This document shows, one piece after another, positions 1-54,039 of a stretch of DNA of 54,039 nucleotides. How positions within the stretch are numbered: position 1 is the first letter of the stretch; every line of letters begins with the position of its first letter. Source of the stretch: Methanonatronarchaeales archaeon (GTDB lineage Archaea; Halobacteriota; Methanonatronarchaeia; JAANXF01); contig JAANXF010000022.1 in NCBI GenBank assembly GCA_018263395.1, positions 1 through 54,039 of the forward strand, in the 5' to 3' direction. A program made the translations under genes and the position numbers. The notes under the pieces are model-generated. The model had not been told where the DNA came from. It saw only the letters and a program-made list of their open reading frames with translations, and made no database searches.

Positions 1-165
1 TCCGAGTTACCGGTTTACTGGAGCTTGAAGCTCTCTAAATATAAAATGTCTGTGTATCTATAGTGTTTGACGAAACTTCTTTAAGATGATAATCCTCCTC
101 TCGTCGTCGGGGACAGGACAGGAATCGTTGGAATAAATTCTCAAGAAAGTTACGACAATCACTAT
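1..165. repeat. 165-bp direct repeat, copy 1 (divergent promoter region)
   Basis: Bases 1-165 recur at 6237-6401 with four mismatches, all in the last 45 bases. The copy starts exactly at the window edge, so it may extend further left. It contains a TATA-like AT block at 35-46 readable on both strands. In copy 2 the left neighbour is a minus-strand cupin gene and the right neighbour is a plus-strand remnant. The repeat is therefore probably a duplicated divergent promoter region with the first codons of a surface-protein gene. Confidence 0.9.
35..46. promoter_or_regulatory. Bidirectional TATA-like element in repeat copy 1
   Basis: CTAAATATAAAA resembles an archaeal box A in either orientation. 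On the plus strand it lies about 25-30 nt before a possible transcript start near 65-70, followed by an ATG at 86 that soon hits a stop. The same element is at 6271-6282 in copy 2. This is a motif call only. Confidence 0.45.
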
Positions 166-660
166 AATCCAGATACGGGGAATATTACAGATAGTTATAC
201 GTCAGACGTAGTATCTGCATGGTCAAGTGGATTAGCTTGGGATGGTAATAATCTGTGGTTAGTCAACGGATATGATGACAATACGTTGTATAAACTAACG
301 ACTACGAAACCGACCCCGACACCCACCCCTTCACCAACACCTACGCCTACGCCTACACCTACGCCTACGCTTACATCAACACCGACTAAGACCCCTACTT
401 TAACCCCAACACCGACACCGTCACCAACAATAACTCAAACGCCTACCTCTATACCAACCTCCACGCCCACCGCCACCCCGACCGCAACCAAGACCTCTAT
501 AACAACTCCTACCCCATCACCCACGAAGACACACACTCCGACTGAGCTGGCAAACAAGAAGAAGACAACTACGCCCACTTCTACTCCGGGACTCACAGCA
601 CCGACCGCCCTTGTAGGTTTAATCCTTGGCTTGTTCGTGGCCTTTACCAAAGAAAGGTGA
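85..660 (+). pseudogene. Remnant of a Thr/Pro-rich anchored cell-surface protein
   Basis: An open frame runs from the stop at about 82 to 660 but has no ATG or GTG at its start; the first TTG is at 286, after the conserved part has begun. It encodes a beta-propeller-like stretch ([15 protein letters not shown]), then about 70 residues of PT-rich linker, then a C-terminal tail: a PGL motif, a hydrophobic helix and basic KER. That tail resembles PGF-CTERM signals used by archaeosortase to anchor surface glycoproteins. Its first part is inside the 165-bp repeat. The promoter and an ATG at 86 are out of frame with it, so I infer an internal deletion or decayed 3' end of a larger gene. It could still be expressed from TTG 286 as a short protein, but that would lack a signal peptide. 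Confidence 0.55.
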
Positions 661-735
661 GCTCCAGCCCTCCCCATCTCCTCGCAGGAGCCACTCGCGG
701 CGCATGAGCGAGGGGGAGAGGGACAAGAGATGGCC

Positions 736-759
736 TTGAGGTCAAATGAACCACCTCAA
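736..759 (+). terminator. Possible hairpin terminator after the surface-protein remnant
   Basis: TTGAGGT (736-742) and ACCTCAA (753-759) form a 7-bp stem with a 10-nt loop, followed by an A/T-rich tail. It lies 76 bases after the remnant's stop. There is no strong T-run, so termination is only a suggestion. Confidence 0.3.
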
Positions 760-773
760 TAAATAATACCATT

Positions 774-924
774 GAGCCTGTCCAAAAAACCCCATAACCC
801 CTCCCTGGCTGTTGACAAATATCTTATCTAAACCTTTTAGACGCCTGATATATTAATATCCGCAACAATATATGGCGTAATAATTAACTATTAGAGTAAC
901 CTAAATTATTTTTCGGACAGGCTC
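774..924. mobile_element. 151-bp MITE with terminal inverted repeats and CATT target duplication
   Basis: GAGCCTGTCC at 774-783 is exactly inverted at 915-924, and the match continues for several A/T bases after one mismatch. The element is flanked by CATT on both sides (770-773 and 925-928), a 4-bp target-site duplication. The interior is AT-rich and has no ORF. Ends beginning GAGNCTGTCC and 4-bp duplications are typical of IS5-type families, so this is probably a non-autonomous derivative mobilised in trans. No transposase gene is in the window. Confidence 0.8.
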
Positions 925-946
925 CATTAAAGGAACAATACGGCCT

Positions 947-1258
947 ATGAGCGACGAGGAAGAGAAGCCAGCTCCAGATGAGGTATACTGTAGAAGTTGC
1001 GGAGAAATAGTTAAAGAAGAGGCAGTGATATGTCCAGAATGTGGAGTGAAGCTACAAGAGGAGCCGATTTCGACAGATGGAGAACCTAGTAGGTTAGATT
1101 TAATCCAGACCTATTATCAAAACCATACCATAAGATTTCTTTTTCATGCTTTTATGGCCATTATCACGGGCACTATTTGGCTCCCTTTACTGGTTGGTTG
1201 GTGGATAGGAATATTTCTAAATGAAAAAAAGGTAAAGAAATTAAAAAATATGCAATAA
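947..1258 (+). CDS. Small zinc-ribbon membrane protein
   Basis: This 103-residue protein has an acidic N-terminus, a four-cysteine zinc ribbon (YCRSCGE and CPECGVKL, about residues 15-34) and a hydrophobic segment around residues 63-92 that probably forms one hairpin or two short membrane helices. It ends in a Lys-rich tail. This fits the zinc-ribbon-plus-TM small proteins common in archaea, whose function is generally unknown. It starts 22 bases after the MITE, so its promoter may lie inside the element, where the AT-rich right end has TATA-like sequence. Base composition is AT-rich compared with the core genes. I do not recognise a specific family. Confidence 0.75.
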   Translation: MSDEEEKPAPDEVYCRSCGEIVKEEAVICPECGVKLQEEPISTDGEPSRLDLIQTYYQNHTIRFLFHAFMAIITGTIWLPLLVGWWIGIFLNEKKVKKLKNMQ

Positions 1259-1396
1259 GGGAGTCTTCGGCCTAAAACAAAACGGCCTGACTCTGAGTTA
1301 ACCCGCGGACCCAACGGGCGCAGATAACCATAGTCGCACCTGAGCCGGAAATGTTTAAAAAAAAATGGTGCGTCGCTACACCCCGGCCCTGACATC

Positions 1397-1485
1397 CACC
1401 TCTTCACAGCAGGCTCTCCGCCGACTGAGGAGGGCCCGGTCGCGGCCTGAGCGACCTTGTGGGGCGTGCGAGACTTGAAGAGGTG
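1397..1485 (+). ncRNA. Candidate structured RNA (three-stem fold)
   Basis: A perfect 10-bp pairing closes the element (1397-1406 with 1476-1485). Inside it are an 8-bp stem with one G-U pair (1412-1419/1429-1436, 9-nt loop) and a perfect 6-bp stem (1438-1443/1451-1456, 7-nt loop). A TATA-like TTTAAAAAAAA lies at about 1352-1362 and a T-rich stretch follows at 1498-1515, so a transcript of roughly 1380-1510 is plausible. The segment is GC-rich within an AT-rich neighbourhood and has no convincing ORF. It matches no RNA family I can name. Confidence 0.4.
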
Positions 1486-1509
1486 AATCGCCCCAATGTT
1501 TATGTTATT

Positions 1510-2109
1510 TTATTTCAAATGAAATATGGAGGAGAGGTGGAGAATGGGTAAGAAGAGTAAGAAAACCACGACGGTCCGGATTGATGAAGACCTCCACAGG
1601 TGGGCAAAGGAGAACGGGATAGCCTTCTCAGCCTTTCTAGAGGCCAGACTGAGGGATTGGAGGGAAAAGCTGGAAGGAGAACAGGGAAACGGTGATAAAA
1701 ACGGTTTAAAACCCTTAGAAAGCCCTTCGGCGCTTGAGAAATGCGAGGGACCGGATTTGAACCGGCGAACCCCTGCGGGAGTAGGCCCTGAACCTACCGC
1801 CTTTGGCCTAGCTCGGCAACCCTCGCCCGCGGCTAAATCACGCTCAGGACCCTTTGAATTTCCCTTCTTTTCCTCCCCCCGATTGTGCTCTTTTTCAGCA
1901 TTCTTCAACTCCCGCTCATGAATGACTTTGAAACCGTCTGGAGTAAGAACGTAGTAGAAGGGTTTCTCAATATTGGTATCCGTTGTAACCCGTCCGTTCC
2001 TTCCCAAGAAAAAGAGAGCGGCCTCGCTTTCGTATTCCGTTAGCCCAGTTCTTGCGGCAATTAGGTCTATATCCTCATTGTTCCGTAAACCAGAAACCTT
2101 TACAAGCAT
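1510..2109 (-). CDS. Winged-helix-like ORF running into tRNA-Leu
   Basis: The first ~75 residues read like a small winged-helix protein: a helix with ARTGLTEYESEAALFFLG, then a beta-wing-like segment (KPFYYVLTPDGFKVIHE) and a charged helix. After about residue 94 the frame passes through tRNA-Leu and a stretch antisense to the ribbon-helix-helix ORF, so the real protein probably ended earlier and its stop has been lost. I read it as a truncated accessory gene. No family is recognised with confidence. Confidence 0.35.
   Translation of the reverse strand: MLVKVSGLRNNEDIDLIAARTGLTEYESEAALFFLGRNGRVTTDTNIEKPFYYVLTPDGFKVIHERELKNAEKEHNRGEEKKGNSKGPERDLAAGEGCRARPKAVGSGPTPAGVRRFKSGPSHFSSAEGLSKGFKPFLSPFPCSPSSFSLQSLSLASRKAEKAIPFSFAHLWRSSSIRTVVVFLLFLPILHLSSIFHLK
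1544..1921 (+). CDS. Ribbon-helix-helix-like DNA-binding protein
   Basis: After a Lys-rich start the protein reads TTTVRIDEDLHRWAKENGI and then an amphipathic helix, the pattern of small MetJ/Arc-type ribbon-helix-helix proteins that bind DNA as dimers and often act as antitoxins or plasmid-type repressors. The GAGGTGGAGA purine stretch just before ATG 1544 supports that start over the in-frame ATG at 1526. Only the first ~50 residues look like real protein. The frame then runs through the antisense of tRNA-Leu (1742-1826) before stopping, so the natural 3' end has probably been lost or replaced. No toxin partner is evident. Confidence 0.5.
   Translation: MGKKSKKTTTVRIDEDLHRWAKENGIAFSAFLEARLRDWREKLEGEQGNGDKNGLKPLESPSALEKCEGPDLNRRTPAGVGPEPTAFGLARQPSPAAKSRSGPFEFPFFSSPRLCSFSAFFNSRS
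1722..1740 (-). repeat. Conserved tRNA-Leu 3' trailer, copy 1
   Basis: This 19-base sequence lies one base beyond the 3' end of tRNA-Leu(CAG). It recurs with one mismatch at the same distance from tRNA-Leu(UAG) (9227-9245). It contains GCCGAAGGGC, able to form a small GCC/GGC hairpin, so it may be a trailer-processing or termination signal. Confidence 0.7.
1742..1826 (-). tRNA. tRNA-Leu (anticodon CAG)
   Basis: On the minus strand an 85-nt type II tRNA folds with acceptor GCGAGGG/CCCTCGC, D-arm GCC/GGC, anticodon stem GTAGG/CCTAC with loop TTCAGGG, a long variable arm, T-stem GCCGG/CCGGT and discriminator A. CCA is not encoded. There is a box-A-like AAATTCAAAG about 28-30 nt upstream. Two ORFs, one from each side, read into this gene without a stop, which suggests rearrangement around it. 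Confidence 0.95.
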
Positions 2110-2274
2110 TTTCGTATATGCGGTTCAGCACCTTCGCCCAGTTCGGTCCCTCTTCCATACGGCTTCGGCCCTTAAATCGTCGGCAGACGTTAACCCGGTT
2201 TACCGGGGGTTCTGTGAAACTATTCGCGCAGAGCCTGCGAAACCAGGGGTGAACGACCCGAAGACCGGGCGGGA

Positions 2275-2655
2275 TCATTCCTCTTCCGATTGAGACGGTA
2301 GAGAATCTTTTTTGATGACGTATGTACTGGCCACTTTGTCGTGAATCGCTTGTTTCTCGTCATCAAGCAGTATCCATAGTGCTCCGATACCAAGAAAAAT
2401 CCAATCAACGAATCTGCCAACTATCTCTCGCATCAACATTTTTCCAAACCCGAGATGCCTCTCCCCGTTACGATTAACAATTACAATCCCCATCACCTTT
2501 TTACCAAGGGAATCTCCGTATCTAGCTGTCCTGTAAAACCAATAGAAAATGTAGATTATCGTAAATGCAAGGATAGAGTCTATGAGGTAGGCAACAAACC
2601 TTGGTCCGAACCCGATATATGGAGTTTCAGCCTCTTTCGGCTCAAATTCCGCCAT
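2275..2655 (-). CDS. RDD-family membrane protein
   Basis: This 126-residue protein has the RDD-family pattern: a short N-terminus, FVAYLIDS at the head of the first helix (the Arg-Asp pair appears as R19 and D26), then a membrane helix, a Lys-rich loop after GDSLGKKVMG, a second hydrophobic segment, and the ending LLDDEKQAIHDKVASTYVI typical of the family (QAxHDxxAxTxVV). RDD proteins are small integral membrane proteins of mostly unknown role, some linked to ion exchange. It sits at the right end of the AT-rich accessory stretch. Confidence 0.85.
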   Translation of the reverse strand: MAEFEPKEAETPYIGFGPRFVAYLIDSILAFTIIYIFYWFYRTARYGDSLGKKVMGIVIVNRNGERHLGFGKMLMREIVGRFVDWIFLGIGALWILLDDEKQAIHDKVASTYVIKKDSLPSQSEEE

Positions 2656-2745
2656 ACAAAGAGGCTTTCTCAGTTAGTAGATATAAAACTACCCGGTCGT
2701 TACGCCCCCGTGCTCTAAATCTTTTCCCATTTTTCCTTCCTCCAG

Positions 2746-3150
2746 TCACAGCCCGTCGAAGGAGACCTCTCCCCTGGGGGAGATCAGCACCCTGAACGGC
2801 TCCTTGACCAGCCGGTCCGTGACGTTCGGTTTCTCCCTGAGCTTCGAAACCATCTCGAGGGACCTCATCTCGACCTTTATCCCCCTCTCGTCCGCGAGCC
2901 TGTAGGCGTCCCTCGGTACCTCGAACAGGTCGGCGCCCTCCTCCACCTCCATCACGACCTCCGCGGTCAGCTTTCTCCACTCGTCCAGGGTCGCCCTCGC
3001 CCTCTCGACGTTTTCCCTGCCCCGTCTCTCCAGGAGAGAGACGTTGCTGCGGGACGTCTCGAGCCGCTCCGCGACCTCTCGCTGGGTCAGGTCCTGCTCT
3101 CTGAGCCTCAGGACCTCGAGCTGCCTCTCCGTGAGGAAGGGTTTTGCCAC
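2746..3150 (-). CDS. Tfx-family DNA-binding transcriptional regulator
   Basis: Residues 6-53 form a helix-turn-helix with FLTERQLEVLRLREQDLTQ followed by EVAERLETSRSNVSLLERR. The rest is the helical and beta C-terminal half typical of Tfx proteins, and the 134-residue length fits. Tfx of Methanothermobacter was described as binding downstream of the promoter of the molybdenum formylmethanofuran dehydrogenase operon, linking the family to Mo/W metabolism. This copy is divergent from a tungstate-type transporter with a 72-bp intergenic region, so control of that transporter is a reasonable inference. The start is GTG. Confidence 0.85.
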   Translation of the reverse strand: MAKPFLTERQLEVLRLREQDLTQREVAERLETSRSNVSLLERRGRENVERARATLDEWRKLTAEVVMEVEEGADLFEVPRDAYRLADERGIKVEMRSLEMVSKLREKPNVTDRLVKEPFRVLISPRGEVSFDGL

Positions 3151-3222
3151 ACCGAAGGATGACTCTCGTTACGGAAAACGCTTTCGCAACCGTTAATAAG
3201 AAACCGATTTACGTTACGTGCG
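3151..3222. promoter_or_regulatory. Divergent Tfx / tupA promoter with repeated CGTTACG
   Basis: The 72-bp gap contains CGTTACG at 3167-3173 and again at 3212-3218, the second just before the tupA ATG. TTAATAAG at about 3193-3200 is a good TATA box, 25-28 bases before the ATG, so tupA is probably leaderless. The repeated heptamers are candidate operator half-sites, an inference from position and repetition only. Confidence 0.5.
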
Positions 3223-4170
3223 ATGTCGGTGAAGGGGGGCGCCTCGACAGCCCTGACGACGCTTCTTGCCCTGCTTCTGGTATCCTCGGCGGGTTGCGTG
3301 GTGGGTGACGGGAGCGATTCGGGTACCTCATCCCCGAGGGAGCTCGTGCTGGCCACGACCACCAGCACGTACAACACCGGGCTGCTGGACGAGCTGAACA
3401 GGGAGTTCGAGGAGAGGTACGGCGTGAGGGTAAAGGTGCTGCCGCAGGGCACCGGTGCGGCCCTCCAGACCGCGCGGGCCGGGGACGCGGACCTCGTGAT
3501 GGTTCATGCGCGTAGCCTGGAGGACGAGTTCCTCGAGGACGGGTTCGGTGTGAACCGCCGGGACCTCATGTACAACGACTTCGTCGTGGTCGGACCGGGC
3601 GGCGACCCCGCCGGGGTCTCGGGGGCGGACTCCGCGGCGGACGCCTTCCGGAAAATCAGGGACTCGGAGGCCACTTTCCTCTCCCGTGGCGACGACTCGG
3701 GGACCCACACCCGGGAGCTGGAGATATGGCGCTCCGCCATCGGGGGTCGGCCGAGCGGTTCTTGGTACCGCGAGGTCGGCAAGGGCATGGGCGCTACCCT
3801 GGTCCAGGCCGACCAGGCGGACGCGTACACCCTGGCGGACCGCGGCACCTTCCTTTCCATTGAGGGGAATACAGATCTGGAGGTCGTGGTGCAGGGACCG
3901 CTGAAGGGTGGCGACCCGGCGCTGAGCAACCCGTACGGCGTAATGGTCGTCAACCCGGCGAGGTACCCCGGGGCGAACTACGAGGACGCCATGCTGTACG
4001 TCGGTTTCGTCACGGGGCCGGCGGGGCAGGAAATAATCGGGGGCTACGCGGCTGGGGGTGAGCGGCTGTTCCACCCGGGTGGTCTGAGCGAGGAACCGAA
4101 CTTCGAGCAGTACGTGCCGGAAGGGGCGCTGAAAGGCGATACGCCGGCGGAGTGGCCGGCGGTAGATTGA
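3223..4170 (+). CDS. tupA: Tungstate-type ABC transporter substrate-binding lipoprotein
   Basis: A 315-residue secreted binding protein. The N-terminus is a signal peptide ending in the lipobox SSAGC, with Cys25 as the predicted lipidated residue. The mature part starts with ATTTSTYNTGLLDELN, the TTT/S oxyanion-binding signature of TupA/WtpA-type proteins, followed by QGTGAALQTARAGDADLVMVHA. It should bind tungstate or molybdate outside the membrane and deliver it to the permease encoded 9 bases downstream. Order and spacing (tupA-tupB-tupC) match the Tup system, and the family is better fitted by tungstate than by molybdate (ModA). Specificity cannot be proven from sequence. Confidence 0.88.
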   Translation: MSVKGGASTALTTLLALLLVSSAGCVVGDGSDSGTSSPRELVLATTTSTYNTGLLDELNREFEERYGVRVKVLPQGTGAALQTARAGDADLVMVHARSLEDEFLEDGFGVNRRDLMYNDFVVVGPGGDPAGVSGADSAADAFRKIRDSEATFLSRGDDSGTHTRELEIWRSAIGGRPSGSWYREVGKGMGATLVQADQADAYTLADRGTFLSIEGNTDLEVVVQGPLKGGDPALSNPYGVMVVNPARYPGANYEDAMLYVGFVTGPAGQEIIGGYAAGGERLFHPGGLSEEPNFEQYVPEGALKGDTPAEWPAVD

Positions 4171-4179
4171 GGGGACGAG

Positions 4180-4968
4180 TTGAGCGGGAGAAGACGGGTT
4201 GCAGGGATGGTCGTCCTCGCAGTGGTTGCGGCACTCCTCGCGCTGAGGGGCCAGGAGTGGGTGATGTTCATCGGCGGAGGCCTGTTCCGGGCCACGGAGC
4301 TCCTCACCTCGGGGAACCGTTACGTGCTGTCGACGCTCGCGGTGTCGCTGAAGGTGTCCACCGTGTCTGTTACAGTTTCCGCCATCCTGAGCACGGCCCT
4401 GGCGGCGCTCCTCTCCTTCGGGGGCTTCCGGTACAGGGATCTCGCCGTCGCGCTGGTGAACACCGGGATGGGCCTCCCCAGCGTCGCCGTGGGACTGCTC
4501 GTCCTGCTGCTGCTGACGAAGGACGGCCCCCTTGGCCCCCTGGACCTCGTATACACCCCCGCCGCGATGGTCCTGTCCCAGGTCGTGCTCGTGCTGCCCC
4601 TCATGACCGGTATCTCGCACGCGGCCCTCGAATCGGTCTCCCCGGGCGTAAGGGAGGCTGCCCGTTCTCTCGGTGCGACCGAGACCCAGGCGGCCCTCCG
4701 GGTCGTGAGGGAGGCCAGGTTCGGAATCGCCACCTCCATCTTGGCGGGCTTCGGTCGAGCAATCTCCGAGGTCGGAGGCGTCCTCATAGTGGGCGGAAAC
4801 ATCAGGATGGCCGACGGCACGTCGTACACCCGGACCATGACCACCGCCATAAGCGTGGAGGCCCAGAAGGGAGACTTCGAGGAGGCATTGGCCTTCGGCG
4901 TACTCCTGGTCGGCGTGGTCCTGCTCGTGGCCCTCGTCGCGAACCACCTGCAGAGGAGGGCGCCTTGA
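4180..4968 (+). CDS. tupB: Tungstate-type ABC transporter permease
   Basis: A 262-residue inner-membrane permease with five to six hydrophobic segments. The binding-protein-dependent EAA loop appears as AARSLGATETQAALRVVREA (about residues 160-180). The ending IVGGNIRMADGTSYTRTMTT is typical of TupB/WtpB-like permeases. It begins with TTG nine bases after tupA and its stop overlaps the tupC start in TTGA, so the three genes are almost certainly one transcript with translational coupling. It forms the membrane channel for tungstate or molybdate uptake. Confidence 0.88.
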   Translation: MSGRRRVAGMVVLAVVAALLALRGQEWVMFIGGGLFRATELLTSGNRYVLSTLAVSLKVSTVSVTVSAILSTALAALLSFGGFRYRDLAVALVNTGMGLPSVAVGLLVLLLLTKDGPLGPLDLVYTPAAMVLSQVVLVLPLMTGISHAALESVSPGVREAARSLGATETQAALRVVREARFGIATSILAGFGRAISEVGGVLIVGGNIRMADGTSYTRTMTTAISVEAQKGDFEEALAFGVLLVGVVLLVALVANHLQRRAP

Positions 4969-5735
4969 CCCTTTTCGAGGTGAGGGGCCTTTTCGCCGGT
5001 TACGACGGGGAGGACACTCTGCGAGACGTCTCGCTCGAGGTGGAGAGGGGCGAGGTGCTCACCGTCATGGGTCCGAACGGTGCCGGAAAGACCACGCTAC
5101 TGGGGGCAATGAACGGCAGACACCCCCCGAGCGGTGGAGAGGTCGTTTTCGACGGCGACGACCTGTACTCGTCGAGGGGGAAACGGCTGGAGGCGAGGAG
5201 GAGGATGGGTTACGTATCTCAGGAGAACTCCCTCTTCGACGACACCGTGAGGGGCAACGCGGAGTACGGCCTGCGGGTCAGGCGGACCCTCGCGGAGAAC
5301 GTCCTGGACAGGGCGACCAGCCTGCTCGGAGGGGAGTCGATTCACGGGGAGCGGGTCACGGAGGTCCTGGAATCGGTCGGCCTGGCCTCCATCGCCGAAA
5401 GGCCGGCCGGCGACCTCTCCGGCGGGGAGAGGAGGAGGCTTGCCCTGGCCCGCGCCCTGGCACCGGGGCCGGACGCGCTGCTGCTCGACGAGGTCACGGT
5501 CAACCTGGACCCCAGAAACGTGGCGATAGTGGAGAACCTGATAAGGGACGAGGCGGCGGGCGGCGTCGCGGCAGTCATAGCCACCCACGACGTCGGCCAG
5601 GCCGCGAGGGTTTCGGACAGGGTGGCGGTGATTCTCGGCGGCGACGTGGCGGTTAGCGGGGCAGTTGACGAGGTCCTGTCGGGCTCTGGAGACGCCGACG
5701 TGGACGGGTTTCTCGACGGGGAACTCGTTTACTGA
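4965..5735 (+). CDS. tupC: Tungstate-type ABC transporter ATP-binding protein
   Basis: A 256-residue ATPase with Walker A GPNGAGKT at residues 36-43, signature LSGGERRRLALARAL, Walker B LLLDE and switch THD. After Walker B it reads DEVTVNLD where most ABC ATPases have DEPTxxLD, a mild oddity. I start it at TTG 4965, overlapping the permease stop, because the domain begins immediately (LFEVRGL). It energises uptake by TupB. It ends convergently with the cupin gene, whose stop begins at the next base. Confidence 0.88.
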   Translation: MTLFEVRGLFAGYDGEDTLRDVSLEVERGEVLTVMGPNGAGKTTLLGAMNGRHPPSGGEVVFDGDDLYSSRGKRLEARRRMGYVSQENSLFDDTVRGNAEYGLRVRRTLAENVLDRATSLLGGESIHGERVTEVLESVGLASIAERPAGDLSGGERRRLALARALAPGPDALLLDEVTVNLDPRNVAIVENLIRDEAAGGVAAVIATHDVGQAARVSDRVAVILGGDVAVSGAVDEVLSGSGDADVDGFLDGELVY

Positions 5736-6200
5736 TTATATCAGTCGGTTGGAGTCCAGTGACCAGTCGTGCGCAATCTCGTCCGTGTCGGAGGGGAGCA
5801 CCTTGTGGTCCGGGTCGTCGGAGTCGATGATCCCCGTGGAGGCTATGGCCAGCAGGGCAACGCCATTCCCGGTGTTTTTGGAGCCAAAGAAAACGCCCGG
5901 TGGGACCTTTACGAGTCTCGGGCTCCTCTCACCGATGTACTCCGTAACCGTCTCCCTGTGGCTCTCCCGATCCTCCCTCGAGTCGTGCATGGCCAGATGG
6001 ACTGTCCCCCTCATGCAGCACAGGTACTGCGTGTACCTCCCGTGCATACACCAGGGACTGACGGCGTTAGGCCAGATGGCCGATACCCTGAGCATTTCGG
6101 CTCCGTCGAAGAATGGCCAGTCACCGCGGAAGACCGACAGGACCCATCCACTTCCGTCCTCCTCCAAACCTATATCCGTGCTCTCCACTTCTTCTCTCAT
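5736..6200 (-). CDS. RmlC-like cupin protein 1
   Basis: A 154-residue single-domain cupin similar to dTDP-4-dehydrorhamnose 3,5-epimerase-like proteins. The fold is suggested by YLCCMRGTVHLAMHDS, RSPRLVKVPPGVFFG and GNGVALLAIAS. The residues usually catalytic in RmlC are not obvious: where RmlC has R-G-x-H the sequence reads PWCMHGR, so true epimerase activity is doubtful. It is paralogous to the cupin at 6717-7211. Its upstream region is the 165-bp repeat (from 6237), which contains a TATA-like element facing this gene about 70-80 bases before the ATG. A sugar-nucleotide or surface-glycan role is possible but unproven. Confidence 0.7.
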   Translation of the reverse strand: MREEVESTDIGLEEDGSGWVLSVFRGDWPFFDGAEMLRVSAIWPNAVSPWCMHGRYTQYLCCMRGTVHLAMHDSREDRESHRETVTEYIGERSPRLVKVPPGVFFGSKNTGNGVALLAIASTGIIDSDDPDHKVLPSDTDEIAHDWSLDSNRLI

Positions 6201-6236
6201 CTTCCCCTCCTACCTCGGCGGAACCGGCGTCAATCC

Positions 6237-6401
6237 TCCGAGTTACCGGTTTACTGGAGCTTGAAGCTCTCTAAATATAAAATGTCTGTGTATCTATAGT
6301 GTTTGACGAAACTTCTTTAAGATGATAATCCTCCTCTCGTCGTCGGGGACAGGACAGGAATCGCTGAAATAAATTTTCAGGAAAGTTACGACAATCACTA
6401 T
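6237..6401. repeat. 165-bp direct repeat, copy 2 (divergent promoter region)
   Basis: Same sequence as 1-165 with four differences. It sits between cupin 1 (minus strand, starting at 6200) and a plus-strand stretch with no intact gene. After base 6401 the two loci are unrelated (AATCC versus GTGCG), so the homology ends sharply. Confidence 0.9.
6271..6282. promoter_or_regulatory. Bidirectional TATA-like element in repeat copy 2
   Basis: CTAAATATAAAA, identical to copy 1. On the minus strand it would drive cupin 1 with a leader of about 45 nt; on the plus strand it would drive the gene that once lay at 6402 onward. Confidence 0.45.
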
Positions 6402-6716
6402 GTGCGGGAGCCGGGAAGTGGGGGTATCGAGTTACTCGCCGGTGACGCGTCAGGGATGGGTACGGCGGGAGGAAATCTAACGCCGTACCTCTACCTCGAC
6501 GCCTTCAGGGAGACATATGCGGTCCGGACCTGCCTGGAACCACCGGCGCGTTACTGCAGGGCCTCTCGGTTGAGCACGGCGAGGACCCGACGTCTGCCTA
6601 CACGTCTCCGGTCGGTAAGGTTGCTCCACCGACGCCGAGCCCTCGCTCCGGACCGTCGAAGAATCGGGCCCGCGGGGGGAGTTACGCAGAGGTCCCTGAC
6701 GGGAATCTGTCCCGGG
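6402..6716. other. No intact gene; possible decayed surface-protein coding sequence
   Basis: The frame that continues out of repeat copy 2 stays open but its composition looks like non-coding sequence (Arg/Pro/Ser-rich with no domain). A different frame gives PTSAYTSPVGKVAPPTPSP, reminiscent of a Thr/Pro linker. I see no start, domain or anchor that would support a functional gene. It may be a frameshifted remnant equivalent to the one at 85-660. Confidence 0.35.
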
Positions 6717-7211
6717 TCAAATCAGCCTTCTGCCGCGGGCCTCCACCCAGGTGTGGCCGACCTCTTCGGGCGGAAGTACGGAGCCGTCTTCCCCACCGCT
6801 GGAGGCCAGGAGCAGGATGGAGTTCCTCCTCCCGATGTTCCGGAATCCGTACAATACACCGGGCGGTACAATCACCACCCGGGGCGTCCTGTCGCCCATA
6901 AGCAGGGAACTCGTCGTCCGCGTTCCGTTTCCGTTCCCGGGGTCGTGGAGTGCCACCTCCGTGGTCCCCTTGACGCAGCAGGCGAGGCGGCTGGAGTCAC
7001 TCCTGAGGTGCCAGGCGTCCACCGTCCCCGGCATGAGTGTCCGGGTCCTTATCCGGCTCGGAACCGGGGTGTCCCACCCGACGTCGAAGAAGTCCAGGTA
7101 CCACCCCTCCCCGTCCTCTTCGAGTTCCACCCTCTCTACCTGTACGCCGTCGGGTAACCGGTGGCGATCGCTCCCTGAGGGGCGCCCCCTCTCGTTCCCC
7201 TCCTTACCCAT
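6717..7211 (-). CDS. RmlC-like cupin protein 2
   Basis: A 164-residue cupin paralogous to the one at 5736-6200. Shared blocks include the aromatic stretch before the barrel (GWDTPVPSR here), LACCVKGTTEVALHD, RTPRVVIVPPGVLYGFRN and a hydrophobic LLLASS strand, and both end in RRLI/NRLI. The RmlC-like strand reads VDAWHLRSDSS, keeping a His that cupin 1 has displaced. The first ~20 residues are charged and may be a tail or an over-long start. The next gene to the right is divergent. A carbohydrate-epimerase-like or sugar-binding role is inferred only from the fold. Confidence 0.7.
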   Translation of the reverse strand: MGKEGNERGRPSGSDRHRLPDGVQVERVELEEDGEGWYLDFFDVGWDTPVPSRIRTRTLMPGTVDAWHLRSDSSRLACCVKGTTEVALHDPGNGNGTRTTSSLLMGDRTPRVVIVPPGVLYGFRNIGRRNSILLLASSGGEDGSVLPPEEVGHTWVEARGRRLI

Positions 7212-7247
7212 GGGCTGTGAGGGTTTTACCCGCCCCTACCCCCATTG

Positions 7248-7394
7248 CAAAGCCTTTTGAATGCCTCTTTGGCATTTACCTGCACCCTCTACAGGTAGCT
7301 ATACAGAGCTTTTAATACATATTTTAGGCGGTCTCTAAAAGATTAGAGCGATAATAATGTTCAAAGCCTTTTGAAATGTTTGAAGGCGTTTGAA
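7248..7394. other. Hairpin- and repeat-rich intergenic region
   Basis: This stretch between divergent genes has an exact 14-base repeat CAAAGCCTTTTGAA (7248-7261 and 7362-7375), a relative GAAGGCGTTTGAA (7382-7394), and perfect small hairpins: AATGCC/GGCATT (7260-7265/7271-7276), ACCTG/CAGGT (7278-7282/7292-7296) and CTCTAA/TTAGAG (7333-7338/7343-7348). No ORF fits. It may be a structured leader, a small RNA or an operator array for one of the flanking genes. Confidence 0.45.
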
Positions 7395-7423
7395 ATATTA
7401 GAACCGTCTGAAGAACTTGCCTA

Positions 7424-8268
7424 GTGAACGTAAAATCCACATTACGACTATTAAAGTCTTCGGTATTCGTCAGTATATCCGGGGCTTTCAGGGTGCACAT
7501 AGGGGGACTGTTCGTCGGGCTCAGCCCCGGGGTGGCCACCTACATGGGAGCGGTCCTCATCGTTTACTCGACGTACACCTTCGACAGGGCCCTCGGAGGG
7601 GACGAGGACGAAATCAACCGCGGCTTCGACTCCGCGAGCAAGAGGTGGGCTCTGCTGGTGGGTTTGCTCTGCTTCCTCGCCGGGTTCGCGATATTTGCGG
7701 GGATGGGTCTTCCCCTCGTCGCCCTGTTTCCCTTCACGGTGGGTTACATGTACACGCAGGGGTTCAGCCTGAGGGGCAGGCAGTTCAGGTTGAAGGGGGG
7801 CTGGGGGCGAAGAACCTCGTGGTCGCACTGACGTGGGGGGTATTCGTCAGTTCCAGCATAAAGGGGTGGAGGATGGGTGCGTGGGCGGCTCTCTCGGTCT
7901 TCGCGTTCTTCTTCCTGAAGAGCTTCATAAACACGGTAATCTACGACTTCAGGGACGTCGGCGGAGACGCGGTGGCGGGGCTGAGGACGTTCCCGGTTCG
8001 CCTCGGCGAGAGAAGGACGGCTGCACTCCTCCTTGCGGTTCACCTGCTGCTCCACGCGTGGCTCGGCCTCTCCGTCTTCGTGGGATTTCTATCGTTCCAG
8101 CCGATTATCCTGGCCTGCAGCTGGCTGCTTGGTCTGGTCTACATCTATCTCTACGCCCGCACCTCGTCGGGGAAGGAGGGGGGACCTAGGTCGAAGATGA
8201 GGGACTTCCTGGTAGACGGGGAGTTCGTGCTAGCCGTCGCCTTCAGGAATCTCTTCCACCTCGTCTGA
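7424..8268 (+). pseudogene. UbiA-family prenyltransferase, split by a one-base shift
   Basis: The frame from GTG 7424 and the frame ending at 8268 together make one polytopic protein of about 281 residues. The shift is at the G6 run 7795-7800: adding one G gives RLKGGLGAKNLVVALTWG, which fits the family. Motif 1 is the Asp-rich STYTFDRALGGDEDE and motif 2 is NTVIYDFRDVGGDA, the two aspartate motifs that bind the Mg-prenyl diphosphate, and there are about eight hydrophobic helices. UbiA enzymes attach isoprenoids to aromatic or polar acceptors for quinones, heme O or archaeal lipids; the substrate here is not clear. Probably a sequencing error in an intact gene. Confidence 0.75.
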
Positions 8269-8301
8269 CAGCCTAACGAAGTGGTCGAAAAGGTCCTCGC
8301 C

Positions 8302-9046
8302 CTAGGATCTCGCCGACGCATCCCGACTCGTAACGTCGAACCTGGAATCGTACTGACCGGTTTTCAGGAAGAGGGAGAGGGAGAAAAATACGTCGGTTAC
8401 CGCGGAGGCCAGGCGTACCTCCTCCCGGGTTACGTACATCGAGGCGTTTTCCACCTCCAGAAACGCGTCGAGGCTGCTCCTGGAGTCCTCCACGACCCTC
8501 CCGAATACGCTCTCAGTAAGGATGAGGTCGACCTCGATCCCCCTCTCCACCAGATTGAGGAAGAACTCCGAGTAGAACGGGTGGAATACGGGACTTATCC
8601 CCCTGACCCGGCTGGACTGGGAGATTATTTCGAAAAAGCTTTCGTGGGGTTCGTAGACTCTCTCCGGCGGGTGCTCCACCAGGTCGACATCCCCGAGTTC
8701 ATAGAACCTGGCCTTCAGCTCTACGGGGATGGAGCCGAGGTCGTGCATCTCCCAGAACTTCTTATGATCACTGACGACCTCCATCGTGCCCATGCACCTC
8801 TCCAGGTTGGTCGAGACTATCTCGCCGATCTCCGTCAGCCGGTACCCGTCCCCCTGCCTAGCAACAAGCCCGGCGTCCTCGAGCTTCCGTATCTGTGGAA
8901 TGACCCCCGAGGAGGTGGTGCCGAGCGAGGAGTTTATCTCCCTCAGAGAGTGCTCCCCATTCCCTGAGGAGCAGGAGGACCCTCCTCCTTTTCTCGGAGA
9001 GGGTCACGAGCTTCAGTAAGTCCTCCCCTCCTCTAAATTCCTCCAT
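8302..9046 (-). pseudogene. FilR1/DUF1724-like wHTH regulator, split by a one-base shift
   Basis: Reading from ATG 9046, the N-terminal helix (LLKLVTLSEKRRRVLLLLRE) is in one frame, and the rest of the winged helix (SLREINSSLGTTSSGVIP, then RKLEDAGLVARQGDGYRLTE) plus the C-terminal domain are in another. The shift is beside the C4 run at 8955-8958: one base fewer restores a continuous protein of about 247 residues. The C-terminal half, with HDLGSIPVELKARFYELGD and PVFHPFYSEFF, matches the middle/C-terminal domain of archaeal FilR1-like, methanogenesis-regulator-type proteins. It is convergent with the UbiA gene. Likely a ligand-responsive transcription regulator with an intact natural reading frame. 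Confidence 0.7.
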
Positions 9047-9226
9047 CGTCGCCCATAAATGGAGTCCCTCGACCTAAAAATATATCTCGCAAATAAACGG
9101 GACGTCCGACGAGGGTCGGCGGGACCGCGTGAGCTGTCTTTAACTGTGGTCTTTAACTGTGAATCCAGCCCCGCGCTGGTCGAACGGATGGAGCCTGGCT
9201 CGAAGGCCTCTCCTCTTCGGAAAAGG

Positions 9227-9245
9227 GCCCTTCGGCGCTTGTGAA
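9227..9245 (-). repeat. Conserved tRNA-Leu 3' trailer, copy 2
   Basis: Nineteen bases matching 1722-1740 with one difference, again one base beyond the tRNA 3' end. Sharing at fixed spacing in two divergent tRNA-Leu loci suggests a functional trailer rather than chance. Confidence 0.7.
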
Positions 9246-9246
9246 G

Positions 9247-9376
9247 TGCGGGGGGAGGGATTCGAACCCTCGGACCCCTGCGGGACAAGGTCCTAAGCCT
9301 TGCACCTTTTGCCCCGAGGCTGTTCACCGGGTGAGGCGGACAAACCGTCGGTTTGGCCTGGCTCGGTAACCCCCGC
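9247..9376 (-). tRNA. tRNA-Leu (anticodon TAG) with D-loop intron
   Basis: Acceptor GCGGGGG/CCCCCGC, anticodon stem CAAGG/CCTTG with loop CTTAGGA (anticodon TAG), long variable arm, T-stem GAGGG/CCCTC and discriminator A are all present. About 45 extra bases (9307-9351; ends ambiguous within A runs) interrupt the 3' side of the D-loop. Removing them gives an 85-86 nt tRNA closely parallel to tRNA-Leu(CAG). The junction can form GCC/GGC flanked by A-rich bulges and an inner CCGA/TCGG helix, resembling the bulge-helix-bulge cut by the archaeal splicing endonuclease. CCA is not encoded. Confidence 0.88.
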
Positions 9377-9543
9377 CACCGAGTTGGTCTAATATCCCCG
9401 ATTCTCCAAAACCCTTTGGTGAGATGGCTAAAATCCATGTGTGCGGGCGGGCCCGGGTCGCGTCGGAACGATAGGTGGAGAGACGTGACCCCTCTCTGCC
9501 GCTCTTTTTAAAGGGACATCCTTGCCCGGCGAGGCCGGGGAAG

Positions 9544-9551
9544 GTTTAAAT
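9544..9551 (+). promoter_or_regulatory. TATA box of the four-helix membrane protein gene
   Basis: TTTAAATA is centred about 28 bases before ATG 9576, which fits a leaderless or nearly leaderless start and decides between that ATG and the upstream TTG at 9522. Confidence 0.6.
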
Positions 9552-9575
9552 ATCGAAAAGTCCTCAGTATGTCCA

Positions 9576-10013
9576 ATGGGGGGGGAGGAAATGAAGAGGT
9601 TCAGGAGGAACTTTCTCAAAAAACTCGGGCAGAGCGGTGCGGCAGCAGCCCTGATAGTCATCCCCGGGTTCGGGCTATACGCCTACACAGTGACGGACCA
9701 GGCCCTGAATATCTGGGTGATAACGGTATCTGTGCTGGTCGGGGCGATAGCGTTCGTCGCGGCATCGAGCTACATGGAGATGGAGGGTTACCACTACCAC
9801 TCCTGCATCATCGCCGGTGCCTTGGCGGCCGTGGCGTTCACTGCACTGGCGCTGGCGCTGGAGGTGATAGCCGTCTACGTCTCCTCGATGGGCGTGTCGA
9901 CCACCGTGGTGGCTTACCTGGTGCTATCGTTCGCCTTCTTGATGGTGCTGAGCTCCTCGGCTATGTGGGTGATAAAGGCCAGGAGCGAGTCGAGAGAGGC
10001 CCGCCCCTACTAG
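9576..10013 (+). CDS. Four-helix membrane protein of unknown function
   Basis: This protein of about 145 residues begins with a basic segment (MKRFRRNFLKKLG or six residues earlier) and then four hydrophobic helices separated by short loops, with a His-containing loop MEGYHYHSCII between helices two and three. The C-terminus is short and charged. I do not recognise the family. The TATA box at 9544-9551 supports the start at 9576. It is followed by about 110 bases without a gene and then by the convergent end of the subtilase gene. Confidence 0.7.
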   Translation: MGGEEMKRFRRNFLKKLGQSGAAAALIVIPGFGLYAYTVTDQALNIWVITVSVLVGAIAFVAASSYMEMEGYHYHSCIIAGALAAVAFTALALALEVIAVYVSSMGVSTTVVAYLVLSFAFLMVLSSSAMWVIKARSESREARPY

Positions 10014-10124
10014 CGCACCCCGCGGGGCCCCGTTCTCGGGCCGTACTGCCGCGCCTGAGACCCGAAGACCTCATAGACCAGTCGTGCCTGTGGCTTTGCG
10101 CCCTAGCTAAGCTCTGGCGCCCGG

Positions 10125-13100
10125 TCACCGTCCGTTCCTCGCGAGAAGTAGTGCCAAGGATAGGATGGCTGCCGCGGCCGGAAGCGCCCCCGGTCCCGGG
10201 GCCTTCTCCTCCCCCGTCGGCGTGGGCGTCTTCTCCGTCACTGAAGGTCGAGGAGCAGGGGCCTCCTCTGTCACTGAGGGCCTGGGAGCGGGGGTCTCCT
10301 CGGGTTCGAGGGCCGTGACGGCGTACTGGGAGAACCCCGGTAGTTGCGCCGTCATGACGACCCCGGTCTCCACCGATTCCCTCTTCTCCAGGTCAATTAG
10401 CTCCCACGCCGCCTCCTCGTGGTTCCACCTCGCGAGCCTCAGCTGATCCGGCTCCACGTCGTTGTCCTCCATCCAGCTCTTCCTCACCGCGAGGTCCAGC
10501 TCGGGCCCCTTCAGCGGCCTCTGGAGAGGCAGGTAGACGTAGAGGTTGAAGTGCCTGTACACCTTTCCGGGCGGCTCGGCGTCCCTCAGCGTCGTCGGGC
10601 CGTGGAGCTCCTGCAGCTCGACCCGTACGTCGAAGGCGGACTCGTCGTAGGTGAACCTGACGGCGCGAACCAGCGGCGGCTCCCCGTCCCCCGGTTCGAA
10701 GGAGAACTCCGTCACCTCTCCCTTCACCACGGACGACAGGTAGTCCACGAACAGCCTCTCCACGTTGTCCGGGTCCTCGGCGGGCGTGCCCCCGCCGCCG
10801 GAAGAACCACCCCCTCCTCCACCGTCGCTGGTCTCGGTGTAGACGGTGAAGCTCCAGGAGCGGTTCGCGGCGTTGCCGAGGGAGTCGTTCAGACTGACGG
10901 TGACTGTGTAGGTGCCGTCACTCACTTTCGACGATGTGTAGGTGAAACCGGACGCGTTGTAGGTGGAGGAGTTCGTGACGTTGGAGCCGTCGAACCACAC
11001 CTTCGTCGACACGTTACGGACCTCTGAGATGTCGACGAAGTCCGCCGAAACCGTAGGGGCGTGGTCCGTCGTCTTCGAGCCGTTCCCGGGCGAGACGTTG
11101 GCGAGCCGCGGCGCCAGGTCGTCCAGAGGCGTCACGTTAACCACGGTGACGGTCGTGTTCTCGTTCCCGGCGAGGTCGAAAGGCGCGACGGCGACCCAAG
11201 CCGTCTCGTTCGTCATGCCGTTCAGCGTGACGTTGAGCGTCGAGTTCCCGACCGTCCGGTTCAGCGAGGCGTTGCCGGGGTCCGTGAAGGACTCGTTGGA
11301 GGTGTATACTCTGTACCCGGCGACCGCGCTGACGTCGTCGCTGGAACCGTTCCAGGCCACGACGTACCGCCCCGACTCGTCGTTCGGCGCGTCGGTCGCC
11401 GAGACGTTGGTCGCGCCGGACGGTGGCCCGTTGTCGACGCGGACGGTAATGCTCTCGGTGGCATTGGAGCGGGAGGCGTTGTCGTACGCCGTGACGTTCA
11501 GCCGGTAGGTGCCGTTCGCACCCACATCGAGGGTCACGTTAGCAGTCCAGTACTCTCCGGCTCTCGACAGCTCGACGGTCCCGGTCGCGTTCACCTCGGA
11601 AACGTTCGCCGTGACGTTCCTGACGCCGGAGCCGGCGTCGGTGACGGAGGCGTTCAGCGTGACGTTCTGGCCGTCGTGGGCCCAAGAGTGGTTGCCAGGG
11701 TACGACGCCGGGTTGACGGTGACGCTCGGCGGCTCGTCGTCCACCGTGACGTTTACGGCGGTGGCGTTGGACGAATTCGCGCCGTCCGTTACCGTCAACC
11801 GAAGGCTGTAATCGCCGTCCGACACGTTCGACGTGTCCCAAGTCCCGAGCGTCCCGTCGGCCGGTGAGGTGGAGCCGTTTATCCCGGTCCACCCGGAGCC
11901 GTTGGAGTACGCGAGAACCCAGCTGCGCAGCGAGGTGGGGTCGTTCGCCTCACCCGTCACGTCGACCGAGCCGTTCACGATCTCCGCCTCCACCGGCGAC
12001 GACACGTTCGCCACCGGCTCGTCGTTGTCCACCCACACCGTCACGCCCGTGGTGTTCGAGTTGGTTGCGTTGTCCGTCGCCGTAACGTTCAGGGAATAGT
12101 TATCTGACGCCACGCCGCCGGTCACAAGGGACGAGGTCCAGTTGCCCGTCGATGCGTTGAGGGCCGCGCTCTCGACGCCGAGGGTGGAGTTCACCGGCGA
12201 CGCGTTCACCGTGACCGACGCGGGGCCCGACGTGGCGTCCGAGACGTTCACCTCGACCGTGAAGACGTCTCCCTCCTTTACGTGGGTCTGGTTTACGGGC
12301 AAGGAGACCGATTTTCCCGATATGGCTGGGGGTGCTGTATCCAGAAGGAAGGTTGTCGATATATCCCAACTGGTGTAATTCCCGGAGTTGTTCGCAAGGA
12401 GGAATATCTCATGAGAGCCGTCAGAGAGGTGGGAGAAGTCCAGCAACTCTGATATGCTTTCACTCGGTGAATCAAATGCACCATCGGAGGAGTTTAGAGG
12501 AGTGCCAGTCCCGAATCCTCCGAGCGAATCGATGTGGTACTCCGCGTACGTGATGTTGAATGTCTGATTGGAGGTCCGGACCGTCGCGTTAAGCGTGATG
12601 TTTCCCTCCGTCGCTGAGGGCGACGCAGACAGGTTCGAGATGACAGGTAGCCACCCCAAGGCAGCATACACCGACCGGTCCACCCTGATCCGTCCCCACC
12701 CGGAGTCGTTCTCGACGCCCGGACCGACCATGTCCAGCGAAGTGCTGTGCAGAATCTCCTTAGCGTCCGCCGGGGTCAGCGACGAGTTGGCCTCCAGCAT
12801 CAGGGCCACGAGGCCCGATACGTGAGGCGTGGCCATAGAGGTGCCGGAGATTTTGAAGTAGTTGCTTTCGGTCTCCCACTGGTAGTTCGTCGAGTTCACG
12901 CTTTCGCCGGGGGCCACCACGTCGGGTTTGGTGTAGTTCTCCGTGGAGAGCGTTACCGGTCCTCGACTGCTGAACTTCGATACGGTATCTGAGGAGGATA
13001 CGGATCCGACCGTTATCGCTACCTTTTCCCTACCCGGGAAGTTTATGCTGTCGTCCCCATGGGTATCACCGTCGTTGCCGGCGGCGATTACGTTGGCCAC

Positions 13101-13988
13101 CCCTGCCGAGGTGGCGTTCTCTATAAAACTGTAGTACTCGGTAGCGTCATCCTGAGTCGATGTATTCCAAGTATCCATTGAGATACCCAGCGACATACTC
13201 GCCACGTCTGCTCCGTTATCTACAGCATACTGAACTCCCGAGATAATATCTGAAAGAGAACCTGAACCATTCGAGTCTAGCACCTTTATCGCCATGATCT
13301 CAGCATCGGGTGCGACGCCGGTCTGAGTACCTCCTCCGGACTCGTTGTATCCTGCCACGGTTCCGGCAACGTGGGTGCCGTGGCCGTTGTCATCCATCGG
13401 ATCGTTGTCGTCGTTTACATAGTCGTAGCCGTAGTTTCCGCTCCCATCGGTCCACATGTTGTGGTCCAGGTCGGGGTGGGTGTAGTCCACACCGGTGTCG
13501 ATGACGGCCACCACGACGCCGTCGCCCGTGATGGAGTGGTTCCAGGCGTCGGAGGCGGCGATCTTTTTCAGGCCCCAGGTATCCGTGGCTGCCGGTGAGG
13601 CGTTTCCGAGCACCCGGACCTCGAAGTTGGGCATAACCCTCTTAACGTCCGGTCGTCTCCTGAGTGCGTCTACGGCGGCGGGCGAGGCCTCGACGTGGAT
13701 TGCGTTGGTTATCCAGAAAGGCTCCACTTTCGAAACGTCGGAGCGGCCGCGGAGGAAGCGCAGCACATCCCCTTGGCTCTCCGCGGCGTGGGTCTTCATG
13801 GCGCGAACCGCGTCGGTCCTCTCCATGCCGCGGACCTCCGGGGGCTTCCCCTGCGGCTCCACGACCACTATAACGTCCTCGGTACCTGCCTGGCCCGGGC
13901 CAGGTGGTGCGGCCGCGCCAGCCTGCAGAATTGACAGGGTCAGGGCGGCGGAGAGAATTGCGGCGATAAGGAGACCCTTTCTATCCAT
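10125..13988 (-). CDS. Secreted subtilisin-like serine protease with Ig-like repeats and C-terminal anchor
   Basis: A 1287-residue surface protease. It has a signal peptide, an I9-type propeptide (about residues 35-125), and a peptidase S8 domain with Asp164 (AVIDTGVDYTHPDL), His203 (GHGTHVAGT), oxyanion Asn305 and Ser384 (SGTSMATPHVSG). Several Ig/cadherin-like repeats rich in NxS/T sequons follow (about 450-1060), then a Gly/Ser spacer, a PGF-pre-PGF-like domain (about 1075-1215) and a Thr/Pro tail with the CTERM-like anchor PGPGALPAAAAILS plus a basic end. Expected to act outside the cell after propeptide removal, held at the surface by archaeosortase processing. Its TATA (TTAAAA, 14034-14040) leaves a short leader. 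Confidence 0.92.
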   Translation of the reverse strand: MDRKGLLIAAILSAALTLSILQAGAAAPPGPGQAGTEDVIVVVEPQGKPPEVRGMERTDAVRAMKTHAAESQGDVLRFLRGRSDVSKVEPFWITNAIHVEASPAAVDALRRRPDVKRVMPNFEVRVLGNASPAATDTWGLKKIAASDAWNHSITGDGVVVAVIDTGVDYTHPDLDHNMWTDGSGNYGYDYVNDDNDPMDDNGHGTHVAGTVAGYNESGGGTQTGVAPDAEIMAIKVLDSNGSGSLSDIISGVQYAVDNGADVASMSLGISMDTWNTSTQDDATEYYSFIENATSAGVANVIAAGNDGDTHGDDSINFPGREKVAITVGSVSSSDTVSKFSSRGPVTLSTENYTKPDVVAPGESVNSTNYQWETESNYFKISGTSMATPHVSGLVALMLEANSSLTPADAKEILHSTSLDMVGPGVENDSGWGRIRVDRSVYAALGWLPVISNLSASPSATEGNITLNATVRTSNQTFNITYAEYHIDSLGGFGTGTPLNSSDGAFDSPSESISELLDFSHLSDGSHEIFLLANNSGNYTSWDISTTFLLDTAPPAISGKSVSLPVNQTHVKEGDVFTVEVNVSDATSGPASVTVNASPVNSTLGVESAALNASTGNWTSSLVTGGVASDNYSLNVTATDNATNSNTTGVTVWVDNDEPVANVSSPVEAEIVNGSVDVTGEANDPTSLRSWVLAYSNGSGWTGINGSTSPADGTLGTWDTSNVSDGDYSLRLTVTDGANSSNATAVNVTVDDEPPSVTVNPASYPGNHSWAHDGQNVTLNASVTDAGSGVRNVTANVSEVNATGTVELSRAGEYWTANVTLDVGANGTYRLNVTAYDNASRSNATESITVRVDNGPPSGATNVSATDAPNDESGRYVVAWNGSSDDVSAVAGYRVYTSNESFTDPGNASLNRTVGNSTLNVTLNGMTNETAWVAVAPFDLAGNENTTVTVVNVTPLDDLAPRLANVSPGNGSKTTDHAPTVSADFVDISEVRNVSTKVWFDGSNVTNSSTYNASGFTYTSSKVSDGTYTVTVSLNDSLGNAANRSWSFTVYTETSDGGGGGGSSGGGGTPAEDPDNVERLFVDYLSSVVKGEVTEFSFEPGDGEPPLVRAVRFTYDESAFDVRVELQELHGPTTLRDAEPPGKVYRHFNLYVYLPLQRPLKGPELDLAVRKSWMEDNDVEPDQLRLARWNHEEAAWELIDLEKRESVETGVVMTAQLPGFSQYAVTALEPEETPAPRPSVTEEAPAPRPSVTEKTPTPTGEEKAPGPGALPAAAAILSLALLLARNGR

Positions 13989-14094
13989 TTCACGTCCACC
14001 TGTCCATTGCTCAGGAGCTCAACCAGAATGGGGTTTTAAGGTGCTTAGCGCCTTCGACCTTTCCGTTCCGGCGTTTCGATAAACGGTTTCGATT

Positions 14095-14117
14095 AAAAAA
14101 AGCTGGGCCCGTTTTTT
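14095..14117 (-). terminator. Palindromic T-run terminator after the surface-protein pair
   Basis: Seven As, GCTGGGCCCG and six Ts form a near-palindrome, so both strands end in a T run. It lies just after the stop of the 14131-14841 gene on the minus strand and can also insulate the subtilase promoter. Confidence 0.5.
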
Positions 14118-14130
14118 AGTTCCCGACTGG

Positions 14131-14841
14131 TTACCTCCGCCTCGCGAGCAGGGCGGCAGCCGCGACTCCCGTCACCGCGAGGAGCGCGGTCATCCCCGGC
14201 GTGGGGGTGGCCTCCTCCCTCTCCCCCGGCACCAGTTCGACGCTGCTGACGAGGGCGGTCCCCTTACCCTCCACGGTCAGGGTGTCCCCGTCGACCGCGG
14301 CCCCGGGCGGCACTTCCTCGAAAGTCGTGCCGGACGGAGCCGTCAGCGTGAGTGTGTCGCCCTGACCGAGGGGAAGGCCCCCGTCGAAGACGTCGCCGAC
14401 CCTCTCCTCGCCGTCCCTAGTCTCGACGAAGTCCGTCCAGGTGAAGGAGACCGTGATGACCCCCTCGCTGTCCTGGACCGACGCGTCGACGGAAACGCCG
14501 CGTACCTCCATGTCGCGGCCGGTGCGCTCCGACGCCCGCTGGGCGATGGCGCCGAATTCGGCGGAGACATCGTCGGCTCTGCTGTTCAACGCTGACTGGT
14601 CGTTCGCGAGCGCCCGAAACGCCTGCCTCTCCGCGTCCGTGGCGAGCGGCACCACGTTCCTTATCTCCCACTCCGCGTCCCCGTCCTCCCCGATATCTAC
14701 AAGGTACTCCGTTGAGGTGTCCTGGGCCGCCGCCGGAAGGGCGAGGGCAGCTGTCAGCATCAGGGCCAGGGCCGCGACCCTGAGTACCCCGGTCGGCACG
14801 CGTCTCTCGGTCTGCATGCGGTTTACCTCGGGTTGGGACAT
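14131..14841 (-). CDS. Secreted surface protein with PGM-type C-terminal anchor
   Basis: A 236-residue protein (or about 228 from the in-frame ATG at 14817, which fits the signal peptide better). After the signal peptide ending PAAAQD, residues about 45-205 form a domain starting YLVDIGEDGDAEWEIRNVVP, paralogous to the ectodomain of the wHTH membrane protein at 15763-16712. The C-terminus has a short TPTPGM motif, a hydrophobic helix and LLARRR, a PGF-CTERM-like signal with Met in place of Phe. The ATG directly follows the upstream gene's stop, so both are probably cotranscribed. Function unknown; a surface partner of the membrane regulator is an inference. Confidence 0.75.
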   Translation of the reverse strand: MSQPEVNRMQTERRVPTGVLRVAALALMLTAALALPAAAQDTSTEYLVDIGEDGDAEWEIRNVVPLATDAERQAFRALANDQSALNSRADDVSAEFGAIAQRASERTGRDMEVRGVSVDASVQDSEGVITVSFTWTDFVETRDGEERVGDVFDGGLPLGQGDTLTLTAPSGTTFEEVPPGAAVDGDTLTVEGKGTALVSSVELVPGEREEATPTPGMTALLAVTGVAAAALLARRR

Positions 14842-15624
14842 TTAGGGCCTTCCGGCGGCACCGTCCGTGGCGCCGCCCCGAGTCACGTTTCCAGGTTCAT
14901 CGGGTCTCTCCGTCCCGTCGGTCCGGTTGCCCGGAGCCCCACTCCCGCCCGGTGGTCCTCCCGGGACCCCCTCGGGCGCCCCGATTCTGGACTCGTTGAG
15001 GCCCAGCCCCCTGGCGAACTCCGCGATTTCCGGTCCGGTGAAGTTTCCGGAGCGGGCCTTTCGGGCCAGCTCGTGTGCCTGGAACGCCGTGTCCAGCACG
15101 GAGACGTCTGCCGCCGCCCTATTCCTGAGTGCCTCCACGGCGTTACGCAGGCTCTCGTCGAGCCCCTCGGTGGCGTTTACGTCCAGGCCCGCCCTTTCGG
15201 TCTCGTTCTCCACCCTCTCCATGGACTGCGCGGCACGGGCTATCTCCCGGTTCGCCTCCGCTATCTGTACCGCGAACTCCCCGGGGGATATCTCGCCCTC
15301 ACGGAGCTGCTCGACGAGCCTCTGCCTCTCCTCCTGTGCCTCCATTATGCTCCCGTGCAGCTCCTGCACCCTCTGCTGCGCTACCTGGGCCTTGTCCCCG
15401 GAGCGGTTCAGCGATATGCTGAAGGCCAGGTCCTGCACGTGGTCCCGTACGCTCTGTCCGTCGTCCCGCGCCACCAGGGATATCTGCTGGCCTATGGTCA
15501 CGGTGTCGTTTGCCTCCTGGGCCGCTGCCGGCGTGGCCACGGTGGTCATGACCAGAAGGGTCAGGAGAGCCAGTAGGACTGCACCCGCAATTTTTCCAAG
15601 CGTTACCCCCCTCATCTTTATCAC
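14842..15624 (-). CDS. Secreted coiled-coil protein
   Basis: A 260-residue protein with a signal peptide ending TPAAAQEAND and a mature part made mostly of charged, helix-forming sequence with heptad-like spacing (about residues 60-215), then a Gly/Pro/Asn-rich low-complexity tail with N-glycosylation sequons and no clear anchor. A TATA-like TTTATGT (about 15651-15657) is ~27 bases upstream, consistent with a leaderless start. It is divergent from the membrane wHTH gene (111 bp) and immediately precedes the paralogous surface gene. I do not recognise a family. Confidence 0.65.
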   Translation of the reverse strand: MIKMRGVTLGKIAGAVLLALLTLLVMTTVATPAAAQEANDTVTIGQQISLVARDDGQSVRDHVQDLAFSISLNRSGDKAQVAQQRVQELHGSIMEAQEERQRLVEQLREGEISPGEFAVQIAEANREIARAAQSMERVENETERAGLDVNATEGLDESLRNAVEALRNRAAADVSVLDTAFQAHELARKARSGNFTGPEIAEFARGLGLNESRIGAPEGVPGGPPGGSGAPGNRTDGTERPDEPGNVTRGGATDGAAGRP

Positions 15625-15726
15625 CTAAACCCTACTCGCACCCCCATCACATAAATAGGCGCCATATTGTGCCTGAAATTCAAAGAAAATGAAGCGAAGA
15701 GCGGTTTGGCAAGGCCCGGAATTTCA

Positions 15727-15734
15727 AAAATTTA
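15727..15734 (+). promoter_or_regulatory. TATA box of the membrane wHTH gene
   Basis: ATTTAAAT lies about 28-30 bases before ATG 15763 and supports that start over the in-frame ATG at 15736, which would be too close to the box. Confidence 0.55.
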
Positions 15735-15762
15735 AATGGGTCTTCCCGGTCATGGAGTGGCC

Positions 15763-16712
15763 ATGCATCCCCGGGGCCGGCGTTCGGCACTCGCGGCGAT
15801 TGTACTGACCGTCGTAGCCCTGCAGGCAGCGTCGGCCGCCGACGTCTCCACCTTCGTATCCGTGGACCTGGAGGAGGACGGTGACGCGCACTGGACCGTT
15901 CAGGTCCGGGTCCCGCTGGAGAGCGAGGCAGAGGTCGAGGCATTCCGGGAGATCGGGGGCTCGGAGGCTGGACCGAGCAGTTCCGGGGCAACATGGAGCG
16001 CATCGTCGCGAGCGCCGCCGAAGCGACGGGGAGAGACACGGCTCTGACGAACTTCTCTACGGAGACCCGGGTAGAGGGGGTGACCCGGACATGGGGCGTG
16101 ACCGTCCACTCCTTCCACTGGTCCAGCTTCTCCGCCGTGGGGGGTGATTTGCTGAGGGTGTCCGGCGTAATCTCTCAGCTCAACCTGGAGGATGGTGACA
16201 GGTTGACGGTGACCGGGCCGGACGGATGGGGAGTGGAGAGCGTCTCTCCTCCCCCCGACGTCCAGGACGAAGGGGATGTCTCGTGGCGCGGACCGCAGAG
16301 CTTCAGGGAGGGGGAGCCGACGCTGGTGCTTCGCACAACTGGAGGAGAGGCTCCAGCTGACGAGGTGCCTTCCCCGACAGCTGGGGAAGACTCCGGTAGC
16401 GACGGTTTTTCCCTGTACCCCGTAGCCGCCGTGGCGTCCCTCCTGGTCGCCTCCGCACTTTTCCTGGTGGTCCGGTCGAGGCGCAGGGGGGCAGCCGGGG
16501 GTGAACGCCCAGTGCCCGACGAGGACCTCGTGATGCGGCTACTGTCGGAAGCCGGGGGCCAGATGCGGCAGGCCGAACTCGTGGAGAGGACGGGATGGAG
16601 CGCCTCAAAGGTGAGCAAGGTTACCGGCAGGCTGGAGGAGGGCAGGCTCGCCAAGCGCAGGTGGGGCAAGGAGAAGGTACTCATCTCGCAGGAGGGGGAG
16701 GACGGGGAGTAG
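15763..16712 (+). pseudogene. Membrane-anchored wHTH protein with ectodomain, split by a one-base shift
   Basis: The start at 15763 gives a signal peptide and the ectodomain beginning FVSVDLEEDGDAHWTVQVRV. After EAFREIGG the frame breaks at the G5 run 15955-15959; one extra G gives GLGGWTEQFRGNMERIVASA and continues to 16712. The restored protein (about 316 residues) has an ectodomain, a membrane helix (LYPVAAVASLLVASALFLVV) and a cytoplasmic winged helix (MRLLSEAGGQMRQAELVERT then GWSASKVSKVTGRLEEGRL). This resembles one-component membrane regulators of archaea that sense outside and bind DNA inside. The gene is probably intact in the organism. Confidence 0.72.
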
Positions 16713-16801
16713 CTGCGGGCTGGCGAGGCCCCGGTGAACACTACTCACGCGTGTGAGCCCCAGCCACATTTATCGCCCTCCGCCCCGATGATTGGCCCGC
16801 C

Positions 16802-18067
16802 TTGAGCTCGACGGGCACCATGGCGGAGCGGATTCTCTCGGAGCACGCGGACCGGGAGGTCTCGGCCGGAAACTTCGCGTTCGCGGACGTGGACCTCGCC
16901 ATGATTCACGATGTAACGGCTCCACTCGCCATCGACGCCATGAGGCGGCTGTCGGAGGAGGTGTGGGACCCGGAGCGCGTTGTGCTCCTGTTCGACCACC
17001 AGGTGCCGGCGGATTCCGTTCAGGCGGCGGAGAACCAGAGGAAGCTGCGCGGCTTCGCGGAGGAGCAGGGGCTCCCGAACTTTCTTGGCGAGAGGGAGGG
17101 CGTATGCCACCAGGTGCTGCCGGAGCGCGGCCTCGTCTCTCCGGGCGACCTCGTCGTCGGGAGCGACAGCCACACCTGCACCTACGGCGCGCTGGGGGCC
17201 TTCTCCACCGGCATCGGCTCGACGGACATGGGGGCCGTCCTGGCCACGGGTGAGCTGTGGTTCCGGGTGCCGGAGACCGTGAGGTTCTTGCTGGAGGGAA
17301 AGCTGCCTGAGCACGTCTCGGCGAAGGACGTGATTCTTCGGCTCCTCGGGGAGAGGACGGCCCGCGGCGCCATATACGATGCACTGGAGTTCCACGGTCC
17401 CGTCGTCGAGGACATGGACGTGCCGGGCCGTTTAACCGTCTGCAACATGGCGGTCGAGATGGGGGCCAAGGCCGGCATGGTTCCGCCGGACGAGACGACG
17501 AGGGAGTACGTCGATGCACACTCGAATCCGTCGGATTCCGAGTTCCGTGACCCGTCACCGTCGCCGGACGCCGAATACTCGGACGTGCACGAGGAGGACC
17601 TCTCCGGCCTGGAGCCGCAGGTGGCGAGGCCGCACAACGTGGACGACGTGGGGCCCATCGGGGAGGTAGAGGGCGTAGGGCTGGACCAGGTCTTCATCGG
17701 CAGCTGCACGAACGGCAGGTTCGAGGATATCGAGGTCGCCGCCTCATTCATCGAGGGTGAGGAGATTCCCCGGGGTACAAGGGTAATAGTCACGCCCGCG
17801 TCGCGCCGAGAGTACCTCAGGGCCGAGGAGGCCGGGCTGCTGCGGGCCTTCTCGGAGGCCGGATGCATGGTTCAGTCCCCGGGCTGCGGACCCTGCATGG
17901 GGGGACACACCGGGCTGCTGGCCCCGGGCGAGGTGAGTCTCTCCACCAGCAACAGGAACTTCCGGGGCCGACAGGGCTCCCCGGAGGCGGAGATACACCT
18001 CTCCAGCCCGGCGACTGCAGGCGCCTCGGCGGTCTGGGGCGAAATCACGGACCCGAGGGAGTTCTGA
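16802..18067 (+). CDS. 3-isopropylmalate dehydratase / homoaconitase-type large subunit
   Basis: A 421-residue aconitase-superfamily large subunit of the short archaeal LeuC/HacA type. The substrate and cluster regions are visible: [28 protein letters not shown] with the first cluster Cys, and [13 protein letters not shown] with the other two [4Fe-4S] ligands. It catalyses dehydration-rehydration of a 2- or 3-hydroxy tricarboxylate (isopropylmalate, citramalate or homocitrate series), needing a small subunit that is not in the window. Start is TTG 16802, 27-30 bases after a TATA-like ATTTATC; ATG 16820 is also possible. I cannot say which of the three pathways it serves. Confidence 0.9.
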
Positions 18068-18222
18068 GGCGACCTGGTCGGGTCACCAGCCCCACAGCGT
18101 CGCAGAGCCGCTTACCGGATCTCCGAGACCGTCCATCGGTGCACCGTCATTCCCGTGCAGCCGCTGCTGAGGCGCCCGCGGGGACGGTTGTCCCTCCGGG
18201 GAGTCGAGGTTTCAGTCCATCG

Positions 18223-20220
18223 TCACCCCCCGGTGTCGAACTCCTCGTCGACGGTGATGCGGCTGGCGATGGGGCCCTCCTGGTCCTGGTACTTCGAGCC
18301 CCTCTCTGCCCCGTAGGGACGCTCCGCCTCGCTGGTCATCTGCTCGAAGACCACCTGCGAGACCCTCATCTTCGGGTAGAGCGCCACCGGGACCGTGCCC
18401 AGGTTGCTCAGCTCCAGGGTAATCTGGCCGCGGTACCCCGGGTCGATGTATCCGGCGGTATTGCTGAGGAAGACGCCGCCGAATCCGCCGAGGAAGTTTT
18501 CCACGAGCTTTCCACCGGGCTGGACCTCGAGGTCGTACGTCGGGACCTCCCTCCCCGTAGGCCTGACCTCCCGGACCCTGTCGAAGGATACCCCCCCCTC
18601 CACCAGCTGCCTCAGCCTCCGGAGCGGAGGTGTGTCCCTCCCTACCGATTCGTACGCCTCGAGCAGCTTCTCCAGACTGGACTTCTTGACTGTCTCGTAT
18701 TCCCCGTTCTCGATGTTGGAGATGCTGCTCTTCGAGGAGTGCCCGGTCAGGTCCGCCGCCTCCCGCAGGCTGAGGCCGAGCGCGGCCCTTGCCTCCCTGA
18801 GGAGGTCTGTCGGGGTGGGAATGAGCTGTCCCCTCCTGTGCGGCGTCACTTCCGAGAACTCGACCGTCCACTCGGTCCCGGTTTCCCGCTGCCGGTTCCT
18901 GCACGTGGCAGCGTAGCCCAGCCGGTCGCATACCTTCATGGCGTCGTTCGCGAGGTCTTCGTTGAACGCGTACAGGACGTCCCTCGTCTCCCTGCGTGAA
19001 CCGTCGCCGTCCAGCAGCCCGTCCATGAGGGACTTCAGGACCTCGTCGCTCCAGTTCCACGCCCTCGCGGGGACACGTTTCTCCTTCCCGGAGCCGGCCA
19101 GGAGGGTGAAGACACTCGACCAGAGGGCCGAGGGGACCGTTAGGCTCCATGTGCCTTCTTTCTGTTCGTTCCAGCTGCACGACTTGCCCTGTTCACTGAA
19201 CCAGTTCTCGACCCGCTTCAGGTGGGAGCGGTCCGTGTTGACAAAGGTGAGGTGTTTTCTCCGGGCGTATCCCTCTGCGATGTAGAACCCGAGGGTCCAG
19301 GCCAGCTCCTCGGTTACTTCGAGCACCGGGTCCACCCGGTAGTCGCTCCCTTTGAACGCGATTTGTGCGGCGCCCCCGGTTCCCGCGAGCCGCAGGGGTG
19401 CTGCCCCCCTGCTTCGGTAGTAGGTCGCGTTCTGGTGTCCCGTCACCGCTTCGCCGAGGCTCTCCCCGTAGGCCACGAAGTCCTCCGCATCCCCGTAGCG
19501 GTGAATGAGTCCGAGGAGGTCGATTTCCCTCTCTGGAACCGGTGGTTCCGGGGTCTTCCCCGGAATCATGACCCAGGCGCCCTCCGCATCGCTGGATTCG
19601 ATTCGGTCCACCTCTCCTCCACTTCCGAGCGTGAAGAGGTTGTGGTCCCAGGTCGTCCTGACCGTCCGTCCGGAATCCAGAACCACCTCGTAGATCTCCC
19701 TCGTCGGGTTCTCTATCCAGTCCGTGACCTCGTGCAGCCCGACCTCCAGGGTCTCCGGGTCGAAGGAGACAGCTATGCAGGGAATCCTTTCCTCCACGAG
19801 TGCACCGATCTCCCTCACGCAGAGACCGTCCTCCGGTGTCCACACGAGGAGTTCCTCGTCCGCAGGAAGGGAGGCGTGCACTATCACGGCGAGCCTCCCC
19901 AGCGAGCTGCGGCCCTCGACGCGGGCGACGAGGTCCGGTGGAACCTCGACGCGCTCCAGCGTGGTTCCGAGCACGAACTCGCTGGGGTGGAGGATGAAGG
20001 GTTCCTCGTCGTCGATTTCTACGACCTCAGTGTACGTCTCGAGGTCGTCGTCGCTGAGCGGGTTTATGTACGGGACGTGCAGGTTCTTGAAGACGCGGAA
20101 GGTGTTTCCCAGCCGAAGGTCGACGGAGCTGGGCTGAATCTGGAGCTTCGCGTCCAGAATCGGGTCGATCACCAGGTCTTCGCCGAGCCTTTCCTCGATG
20201 TCGCGGTCAGAGAGAACCAC
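18223..20220 (-). CDS. dcd: dCTP deaminase interrupted by an in-frame intein
   Basis: A 665-residue ORF whose ends are a normal archaeal dCTP deaminase: residues 1-116 (IQPSSVDLRLGNTFRVFK, RVEGRSSLGRLAVIVHA) and 588-665 (TAGYIDPGYRGQITLELSNL, ending in a family-typical tail). Joined, they give about 194 residues, the usual length. The enzyme deaminates dCTP to dUTP (some archaeal forms also hydrolyse dUTP), feeding dTMP synthesis. The insertion is after HA of the conserved catalytic-site block HA-T-AGYIDPG. Start is GTG 20220, about 25 bases from TTTTTAAC upstream (own promoter). It follows the UbiB-like gene by 34 bases on the same strand. Intein details are in the next entry. Confidence 0.93.
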   Translation of the reverse strand: MVLSDRDIEERLGEDLVIDPILDAKLQIQPSSVDLRLGNTFRVFKNLHVPYINPLSDDDLETYTEVVEIDDEEPFILHPSEFVLGTTLERVEVPPDLVARVEGRSSLGRLAVIVHASLPADEELLVWTPEDGLCVREIGALVEERIPCIAVSFDPETLEVGLHEVTDWIENPTREIYEVVLDSGRTVRTTWDHNLFTLGSGGEVDRIESSDAEGAWVMIPGKTPEPPVPEREIDLLGLIHRYGDAEDFVAYGESLGEAVTGHQNATYYRSRGAAPLRLAGTGGAAQIAFKGSDYRVDPVLEVTEELAWTLGFYIAEGYARRKHLTFVNTDRSHLKRVENWFSEQGKSCSWNEQKEGTWSLTVPSALWSSVFTLLAGSGKEKRVPARAWNWSDEVLKSLMDGLLDGDGSRRETRDVLYAFNEDLANDAMKVCDRLGYAATCRNRQRETGTEWTVEFSEVTPHRRGQLIPTPTDLLREARAALGLSLREAADLTGHSSKSSISNIENGEYETVKKSSLEKLLEAYESVGRDTPPLRRLRQLVEGGVSFDRVREVRPTGREVPTYDLEVQPGGKLVENFLGGFGGVFLSNTAGYIDPGYRGQITLELSNLGTVPVALYPKMRVSQVVFEQMTSEAERPYGAERGSKYQDQEGPIASRITVDEEFDTGG
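18460..19872 (-). other. 471-residue intein with LAGLIDADG endonuclease and XRE-type HTH
   Basis: Intein residues run from Ser1 (SLPADEELLVW) to Asn471 (GGVFLSN), followed by Thr+1 of the host. Block A includes the first Ser; block B has TWDH (residues 74-77), matching TxxH; block F has PTYDLEV; block G ends in SN rather than the usual HN. The homing endonuclease shows LGFYIAEGY (194-202) and LLDGDG (286-291). At 357-411 there is a Cro/C1-type helix-turn-helix (LGLSLREAADLTGHSSKSSI). The intein should excise itself and ligate the deaminase halves by the Ser/Asn pathway. Base composition is like the host gene, suggesting long residence. Confidence 0.9.
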
Positions 20221-20254
20221 CCATCATTTTTCTCTCTCGAAGGGTTAAAAATTG

Positions 20255-21871
20255 CTAGAACAGCTTGCCGTAGCGCCATATGCTCACCAGTAGCCCCACG
20301 CCCATGACGGCGGCGAGCAGGAATCCCACTGCACCCAGCAGGGGCGTGCCCATGAACGTCGGGCCGATATCGGCAAGTGTCACTACGGAGGAGGCGAGGA
20401 CTATCGCGGAGACTATCAGGCTGTAGGAGAGCCTCGAGGTCGCCCGGTCCACCTCCTCTATTACGCCCTGGAGTCCGTGGTGCCGGAACCCCACCTCGAG
20501 CTCGCCCTCGGCCACCTCCTCCACGGTCCTCTCGAGCAGGCCCGGCAGCTTCCCCACCGCCTCTTCGGCCTCGACGAGACGCGTCATCGTCCTGCCCAGT
20601 ATTCCGGCGGGACCCATTTCCCTGTAGGTGACCTCCTCGATAAACGGCTCCATGAGTTCGCGGAGGGAGACGTCCGGATAGACGTCCATGGCGATGCCGG
20701 TCATGGCGTCTATTGACCTGTTCACCAGGATGAGTTCCCTCGGAACGATGAGTCCGTGGCTTGCGAAGATTACGGGCAGGTCTTTGGTGAGAAAGGTCGT
20801 CCTCAGTGGCAGGTATATGAGGTCTATGAACTGCTCCAGGTCCCACTCCAGCTGGGCCCTGTCGGTGTCCCCCTCGCTTATCTCCAAAATAATCTCTGCC
20901 GCGATGTCGGCGTAGTCCTCGATTGCGGCGAGGTAGAAAGCGACGCTCATGCGCCTCAGCTCGTCGGTGAGGCGTCCGGCAGAGCCGTGGTCTACGAGCA
21001 CTATGGTGTCGTCCTGTAGAATTATGTTTGCGGGATGGGGGTCGGCGTGGAAGAAGCCGTGCTCGAAAATCATCTCGAAGTAGGCCTTGACGAACCGCCT
21101 GGCCAGGCCGGAACGGTCGTACCTCCCCACGTCGCCGCTATCGATTACGTCCTCGAGCACCTCGCCCTCCATGTACTCCTGGACGAGGACTCTGCCCGTC
21201 GTGTACTTCCAGTACACGCGTGGTATCCGGATGCCCTCGGTTTCGCGGAGGATTCGACGTATCCTCTCGCAGTTCCTGCCCTCAACGGTGTAGTCGAGCT
21301 GCTTCTCCATGTCCCTCTCCAGCTCGCTCACGACCTCGATGGGTTCCTGGGGAATCCGGGAGATCATGAGGCTGCGGAAGAACCCGAGGAAGTCCTTCAG
21401 TATCTTGAAGTCGGCCTCGATGCTGCCCTGTATTCCGGGGCGCTGAACCTTTACCACCACCTCCTCTCCGTCGAGGACGGCGCGGTGGACCTGCCCTATC
21501 GATGCGGCCGCGATGGGCTCCTCCTCGAAATTGTCGAAAACCCCGTCCACCGGCCCGACCTCGGCCTCGATGACGGCCGCCACGTTCTCGAAGGGCACCT
21601 GAGGGGCTCTTCTCCTGAGCATCGAGAACTCCTCCACGTACTCGGGGGCGATTACGTCGGGCCTGTTGCTTATGAGCTGGCCCAGCTTCATGAAGCTCGG
21701 GCCCAGCTCCTCGAAGGCGTTCCTGACGGCCACCGCACGAGCCCTCCTCTTCGAGGCGGTGTCCACCTCCCCCTCCTCCTTCCCCTGCCTGCCCATCAGG
21801 TAGCCTATACCCTGCCTCGCGAATACCTCGCCTATTCTGGCGAGTCGCTCCGCCTCTCCGAGCCTGTCCAT
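20255..21871 (-). CDS. ABC1/AarF (UbiB) atypical protein kinase-like protein
   Basis: A 538-residue member of the ABC1/UbiB family. The KxGQ-type N-terminal motif reads PSFMKLGQLISNRPDVIAP, followed by VVVKVQRPG (ATP-binding Lys), HGFFHADPHPANI (catalytic Asp) and LVDHGSAGRL, where most members have DFG. Two hydrophobic helices at the C-terminus anchor it to the membrane. Family members bind ATP and support isoprenoid-lipid and quinone metabolism; substrates are generally unclear. It begins 10 bases after the Hsp20 stop and precedes dcd, so hsp20-ubiB form a short cotranscribed unit. Confidence 0.88.
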   Translation of the reverse strand: MDRLGEAERLARIGEVFARQGIGYLMGRQGKEEGEVDTASKRRARAVAVRNAFEELGPSFMKLGQLISNRPDVIAPEYVEEFSMLRRRAPQVPFENVAAVIEAEVGPVDGVFDNFEEEPIAAASIGQVHRAVLDGEEVVVKVQRPGIQGSIEADFKILKDFLGFFRSLMISRIPQEPIEVVSELERDMEKQLDYTVEGRNCERIRRILRETEGIRIPRVYWKYTTGRVLVQEYMEGEVLEDVIDSGDVGRYDRSGLARRFVKAYFEMIFEHGFFHADPHPANIILQDDTIVLVDHGSAGRLTDELRRMSVAFYLAAIEDYADIAAEIILEISEGDTDRAQLEWDLEQFIDLIYLPLRTTFLTKDLPVIFASHGLIVPRELILVNRSIDAMTGIAMDVYPDVSLRELMEPFIEEVTYREMGPAGILGRTMTRLVEAEEAVGKLPGLLERTVEEVAEGELEVGFRHHGLQGVIEEVDRATSRLSYSLIVSAIVLASSVVTLADIGPTFMGTPLLGAVGFLLAAVMGVGLLVSIWRYGKLF

Positions 21872-21881
21872 ATAGCCCGTC

Positions 21882-22358
21882 CTACCGTATCTCCACGTTT
21901 ACTCCCGGGGTCCCGGCCACCCGCCTCATCTCCACCCGGAGAACGCCACCGTCGAGTCCGGCCGCCACGTCCTCGGTGAGGCAGGTCTCCGGAAGGGCAA
22001 CCCTCCTGTCGAATGACCCGGCCCTCTCCCCGTACACCGGCTCGAGGACCTCCCCGGGTTCCTCCTCCACGGTCGACCGCTGCCCCCTGACCCGCAGGAC
22101 GTCGGTTTCGGTTGTCTCCGGAACGACGACCTCCAGGTCCTCCCTGGAGTATCCGGGGACGTCCATCAGGACCAGAATCTTTCCGTCCTTTCGGTACACG
22201 TCTACGGGCGGCACGTGTAACTGGCCCAAGGCGGAACCGATCTCTCTCCTGAGGAGGGGGAGGCCCCTGCTCAATCCCGCTCCGGTCCTCCGCGACCCCG
22301 CTACGTCCTTCACCTCGTCACGAAGCTTCCTGGAGACGATTTTTGTAAAGGGGTTCAT
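21882..22358 (-). CDS. Hsp20/alpha-crystallin family small heat shock protein
   Basis: A 158-residue protein with an Arg-rich N-terminal half and an alpha-crystallin domain (about residues 50-155): PPVDVYRKDGKILVLMDVPG then REDLEVVVPETTETDVLRVR, a variable loop with acidic residues, and FDRRVALPETCLTEDVAAGL leading to the strand DGGVLRVEM. The usual C-terminal I-x-I appears as VNVEIR. Small heat shock proteins form oligomers that hold unfolding proteins. A minus-strand TATA (TTATTTAA, about 22380-22387) lies 25 bases before the ATG, so the start is leaderless. Confidence 0.85.
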   Translation of the reverse strand: MNPFTKIVSRKLRDEVKDVAGSRRTGAGLSRGLPLLRREIGSALGQLHVPPVDVYRKDGKILVLMDVPGYSREDLEVVVPETTETDVLRVRGQRSTVEEEPGEVLEPVYGERAGSFDRRVALPETCLTEDVAAGLDGGVLRVEMRRVAGTPGVNVEIR

Positions 22359-22454
22359 GGTCGATATCTGGGCCTGCGGTTAAATAACGCTGGCCACTTC
22401 CCGTAAAGGTATAAGGCCGTATGCCCCCATCTATTCGGCCGAGGATAACGCGGA

Positions 22455-22979
22455 ATGGGCGAAAAGCTAGGCAAAATGTTCAGGAGCGCGAAGGGGCAGC
22501 CCTACACCCGGAAGAGGTACATCGGAGGGGTACCGGGGACCAAGATAGTCAGCTTCGAGATGGGGAACAGGGAGGATAAGGACAGTTTCCCGGTTGAGGT
22601 TACTCTCAGGGCCGAGGAGAGGTGCAGGATAACGCACAACGCACTCGAGTCTGCCCGCGTGGCGGCGAACAGCTTCCTCATGAAGGGCCTCAAGAGGCTC
22701 AACTACTTCTTCAAGCTAAGGGTCTATCCGCACGACGTACTCAGGGAGAACAAGATGGCCACCGGGGCGGGCGCCGACCGGGTTCAGGACGGCATGAGGC
22801 TCGCCTTCGGGAGACCCGTGGGAAGCGCCGCACGCGTGGACGTGGACCAGCCCCTGTTCAGCGTGAGGGTCAGGCCGGAGAACGTGGACGAGGCGAAGAG
22901 GGCACTCAAGAGGGCGTCCATGAAGCTCCCCACCCCGGGGCGCATAACCGTAGACACCGGGGCAGAACTGGTACGATGA
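22455..22979 (+). CDS. 50S ribosomal protein L10e (uL16)
   Basis: A 174-residue archaeal/eukaryotic L10e (uL16). It begins with a Lys/Arg-rich N-terminus ([18 protein letters not shown]), has the conserved block [18 protein letters not shown], and [22 protein letters not shown] in the middle, where the latter is the strongly conserved tRNA-site loop. It sits near the A/P sites of the large subunit. Its TGA overlaps the aIF2-beta ATG (ATGA), so translation of the two is coupled. A TATA-like AAAGGTATAAGG lies at about 22404-22415. Confidence 0.95.
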
Positions 22980-23596
22980 ACTACGAGGAGATGCTCGCAC
23001 GTGGAAAGGAGCTGACAGAGGACCTCAGCGAAACGGGTGAGCGCTTCAGCTACCCGGACCCCGAGTCGTTCAAGGAGGGGACGACTACCGTGTTGCGGAA
23101 CTTCTCCGATATAGCGTCGGCCCTGAACAGGGAGGAGGAGCACCTGCTGAGGTTCCTGAACCGTCAGCTCGGAACTGCCGGGAAGATTCAGGGAGACATG
23201 ATCGTGTTTCAGGGGGACTTCTCGAGCGACGAAATCGAGTCGAGGCTGGAGAACTACGTCGAGGAGTACGTCCTGTGCTCCGAGTGCATGAGGCCCGACA
23301 CGCGCCTGGTGCGCGTCAACAGGACCCAGATGCTGAAGTGCGACGCCTGCGGCGCAAGGATGCCCGTCAAGAAGGGCCGCCAGGTCAAGGCACAGAGCAA
23401 GGCTCGGGGGCTCGTGGAGGGCGAGACGTACGAGATGAAAATCACCGGTACAGGACGCAAGGGAGACGGAGTCGCCCGCCTGAAGAACAAGACGGTCTTC
23501 GTTTCAAACGCGGAGGAGGGGGAGGTCGTGAGGGCCCGAATAGACAACATCTCCGGCTCGATGGCGTGGGCGACAGCTATCGAGAGGACCGAATAG
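22976..23596 (+). CDS. Translation initiation factor aIF2 beta subunit with C-terminal TRAM domain
   Basis: A 206-residue protein. Residues 1-140 are aIF2-beta: helical N-terminus, core with [20 protein letters not shown], then a four-cysteine zinc ribbon ([14 protein letters not shown] and [15 protein letters not shown]). Residues about 145-206 add a TRAM RNA-binding domain ([39 protein letters not shown]). The beta subunit helps deliver initiator tRNA as part of aIF2. The TRAM fusion is known in several euryarchaeal lineages. The ATG overlaps the L10e stop. Confidence 0.92.
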
Positions 23597-23639
23597 GACG
23601 GTGGAAACCGCCGCCGGGGTCATTCCGTAAATCCGTAAC

Positions 23640-23942
23640 ATGGCTACCTCGTTCTTCGGGGCCGCCCACTACGTTCTGGTCGCCTACGGCGTCGCCTTGT
23701 CTGCGGTTGCGATCTACAACTTCTGGAGGGCGCCCCCTCCGGCGGGTCACAGACCCCTCCTCTTGGTGTCGCTCGCGGTATTCGGCCTCGGCCTGGTCAT
23801 AGATACAGGGATAGAGGTAGGTCTATCGACTCAGAGATTCCGCCCCGTGGCGTACCTCGTCATGCTCTCAGGCCTCCTCCCGTTGCTCTACCTCTCCCTC
23901 AGGATTCACTTGGCCATGGAGACCCCCAGGTGGTTGCGCTGA
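23640..23942 (+). CDS. Small three-helix membrane protein
   Basis: A 100-residue protein with three hydrophobic segments (about 5-28, 40-60, 70-92) and a short basic tail (ETPRWLR). It has no recognised motif. The stop overlaps the ATG of the next membrane protein in TGATG, so the two are very likely made together and may form a complex. Start is ATG 23640. Confidence 0.6.
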   Translation: MATSFFGAAHYVLVAYGVALSAVAIYNFWRAPPPAGHRPLLLVSLAVFGLGLVIDTGIEVGLSTQRFRPVAYLVMLSGLLPLLYLSLRIHLAMETPRWLR

Positions 23943-24238
23943 TGCTTCCCCTCGCACTGACCGTGACCGAGGGAGCGACGATCGTCCTCTCGCTGGCTAA
24001 CGTCTCTGTTTTGGCGGCAATTTCGGTCGTCTGGTTCAGGATATACCGGGTGCATGGAGGCCCGTCCAAGAGCATGTTCTTTGCCTTCGCCGCGATGTTC
24101 GCCGCCATCAGTTTCCTTGCGATGGAGGAGTTCGTGCAGTGGAAGCTGTGGTTCGAGGCGATGGAAATGGTGTCGTTCACTGCCTCCGGGGCGTTTCTGC
24201 TGGACGCGAGTTTCGACGTGGCGGCGGGGAAGCTGTAG
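23942..24238 (+). CDS. Small membrane protein, partner of the preceding gene
   Basis: A 98-residue protein with three hydrophobic segments, the first starting immediately (LPLALTVTEGATIVLSLAN). There is an acidic, Trp-containing loop (MEEFVQWKLWFEAMEMV) before the last helix. The ATG overlaps the upstream stop, which decides the start over a GTG 12 bases earlier. No family recognised. Together with its neighbour it could be a small two-subunit membrane complex, but that is inference from coupling only. Confidence 0.6.
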   Translation: MLPLALTVTEGATIVLSLANVSVLAAISVVWFRIYRVHGGPSKSMFFAFAAMFAAISFLAMEEFVQWKLWFEAMEMVSFTASGAFLLDASFDVAAGKL

Positions 24239-24278
24239 CGACAGGTTTTGGTTGAGGGGGGTCGATTAAAGGGTTCGA

Positions 24279-24361
24279 GCCGGGGTAGCCTAGCGGTAAG
24301 GCGCACGCTTGGAGAGCGTGTGGGTGTTCCGCCCTCGGGGGTTCAAATCCCTCTCCCGGCG
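24279..24361 (+). tRNA. tRNA-Ser (anticodon GGA)
   Basis: Type II tRNA with acceptor GCCGGGG/TCCCGGC, D-arm GCC/GGC, anticodon stem CACGC/GCGTG with loop TTGGAGA (anticodon GGA), a long variable arm, T-stem GGGGG/CCCTC and discriminator G, as expected for serine. CCA is not encoded. No intron. Confidence 0.95.
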
Positions 24362-24491
24362 CTTCGCTCAAACAGATTTGGGCCACGGGGAATCTGCAGT
24401 AAACTCTCGCAGCCCGGGCTGCGTCCGTTTCCCGGTGTTCTCGTCCTACCAGCCTCTCCGGGGCGCCGTCGCCCTACGGCCGCCTCTGGGC

Positions 24492-24686
24492 CTATATTAT
24501 CGCTTCGGCGTGGGGGCCGATATCTTCTATCCTCATGGTGGGGGTGTACACCACGTCTCCGCTCTTGACGAACCCGTGGGTGCATCCCCTGAAGCTCCCC
24601 CTGTCGAGGTCCCCCAGACAGAACTCGAGTTTTTCGAAAACCGTTTCCAGTTCCGCACAGGCTCCTGCGTGTTGGCACCCGGCCAT
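24492..24686 (-). CDS. Small four-cysteine protein of unknown function
   Basis: A 64-residue acidic protein with four cysteines (AGCQHAGACAELE, EFCLGDLD and RGCTHGF), which could bind a metal or form disulfides. Upstream on the same strand is an AT-rich block with GTATAACT twice in tandem (near 24693-24710) that probably holds its TATA box. The frame and composition look like a real short gene, but I recognise no family. It is followed, on the plus strand, by the tRNA-Ser gene. Confidence 0.5.
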   Translation of the reverse strand: MAGCQHAGACAELETVFEKLEFCLGDLDRGSFRGCTHGFVKSGDVVYTPTMRIEDIGPHAEAII

Positions 24687-24830
24687 GCCTATAGGTATAA
24701 CTGTATAACTATAATATTCTACCCTGAAAAGGGGGAAACGTCGAACTCGCGGGTCAGCCCGGCGACAGGGGCCCGTTTAGCGATGCGGCGAACTCGCGGT
24801 TGGGCGTAAAAGTTGCCGGAATCTGCACAT

Positions 24831-24839
24831 GAGGTTATA
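24831..24839 (+). promoter_or_regulatory. TATA box upstream of TFB
   Basis: GGTTATAAAG at about 24829-24838 is a good box A. Transcription would start near 24858, leaving an unusually long leader (roughly 85-110 nt) before TFB, which contains a 34-codon upstream ORF. Confidence 0.5.
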
Positions 24840-24864
24840 AAGGAAGAGGACCGTACTTAAGCCG

Positions 24865-24969
24865 ATGAGTATAGAGCCCGCGGTCCAGCGGTCCGGACCT
24901 GGGCCCGTTTCGGCGCCCCGTAACCGTCTCCCCGTACTCAGGTGCCGGGCAGCGGGGTGGTTACGTTGA
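24865..24969 (+). CDS. Possible upstream ORF in the TFB leader
   Basis: ATG 24865 opens a 34-codon frame (MSIEPAVQRSGPG...) rich in Arg and Pro that ends in TGA at 24967-24969. That stop overlaps the TFB in-frame TTG at 24966 as TTGA, the same coupling pattern seen at tupB/tupC and gatC/gatA. It might be a leader peptide controlling TFB or simply chance. No family. Confidence 0.3.
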   Translation: MSIEPAVQRSGPGPVSAPRNRLPVLRCRAAGWLR

Positions 24970-25877
24970 ACAGCAGCGAGGAGGCCCGGGAGGAGAGGAG
25001 GGAAGAGGAGGAGACCCGGTGCCCCGAGTGTGGCGGCCTCCTGGTCACGGCCGAGAAGAGGGGCGAGCTGCTGTGCAGCAAGTGCGGTCTCGTGCTCGAG
25101 GAGGAACGCATAGAGAGCGGCCCGGAGTGGAGGGCGTACACCCAGGGGGAGAGGGAGAAGAGGGCCCGGACGGGTGCACCGGAGACGGTGCTGCTCCACG
25201 AAAAGGGCCTCACGACGGAGATGGGGCGCGGAAGGAAGCTGAGCCCCGAGAAGAAACGGCAGTTCCGGAGGCTCCGTCAGCGGCACAAGGAGACGAGGAT
25301 GCGCACGTCCCAGGAGCGCTCGCTATCGACGGGTCTTCAGGAGCTCCGCCGCATGGCATCACAGATGGGGCTGCCCAAGGTCGTTCTCGAGCTGTCCGCG
25401 TCGGTGTACAAGCAGGCCGTGGAGCAGGAACTGCTCCCGGGAAGAAGTATAGAGGCCATGTCGTCGGCCTCCCTCTACATCGGCACGCGGCTGTCAAAGG
25501 CGCCGCGTACGCTAGACGAAATCTCGAAGGTCGCAACCGTTCCACGCACCGAAATCGGGCGTGCCGAGAGGTACATCCGTAGTGAACTCGAAGTCAACCT
25601 GCCACCGGTGTCCCCGAAGAAATTCCTTCCGAGGCTCGCCAGCGAGCTCGGTCTGAGCACAGAGGTGGAGCTCTCCGCCGGAAGGCTGATAGACAGGGCA
25701 TCTAAGGAGGGAATCGTAAGCGGCAGGGACCCGATGAGCATTGCCGCCTCCGCCCTCTACCTGGAGGCACGCAGGGGCGGCGAGGAAGTTACGCAGAGCG
25801 CGGTCGCGGATGCCTCGAACGTTTCGGAGGTCACTATCCGCAACAGGTATAAAGAACTGCAAGCAATTGAGCAGTAA
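24942..25877 (+). CDS. tfb: Transcription initiation factor TFB
   Basis: A TFIIB homologue of about 310 residues: N-terminal zinc ribbon (RCPECGGLLVTAEKRGELLC then SKCGLVLEEERIE), a B-finger-like charged linker, and two cyclin-fold repeats (about 120-310) with LPKVVLELSASVYKQAVEQE and the HTH that reads BRE (VADASNVSEVTIRNRYKEL near the end). TFB recruits RNA polymerase to TBP-bound promoters. Possible starts are GTG 24942, GTG 24957 or TTG 24966; the last is favoured by overlap with an upstream ORF and by a GGGGTGGT just before it. Start uncertain, identity certain. Confidence 0.93.
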   Translation: MPGSGVVTLNSSEEAREERREEEETRCPECGGLLVTAEKRGELLCSKCGLVLEEERIESGPEWRAYTQGEREKRARTGAPETVLLHEKGLTTEMGRGRKLSPEKKRQFRRLRQRHKETRMRTSQERSLSTGLQELRRMASQMGLPKVVLELSASVYKQAVEQELLPGRSIEAMSSASLYIGTRLSKAPRTLDEISKVATVPRTEIGRAERYIRSELEVNLPPVSPKKFLPRLASELGLSTEVELSAGRLIDRASKEGIVSGRDPMSIAASALYLEARRGGEEVTQSAVADASNVSEVTIRNRYKELQAIEQ

Positions 25878-26089
25878 TGGGAGCGATGAAGGAGTACGGC
25901 TGTCCACGCTGCGGGGGCTCCGCTGCGATGGAGGACTTCGAGGCCAGGCCGGTGTTCAACAACGGGGGAAGCATGGACTCGCTGGAGCTCGTAGTTGAGA
26001 GCTGGTGCGAGGACTGCAGTGCGGCCTCCCTGTTCACGGATACCGTAACGGTGAACTCGTTCGTGGACACGCTGAGGTCGCTGGATTAA
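25877..26089 (+). CDS. Small zinc-ribbon protein
   Basis: A 70-residue protein with CPRCGG near the N-terminus and CEDC about 35 residues later, giving a likely four-cysteine zinc site, then an acidic C-terminus. The ATG overlaps the TFB stop (TAATG), so it is probably cotranslated with TFB. Function unknown; a role linked to transcription is only suggested by position. Confidence 0.6.
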   Translation: MGAMKEYGCPRCGGSAAMEDFEARPVFNNGGSMDSLELVVESWCEDCSAASLFTDTVTVNSFVDTLRSLD

Positions 26090-26199
26090 TACAGACACCG
26101 GGGGTATAGCCGGGGGCGCCCTGAGCACAGACAGTCCGGGCTGCCGAAAGTCGGCTTTAAATCCCGTACCCTTTTCAGTGCTTCAGGCCAACTCTATAT

Positions 26200-26856
26200 A
26201 TGCATCTCACCTGGAGGGGGCACTCCTGTTTCGAGGTGGAGACCGCCGGCAAAACGTTCCTGATAGACCCCTTCCTGGAGGCCTCCGACGCGTCCCCGCG
26301 GGGTCTCGAACCCGACGTGGTGCTCGTGACGCACGGCCACGGTGACCACGTGGGCAGCGCGGCCGAGTTTGACTCACCCGTCGTGGCGATTCCGGAGATC
26401 GCCCACCGCCTCTCGGAGCTGGGCTGCCGGACCGTCGACATGAACATCGGGGGAACCGTATCCTTCGGCGAAGCGATGGTACACATGACGATGGCGTTCC
26501 ACTCCTCGTCGATGGAGGGATACGAGGTCTACGGCGGCATGCCGGCCGGGTACGTTATAGAGGGGGACTGCTCCGTGTACCACGCCGGGGACACCTCGCT
26601 CTTCCGCGACATGGTTACCATCGGTGATATGCTGGAGCCCGACGTCGCGCTGCTGCCGATCGGTGACCACTACACGATGGGTCCGCGGAGCGCGGCCGTG
26701 GCCGCGGAGTGGCTCGGCGTGGAGGTCGCCATACCCATGCACTTCGACACCTTCCCGGCGATAGAGCAGAGCGCCGATGACTTCGTGTCGATGCTTCCGG
26801 GGGACGTGGACGGGGCGGTTCTGAAACCGGGCGAGACGTTCGAGAGGGGTGTCTGA
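26200..26856 (+). CDS. UPF0173-type metal-dependent hydrolase (metallo-beta-lactamase fold)
   Basis: A 218-residue metallo-beta-lactamase-fold protein of the UPF0173/YtkL type: GHSCFEVETAGKTFLIDPF, VTHGHGDHVG (HxHxDH metal motif, about residues 45-50), YHAGDTSLF and IPMHFDTFP with the C-terminal metal His. It probably binds two metal ions and hydrolyses an unknown substrate in the cytosol. It overlaps the next MBL-fold gene by 8 bases. Confidence 0.85.
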   Translation: MHLTWRGHSCFEVETAGKTFLIDPFLEASDASPRGLEPDVVLVTHGHGDHVGSAAEFDSPVVAIPEIAHRLSELGCRTVDMNIGGTVSFGEAMVHMTMAFHSSSMEGYEVYGGMPAGYVIEGDCSVYHAGDTSLFRDMVTIGDMLEPDVALLPIGDHYTMGPRSAAVAAEWLGVEVAIPMHFDTFPAIEQSADDFVSMLPGDVDGAVLKPGETFERGV

Positions 26857-27814
26857 GCTGCCGACCGGGCGCGGCATGCTTCCGCTGAGGCGAAAAACGG
26901 CGAGGGGCTTCAAGCCCCACTTCGCGGCGAGGTTTCTCCACGACGGCTCTCGCTTAACCCTGGGTTTCGATACATCCCGGTGCGGGGAGTGCGACCACTT
27001 CCTGATAACCCACGCACACTCCGACCACGCAGGGAGGTCTGCTATGCTTTCCGAGCGCTCGGTCGCCTCCGTCGAGACCGCCAGGGCCCTGGAGCTACTG
27101 ACGGGGAGGAGTTACAGTGGAGTCACCTTCCGTGTCAGGGATACCCTCGGCCTCGGCGTGGAGGTTGACACTTACGACACGGGGCACACGGTCGGCTCTA
27201 CGGCTTTTTCGTGGGAGAACGACTCCGGCGTGAGGTTTCTGGTCACCGGGGACGTGAAGGATTACTCGGACCTTCCGGGGTGCGACGTCCTGCTACCCGA
27301 GGCGACGTACGGCGACCCCTCGAACCCGTCCCACGTCTTCGAGGACGAAGATGAGAGGCTAGCGGAGGTGGTGGGGGACGCGGAGAACCTGTTCCTCGGT
27401 GCGTACACCTTCGGTAAGGCGCAGAGGGCCGCGGATCTCGTGAGGGAGTTCGGCTACACCGGCCCGATAGGCATGGACGGCGGGGCCAGGCGCGTGACGG
27501 AGGAGCTGATGGACGTCGGACCGTTCTGCGAGCCGGGAGAGGCGTCGGTAAACATAGTCAGCCCCTGGTCAATGGGTGCAGGGAACAACTTCGTGCTCAG
27601 CGGGAGAGAGGAGTACAGTCGCCGCATCGGCATAAGCGACCACCTCGACCGCGAAGGGCTTCTGGACATGGTCGAGCACTGCGGACCTGAGCTGGTGCTT
27701 CCATACCACCCGGACGACAGGGATGCCTGCCTGAGATTTTCCGGATACGTGGAGGCCGAGCTGGGCGTGGAGGCCGCGCCGCTGCACGACCGGGCGGAAA
27801 CCGTGGTGCTCTAG
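26849..27814 (+). CDS. Metallo-beta-lactamase-fold exonuclease-like protein
   Basis: A 321-residue protein with HAHSDHAGR (HxHxDH, about residues 51-57), DTGHTVGSTAF and FLVTGDVKD, the arrangement of the beta-CASP/YSH1-like and MBL-exonuclease families involved in RNA or DNA processing. The start GTG overlaps the preceding UPF0173-type gene by 8 bases, so they are cotranscribed. The C-terminal half is shorter than in full RNase J/CPSF-type enzymes and a KH domain is absent, so I leave substrate and polarity open. Confidence 0.75.
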   Translation: MSELPTGRGMLPLRRKTARGFKPHFAARFLHDGSRLTLGFDTSRCGECDHFLITHAHSDHAGRSAMLSERSVASVETARALELLTGRSYSGVTFRVRDTLGLGVEVDTYDTGHTVGSTAFSWENDSGVRFLVTGDVKDYSDLPGCDVLLPEATYGDPSNPSHVFEDEDERLAEVVGDAENLFLGAYTFGKAQRAADLVREFGYTGPIGMDGGARRVTEELMDVGPFCEPGEASVNIVSPWSMGAGNNFVLSGREEYSRRIGISDHLDREGLLDMVEHCGPELVLPYHPDDRDACLRFSGYVEAELGVEAAPLHDRAETVVL

Positions 27815-27983
27815 CAAACCTATCACTAATCTTAATCAGTCCATCCGCAGGGACCCCCTACCGGACGAGTTCCTTGATCCGTTCGAGAGAAGGCGTCAGG
27901 CGAGTTCGACGGATCGACGGGAGTCCACCGGGTCAACGGGAACATTGAAGCCTCGGCTCCCCGAAATCCGGTCGGTGACAGAG

Positions 27984-28526
27984 ATGCGTCCCATGACCGA
28001 GTCGAACCTGCACAGCGCGTTCGCCGGAGAGAGCCAGGCCAACGTGCGTTACCGGATCTACGCCGAAAAGGCGGATAGGGAGGATTTCCAGAACGTGGCG
28101 AGGCTCTTCCGCGCCATAGCTTACGCCGAGAGGGTGCACGCCACGAACCACCTGACGAGGGTGCCTCAGGACGACGGGTCCTTCGCCGGAGAGAACCCGT
28201 ACGGCGTCGGGTCGACGGCGGAGAACTTGCAGAAGGGCATCGACGGGGAGAACTTCGAGGTCGCCGAGATGTACCCCGCGTACCTCGAGGTCGCGAAGAT
28301 GCAGGGCGAGGAAAGGGCCGAGCAGTCCTTCCACTGGGCCCTGGAGACCGAGAAGGTGCACGCCGGCATGTTTCAGGAGGCGAGGCAGTCAGTCGACTCG
28401 GGGCAGGACATCGAGCTCGGACCCGTCCAGATATGCGGGGTATGCGGATACACCGTGGAGGGTGACACGCCGGACAGGTGCCCCATATGCAACGCCCCGG
28501 GGGACAGGTTCAGGAAGTTCGCCTGA
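27984..28526 (+). CDS. Rubrerythrin
   Basis: A 180-residue protein with the di-iron four-helix domain (ESQANVRYRIYAEKADRED, AERVHATNH, then ERAEQSFHWALETEKVHAGM) supplying the Glu/His ligands, and a C-terminal rubredoxin-like knuckle (CGVCGYTVEGDTPDRCPICN). It reduces hydrogen peroxide and protects anaerobes from oxidative stress. I use ATG 27984 because homologues begin close to MTESNLHSAFAGES; an in-frame TTG at 27945 exists. It is convergent with the SUMT gene. Confidence 0.92.
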   Translation: MRPMTESNLHSAFAGESQANVRYRIYAEKADREDFQNVARLFRAIAYAERVHATNHLTRVPQDDGSFAGENPYGVGSTAENLQKGIDGENFEVAEMYPAYLEVAKMQGEERAEQSFHWALETEKVHAGMFQEARQSVDSGQDIELGPVQICGVCGYTVEGDTPDRCPICNAPGDRFRKFA

Positions 28527-28549
28527 AAAATTGATTCCCGGTCCGGAAT

Positions 28550-29272
28550 TCACTCTTCCCAGAACGAGCCGAGCCTGACGACCTCTCCTATGACTATGAC
28601 GGCAGGCGGACGCAGGTCCTCCCGCTCCGCCACGTCCACGACGTCTCCGAGGGTTCCCCAGACCACGCGCTCCCCTTCCCGGTAGCCGCGTTCGAACGCC
28701 GCAATCGGCGTACCTGGGCCACGGACATCCGTTACTTTTTCGACAATTTCGGGAAGGTTGCCCACCCCCATCAGGACGACTATGGTTCCCACGTTCGCGA
28801 TGGACCGCCACTCCACCTGCTTCTCCGGCTTGGTCGGGTCCTCGTGCCCGGTCACGACGCAGAACGACGTGGAGATTCCGCGGTGCGTGACGGGAACGCC
28901 GTACTTCGCCGGGACAGAGACGGCGCTGGTTACCCCCGGCACGACCTCGTACTCTATCGACTCCTCTCTCAGGCGAAGCATCTCCTCCCCGCCCCTTCCG
29001 AACACGAAGGGGTCGCCGCCCTTCAGCCTGGCGACGACGTTTCCCTCCCGCGCCTTCTCGACCAGAATCTTCTCGATTTCGTCCTGCGTCAGGGTGTGGT
29101 CGCCGGCACTCTTTCCGGCATCTATCGTCTCGGCATCGAGACCCTCGAACAGTGCCTCGTCGGCGAGGTTGTCATAGACCACGACGTCCGCCTCCCTCAG
29201 CGCACTCGCGCCCCTGACCGTTATCAGGTCGGACGCCGGTGACGCGCCTATCAGGAACACCTTTCCGGGCAT
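28550..29272 (-). CDS. cobA: Uroporphyrinogen-III C-methyltransferase
   Basis: A 240-residue SAM-dependent tetrapyrrole methylase that turns uroporphyrinogen III into precorrin-2, the branch to siroheme, cobalamin, F430 and alternative heme. Family motifs: [33 protein letters not shown] and the SAM-site GHEDP. The usual N-terminal GAGPGDPxLLT appears here as [10 protein letters not shown], two or three residues shorter, an oddity. It starts directly after the hemC stop (ATG follows TAG) and is the last gene of the hemB-hemL-hemC unit. Confidence 0.9.
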
Positions 29273-30136
29273 CTACATCAGCCTCCTGGCCGCATCCCTC
29301 CCGAGCGAGTCCGCGTCCCCGGGCGAGCCACTCAGTTCGACGTGCACACCTTTTTCGTAGTCGGCGGCCCTCAGGACCAGCTCCCCGTCCTCGACGGTTC
29401 CGTGGGCACCTACGGGCTCGACGCAGCCGGTTCCCAGCTCGTTGAGCAGGGCACGCTCGGCCTCCGTCCCCCGGCGCGCAGGCTCGTCGTCCAGCACCCG
29501 CGAGACGGTCCCGGCTTCCTCGCTGCCGTCCCTCGCCGACACCGCGATGGCGCCCTGCCCGGGCGCTGGAAGGAAGTCCTCCAGCGGAAGCCTCTCGTTT
29601 ATCACATCTGTGAGACCGAGCCTCTCGAGCCCGGCCTCGGCCAGCATCACCGCGTCGACCTCGTCACCGACCTTCCCTATCCTTGTCTCGACGTTTCCCC
29701 GTATCCCGACCACCTCGAGGTCCGGCCTCACGCGCAGCAACTGGGCACGCCGCCTCGGCGAGCCCGTCCCCACGCTTCCTCCATCGGGAAGCTCCTCGAG
29801 GGTGTAGCCACACAGCACGTCCCTTACGGACGCCCGCGGGGGAACCGCCGCGATCTCGACTCCCTCGGGCAGGTCAGTGGGTACGTCCTTCATGGAGTGG
29901 ACAGCCACGTCCACGTCCCCGTTGAGCAGTGCGGCGTCGAGCTCCCTAGTGAATAGGCCGTCGCCCTCCACCTCCCTTATCGACCTCCACTCGTCCCTGC
30001 GGTCGCCCAGGGTTTCGACCTCCACCACCCCGGCATCGACGCCCTCCTCTTCGAGGCTCCTCTTTATCATGGAGGCCTGGGTAAGCGCCAGTCTGCTACC
30101 CCTCGTGCCTATCTTCAATCGACCACCCTTGACCAC
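29273..30136 (-). CDS. hemC: Hydroxymethylbilane synthase (porphobilinogen deaminase)
   Basis: A 287-residue enzyme that links four porphobilinogens into hydroxymethylbilane. It begins IGTRGSRLALTQASMIKRSL and has the hinge ...VAVHSMKDVPTDLP with the catalytic Asp region. The dipyrromethane-cofactor Cys is in LGTGCVEPVGAHG. It starts two bases from the hemL stop, within the tetrapyrrole operon. Confidence 0.95.
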   Translation of the reverse strand: MVKGGRLKIGTRGSRLALTQASMIKRSLEEEGVDAGVVEVETLGDRRDEWRSIREVEGDGLFTRELDAALLNGDVDVAVHSMKDVPTDLPEGVEIAAVPPRASVRDVLCGYTLEELPDGGSVGTGSPRRRAQLLRVRPDLEVVGIRGNVETRIGKVGDEVDAVMLAEAGLERLGLTDVINERLPLEDFLPAPGQGAIAVSARDGSEEAGTVSRVLDDEPARRGTEAERALLNELGTGCVEPVGAHGTVEDGELVLRAADYEKGVHVELSGSPGDADSLGRDAARRLM

Positions 30137-30137
30137 G

Positions 30138-31400
30138 TTATACGGTACCTAGAGCCCTGGAGACCGCTTCCGCGGTCTCCCGGAGCTCCTCCTCACCATG
30201 TGCGGCTGAGACAAAGACGGTTTCGTACTGGGACGGCGGGAAGTAGACGTCTCTCTTCGCCATCTCGAGGTGCAGCCTGTCGTATCTCCCGGTGTCGCAC
30301 CCGTCCACATCCGCCTTATTTACCGCGGGCCCGTCCCTCAACAGTAGGGAGAACATGGACGCTACCCCCTGCACGTGCGCCTCCTGGCCCTCGAGCTCCT
30401 CCGACAGCGCGTTCCTGAGGTACCCGCCCTTCTCAGCGGCCAGCTCCACGGCGTTCTCCTCATCCAGCACGTCGAGGGTCGCCAGTGCCCCCTCCACGGT
30501 GACCGGGTTGCCGCTGAACGTCCCCGCCTGGTATACGTCCCCGGACGGACTGAGGTCTTCCATTATCTCTCCACGGCCCCCGAACATCCCGACCGGGAAC
30601 CCCCCGCCCGCCACCTTTCCCAGCGTGGTGAGGTCCGGCGTAACGCCGAACCGCTCCTGGGCGCCTCCGGTTGAGACGCGGAACCCCGTTATCACTTCGT
30701 CAAATATTAGCAGGGACCAGAAGTCCTCCGTTATCTCTCTCAGGAACTTCAGGAACCCGTCCTCCGGAGGGATGCAGCCGTAGTTCCCGAACACCGGCTC
30801 CGTGATTACGCAGGCGATGTCGTCGCCGTGCTCGCCGAAGGCGCGGCGCACCGACGACTCGTCGTTCCACTCCGCGACCACGGTGTGTTTGGCGAGGTCC
30901 ACCGGGACCCCGGGCGAGTCCGGTGCCCCGTGGGTGGCGGCACCGCTACCGGCCTTCACCAGCACGGAGTCGTGAGCCCCGTGAAACCCGCCGTTGAATT
31001 TCAGTACCTTGTCGCGCCCGGTATATCCCCTCGCTAGACGAATCGCCGACATCGTGGCCTCGGTCCCGGTGTTCACTATTCGCAGCCTGTCCATCGAGGG
31101 GAAATGCCCCTCCACCCGCCGGGCTAGCTCCGTCTCGCCCTCGGTGGCCGTGCCGAGGGCCCAGCCGTCTCCCACCCGCTCCCTGACGCGCTCCACCACC
31201 GTGGGGTGGGCGTGCCCCAGAATCATTGGTCCGAATGCGAGCGAGTAGTCCACGTACTCGTTCCCGTCCACGTCGTATATCTTGCTTCCCTCGCCCCTCT
31301 CCATGAATATGGGGTGGGGCTCGTAGGACCTGGCCGGGCTGTTCACGCCCCCGACCAGGTGCTTCTGGGCCTCCTCGAACAGCTCACGCGACCTGTCCAC
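30138..31400 (-). CDS. hemL: Glutamate-1-semialdehyde 2,1-aminomutase
   Basis: A 420-residue PLP enzyme that makes 5-aminolevulinate from glutamate-1-semialdehyde (C5 pathway). The Lys that binds PLP is in [15 protein letters not shown], the family's loop region before it is [14 protein letters not shown], and the opening region has [11 protein letters not shown]. It overlaps the end of hemB by 17 bases. The partner glutamyl-tRNA reductase (hemA) is not in the window. Confidence 0.95.
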
Positions 31401-32349
31401 TCTCGGCGACCTCCTTTGCGAAGTACGTTATTACCACGTCGGCCCCGGCCCTCTTAACGGAGAGCAGGCTCTCCACCACCGCCTCCCCGGGCAGCAGGCC
31501 GTTCTCCACCGCACCCGCCAGCATCGAGTACTCGCCGCTGACCTGGTAAGCCGCCAGTGGCAGGTCGAACCGCTGCCGGGTCTCCCTGATTACGTCGAGG
31601 TAGGGCATCGCCGGCTTCACCATCAATACGTCCGCACCCTCCTCATAGTCCAGCAGGTTCTCGACCTGTGCCTCCCGGCGCTGAGAGGGCTGTATCTGGT
31701 AGCCCCCTCTGTGCCCTTCGAACCCGGAGCCCGCCGCCTCCCTGAAGGGGCCGTAGAACCCGGACGCGTACTTGGCGGAGTAGGACATCACGCCGACCTC
31801 CCCGAAGCCCCCGTCGTCCAGGGCACTCCTGACGGCCTGTACCATGCCGTCCATCATGCCGCTCGGTGACACGAAGTCGGCCCCCGCGCTGGCCTGCGAC
31901 AGGGCGACCCTCTCCAGGGCCTCCAGCGTGGCGTCGTTGTCGGGGGCGGTTCCTCCGTTCAGCGGACCGCAGTGGCCGTGGGACGTGTACTCGCAGAGGC
32001 ACGTGTCTGCCATCAGCACGAGTTCGGTCTCCTCCCCCATGCGGCGGAGGGCCTCCTGCACCGCCTCTCCCTCGCTCCAGGCCGAGGACCCCGCATCGTC
32101 CTTCTCCTCCGGCACTCCGAAGAGGAGCACCGCCGGTACGCCCAGCTCCTCCACCTCTTTTGCCTCCTTCACCGCACTCTCTACGGGGAGCCTCTCGATT
32201 CCCGGCATCGAGCCTATCGGCACCGCCTCGTCTCTGTGCTCTACGAAAATAGGGTATACGAGGTCGGAGGCGCGAACGTCGGCTTCTGCAAACAGCGTCC
32301 TCGTGGCGGCTCCCGACCTAAGCCTGCGCATCCGCCTCTCCGGGAACAT
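31384..32349 (-). CDS. hemB: Delta-aminolevulinic acid dehydratase (porphobilinogen synthase)
   Basis: A 321-residue enzyme condensing two 5-aminolevulinates to porphobilinogen. The metal-binding loop [13 protein letters not shown] carries three Cys, so it is of the zinc type. Catalytic lysines are in [16 protein letters not shown] and [15 protein letters not shown]. It is the first gene of the hemB-hemL-hemC-SUMT operon and begins 28 bases after the zinc-finger protein gene's stop. Confidence 0.95.
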
Positions 32350-32377
32350 CTCCTCTAACCTCGGTCCGGCCCTATTT

Positions 32378-32947
32378 TTACCTTTTGCCGGACACGCCGT
32401 AGACGCGCTTTACATCCCTCGCCCGTGCCCTCCTCGCCTTTCCCTCATCCGTAAGCACCGATTTTACCGTGAAGACCTCCCCCCGTCTCCTGAGGGTCTC
32501 CCCCACCTCCACGTACTCGTCTCCCCCCATCTTCACCTTATCCGACACCGTTTTTTCACCCGCGTGGAGGGAGAGGGGCACCTCCACGACCCCTACGTCC
32601 ACGGTCCAGACCGTGTCCGCCTCCTCTGCGGACGCCGACTCCGCCCTTCCCTCGCCCACCTCTATGGCCGTTACCTCGAGGTCGTCCAGCCGGTCTCCGA
32701 CGCGGACCTCTTCGTCGGGAAACAGGTGCAGCGTCTCCACGCGGGACTCGCCCTCGCGACTCACAACGGCTTCGACCTCTATGGGTTTAGGGACCCGGAG
32801 CTCGGTCCGGTGGACCGTGTCGCAGCGTGAGCACCTGACGGTAGCCTCGAAGTACAGGCGTCTTCCCCTGCTGCCCCTCCTCGACCTGAGGACCTCGTGC
32901 TCCACCGCCTCGTCCGGGGAGCAGGAGGGACAGGTTACCTCCAGCAT
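32378..32947 (-). CDS. HVO_0476-family zinc-finger protein
   Basis: A 189-residue archaeal protein of the family called HVO_0476: two CxxC pairs (CPSC at about 6-9 and CSRC at about 39-42) make a zinc finger, followed by a beta-rich, acidic domain with VGDRLDDLEVTAIEV and a basic C-terminus. The role is unknown, though it often lies next to RNA-related genes. It begins two bases after the fibrillarin stop, so it belongs to the same transcript. An upstream extension of the frame is antisense-like and not used. Confidence 0.8.
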   Translation of the reverse strand: MLEVTCPSCSPDEAVEHEVLRSRRGSRGRRLYFEATVRCSRCDTVHRTELRVPKPIEVEAVVSREGESRVETLHLFPDEEVRVGDRLDDLEVTAIEVGEGRAESASAEEADTVWTVDVGVVEVPLSLHAGEKTVSDKVKMGGDEYVEVGETLRRRGEVFTVKSVLTDEGKARRARARDVKRVYGVSGKR

Positions 32948-32949
32948 CC

Positions 32950-33594
32950 TCAAGGCCGATACCTCCCGACCACGCAGGCGTGGTCCGGGTACCTCTTCAG
33001 GACGTTCACCTCTGCAACCTCGAAATCGGCGAGACGGGCGGCCGCGCGGTCGAAAACCTCCTCCGGTTCTTCGGTAACGTCCTCCGCCCTGCTCTTCACC
33101 ATCAGCAGCAGGTGTCCCCCCTCGGCCAGGTAGGCCTCGGCGTTCCTGCTGGCGATTCCGGCCTGGTCCCTCTGGGCAACGTCCTGATAAATCAGGTCCA
33201 CCAGCTCGACCTTGCCGGCGTAGTTCCTCGGGTTCCTGCCGTCCGCGAGCACGGGCACAACGTTCTCCCTCCCGGATAGCCTTCGGAGCAGGGTCTTCAA
33301 GGGTCGGTACGCCTTGTCCACGCCGTAAACCACACCCTCGTCGACCAGGTCCGAGACGTGGGAAAGCGTGGTTCCACTTCCGGCCCCCAGGTAGAGTACT
33401 CCTGAGTCCCTCTCCACGGGAAGTTCGCCTCCGGCGGCGACGTGATCCGCGAGCTTGCTTCGGCCCGGGCTCCACTCCCTCCGTCCACGGCCTGCGCCCT
33501 CGCCGTAGACGCTTCCGGGAACCAGTGGCCTGGTGGCGGGACCGGTCAGCAGGTTCGGGTTCACAGCTTTCCTCCGGAAAGGCTGTTTGAGCAC
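32950..33594 (-). CDS. flpA: Fibrillarin-like rRNA/tRNA 2'-O-methyltransferase
   Basis: A 214-residue SAM methyltransferase, the catalytic part of C/D-box sRNPs that 2'-O-methylate rRNA and tRNA. Motif I is LYLGAGSGTTLSHVSDLV, followed by VYGVDKAYRPLKTLLRR, VDLIYQDVAQRDQAGIA and HLLLMVKSRAED. The N-terminal part starts with GTG 33594. It lies 25 bases after the Nop5 stop, the usual archaeal fibrillarin-Nop5 pairing. Confidence 0.93.
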   Translation of the reverse strand: MLKQPFRRKAVNPNLLTGPATRPLVPGSVYGEGAGRGRREWSPGRSKLADHVAAGGELPVERDSGVLYLGAGSGTTLSHVSDLVDEGVVYGVDKAYRPLKTLLRRLSGRENVVPVLADGRNPRNYAGKVELVDLIYQDVAQRDQAGIASRNAEAYLAEGGHLLLMVKSRAEDVTEEPEEVFDRAAARLADFEVAEVNVLKRYPDHACVVGRYRP

Positions 33595-33619
33595 TCGCTT
33601 CTGAAGGAGGCGGTGCGGT

Positions 33620-34324
33620 TCAACGTGCCTCCTCCACGCGGCTCCTCCATTCGTCGACGAGTCGGTCGGTTTCGTCCCTTCCGGAGTATGCGTCTATCCT
33701 GGCCGCGATGACCAGCTTGGCCGCGAGGGCCCTCGCGACCTCCCCGGCGCGGTCCCCGGCCCCCCTCACGTCCGGGTGGCTGTAAAGCACGCCGTGCTTC
33801 GGCGGGTCCCCGCCCCCCTGGAGGTGCCTGAAGAGGGCGCTCTCCGCGCCCAGCAACTGAACCGTGGACGCGGGCTTTCGCGCCAGCCCGTCCAGCCCCC
33901 CGCCCAGGTCCATCAAGCGGGCCGCCAGAGCTGGTGTAGCCAGCGCGGAGAGGTTCGGTGCCAGTCGCTCAGCCAGTAGCTCTACCTCCTCCATAAGGTC
34001 CCTGTTCCTGTCTGCCATCAGTTGACGGACTTCACGGACCCCCTCGTCGTCCTCCTCTTCAAGGTACTCGTCCAGCCTGTCGCGGCCCTCCCTCAGCTCG
34101 TCGGCCATCCTGAGCCTCCGTACCAGCCGGGTCTCCAGAGAGGTCTCGGCCTCCTCGACAGCCCGCTCCGCATCCTCAAACGCCATTCCATGTAGCCTCG
34201 TGACGTACTCGTCCCGCGGGATTCCTTCATCCTCCGCCAGGCTTCGTAGCCCGGACGCGAGTTCCCTGACCTCTTCGATGGACGGGTCCGTGGGGCCGTG
34301 CCGGGTGCCGAACCACGTCCTCAC
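33620..34324 (-). CDS. Nop5 (Nop56/58-like) core protein of C/D sRNPs
   Basis: A 234-residue Nop5, shorter than many because the N-terminal fibrillarin-binding part is brief. It has a charged coiled-coil helix (about 60-120) and a Nop domain: PNLSALATPALAARLMDLGG then LARKPASTVQLLGAESALFR and LYSHPDVRGAGDRAGEVAR, the conserved RNA/L7Ae-interacting loop. It assembles L7Ae-bound C/D guide RNA with fibrillarin. GTG start overlaps the end of the GHMP-kinase-like gene by 4 bases. The 3' neighbour is fibrillarin. Confidence 0.9.
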   Translation of the reverse strand: MRTWFGTRHGPTDPSIEEVRELASGLRSLAEDEGIPRDEYVTRLHGMAFEDAERAVEEAETSLETRLVRRLRMADELREGRDRLDEYLEEEDDEGVREVRQLMADRNRDLMEEVELLAERLAPNLSALATPALAARLMDLGGGLDGLARKPASTVQLLGAESALFRHLQGGGDPPKHGVLYSHPDVRGAGDRAGEVARALAAKLVIAARIDAYSGRDETDRLVDEWRSRVEEAR

Positions 34325-35232
34325 GGCACCACCTCCGCGCCGGTGTTGCTGGCCCTCGTCCTGAACACGTTCCCGTTAAACCCGTCCGTCGACACCTCGT
34401 CAGGATGCACGGCGTACACCGCGGGCCCGAAAGACGACATTCCGGCGGCGCAGCCACGCGCGTGCATCTCCTCCACCAGCCTCGTCGATTCCGGTTTCAG
34501 GTCCAGCTCCCTCCTCTTGAAGCCAAACTCCTGCACCTCTCTTATTGCGTCGCGGAAGGCAGGGAAGTCCGCCTCAGCCACCGAGGGCAGCAGCTTCATC
34601 AGGCTCAGGCGGCTCAACCGCTCCACCTCTCCGGCCGGCACGGGGCACTGCTCCTCGAATATCGAGGCCTCTCTGGCTCCGTGGGCCCCGGTCCCCTCCG
34701 GCACGAGGACCGCGACCTCCCAGTCCGGGAAGGTCAGGCGGGAGAGCACCGGCGGGGGCGGTGCAGGCGACGACGACGAGGGAATGAACCCCTCTTTCTC
34801 CTCCCAGCGGTGCCCGCCGTCCAGAATGAATCCTCCTGCCTCGAAGGCCGCCACGCCGATTCCGGAAGTGCCGCCCCTGCCCGTGATCCGGGCAACCTCC
34901 CTGACGGAAAGCTCCTCGTCGTTCAGCAGGGACGCGGCGGTCCCGGCGGCGAGGCTCGCTTGGGTCCCTGAGCCGAGGCCGACGTGCTGCGGGTAGCCCC
35001 TCGTCACCCTTAAACGTACGGGGTCTCCCCCGACCTCCTCGACGACACTCGCCGCCGCCTCTCGCACCCTGTCCGACATGGGCCCGCTTGCCTCCAGGGT
35101 GTCGGAGGGCTCTGCCTCCACCTCGACCGCGGGCTCATTCAGCGCGAGGCCGAGCCCGCCGTCCACCCGGCCGAGCCCGCCGTTCATGTCGAGGAGGGCG
35201 ACGTGGAGCCTGCTGACTGTCCTGACGAGCAC
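34321..35232 (-). CDS. Beta-ribofuranosylaminobenzene 5'-phosphate synthase-like protein
   Basis: About 303 residues, GHMP-kinase fold. It begins VRTVSRLHVALLDMNGGLGR, typical of beta-RFAP synthase, the first committed step to methanopterin. The GLGSGTQASLAAG glycine-rich loop is the phosphate-binding region and the C-terminal block is GCAAGMSSFGPAVYAV. I start at GTG 35232 because it places the family N-terminus correctly; the frame is open further but has no better start. A methanopterin gene is consistent with a C1-carrier euryarchaeon. Functional assignment is from fold and order, not proof. Confidence 0.8.
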   Translation of the reverse strand: MLVRTVSRLHVALLDMNGGLGRVDGGLGLALNEPAVEVEAEPSDTLEASGPMSDRVREAAASVVEEVGGDPVRLRVTRGYPQHVGLGSGTQASLAAGTAASLLNDEELSVREVARITGRGGTSGIGVAAFEAGGFILDGGHRWEEKEGFIPSSSSPAPPPPVLSRLTFPDWEVAVLVPEGTGAHGAREASIFEEQCPVPAGEVERLSRLSLMKLLPSVAEADFPAFRDAIREVQEFGFKRRELDLKPESTRLVEEMHARGCAAGMSSFGPAVYAVHPDEVSTDGFNGNVFRTRASNTGAEVVP

Positions 35233-35311
35233 GTCCGTAGATACGGTTCCGGCGAGGATAAGGCTTGGTCGGTGGGCCGAAGGTTTAAGCGGCGGCCCCC
35301 TCTCTTCATCC

Positions 35312-35833
35312 ATGGACCTACTCGAAGCTGTGCACACCCGCCGAAGTGTCAGGGCGTTCAGGGACGAGCCGGTTCCCGGGGAGCTTCTAGAGAGGGTCCT
35401 GGACGCGGCAAGGCAGGCCCCGACCGCCGGAAACCTGCAGGCCTGGAGCGTCGCAGTCGTCGAGGACGCGGGGACCCAGGAGGGGCTGGCCATGGCCGCC
35501 CTGGGGCAGGGCCACGTGGCGGGGGCCCCCGTGGACCTGGTCTTCGTCGCGGACGGGGAACGCTCCGCCGCGAAGTACGGCGAGAGGGGGCGGACCCTGT
35601 ACGCCCTGCAGGACGCCACCATCGCGGCCACCCACGCGGTGCTGGCGGCTCACGCCCTGGGACTCGGAACCTGCTGGGTGGGAGCGATGAGGGAGGGCGA
35701 CGTGGAGGGGCTGCTGGGTGTGCCGGATGGCCACCGCGTCGTCGCGATCATTCCCATGGGGTACCCGGCGGACGGCTCGGTCGATACCTCGAGGCGGCCG
35801 CTGGAGAGCTTCTTGCACAGTGAAGGCTGGTAA
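35312..35833 (+). CDS. Nitroreductase-family flavoprotein
   Basis: A 173-residue FMN-dependent oxidoreductase of the nitroreductase fold. The start DLLEAVHTRRSVRAFRDEPV and the APTAGNLQAWSVAVV segment form the flavin-binding elements, and HALGLGTCWVGAMREGDV is the typical C-terminal block. A TATA-like GGTTTAAGC (about 35282-35290) is ~27 bases before ATG 35312. It is divergent from the GHMP gene and 31 bases before Tsr3. Substrate unknown. Confidence 0.85.
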   Translation: MDLLEAVHTRRSVRAFRDEPVPGELLERVLDAARQAPTAGNLQAWSVAVVEDAGTQEGLAMAALGQGHVAGAPVDLVFVADGERSAAKYGERGRTLYALQDATIAATHAVLAAHALGLGTCWVGAMREGDVEGLLGVPDGHRVVAIIPMGYPADGSVDTSRRPLESFLHSEGW

Positions 35834-35864
35834 GAGCTTTCGGTGAGGAGGAAGAACTCCTCTC

Positions 35865-36365
35865 GTGGAGCTCTACGTATACGACGCGGATCAGTGCGAC
35901 CCCCGCAGGTGCACGTCCAAAAAACTGGTACACCTCGGCCTCGCGAACGAGGTGCAGGCCGGCGGCCTGCAGGGCAGACTGGTCCTCAGCCCGGCCTCCG
36001 GAAGGGCGCTCTCACCCGCGGACAGGTCACTCGCCGAAGAGAGGGGCCTGGCGGCAATCGACTGCTCCTGGAACGAGGGAAGCGAGGTCTTTCGGCGGCT
36101 CCGCGGTGGCGGGTCCGGGAGGGCGCTTCCGTTCCTCGTTGCCGGCAACCCCGTCAACTTCGGAAAGCCCCTGAGGCTCTCGACCGCCGAGGCCCTGGCT
36201 GCGGCCCTCCACATCTTGGGGGAGAAGGACGTCGCCAGGGAGGTGATGTCGAAGTTCTCGTGGGGCCACACGTTCCTGGAGGTGAACGAGGAGCCGCTCG
36301 ATAGGTACGCGTCGGCGGGGAACAGTTCGGAGGTGGTCGATGTGCAGATGGACTACCTCCGGTAA
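35865..36365 (+). CDS. tsr3: Tsr3-type 18S/16S rRNA aminocarboxypropyltransferase
   Basis: A 166-residue protein: [20 protein letters not shown] opens the DUF367/Tsr3 family, followed by [20 protein letters not shown] and [20 protein letters not shown]. The enzyme transfers the aminocarboxypropyl group from SAM to a pseudouridine in the small-subunit rRNA. GTG start. It is followed closely by L40e, a ribosome-related arrangement. Confidence 0.92.
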
Positions 36366-36396
36366 GGCTTTTAGACGTGGAGACGATGGAGGAACG

Positions 36397-36543
36397 ATGG
36401 CGAGGTTCCCTGAGGCCGAGGAGAGGTTGCTGAACGTGAAGATCTGCATGAAGTGCAACGCGCGGAACCCCATTCGCGCGACCAAGTGCCGCAAGTGCGG
36501 CTATCACCGCCTTCGCCGGAAGGCCAAAGCGACGCGTGCATGA
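36397..36543 (+). CDS. 50S ribosomal protein L40e
   Basis: A 48-residue ribosomal protein with a four-cysteine zinc finger: [21 protein letters not shown]. The start ATG 36397 follows a short purine-rich stretch (GGAGG). The stop TGA overlaps the GGGPS ATG (ATGA), coupling the two. Confidence 0.95.
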
Positions 36544-37268
36544 TTGAGAAGCTGTTCGACGACGGCCCGCTCCACTTCTCCCTGCTTGACCCGGACGAGC
36601 AGGACCCTGTGGACGCGGGCGAAATGGCGTCTTCCGCCGAGGCCGGTGGAACGGACGCGATAATGGTGGGCGGCTCCGTCGGCAGCGTCGGTGGACTGGT
36701 GGAGGAGACGGTCGCGTCGGTAAAGGAGGAGACGTCCCTTCCGGTGGTTCTATTTCCACCGGACCACGGCTCTATCGCTCCGAATGCCGACGCCGTGTTC
36801 TTCATGTCGATGCTTAACTCCCGGAACCCGATGTACATCACCGGTTTCCAGATGATGGGGGCCCCCATCGTTCGGAGGGCGGGTATCGAGGCCCTCCCGA
36901 TGGCGTACCTTCCCGTCGAGCCCGCGGGGGAGTCGGCCGTCGGGTACGTATCCGACGCCAGACCCATACCACGGGGCAAACCCGGCATCGCGCTTGCCTA
37001 CTCGCTGGCGGCGCAGTACCTGGGTATGCGTTACGTCTACCTGGAGGGGGGCAGCGGCGTAGAGGAACCCGTTCCGGTGGAGATGGTGAGGGCGGTGAGC
37101 GAGGGATGTGACGCCGTACTGGTAGTCGGCGGTGGAATAAACTCCCCGGAGAGGGCTGCCGAGAGGGTCGAGGCGGGCGCGGACGTAATAGTTACCGGGA
37201 CCGTGGTCGAGGGAAGCAGCGACGTGGAGTCCACGATCTCCTCCCTCGTGGAAGCCGTGAAGGGCTGA
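36540..37268 (+). CDS. Geranylgeranylglyceryl phosphate synthase
   Basis: A 242-residue TIM-barrel prenyltransferase that makes the first ether bond of archaeal lipids (sn-glycerol-1-phosphate plus geranylgeranyl diphosphate). Motifs: LLDPDEQDP at the N-terminus, [57 protein letters not shown] and [10 protein letters not shown], which bind phosphate and Mg. The ATG overlaps the L40e stop. It ends 64 bases before the convergent topA gene. Confidence 0.95.
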
Positions 37269-37277
37269 GCGGGAATA

Positions 37278-37319
37278 CTTAAACTGTTCTCTTAAACTGT
37301 TGTTCTCTTAAACTGTTCT
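37278..37319. repeat. Short tandem repeat between convergent genes
   Basis: CTTAAACTGTTCT occurs three times (37278-37290, 37291-37306 with a GTT insert, 37307-37319) in the gap between the GGGPS and topA stops. It is AT-rich and T-rich on the plus strand, so it may serve as a transcription terminator for the plus-strand operon. Confidence 0.55.
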
Positions 37320-37331
37320 CTGCTTGTCGAG

Positions 37332-39560
37332 TTAGGCCTGTTGGGCCCCGGTCTCCAGAACCTTTTTTGCCTGCCTTTTGAAGCTCCTGAACTTGCCCCT
37401 CGGAAGACCCTCGACGTGGCCCTCCTCGTAGCTCGCCAGGTCGCTGACGGTCTCTATTCCAGCCTCGGCGAGGCTTTCGCTGTACTTCTCGCCGACGCCC
37501 TTGATCTCAGATACGGTGTCGCCGGGTTCGAGGTGTTTCGCGGCCTCGGCCTCCTTGCGCTCTCTCACCTCCTTCCACTGCTCGTAGTTGCATATTGGGC
37601 ACCCAAGGTCCCACGGCCTGCCGCTGTTGGGGACCACCTTTACCCCGTGTAGCCCGTGCTCATCGCATATCGTTTTTGTGACTATCAGGTTTCCTCGCCT
37701 GGGCAGGGGCAAAGTGTAGGTGCAGTCCGGGTAACCGGAGCAGCCAACGAAGCGTCCCCCCCGTCTCGACCTCCTGATCACGAGGGTTTCGCCGCAATCC
37801 GGACACGAACCCACCTCCCTGTCGGACCTGAGGCCCTCCCTCAACGAGTTCTGGATTTCGTCCTCCCTCTCCTCGAAGTCACGGAAGGCCTCGTCAAGCA
37901 TCTCCCTGGACTCCTCCACGACCTCGGAGTCGACGAGCTCCCCCTCTGCTATCCGGGACATATCCTCCTCGAGCTCCGCCGTCATGTCGGGCGTCGTGAC
38001 GAGCGGCGCGTAGTCCTCCAGGGTGTCTATTACCGACTCGGCCGTCTTGGTCGGCTTCACAGGGTTCCCGTATATATAACCCCGGCTGTACAGCTTGGAT
38101 ATCGTTCCGTGCCTCGTGGCCTTCGTACCGAGGTTTCTCTTCTCCATCTCGGTTACGAGTCGGCCGGTCCCGAAGCGTCCGGGTGGCTGGGTCTCTTTCT
38201 CCTCTATCTCCGTGGAAACCACCTCCAGAACGGCGCCCTCTTCCAGGTCCGGCAGGATGACCTCCTTCACGGAGCGGTAGGGGTAGAACCAGCGCCATCC
38301 CTTCTTAACTATCCGTGTGCCGTTGGCCTTGAGCGGTTCGCCGTTGCTATCGAAGTCCGACCTGACGTGCTCGCGTATCGCGGGGTCTGCGAGCGTGGCG
38401 AAGAACCTCCTCACGACCAGCTCGTAAATCTTCCACTCGTCGCTGGAGAGTTTCTGCTCTTCGGCCACCGAGACCGGGTAAATCGGGGGGTGGTCCGTGG
38501 TCTGCTTCTTTCCCCGCGTGGGCTTCATCCTCTCCCTCTCCAGGAGGGCGGAGGCGTACCTGTCGAAGTGTGAGCCCCTGAACATCTCCACGGTACTCCT
38601 GAGGTTCAGGCCGTCGGGATAGACCGTGTTGTCGGTTCTGGGGTAGGAGATGTATCCCGCGGTGTAGAGGTCGGAGGCGATGCGCATCGCCCTGGCCGGG
38701 GAGTACCCGATGGAGGACGCGGCTCTCTGAAACGCCGTGGTGTTGAATGGAGCGGGTGGCCTGTCCCTGGACCGCTTCTTCACCACGCTGATCACGGTCG
38801 CGGTTTCCCCGAGGCCCTCGTAGGCGCTCAGTCCCTCGTCGTGGTCCCAGAACCGGTTGCCCCGGTGCTCGGTCTCGAACTCCTCGTCGGCTCCAAGCAT
38901 TGCCCCAACCTCCCAGTAGGGCTCGGGCACGAAGGCCTCCCTCTCGTGCTCCTTGTCCACTATCATCGCGAGGGTGGGGGTCTGCACCCTTCCGACTGAG
39001 AGGAAGTTTTCGCCGTACCGACGGGCCATTAGCGAGATTTCGCGGGTGAGTGAGGCGCCCCACATCAGGTCGATTTTCTGCCTCGCCTCTCCCGCGGCCG
39101 CCAGGTCGTAGTCGATCTCCTCCAGCTCGTCGAACGCCCGCTTAACGTCGTCCTCCGTGAGCGAGGAGAACCTGGCGCGATACACCCCGGCGTTCAGGCC
39201 GCTCTCCTCGAGGAGCCGCAGGGCCTCGACCCCTATGAGCTCTCCCTCCCGGTCGTAGTCGGTGGCCACTATCACGGCGTCGGCGTCGGAGAACCCCCTG
39301 AGGGCACTCGCTATCCTCGTCCCTGTCACCACCTGCTCCATCGGGGCGTGCACGAGGTCCCTCGGTTCGACCCCGTTCCAGTCGTCGTACTCCGAGGGGT
39401 AATCGATGTTGACGATGTGGCCCCTGAGACCGATTACCACCGCATCGTCAAACCTGTAGGTGTTTACTCCGTTGACCCTCTTACTGGAGCTGGTCCCTCC
39501 GCTCAGTATGTCGGCAATCCGGCTCGCAGCGTTGTCCTTTTCGCTTATTACGAGTTTCAC
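37332..39560 (-). CDS. topA: DNA topoisomerase I (type IA)
   Basis: A 742-residue type IA topoisomerase. TOPRIM begins LVISEKDNAASRIADILSGG and has IVATDYDREGELIGVEALRL. The active-site Tyr is in YISYPRTDNTVYPDG. The C-terminal region has a four-Cys zinc finger (CPDCGETLVIRRSRRGGRFV then GCSGYPDC) and a second partial one, and ends with helix-hairpin-helix repeats (IKGVGEKYSESLAEAGIETV). It relaxes negative supercoils by single-strand passage. Its ATG overlaps the gatB stop, so it is the last gene of the gatC-gatA-gatB unit. Confidence 0.95.
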   Translation of the reverse strand: MKLVISEKDNAASRIADILSGGTSSSKRVNGVNTYRFDDAVVIGLRGHIVNIDYPSEYDDWNGVEPRDLVHAPMEQVVTGTRIASALRGFSDADAVIVATDYDREGELIGVEALRLLEESGLNAGVYRARFSSLTEDDVKRAFDELEEIDYDLAAAGEARQKIDLMWGASLTREISLMARRYGENFLSVGRVQTPTLAMIVDKEHEREAFVPEPYWEVGAMLGADEEFETEHRGNRFWDHDEGLSAYEGLGETATVISVVKKRSRDRPPAPFNTTAFQRAASSIGYSPARAMRIASDLYTAGYISYPRTDNTVYPDGLNLRSTVEMFRGSHFDRYASALLERERMKPTRGKKQTTDHPPIYPVSVAEEQKLSSDEWKIYELVVRRFFATLADPAIREHVRSDFDSNGEPLKANGTRIVKKGWRWFYPYRSVKEVILPDLEEGAVLEVVSTEIEEKETQPPGRFGTGRLVTEMEKRNLGTKATRHGTISKLYSRGYIYGNPVKPTKTAESVIDTLEDYAPLVTTPDMTAELEEDMSRIAEGELVDSEVVEESREMLDEAFRDFEEREDEIQNSLREGLRSDREVGSCPDCGETLVIRRSRRGGRFVGCSGYPDCTYTLPLPRRGNLIVTKTICDEHGLHGVKVVPNSGRPWDLGCPICNYEQWKEVRERKEAEAAKHLEPGDTVSEIKGVGEKYSESLAEAGIETVSDLASYEEGHVEGLPRGKFRSFKRQAKKVLETGAQQA

Positions 39561-40969
39561 TTCTCTTCCTCCAGCCTCTCATCGAATAGGTCTGAAGCCT
39601 CTCTAGGGGAGATCTTGCCCCTGGACCTCCGTACCACCTGGCCCACCAGAAAGTTAAGGGCCTCCTCCTTCCCGGAGAGGTAGTCCTCGACTGTCTCCCG
39701 GTGCTCCCCGATAACTTCTTCCACGCACTTAAGTGCCTCGTCTGCGCCCTCCATGGTAAGCCCCTTCTCGTCCACGACGGCCGCAGGGGATCGGCCCTCG
39801 TCCAGCACGTCCCTCAGCACGTCGGTGGCGGAGACGTCCGTTATCTCGCCGCCGCGAAGCATCTCCACTATCTCCGTCTCCCACTCCACCGCCGTCTCTC
39901 GCCCCACCCCCTCGAACCATTCGTCCAGGGAGAGCTCCCGGTAGTTCAGCTCCCCCAGGAGCTCGTCGACGACGTGAGACGCGGCCGCCCGGGGCTCCAC
40001 CGCCTCTGCGACGTCCTCGTAGAAGTCGGCCAGCTCTTTCTCCGCGGTGAGTCGTTTGGCGTGCTCGTCCGTTACGCCGTACTCCTCCCGGAACCTCTCC
40101 CGCCGCTGGTCAGGAAGCTCCGGTACGCCCTCCGCAGCGGCACCGGCCATCCCCTCGTCTACGCGTATGAGCGGCAGGTTGGGCTCCGGGAAGTAACGGT
40201 AATCGGCCTCCTCCTCCTTGGTCCGCATGGGCCGCGTGACGCCGGTCTCCTCGTCGAAGTGCCGGGTCTCCAGCACCGCCTCCGAACCCCTTTTCAGCAT
40301 GTTTCGCTGCCGCGTTATCTCGTAACGCAGCGCCCTCTCAGCGCCCCTGTGCGAGGATATGTTCTTCACCTCAACGCGGCTTCCGCCCTCGATGGAGACG
40401 TTTGCGTCGGCCCGCATGGCGCCGTCCAGCGGCTCGAACACCCCCAGGTACTCCAGCGTGGTGCGGAGCCTCTGCAGAAACTCCCGGCCCTCCTCCGGCG
40501 ACTCCATGTCGGGCTCCGTCACTATCTCCAGCAGCGGCACGCCGCTCCGGTTGTAGTCCAGGAGGCTGCGGTTCCGCATGTGGACTATTCGGCCCGGGTC
40601 CTCCTCGAGGTGAACCCGTCGAACCCCGACCGCCCTCTCCCCGTCCCCGGCCTGAATCGTGATGGAGCCGTCGACGCCTACGGGGAACTCGTACTGCGTG
40701 ATTTGAAAATTCTTGGGCAGGTCCGGGTAGAAGTAGTTCTTCCTGTAGAACAGCTGCTCTTCGACGACCTCGCAACCCAGGGCGAGCGACACCCTCAGAC
40801 CGAAGTCGAGCGCCGACTCGTTCATTACGGGGAGCGCCCCCGGCATTCCGAGGCAGACCTCGCAGGTGTGGGTGTTGGGCTCCGCGTCGTGGTAGTCCGT
40901 GGAGCAACCGCAGAACAGCTTCGAATCCGTCCGGAGCTGCGCGTGAACCTCCAGTCCTATCACCGGCAC
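39557..40969 (-). CDS. gatB: Asp/Glu-tRNA amidotransferase subunit B
   Basis: A 470-residue GatB: IGLEVHAQLRTDSKLFCGCS at the start, catalytic-core PDLPKNFQITQYEFPVGVDG, and the GatB/YqeY C-terminal domain about residues 320-465 with ALNFLVGQVVRRSRGKISP. It makes Gln-tRNA or Asn-tRNA from mischarged tRNA together with GatA and GatC. GTG start 40969. 166 bases separate it from gatA; a TATA-like AGGATAAAT at about 41089-41097 could be an internal promoter. Confidence 0.95.
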   Translation of the reverse strand: MPVIGLEVHAQLRTDSKLFCGCSTDYHDAEPNTHTCEVCLGMPGALPVMNESALDFGLRVSLALGCEVVEEQLFYRKNYFYPDLPKNFQITQYEFPVGVDGSITIQAGDGERAVGVRRVHLEEDPGRIVHMRNRSLLDYNRSGVPLLEIVTEPDMESPEEGREFLQRLRTTLEYLGVFEPLDGAMRADANVSIEGGSRVEVKNISSHRGAERALRYEITRQRNMLKRGSEAVLETRHFDEETGVTRPMRTKEEEADYRYFPEPNLPLIRVDEGMAGAAAEGVPELPDQRRERFREEYGVTDEHAKRLTAEKELADFYEDVAEAVEPRAAASHVVDELLGELNYRELSLDEWFEGVGRETAVEWETEIVEMLRGGEITDVSATDVLRDVLDEGRSPAAVVDEKGLTMEGADEALKCVEEVIGEHRETVEDYLSGKEEALNFLVGQVVRRSRGKISPREASDLFDERLEEEK

Positions 40970-41135
40970 GACGGGACACCTCTTTCTGTAGCCGGGGGGA
41001 GGGAACCTGTAGAGAGTAAAGGCTCGAAGAAGCGACGAGGAGTTTTCGTGAAGATGGACCGTCCGAGACCTCCGCTTGAAGGAGAGGGATTTATCCTCTC
41101 GGCAGGGGCCCCTACGGACGTAGATTCCTCGCTCG

Positions 41136-42491
41136 TCATCGTACCAGCTCCACCTCCCTCGCCGCGTCCAGCAGCAGCTCTTCGGAGAACTCCGGCCCCA
41201 TGAGCTGCACGCCGACCGCCTCGCCCTCCTCCGCCGGAACTGAGATTGCCGGGATTCCCGCCAGGTTGGCGGGGACCGTGCATACGTCGGAGAGGTACAT
41301 CCTCAGCGGGTCCTCCAGCGCCTCGCCGAGCCGGAACGGCTCCACCGGCATCGTGGGGGAGAGCAGCAGGTCCACTTTTGAAAACAATCGGTCGAACTCG
41401 TCGGCGATAAGGCGGCGGGCCAGCAGGGCCTTGCGGTAGTACCTATCGGAGTAACCCTCCGACAGGGCGTAGGTGCCCAGCATTATCCTGCGCTTCACCT
41501 CGTCCCCGAAGTTGTCGCCCCTCACCTTCGCGAACACCTCGTCGTAGCGGCCGCGCTCATTCGGCCCGGCGCCGTACCGGACGCCGTCGTACCGGGCCAG
41601 GTTGGAGGAGGCCTCGCTCATCGCCAGCACGTAGTACGCCGACACCACGTGGTCCAGCCCCTCCATCTCCACCGTCTCGGCGTCGTGCCCCGCGTCGTCC
41701 AGGGAGGACACCGCGTCACGTACCTCCCTCTTCACCCCGTCGTCGGAGCCCTCCACGAGTTCCTCGATTACGCCCACTCTGACCGGTTCGTCCAGCCCGG
41801 TCGGTTCGTACCGCTTTCGCTCGCCGCGGGAGGTGGAGTCCCGCGGGTCCCTTCCGCCGATGGCGCTGAGCAGGAGGGCGCAGTCCTCGACTGTACGGGT
41901 CATCGGGCCTACGGTTTCCAGGGAGTCGGCGTACGGAATCAGCCCGTACCTCGACAGCAGGCCGTAGGTCGGCTTCAGCCCGACGGTGGAGGTGAAGGCT
42001 GCCGGGTTCCTGACTGAGCCCCCGGTATCGCTTCCCAGGGCCAGGTCCACGTGGCCCGCGGCCACTGCGGCACCGCTTCCTCCCGAGGAGCCGCCCGGAA
42101 CCAGGGACGGGTCCAGCGGGTTCCTCGTGGGCCCGAAGGCCGAGGTCTCCGTCGTGGACCCCATACAGAACTCGTCGCAGTTCGTCTTCCCCACGACCGT
42201 GGCGCCCTCCTCCCTCAAACGCTCCACGACGTAGGCGTCGAACACGGGCTCGTACCCCTTGAGTATCTTGGAGCCCACCGTCGTCTCCAGCCCCTCCGTC
42301 GTTATCGAGTCCTTCACGGCCACGGGCTGACCGGCGAGCAGGCCGTCATCGTCACCCGGCGAGGCGTCGGTGTCGACAGTGACGAAGCAGTTGAAATCGT
42401 CGGCCCTCGCGCCTTCCAGCGCAGCCTCCAGGAGCCCCGACGGGTCCTCGGCGCCCCACCTGACGGACTCGGCCTGCTCCCTTGCGCTCAA
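41136..42491 (-). CDS. gatA: Asp/Glu-tRNA amidotransferase subunit A
   Basis: A 451-residue amidase-signature protein that releases ammonia from glutamine. The catalytic Lys is in PVAVKDSITTEGL, and the Ser-rich motif is GGSSGGSGAAVAAGHVDLAL with SDTGGSVRNPAAF. I use TTG 42491 because it overlaps the gatC stop (TTGA) and keeps MSAREQAESVRWGAED; an upstream in-frame ATG would lie inside gatC. It works with GatB and GatC, and the three are on one transcript. Confidence 0.93.
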   Translation of the reverse strand: MSAREQAESVRWGAEDPSGLLEAALEGARADDFNCFVTVDTDASPGDDDGLLAGQPVAVKDSITTEGLETTVGSKILKGYEPVFDAYVVERLREEGATVVGKTNCDEFCMGSTTETSAFGPTRNPLDPSLVPGGSSGGSGAAVAAGHVDLALGSDTGGSVRNPAAFTSTVGLKPTYGLLSRYGLIPYADSLETVGPMTRTVEDCALLLSAIGGRDPRDSTSRGERKRYEPTGLDEPVRVGVIEELVEGSDDGVKREVRDAVSSLDDAGHDAETVEMEGLDHVVSAYYVLAMSEASSNLARYDGVRYGAGPNERGRYDEVFAKVRGDNFGDEVKRRIMLGTYALSEGYSDRYYRKALLARRLIADEFDRLFSKVDLLLSPTMPVEPFRLGEALEDPLRMYLSDVCTVPANLAGIPAISVPAEEGEAVGVQLMGPEFSEELLLDAAREVELVR

Positions 42492-42766
42492 TCCTCGCCC
42501 CCCGCTTGGGGGCCGACGAAGAAGCCCTCCTCGGCCTCGGGAGCGTTCTTCAGGGCCTCCCGCTTGGAGAGGCACTCCTCCGCCCCGTCCTCCCTGAACA
42601 CGTTGACGAAGCGGTCGGGTAAGCCGGGCTCCCCCTCGAGCTCTCCCAGGCGGTCGAAGTGGCCCAGGACGGACTCCAGCTCCTCATCGAGCCGCTCCAA
42701 GTCATCGTCGGATAGCTCCAGCCTCGCGAGCCACGCCACGTGCCTGACCTCTTCCACGTCCACCAT
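42488..42766 (-). CDS. gatC: Asp/Glu-tRNA amidotransferase subunit C
   Basis: A 92-residue GatC: VDVEEVRHVAWLARLELSDD opens the family and the middle has ELESVLGHFDRLGELEG. The C-terminus KNAPEAEEGFFVGPQ is typical (PxxxDGFFxVPx). It bridges GatA and GatB. Start is ATG 42766; upstream in-frame codons extend the ORF without family similarity. Confidence 0.92.
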   Translation of the reverse strand: MVDVEEVRHVAWLARLELSDDDLERLDEELESVLGHFDRLGELEGEPGLPDRFVNVFREDGAEECLSKREALKNAPEAEEGFFVGPQAGGED

Positions 42767-42871
42767 CGAGCGGCCACCAATCGGCTGAGAGGTCCAAAAA
42801 CGTTGCCTAGCGGAGAATCCGGCACCCTCAAGGGTAAAAAGAAAAACCCCCACAACTCAATTGAATAATTA

Positions 42872-42882
42872 ATCTATTTTAA
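42872..42882 (+). promoter_or_regulatory. TATA box of the large secreted protein gene
   Basis: CTATTTTAAGTA is centred about 28 bases before GTG 42905 and about 50 before ATG 42926, in a clearly AT-rich intergenic region between gatC and this gene. Confidence 0.5.
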
Positions 42883-42925
42883 GTACCGAAAATTTAATAG
42901 CATCGTGCTGTTCAATGCCTATAAT

Positions 42926-45900
42926 ATGCCTTTTTTAAAGCACACCTATGAGGATTCGTCTAGCCGCCGGGGAACGACGACCGGCTCCTCAACCCAAAGA
43001 ACCCGTATCACCCTCATCTACCTGCTAGCAGCCTCGGCTGCACTGGCCCTCGTTGTTCAACCAGCAGCGGCGCAGGCCCCCCTCCTCCAGCACAGAACTT
43101 CAGCTTTTCAGGATATACCTACAACGAGACGGGCAGCGTCCTCACCGGCGTGAACGCCTCCGTGGAGGTCTACAGCTTCGCCCCGGGTCAACCACCTGCG
43201 GTGATGGGTGTGTATTCCAACATTTCGAACTCCAGTGGCTATTTCAATATAACAAACATCGAGGGCAACAACTCCTACTTCTACAAGCCCGTGGTGAGGA
43301 GGCGGGACGGCAACGGCACCGTCACACACATGAGTCAGAGCTCCCCGCAGCTTCCCTACATGGAATTCGCCACCCTCGGAGAGGTCAAGTTCTACCTCAG
43401 GGACGCGGCCACCCTCAACATAACGGCGTTCGGCCCCGCGAGCGAGCTTGACAACATGACCACCGGCAGCTTCGCCTCTGCACCGTACTACGCCTTCGGG
43501 CTGGAGTGGATGGGTGATGTGGGTCAGTGGGGCTATGTGAACACCTCAGGTAGGCTCAACGTACTAAACCAGGACTTCAGCTTCAATCGCTCCGTGCAGA
43601 TACCGATGGAGAACGCGAGCGCGGTTACGTACAACGGCAGCAGCGGGTTCTACGCCGCCAACGCGTCCATGAGCGGCCCCAACGCGGTTAACTTCGTGGT
43701 GAAGTTCAACGGGAGCGGCGGCCTGCTGAACACCTACAACGTTTCCAACAGGAGCTACTTCAGCGTGGACGGACTGGAGTACCACAACGATTCGGTCTAC
43801 GTCGCCGGCATCAGCGCCGCCGCCAACGACAGCGTAATAGACCGGTGGGACGCTACGTTCGCACCCGGAAGCAACAGCACGGTGAAGACGGGCATAGCGA
43901 CGGGGCCCCTAACCAGGCAGGGTAACTACTGGTACATGGCTTTCAACAACTCCGGAACCCACGAGCTACTGAAGTACGCCGGGGACCTTTCAGGCAACCC
44001 GCTGTGGTCCTGGAACTTCCCGGCAACCGCAGAGGGAATCACTCACGACGGCTCAGGGTGGTACTTCGCGTCGGCACAGACCGGGAACGTAACCGGCTTC
44101 ACGATAGACGACGGAGGCGTGAAGAGCTTCATGTTCATGGTGAAGGACACGAGGCTCGGGTACCCGGTAGACGAGAAATTCACGAACTTCACCCAGCAGG
44201 GAACCGTGTACGTCCCCGCCAACCGGAACTACTCGATAATGATGTACCCCAACCGGGCGATGCCGGTCAGCTACGACCTCAGCGGAATCAGGAACAACGC
44301 ATCCTGGCAGAGCGACCAGAAAATCGACATAAGGTTCAACCTTACAGAGGAGTTCAAGTGGGTCTCCGGCAACGTGGAGACCCCGAACGGCACCGCGGGA
44401 TTCGACAGCATTACCGTGGTTCCCTACCTCGTCGAGCCCGGAGACATGGTGTTCGGTGCCCACCCCATGCCGTACAACATGTCTTCGTGGAGGGAGCCCT
44501 GGCGGACCTACAGCGACCAGTACGACGCAGCGAATGGCTCCTACAACGTCACGCTTATAGGCTCCGCCATGGGTGCAGAGGTGATGCTTTTCGTCACCGC
44601 CTACAACGCGTCCGAGGACGAGTACTACGGCGCCTTCCAGAACCTGACCCTCGGCGTCAGCGGAAACGACGTCACGGGCCTGAACCTGACGCTTCAGCCC
44701 CTGCTGGGAAGCCCCGCGAACATCTCGATGGAGAACGCGGCGGACTTCTCGCAGGAAGTGACGGTAACCACAGCGATGAAGACGTTCAGGCTCCAGAACC
44801 AGACCGGTTCCACGCCCAACAGCGCCTTCGTAGACTTCACGGTGGACTACACCGCTTACTGGCCGAACAGTACGGCGTTCGCGTGGATGCTGGACGTCGG
44901 GCAATCCGACAACGGCACCTTCCAGCTACCCGTGATCTCATCCAAGGTGGAGGAGATAAACGTCTACTCGCCCAGCTTCGCACCGAAGAAGACCTTGCTC
45001 AAGGCCAGCAAACTCGCCGCAGACCCCGTCCTGATAAACCTCACGACCTTCAACCCGGGCGGAATAGAGGAGAACGACGCCTTCCAGGACCTGTACCTGA
45101 ACATGTACAGCAGCGGGCCGAACTGCGACGTGCCCTACCCGGACCAGAACTGCTCACTGATCCCCTCGGAGCTACAGAAGGACCAGTTCAACCCGCTCAC
45201 AGTGGTCCTCGGCGGCGGAGACATCAGCTTCCGCATGAAGAAGCTGAGTAACAACATAACGGTCCACTACGTAAACGTCGACCTCCTCGCCTCCGGGCCC
45301 CCGGACGTGCTTTTCGACAGCAACGGCACCCAGGGCACTACCGGCGCCACTCTCGAAGAGGCCTGGAGGTTCGGCTCCAGCGGACCCGAGATATACGACC
45401 ATGTCCTTCTCGGGGTACCGTACAACGAGTCTAGGTACCTAGACGAGGGTAACTTTACTGTCCGGATAGAGAAGCTGTACGACGAGGACTGGAACGTCAT
45501 CTGGAACATCAGCGCCAATACGACTGCCGAGGTCCCTGAGGAGTACAGCGACTACCTGACCCCGACGTACGATAACTACCTCAACTCCTCGCTGCCACCG
45601 ATGCAGGGCAACAAGACGGATCCGACTGCCACCGTCTACGTCAACACCACCCACGACATGGTGTGGATGAAGATACCTCACTTCTCCGGGGTCGCACCCG
45701 TAATTCAGCAGAACGACACCACGGCGCCACAGATTGCCGCAAGGGCTACGACGTACCCCTCTGGACAGACTCGGTCCAAGAACGGGGACACCGTGACCCT
45801 AAAGGCCTCGGTCTCCGACGCGGGCTCGGGCGTTAAGAATGCGTCCGTAAACGCTTCGCCAATCAATTCAAGCCTCGGGTGGATACCGCTCAGCAGCGCC

Positions 45901-46980
45901 GGGGGCAATATGTGGACCAACTCCTCGGTGGCCGTCAACGCCTCGACCGGCACCTACAGCCTGAAGGTCAGGGCGTACGACAACGCCGATAACGGGAACA
46001 CCACGTCCACAGGGATAATGACCGTAAAGGTCGACAACGACGTGCCCACCTACAGCTGGATAACTCGACCGACGTCGGTCAAGGCGGACAACTCGGTCAC
46101 CGTGAAGCTCAACTCCACCGACCCGACATCCAACGTCACCGGAGCCATAACCGTCGACGAGTCACAGAAGTCCATGACGAAGAGCGGGGACAACTTCACG
46201 TACACGATAAGTGTATCAAGCAGCCGGACCAGCGACATCACCTACAGCGTTACGTTCTCGGACGAGGCGGCCAATACCAACACCTCCGCCAGCACTACGC
46301 TGAACGTGACCCCGGCCACTACCGGCGACGGGGACGGAGTTACGTCCCAGCTGCCGCCGGGCCTTGGCTGGACCGTCAAGAAGGTGTACACGAAGAGGAC
46401 AGCCATCACGATACGGCCCGGGGAGCCGGCCGAGGTCGAGTTCCTCGACGACGCCCCCATCGAGAGGCTCCGAATCCGGTCGCGGAACGCGGTCTTCGAC
46501 CCGGTGTTTTCCCTCGGGGAGCTGTCCGAGGAACCGGACGTGGAACGACCGCGGGGCGCGGTGAGGCTATACTTCTCCCTGACCAGCGCGATGAGGGACG
46601 CCGACGTGGAGTCGGTGGAGATAGAGTTCTCGCTGCAGAGGGGCTGGCTTGATGAGAACGACCTCGAGCCTGGAGACGTGGTGCTGAGCAGGTGGGTCGA
46701 CGGGGAGTGGCAGGACTTGGAGACCGAGGTCGTGGACAGCGACGACGGAGTGAGGTTCGTCGCCACTTCGCAGGGGTTCTCGCTGTTCTCCATACGGGGA
46801 GAGGCGGAGGGTACCCCGACCCCGAGACCGACCGAGAGGCCTACCCGTACCCCGACGCCGACCGACGAGCCACGGACACCCGCACCCACCGATGGGGAGC
46901 CCACGCCGAGCCCGGGATACACCGCCGTGATTGCCCTCGTGGCGCTCCTCTCTGTGGCCTACGCCGCGAGAGAACGCTAG
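42926..46980 (+). pseudogene. Large secreted anchored protein, split by a one-base shift after the signal peptide
   Basis: The signal peptide (LIYLLAASAALALVVQPAAA) is in the frame from 42905/42926, while the mature protein starts in another frame with PPPAQNFSFSGYTYNETGSV. The break lies at the C6 run 43077-43082; one more C joins them. The restored protein (about 1350 residues) has many NxS/T sequons, a beta-propeller-like region (about 100-330), a C-terminal Ig-like module similar to those in the subtilase, a PGF-pre-PGF domain, a PT-rich tail and a PGY-type CTERM anchor. It is a likely surface or S-layer-associated glycoprotein of unknown binding function. The gene is probably intact. Confidence 0.8.
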
Positions 46981-47154
46981 CGGACGAGACCAAAACAGGG
47001 GGTCGGGGGGACTGGGGACCAGGGCCACCGCGCTAAACCCGCCCCTCGAGACCAGCAAGGGTGTATCGAGACCTCTATCTCCCCTGCCCCCTGCACCCCC
47101 GGTTCTGGAGGCGGCCAGTACTTTGCGGCCAGCACTTTAACAGCCCCATCCCGT

Positions 47155-47742
47155 TCAGATCCACGTGACGAGGGCGTCGTGGGCGAACTCGACGGCTATG
47201 GCGGCGAGCAGGATGCCCATAACTCGGCTCAGTGCGTTGATTACGTCACGGCCGAGCAGTCGGTCTATGGAGTCGGCGGCGCGGAGCAGGGGCCACATGG
47301 TGAAGACGGCCAGCGTGATTCCCGCGACGACGGTCAGGCGTCCGGCCAGCGACGGGTTCCGCTGCATGAACACCATCGACGCGACGATGGCTCCGGGGCC
47401 GGCGAGGAGCGGGGTGCCCATGGGGGCGAACGCGATGTTCTGGCCGGAGGCCTCCGGATCAACGGTGCCGCGCATGAGCTCCAGCGACACTATCAGGAGC
47501 AGTATGGCTCCGGCGATCATGAGGCTCTCCAGTGAGACGTTGAGGTAGAGCAGTATCGCCTGTCCGAAGAACGCGAAGGCCAGGATGAGCAGGAAGGCCA
47601 CGGCGACCGAGAGGAGCGCGGCACGTCTGCGCCTCTCATCGGAGAACTCCTTCGAGAGCGTCAGGAAGACCGGCACGTTCCCGACCGGGTCGAGTATGGT
47701 GAAGAGGGTGACGTAGACCTTCGCGAGTAGCAGTAGGTCCAT
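47155..47742 (-). CDS. MarC-family integral membrane protein
   Basis: A 195-residue protein with six hydrophobic helices. The family motif around the first loop is TILDPVGNVPVFLTLSKEFS, the MarC-type N-terminal signature, and the middle has FAPMGTPLLAGPGAIVASMV. Function in this family is not established despite the historical drug-resistance name. It lies 9 bases from the RidA gene and shares its strand. Confidence 0.9.
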   Translation of the reverse strand: MDLLLLAKVYVTLFTILDPVGNVPVFLTLSKEFSDERRRRAALLSVAVAFLLILAFAFFGQAILLYLNVSLESLMIAGAILLLIVSLELMRGTVDPEASGQNIAFAPMGTPLLAGPGAIVASMVFMQRNPSLAGRLTVVAGITLAVFTMWPLLRAADSIDRLLGRDVINALSRVMGILLAAIAVEFAHDALVTWI

Positions 47743-47750
47743 GGCTGGAA

Positions 47751-48200
47751 TCAGAGGCGGGCCTCCAGGCTCACCTCCACCGGGGAGTTGAGCGGCAGGG
47801 AGGAGACCCCGACGGCGACCCTGGTGTGCCTACCCTTCTCCCCCAGGATCTCTTCAAGGAGGCCGGAGGCACCGTTAATTACCTCGGAGTGCCGGTAGAA
47901 GTCGTGCGAAGAGGCCACGTATCCCTCGAGGTGCGTTACGACGGAGTCCCAGAGGACCTCCTCCCGGTGCATCAGGGCGACGACGTTGAGCGCGCACAGT
48001 TCTGCGGCGTCACGTGCCTCCTCGACGGTCAGGTCCTCGCCGACCTTTCCCTCGTGGAGGAGTTCGCCGTCCCTGACGGGTAGCTGTCCGGAGACGTGGA
48101 CGCTCCTGCCTATGACAGTGATGGGTTCGTACGCGCCCTTCGGCTCAGGTGGCTCGGGAGTCTCTAGGCCGAGTTCGGAGACGACTTCGCGGAGCTCCAT
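47751..48200 (-). CDS. RidA/YjgF-family protein
   Basis: A 149-residue RidA-like protein: SVHVSGQLPVRDGELLHEGK, then LCALNVVALMHREEVLWDSV and the ending RVAVGVSSLPLNSPVEVSLE, which carries the conserved strand but with Ser-Leu-Pro where many RidA enzymes have an Arg-containing motif, so imine-deaminase activity is uncertain. It is probably a trimer. The start is ATG 48200, 6 bases after the radical SAM stop. Confidence 0.85.
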   Translation of the reverse strand: MELREVVSELGLETPEPPEPKGAYEPITVIGRSVHVSGQLPVRDGELLHEGKVGEDLTVEEARDAAELCALNVVALMHREEVLWDSVVTHLEGYVASSHDFYRHSEVINGASGLLEEILGEKGRHTRVAVGVSSLPLNSPVEVSLEARL

Positions 48201-48206
48201 GGGGAC

Positions 48207-49202
48207 TCAAAGAGGCTGTCGCTCTATAAGAGTTCCTTCGTGGGTCGGCAGCCGCTCCTCGATGGCGACTGAGAGCCCGGCCTCGCGGAGTTCGTCGGCG
48301 AGCGCTGAGGCCACCTCCGGGTCGCAGGTCAGTCCGTCCCCGGAGACGTGGAACGCCTCCTCGGGGACGCCTTCGGACCCGAGAACGCCGACCGCGGCCT
48401 CGGCGTCCCCCTCGATGTAGCCGTATAGGAGGGTGCCGTCCTTCGTGTACCGCTCCACGGTCGCGACGTTCCTCGCCCTCCTGACGTACCTGTTCCTGAG
48501 CTGGACGGAGTCCTTGAATGACGCAGTGCATATCCGTGTGGGTACGTCGAGCGCGGAAGCTGCCTCCTCGGCGGTTTCGAGGCTTCCGGTGGCGGAGACG
48601 CCGTCCGTCCCGCCGTGCCCCTCCTCCCTGAGTCCGTCGGCGTTGGTGTCGGAGAGCTCCAGCTCGTTCACGTTGACGAACTCTACGTCCGGCAGGCTCT
48701 TCACGGCTTCGACCGCCTCACGGACGCGGCCGGGCACGGCGGGTATCTCGGCGCCGAGCGCGAACCTGTCGGCGGCCCTGCGGGCCGTCTCGCTCAGGGC
48801 CTCCGTGACGCGGTACTCCGGCGGGTGGAGCCTGAGCTCGTCCAGCCCTGCCTCCTCGAGCTCGTCGAGCTCCCCCTCGTCCAGGGGGAGCGCGGTGTAC
48901 ATGTGGACGTGGTGTCCCGGGCCGAAGGCCTCCCTGATGGTGGATATCCAGTGGGCGGCTCCCTCCACGTCCGTGGCCGGGTCTCCGCCCGTAACGCTGG
49001 TACCCTCGGAGCCACAGAGCCGTATCTCCTCCAGCACGTCCTCCTCGGACTCGACGGGGCGCTCGTTTATCCAGGTACCCCCCTCTCTGCGGCGCTCACT
49101 GGTGGGGCAGTAGAAGCAGTCGAGGGGACACTCTCCGGTGAGGAACAGGATGGACTTGGCGCCCTCCTCGCACAGGTCGCAACCCAGAGCGCCTTCGACC
49201 AT
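48207..49202 (-). CDS. Radical SAM protein
   Basis: A 331-residue radical SAM enzyme with the iron-sulfur signature CPLDCFYC (CxxxCxxC) and an N-terminal CDLCEEG motif two dozen residues earlier, then SVTGGDPATDVEGAAHWIST (GGE-like SAM motif). The family resembles the archaeal COG2108-type proteins related to pyruvate-formate-lyase activating enzymes. The substrate is unknown. It is followed closely by RidA and MarC on the same strand. Confidence 0.88.
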   Translation of the reverse strand: MVEGALGCDLCEEGAKSILFLTGECPLDCFYCPTSERRREGGTWINERPVESEEDVLEEIRLCGSEGTSVTGGDPATDVEGAAHWISTIREAFGPGHHVHMYTALPLDEGELDELEEAGLDELRLHPPEYRVTEALSETARRAADRFALGAEIPAVPGRVREAVEAVKSLPDVEFVNVNELELSDTNADGLREEGHGGTDGVSATGSLETAEEAASALDVPTRICTASFKDSVQLRNRYVRRARNVATVERYTKDGTLLYGYIEGDAEAAVGVLGSEGVPEEAFHVSGDGLTCDPEVASALADELREAGLSVAIEERLPTHEGTLIERQPL

Positions 49203-49350
49203 CCGGGCCGTAATCTACCCGAAGGACAAGAAGTCTGTCTCCGGTTCCCCAGAGGGAGATACCCATCAAGAGGTCTTACCGGCGGAGAGTTTACCTTTTG
49301 ACGCCCCCACAGCATAGGGTAAGCATCGACAGTAAGAAGGGATTAACGCC

Positions 49351-52300
49351 TTGACACCGGACACCATTCGGACAGCGCTCAGGTTCCTCAACAACCGGGA
49401 GCTGTTCTCAAACCACTACCTGAAGGACCTGCTTCCCGAGACGGACAGCTGGCAGGATGTAGAGGAGGAAGAGGTCCGAGAGGTCCGCGAAGAGGTTCAA
49501 CGAATCTACGAGGACCACAGGGACCGCGTAGAGGGCTACAACGAGGCCCAGATAGAGGACAACTTCATCAAGCCGATTCTGAGAACGATGGCAGTTCCCT
49601 TCGACGTACAGGAGACGCTCCACAGGGGCCGCAGACAGCCGGACTACGCATTCTTCGAGAGCGAGGAGGCCAAAAGGTCGGCCCACAGACAGAGGGACGA
49701 GGGAAGGGACTTCTACGAGGCCGCAGCAGCAGTCGCGGACGCCAAGAGGTGGGGCCTCAACCTCGACAGGAGGACGCGGGACTTCTCCAACCCGAGCTTC
49801 CAGATATCGGTCTACCTCCAGGAAACCCCGGTCGAATGGGCCGTCCTGACGAATGGCCAGAAGTGGAGAATCTACCAATCAGAATCGGCCATACGGCTCG
49901 ACTCCTACTACGAGGTCGACCTCCCGACCCTGCTGGCGGAGGGAACCCCTGAAGACTTCAGGTACTTCTACCTCTTCTTCCGCGGCGAGGCCTTCGTGGA
50001 GGACCCGCAGGGCCGAACCTTCCTCGACAAAATCCTGGAGAAATCCAACGTATTCTCCCAGGAGCTGGGAGAGAGCCTGCAGGACAACATCTACGAGGCA
50101 ATACGGCTGCTCGCCGAGGGCTTCCTGAAGTACCCCGGAAACGACCTCGGCAAGGACGACCTGGACATAGTTCACGACAGCGCCCTCGTCTACCTCTACC
50201 GCCTCATCTTCGTCCTCTACGCCGAGAGCGAAGGGCGGGACCTGCTCGACACGGGCAACAGACACTACCGCGAACGATACAGCCTCAACACACTGAAACA
50301 GAGGGTGTGCGAGGAACTCGACAGCCCCGATCACGGATACACGGAGTGGCAGGACGACCTCTGGGACGACCTCGACGAACTCTTCGAACTGATAGACAGG
50401 GGCAGCCGGAGCCGCGGAATACCGAAAGAGGAGCTGTACGTCCCGGCGTACAACGGCGGGCTCTTCCGCACCGAAGTCAACTCCGAGACGAGCGAGGAGG
50501 TCAGGTTCCTCCAGGGCCACAAGGTCGGGGACCACCACCTGGCTCAGGTCATCGACCTGCTCACGAGGAGGGAGTCGGAAGAGGACGGGAGGGCCTTCGT
50601 GGATTACTCCTCCCTAGACATCCGGCACCTCGGAGACATCTACGAGGGGCTCCTGGAGTACAGGCTCAACCTGGCGGAGGAGCCCATGGTCGCCGTGAGG
50701 GACGGCAAGGAAGAGAAGTGGGTTCCGCGGACGGAGCACGAGGACGGCAACGTGGTGGAGGGGGTGGAGGAGGGCGACGTCTACCTCACGACGGACAGGG
50801 GGGAGCGCAAGGCGACGGGCTCCTACTACACGCCGGAGTACGTCGTGCAGTACATCGTGGAGAACACACTCGGCCCTGTGATTGACGACATATACGACGA
50901 CCTGTTAAAGAAAACGAGCCCCAGAAAGGAGGCAGGCGGATTCGCCGACCAGTTCGCGGAGCGGGTATTCGACCTGAAGGTGCTGGACCCGGCGATGGGC
51001 AGCGGCCACTTCCTGGTCAACGCCGTGGACTTCCTGGCGCACCGTATAGTCCACGCGCAGGACAGGCAGAAGGAGGTGATAGGGCCGGAGTCCCTGGACG
51101 AGTCGCACGACATCCACTGGGCCAGGAGACAGGTGGCGCAGAAGTGTATCTACGGCGTCGACCTCAACCCGATGGCCGTCGAACTCGCCAAGGTCTCCCT
51201 GTGGCTCCGAACCCTTGCGGCGGAGCAGCCGCTCGCCTTCCTCGACCACCACCTCAGGTGCGGAAACAGCCTCATCGGCTCCGACATCGAGGACATCGAG
51301 CAGCTGGAGAACGGGGGAGCAGCCGGGGAGAAACGGGACGAGAAGACCGCCTCCCTTATCCAGGACTTCGGCTTCACCTACACCGGAACCATTGAGGACC
51401 TGATGAAGATTTACAGAGACATCGTCTCCATCGAGAACCAGGACCTCGCCGACATCAAGGAGATGGAGAAGAAGTTCCACGAGATCGAGCAGCACCCGCT
51501 TCGGAAACACCTTGAAGCCCTTCTAAACGTCAAGACGGCGGACGACTTCGGCCTCGATATACCAGACGGGGCCTACCGCCGGATGGCCGAAGCCCTGGAA
51601 GACGACGCCAAGTGGAGCCGGGTCGAGGAAAAGGACTGGTACCGAGAGGCCCGCCACCTCGCCCGAGAAAAGAACTTCTTCCACTGGAAACTCGAATACC
51701 CCGAAGCCTTCTACGACCTGTCAGGCGGAGAGAAAGACGACGCCGGGTTCGACGTCGTTATGGGGAATCCGCCGTACGGAGACATACTGGATGAAGCTGG
51801 GAAGAGATATTGCCGAAGTCAAGGGGTTGGATTTGAGAGTGAACGCGCAGATGTGTTCACTGCATTCGTAGCCTTACCAGCACGAGTTCTCACTAAGGGG
51901 GCGGCGTGGAGTTATATCATCCCGAATATCTCTCTAAAGGGGAAACAATATGAAGAGTTCCGGCGGACCAATTCTCATAGATATCTGATTCGGGAGGTGG
52001 TGGACTTTGGGGACAATTATGTCTTCGATGAGGAGGTCTTCACCATGATATTAAAGGCAACTAACGAGAGCCCGGATGATGGATACGAGGCCTCTTTCGT
52101 TGAAGGTAATTCGTCAACGATATCCACGGAATCGTTTCCGTTTTCAATCAATGTTGGAAGTACCGACGCTTGGCGGATAGCTGACCGAATCGAGGCGAAG
52201 ATTACCGGCCAAGATACGACGGTGGAACTCGAACCAACAATTTGCACTTGCCATGATGCAGGAATCGATTACAAGGTAAGCGGACAGGGTTGGCAGAATC

Positions 52301-53523
52301 GAGGTAAGGGTACAAAAATTTCTGACCTCATCATGTATGAAGGGGAGAAAGAGTCGGAACTCGATCACAGGTACGTGGGCGGTGGTGAAATCGAGCGATA
52401 TTTGATCACTCCTGAAAATAAATGGCTTCGTCATGATTATGATTCATTTATTGAGGGAGATATTGTTATCCAAGTGTACCCGAGGTATACTGAAGTAGAC
52501 GAGAAGTTGCTAACTCGCCAAACTGCGGATACACTTATCGGAGCAATCGATACTGACGAACTATACACTGCAAAATCGGTTCATACTACATTACTGAACA
52601 ACGATGAATATGACCTTTGGTACGTGCTTGCTCTGATAAATAGTTCTGTACTCCATTACGTCTATCAATCTCGTTCTGGTGAAGAGGGACGTACATTCGC
52701 GCAGGTTCGTATTCACGAGCTAAGAGATCTCCCAATTAGACGAATAGACTTTGAAATAGAGCTGCCTGAACGTTCAAGCCGCATTGCTGAAATACAGGAG
52801 CAATTCGAATCAGCGAACTCCATCGACGATTTTCGGTCAGAAATAGAGTTACAGGAATCACATGAGGTCATTTTACATGATTTCTTAGGGTTCCTTGCTA
52901 AAGAACGAACATCTTACACGAATCAGAGAAAGGGGTTTAACCTCAACCTCCCCGATTACCTCGGCTCCTACTCCCCGGGTCAGACACTCGCCGACCTCTA
53001 CCAGCCGCCCAGCGGTCTCGCCTCTACGATCCTGACGGAGACCGCCGAGGACCGGGAGAACCTGCGGGTCGGGTCGGTTTCCGTCGAGAAGAAGGGTTCG
53101 AAGCTCGTGCTGTACGTCTCGGCCCGCTACAAGCCGGAGAAGCCGGAGGAGTTCGAGACTGACAGGTGGGGCTACACGGAGACCGAGACGATGCCCGCGA
53201 TGGAGTTCGCCGGGCTCTCCGAGAAACAGGAGGCACTCATCGAGGAGTTCGTTCCCCTGGCCGTGGACGAGGCGGGCGGGTTCGCAGACTTCCGGGAGAC
53301 CGCTACCAAGACCAAGTCGCTCATCGACCGGCTGGAGGCGCTTACGCTGCCAAGGCTGAGCGACGTTGAGGACGGCCTGGAGCGCTTCCTCGAAGTCAAG
53401 GCCGAGGCCGAGGAGCTGGACGAGAAGATTCAGAAGACGGACGAGCTTATTGACCAGATTGTTTACGAGCTGTACGGGTTGACTGAAGAGGAGATAGCGG
53501 TCGTCGAAGGAGCCATTGGGTGA
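49351..53523 (+). CDS. Type IIG-like restriction-modification protein (Eco57I-type methylase with N-terminal nuclease)
   Basis: A 1390-residue single-chain enzyme. Residues 97-98 (PD) and 130-132 (DAK) in the N-terminal part fit a PD-(D/E)xK nuclease; motif I LDPAMGSGHFLVNAVD is near 545; motif IV NPPYG near 805 is the adenine-N6 methylase signature; the C-terminus is helical with EKIQKTDELIDQIVYELYGL. This fits Eco57I/type IIG proteins that combine cleavage, methylation and one specificity domain. Residues about 812-1195 are coded by visibly AT-richer DNA, the expected target-recognition domain. No separate specificity or BREX/DISARM gene is in the window, so a stand-alone system is most likely. 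Start is TTG 49351. Confidence 0.88.
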   Translation: MTPDTIRTALRFLNNRELFSNHYLKDLLPETDSWQDVEEEEVREVREEVQRIYEDHRDRVEGYNEAQIEDNFIKPILRTMAVPFDVQETLHRGRRQPDYAFFESEEAKRSAHRQRDEGRDFYEAAAAVADAKRWGLNLDRRTRDFSNPSFQISVYLQETPVEWAVLTNGQKWRIYQSESAIRLDSYYEVDLPTLLAEGTPEDFRYFYLFFRGEAFVEDPQGRTFLDKILEKSNVFSQELGESLQDNIYEAIRLLAEGFLKYPGNDLGKDDLDIVHDSALVYLYRLIFVLYAESEGRDLLDTGNRHYRERYSLNTLKQRVCEELDSPDHGYTEWQDDLWDDLDELFELIDRGSRSRGIPKEELYVPAYNGGLFRTEVNSETSEEVRFLQGHKVGDHHLAQVIDLLTRRESEEDGRAFVDYSSLDIRHLGDIYEGLLEYRLNLAEEPMVAVRDGKEEKWVPRTEHEDGNVVEGVEEGDVYLTTDRGERKATGSYYTPEYVVQYIVENTLGPVIDDIYDDLLKKTSPRKEAGGFADQFAERVFDLKVLDPAMGSGHFLVNAVDFLAHRIVHAQDRQKEVIGPESLDESHDIHWARRQVAQKCIYGVDLNPMAVELAKVSLWLRTLAAEQPLAFLDHHLRCGNSLIGSDIEDIEQLENGGAAGEKRDEKTASLIQDFGFTYTGTIEDLMKIYRDIVSIENQDLADIKEMEKKFHEIEQHPLRKHLEALLNVKTADDFGLDIPDGAYRRMAEALEDDAKWSRVEEKDWYREARHLAREKNFFHWKLEYPEAFYDLSGGEKDDAGFDVVMGNPPYGDILDEAGKRYCRSQGVGFESERADVFTAFVALPARVLTKGAAWSYIIPNISLKGKQYEEFRRTNSHRYLIREVVDFGDNYVFDEEVFTMILKATNESPDDGYEASFVEGNSSTISTESFPFSINVGSTDAWRIADRIEAKITGQDTTVELEPTICTCHDAGIDYKVSGQGWQNRGKGTKISDLIMYEGEKESELDHRYVGGGEIERYLITPENKWLRHDYDSFIEGDIVIQVYPRYTEVDEKLLTRQTADTLIGAIDTDELYTAKSVHTTLLNNDEYDLWYVLALINSSVLHYVYQSRSGEEGRTFAQVRIHELRDLPIRRIDFEIELPERSSRIAEIQEQFESANSIDDFRSEIELQESHEVILHDFLGFLAKERTSYTNQRKGFNLNLPDYLGSYSPGQTLADLYQPPSGLASTILTETAEDRENLRVGSVSVEKKGSKLVLYVSARYKPEKPEEFETDRWGYTETETMPAMEFAGLSEKQEALIEEFVPLAVDEAGGFADFRETATKTKSLIDRLEALTLPRLSDVEDGLERFLEVKAEAEELDEKIQKTDELIDQIVYELYGLTEEEIAVVEGAIG
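51785..52935 (+). other. AT-rich target-recognition segment of the type IIG enzyme
   Basis: Base composition and codon choice change abruptly just after NPPYG and revert near the sequence for FNLNLPDYLGSYSPG. Within it AT-rich codons dominate (such as AAT, ATA, TTA), unlike the flanks. It corresponds to the specificity region after motif IV. I infer horizontal replacement of this domain in an otherwise resident gene. Confidence 0.75.
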
Positions 53524-53695
53524 TCAATGGGTGACGCCGTCGATTTCGGATCTGGGAGATTAGGGTCGACCCGACACTCGACTGAAGTCTTTAAATGGAC
53601 CGCTTCACAACGTCTTTATACGGTTGGGTAGGATAGGTTATTCCCGGCGCGATAGGTGATGGGAGACAGATGATGGGTGACCGGGGAGGCTGAAG

Positions 53696-53914
53696 ATGGC
53701 GGCGGTAAATCAGAGCTATAGGGGCGTTCTGGATTTCCACCTCGACGACTTCTTCGAGGCGGTCCTGACACTGAAGAAGCCCCTGGCCTACTCCTACGAT
53801 TACCTCAGGCGGAAGCACCAGCTATACAGGTACAGGGAGCTGATGGGGCTCAAGCAGATGTCGGACGAGGAGAAGGAGCGCGTACTCGAAGAGTTCCTCG
53901 ACCGTCTTTCCTAA
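53696..53914 (+). CDS. Small charged protein of unknown function
   Basis: A 72-residue helical protein, rich in Tyr, Leu, Lys and Arg (FHLDDFFEAVLTLKKPLAYS and YLRRKHQLYRYRELMGL) and ending LEEFLDRLS. A GGGGAGG ribosome-binding site precedes ATG 53696 and TATA-like TTTAAAT/TTTATAC boxes lie 80-110 bases upstream. No family recognised. It follows the restriction-modification gene by 172 bases on the same strand and ends convergently with a partial gene. It could be an accessory factor of that system but nothing shows it. Confidence 0.6.
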   Translation: MAAVNQSYRGVLDFHLDDFFEAVLTLKKPLAYSYDYLRRKHQLYRYRELMGLKQMSDEEKERVLEEFLDRLS

Positions 53915-54039
53915 TCGACTTCGAGGTCGTCCAGGTCGGGGGAGGGATGGTCTTCGGGGGAGGCTTCGAGGTCCTCGGGTGACTCACCGAGGGCTTCGGC
54001 CAGTGCCTCTCTGGTGCGGCTCCTCATATCGTCGATTGC
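53911..54039 (-). CDS. 3' end of a minus-strand gene (partial)
   Basis: The last 42 codons of a gene entering from the right edge. The visible end reads AIDDMRSRTREALAEALGES followed by an acidic, Pro-rich tail ending DDLEVD and TAG. The stop overlaps the end of the 72-residue protein by 3 bases. Too short to assign to a family. Confidence 0.6.
   Translation of the reverse strand, partial: AIDDMRSRTREALAEALGESPEDLEASPEDHPSPDLDDLEVD

Follow-up and report, generated by a model that had tools for sequence, protein, structure and literature searches.

An interrupted tRNA-Leu(UAG) gene

The window, the whole stretch of 54,039 nucleotides from a Methanonatronarchaeales archaeon that was analysed, carries on its minus strand at positions 9247-9376 a complete tRNA-Leu(UAG) gene. 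The gene is 130 nt long including its intron, and its D-loop is interrupted by 45 nt. Across this region the minus strand reads GCGGGGGTTACCGAGCCAGGCCAA[ACCGACGG...CTCGGGGCAAA]AGGTGCAAGGCTTAGGACCTTG...CCCCCGCA, with the intron in brackets between the two exons. The 5′ exon (9353-9376, tRNA positions 1-21), which was delimited by alignment to the intronless Leu tRNAs of relatives, comprises the 5′ strands of acceptor and D-stem and the D-loop up to ...GGCCAA. The 3′ exon (9247-9307, positions 22-73) comprises the rest of the D-stem, the anticodon arm, the variable arm, the T arm and the acceptor with A73, and gave a BLAST match of 99% to the spliced query (positions 19-85). The anticodon UAG was located at 9293-9295 by ARAGORN in the spliced sequence. 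The other Leu tRNA of the window, Leu(CAG) at 1742-1826 of the minus strand, is intronless. Both genes have the stretch AAGCGCCGAAGGGC (minus strand) immediately downstream, at 9220-9246 and 1715-1741, respectively.

In its unspliced form the locus is not called as a tRNA by ARAGORN or by Rfam at the gathering threshold, and the His identity returned by the intron mode of ARAGORN is a false, forced call. Upon removal of 45 nt, ARAGORN reports tRNA-Leu(tag). Owing to the flanking A runs, four registers (9307-9351, 9308-9352, 9309-9353 and 9310-9354) lead to the same 85-nt sequence and thus to an identical mature tRNA. The statement of the initial annotation that the tRNA is complete only after removal of some 45 nt was thus borne out, its interval 9307-9351 being that one of the four which lies closest to the 3′ exon. 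BHB (bulge-helix-bulge) sites are cleaved after the second base of each bulge, and we therefore place the intron at 9308-9352, between tRNA positions 21 and 22, in agreement with the ARAGORN results on the spliced forms and with a comparison of introns at the same site. It is thus not found at the canonical position 37/38, one base 3′ of the anticodon.

A tRNA that arises by chance deletion could be ruled out, as 59 stretches of 150 nt, drawn at random from the window, yielded no tRNA under any deletion of 20-80 nt. Eight intronless Leu tRNAs, of which two class-mates contributed seven and the window one, Leu(CAG), served to build a Leu covariance model. With this model the whole unspliced locus scores 93.5 bits over positions 1-85, the intron being treated as an insert, while the intronless Leu genes scored alongside, which are themselves members of the model, reach 102-111 bits. 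ARAGORN, the alignment and the covariance model thus all find that a complete, conserved tRNA is restored when the insert is removed. Group I introns have a conserved catalytic core and usually exceed 200 nt; an intron of this kind was rejected for the 45-nt insert, and the window has no group I or group II match in Rfam. The gene is the sole Leu(UAG) in the assembly, which is 78% complete, and CTA codons are used by the genome (37 of 8,385 codons in 13 large ORFs). Whole isoacceptors in such genomes can escape common tRNA finders.

The initial annotation had described a junction of GCC/GGC with A-rich bulges and an inner CCGA/TCGG helix. This junction is present and corresponds to the minimum-energy fold of the isolated arm. 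Based on the arm fold and on intron comparison, the central helix is formed by the exon strand GCC (9355-9357, positions 19-20a) and the intron strand GGC (9311-9313), and the inner intron helix by CCGA (9348-9351) and TCGG (9314-9317). The 5′ bulge is AAA (9352-9354) and the 3′ bulge AAA (9307-9309), or AAAA when 9310 is included; in both, the established BHB rules predict a cut after the second A. Compared to the BHB standard of about 4 bp with two 3-nt bulges, the motif has 3 bp and a mismatch, the would-be fourth pair being G18-A, and bulges AAA and AAA(A). The folding energy of the isolated arm is ordinary (z -0.5), and when the whole precursor is folded freely, its minimum-energy structure is not the bulge-helix-bulge, so that the case rests on comparison and not on folding energy. 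Minimum-energy folds of five isolated arms all contain the exon-intron helix, and in them D-loop positions around 15-17 pair with 23-25. This pairing might serve as an outer helix, which is a suggestion only, the bases concerned having been fixed by the search pattern.

The same D-loop site in sister genes and other archaea

Three of the four Leu genes found in the assembly are interrupted at the same D-loop site, Leu(CAA) on contig 2 by 78 nt and Leu(UAA) on contig 18 by 124 nt in addition to Leu(UAG), with Leu(CAG) being intronless; Leu(GAG) was not found in this 78% complete assembly. The three introns differ in length and sequence but have the AAA-bulge architecture in common. The cleanest motif is that of Leu(UAA), with a perfect 4-bp GGCC/GGCC helix, an AAA bulge on each strand and a CCCGA/TCGGG inner helix. 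Leu(UAG) and Leu(CAA) have three pairs and the G18-A mismatch, the central helix of Leu(UAG) being weaker than that of Leu(UAA). The UAG and CAA introns also resemble each other at their ends (ACCGA... and ...GGGGCAAA or ...CGGGCAAA), which may reflect common descent or mere shared constraint. Mobile-element features were sought in the three Leu introns and none were seen.

A non-exhaustive scan of the genome with a T-loop pattern revealed no D-loop intron outside tRNA-Leu; the long inserts in candidate Trp and Gln genes were judged by eye to be canonical introns. At least seven other tRNAs of the host have introns at the canonical position, with up to 95 nt (L017, L019, L020, L025, L026, L029, L051; likely also L197 and L206), a number that is unusually high for the phylum according to reviews.

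Repeats were observed downstream of several tRNA genes. Two tandem repeats each, of about 94 and about 61 nt, follow tRNA-Leu(UAA) (L088, C18:47700-47940) and tRNA-Ser(GCU) (L210, C20:38340-38470). The repeats terminate in copies of the respective tRNA's 3′ end and have CTCCTCCCGCCAGCAG..CTGCCGGTCAG in common; CTCCTCCCGCCAGCA occurs four times in the genome, in each case within these repeats. Degenerate pieces are also found after Leu(CAA) (L087). The tandem repeats look like scars of repeated integration or like a tiny element that targets tRNA ends. In addition, short proteins which by eye resemble ribbon-helix-helix proteins are encoded convergently at tRNA-Leu 3′ ends, at 1541-1740 of the window and at three loci of the class-mate G001 (L093, L095, L096), as would be expected if integration in this class preferred tRNA-Leu.

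In the two class-mates (G001, G002), the Leu genes that were read are intronless, Leu(UAG) included. When 90 genomes of the phylum were surveyed with the model, nearly all Leu genes among the matches listed had 82-85 nt. Among 394 genomes of the phylum, a pattern for interrupted D-loops matched 9, namely this host, a Methanocellales MAG family, two genomes from a second family and a further single genome. Members of the Methanocellales family (f13, including UBA148, STD1_76 and Yes46-07) have several interrupted Leu genes each. When 84,980 prokaryote species were scanned, the interruption was also found in Methanoperedens, Bathyarchaeota, Asgard archaea, Brockarchaeota, Aenigmarchaeota and others, while the bacterial matches represent chance. 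Inserts at this site range from 12 to 241 nt in other archaea. One further tRNA, L100 from genome G008, which encodes a homodimeric EndA, shows an apparent 50-nt D-loop intron together with an anticodon-loop intron of about 40 nt. It is tentatively assigned to Ser(UGA), as ARAGORN named it Ala.

For 43 distinct interrupted Leu genes, we compared the exon sequence GGYC with the four bases that precede the last two intron bases, the splice site having been chosen by mature tRNA length alone and not by pairing. All four bases pair in 33 of the 43 introns and three of four in another 6, compared to full pairing in 0-2% when the register is slid by 1-3 bases and in 2% of shuffled introns. The intron 4-mers that pair with GGYC vary widely (GACC, GACT, GGCT, GATT, GGTC, GGCC, GATC). 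The search pattern that retrieved these introns was anchored at this site, and several of the source species or genes are related, so that not every row counts as independent. For four loci from distant archaea (L131, L164, L183, L194) the automatic splice choice is clearly wrong, with a mature length of 87; they were kept among the 43 as failures.

These comparisons bear on the question of whether the gene is functional. A tRNA-Leu pseudogene broken by an insertion, with the working copy lying in sequence that the assembly lacks, would be compatible with the 78% completeness and with the intronless Leu(UAG) of both class-mates. The initial annotation had regarded an uninterrupted gene in a relative, together with a pseudogene score from covariance models, as refuting its intron reading. 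Relatives without the insertion do exist, but the locus reaches 93.5 bits and not a pseudogene score. All exon parts are intact, two further Leu isoacceptors are interrupted at this site by introns that pair in the same way, and the site is used with conserved pairing in many other archaea, which makes a pseudogene very improbable. It is even less probable that the insertion is retained and that the tRNA functions with an enlarged D-loop. The insertion would part the strands of the D-stem, placing 45 extra bases beside A21/A22, which are invariant in the aligned relatives, and same-site inserts from 12 to 241 nt fit removal rather than a structural role. An assembly or sequencing artefact, which might be considered for a draft genome, is hardly credible given that three loci on three contigs share the site but not the insert, and each insert can form the splice motif. 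The reading as a D-loop intron with a relaxed bulge-helix-bulge, which had been proposed initially, is the best one in view of the 93.5-bit match and the two paralogue introns at the same site.

Splicing machinery and proposed processing

The host codes for an EndA with two PF01974 matches, and thus two EndA units, in a single frame of 362 codons located at C6:17.6-18.4 kb. It aligns over its full length with EndA from A. fulgidus (2e-41), all three residues of the Tyr-His-Lys active-site triad are conserved, and the alignment shows no insertion where the Crenarchaea-specific loop sits. As judged from this alignment, the enzyme is an A. fulgidus-like homodimeric (alpha-prime-2) splicing endonuclease that lacks this loop. 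Loop-less alpha-prime-2 enzymes with the triad conserved are likewise encoded in two Methanocellales genomes with D-loop introns and in G008. The RtcB ligase is also encoded by the host (1e-171).

We consider it highly probable that 9247-9376 represents a pre-tRNA-Leu(UAG) with a 45-nt D-loop BHB intron that is cut by EndA and joined by RtcB. We infer that the locus is expressed, being transcribed as a 130-nt precursor. In this precursor, the bases GGC near the end of the intron would pair with GCC at D-loop positions 19-20a and the intron's own ends with each other (CCGA/TCGG), leaving an A-rich bulge on each strand and thus a relaxed bulge-helix-bulge of the HBh′/BHL type; a makeshift outer helix may form between G15-Y16-C17 and positions 23-25. 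The homodimeric EndA would cut within both A bulges and RtcB would ligate position 21 to 22, the released intron probably being circular. The 45-nt intron is very probably cut out by the cell's tRNA-splicing enzyme.

It has been stated that alpha-prime-2 enzymes act on canonical BHB motifs only (PMC4033280; PMC12397907), and a 2014 review named Korarchaeum as the sole archaeon that combines a homodimeric enzyme with non-canonical introns (PMC4033280). However, homodimeric enzymes have also been reported to cleave BHL-type motifs (PMC8707768), and for the A. fulgidus enzyme such cleavage was described at 37/38 in a full-length pre-tRNA (PMC6379350). As the D-loop motif is of the BHL type, the proposed mechanism has precedent. 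The initial annotation had pointed to the rarity of non-canonical introns in euryarchaea. Its reading has to be amended in that the intron is not isolated: three of the four Leu genes found are interrupted, and the same site is used in MAGs of Methanocellales and Methanoperedens, which belong to the same phylum; what is of interest is the alpha-prime-2 host. The three D-loop Leu introns of this genome and those in several isoacceptors each of Methanocellales MAGs occur together with loop-less homodimeric enzymes, as seen in this host and in two Methanocellales genomes. This distribution contradicts the simple published rule that ties non-canonical tRNA introns to broad-specificity endonucleases, and the rule could be tested with a handful of pre-tRNAs and enzymes. 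For Methanocellales, Methanoperedens and this class, we found no account of D-loop introns of this kind in the openly searchable literature. The accessible part of the Methanocella paludicola genome paper mentions four intron-containing tRNAs without giving their positions.

It is conceivable, if rather unlikely, that the D-loop of tRNA-Leu is pre-adapted as a gateway through which introns are gained repeatedly at one site, even under a "strict" alpha-prime-2 endonuclease. Because GGYC is self-complementary when G-U pairs are included, an insertion that duplicates GGYCAAA would create a splice-ready bulge-helix-bulge at once. Such a gateway is supported by 7 of the 43 introns, including the UAA intron of the host and introns from Methanoperedens, which still have the exact exon 4-mer at their end. 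If true, it would break the rule that non-canonical introns need (alpha-beta)2, epsilon-2 or loop-bearing enzymes.

Comparison with known tRNA introns

Non-canonical introns in the D-arm of archaeal tRNAs are known at e.g. 20/21 and 22/23 (PMC4090602). The Leu(UAG) intron resembles these in its D-arm position, in its BHB-type junction and in its expected removal by EndA and RtcB. The known cases occur mainly in Crenarchaeota, Thaumarchaeota, Nanoarchaeota, Korarchaeum and a few thermophilic methanogens. Their hosts mostly have (alpha-beta)2 or loop-bearing enzymes, while the enzyme of this host is a loop-less alpha-prime-2.

With the canonical 37/38 introns of the host, e.g. in Lys(UUU), Thr(CGU), Arg(CCU) and Arg(UCU), the Leu(UAG) intron has in common the pairing between exon 1 and the 3′ end of the intron, the 3-nt bulges and presumably the enzyme. 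It differs in position, in a central helix of 3 instead of 4 bp, and in its outer helix, which is the anticodon stem in the canonical introns and would be a makeshift D-arm pairing in Leu(UAG).

The Leu D-loop introns from Methanocellales (f13) and Methanoperedens occur in the same tRNA family, at the same site and with the same GGYC-AAA junction. Their sequences, with 16 to 241 nt, show no obvious similarity to those of the host; the likeness concerns site and junction. In summary, the feature is of a known kind, a non-canonical BHB tRNA intron, in an unexpected host, and falls within a recurring pattern of Leu D-loop introns.
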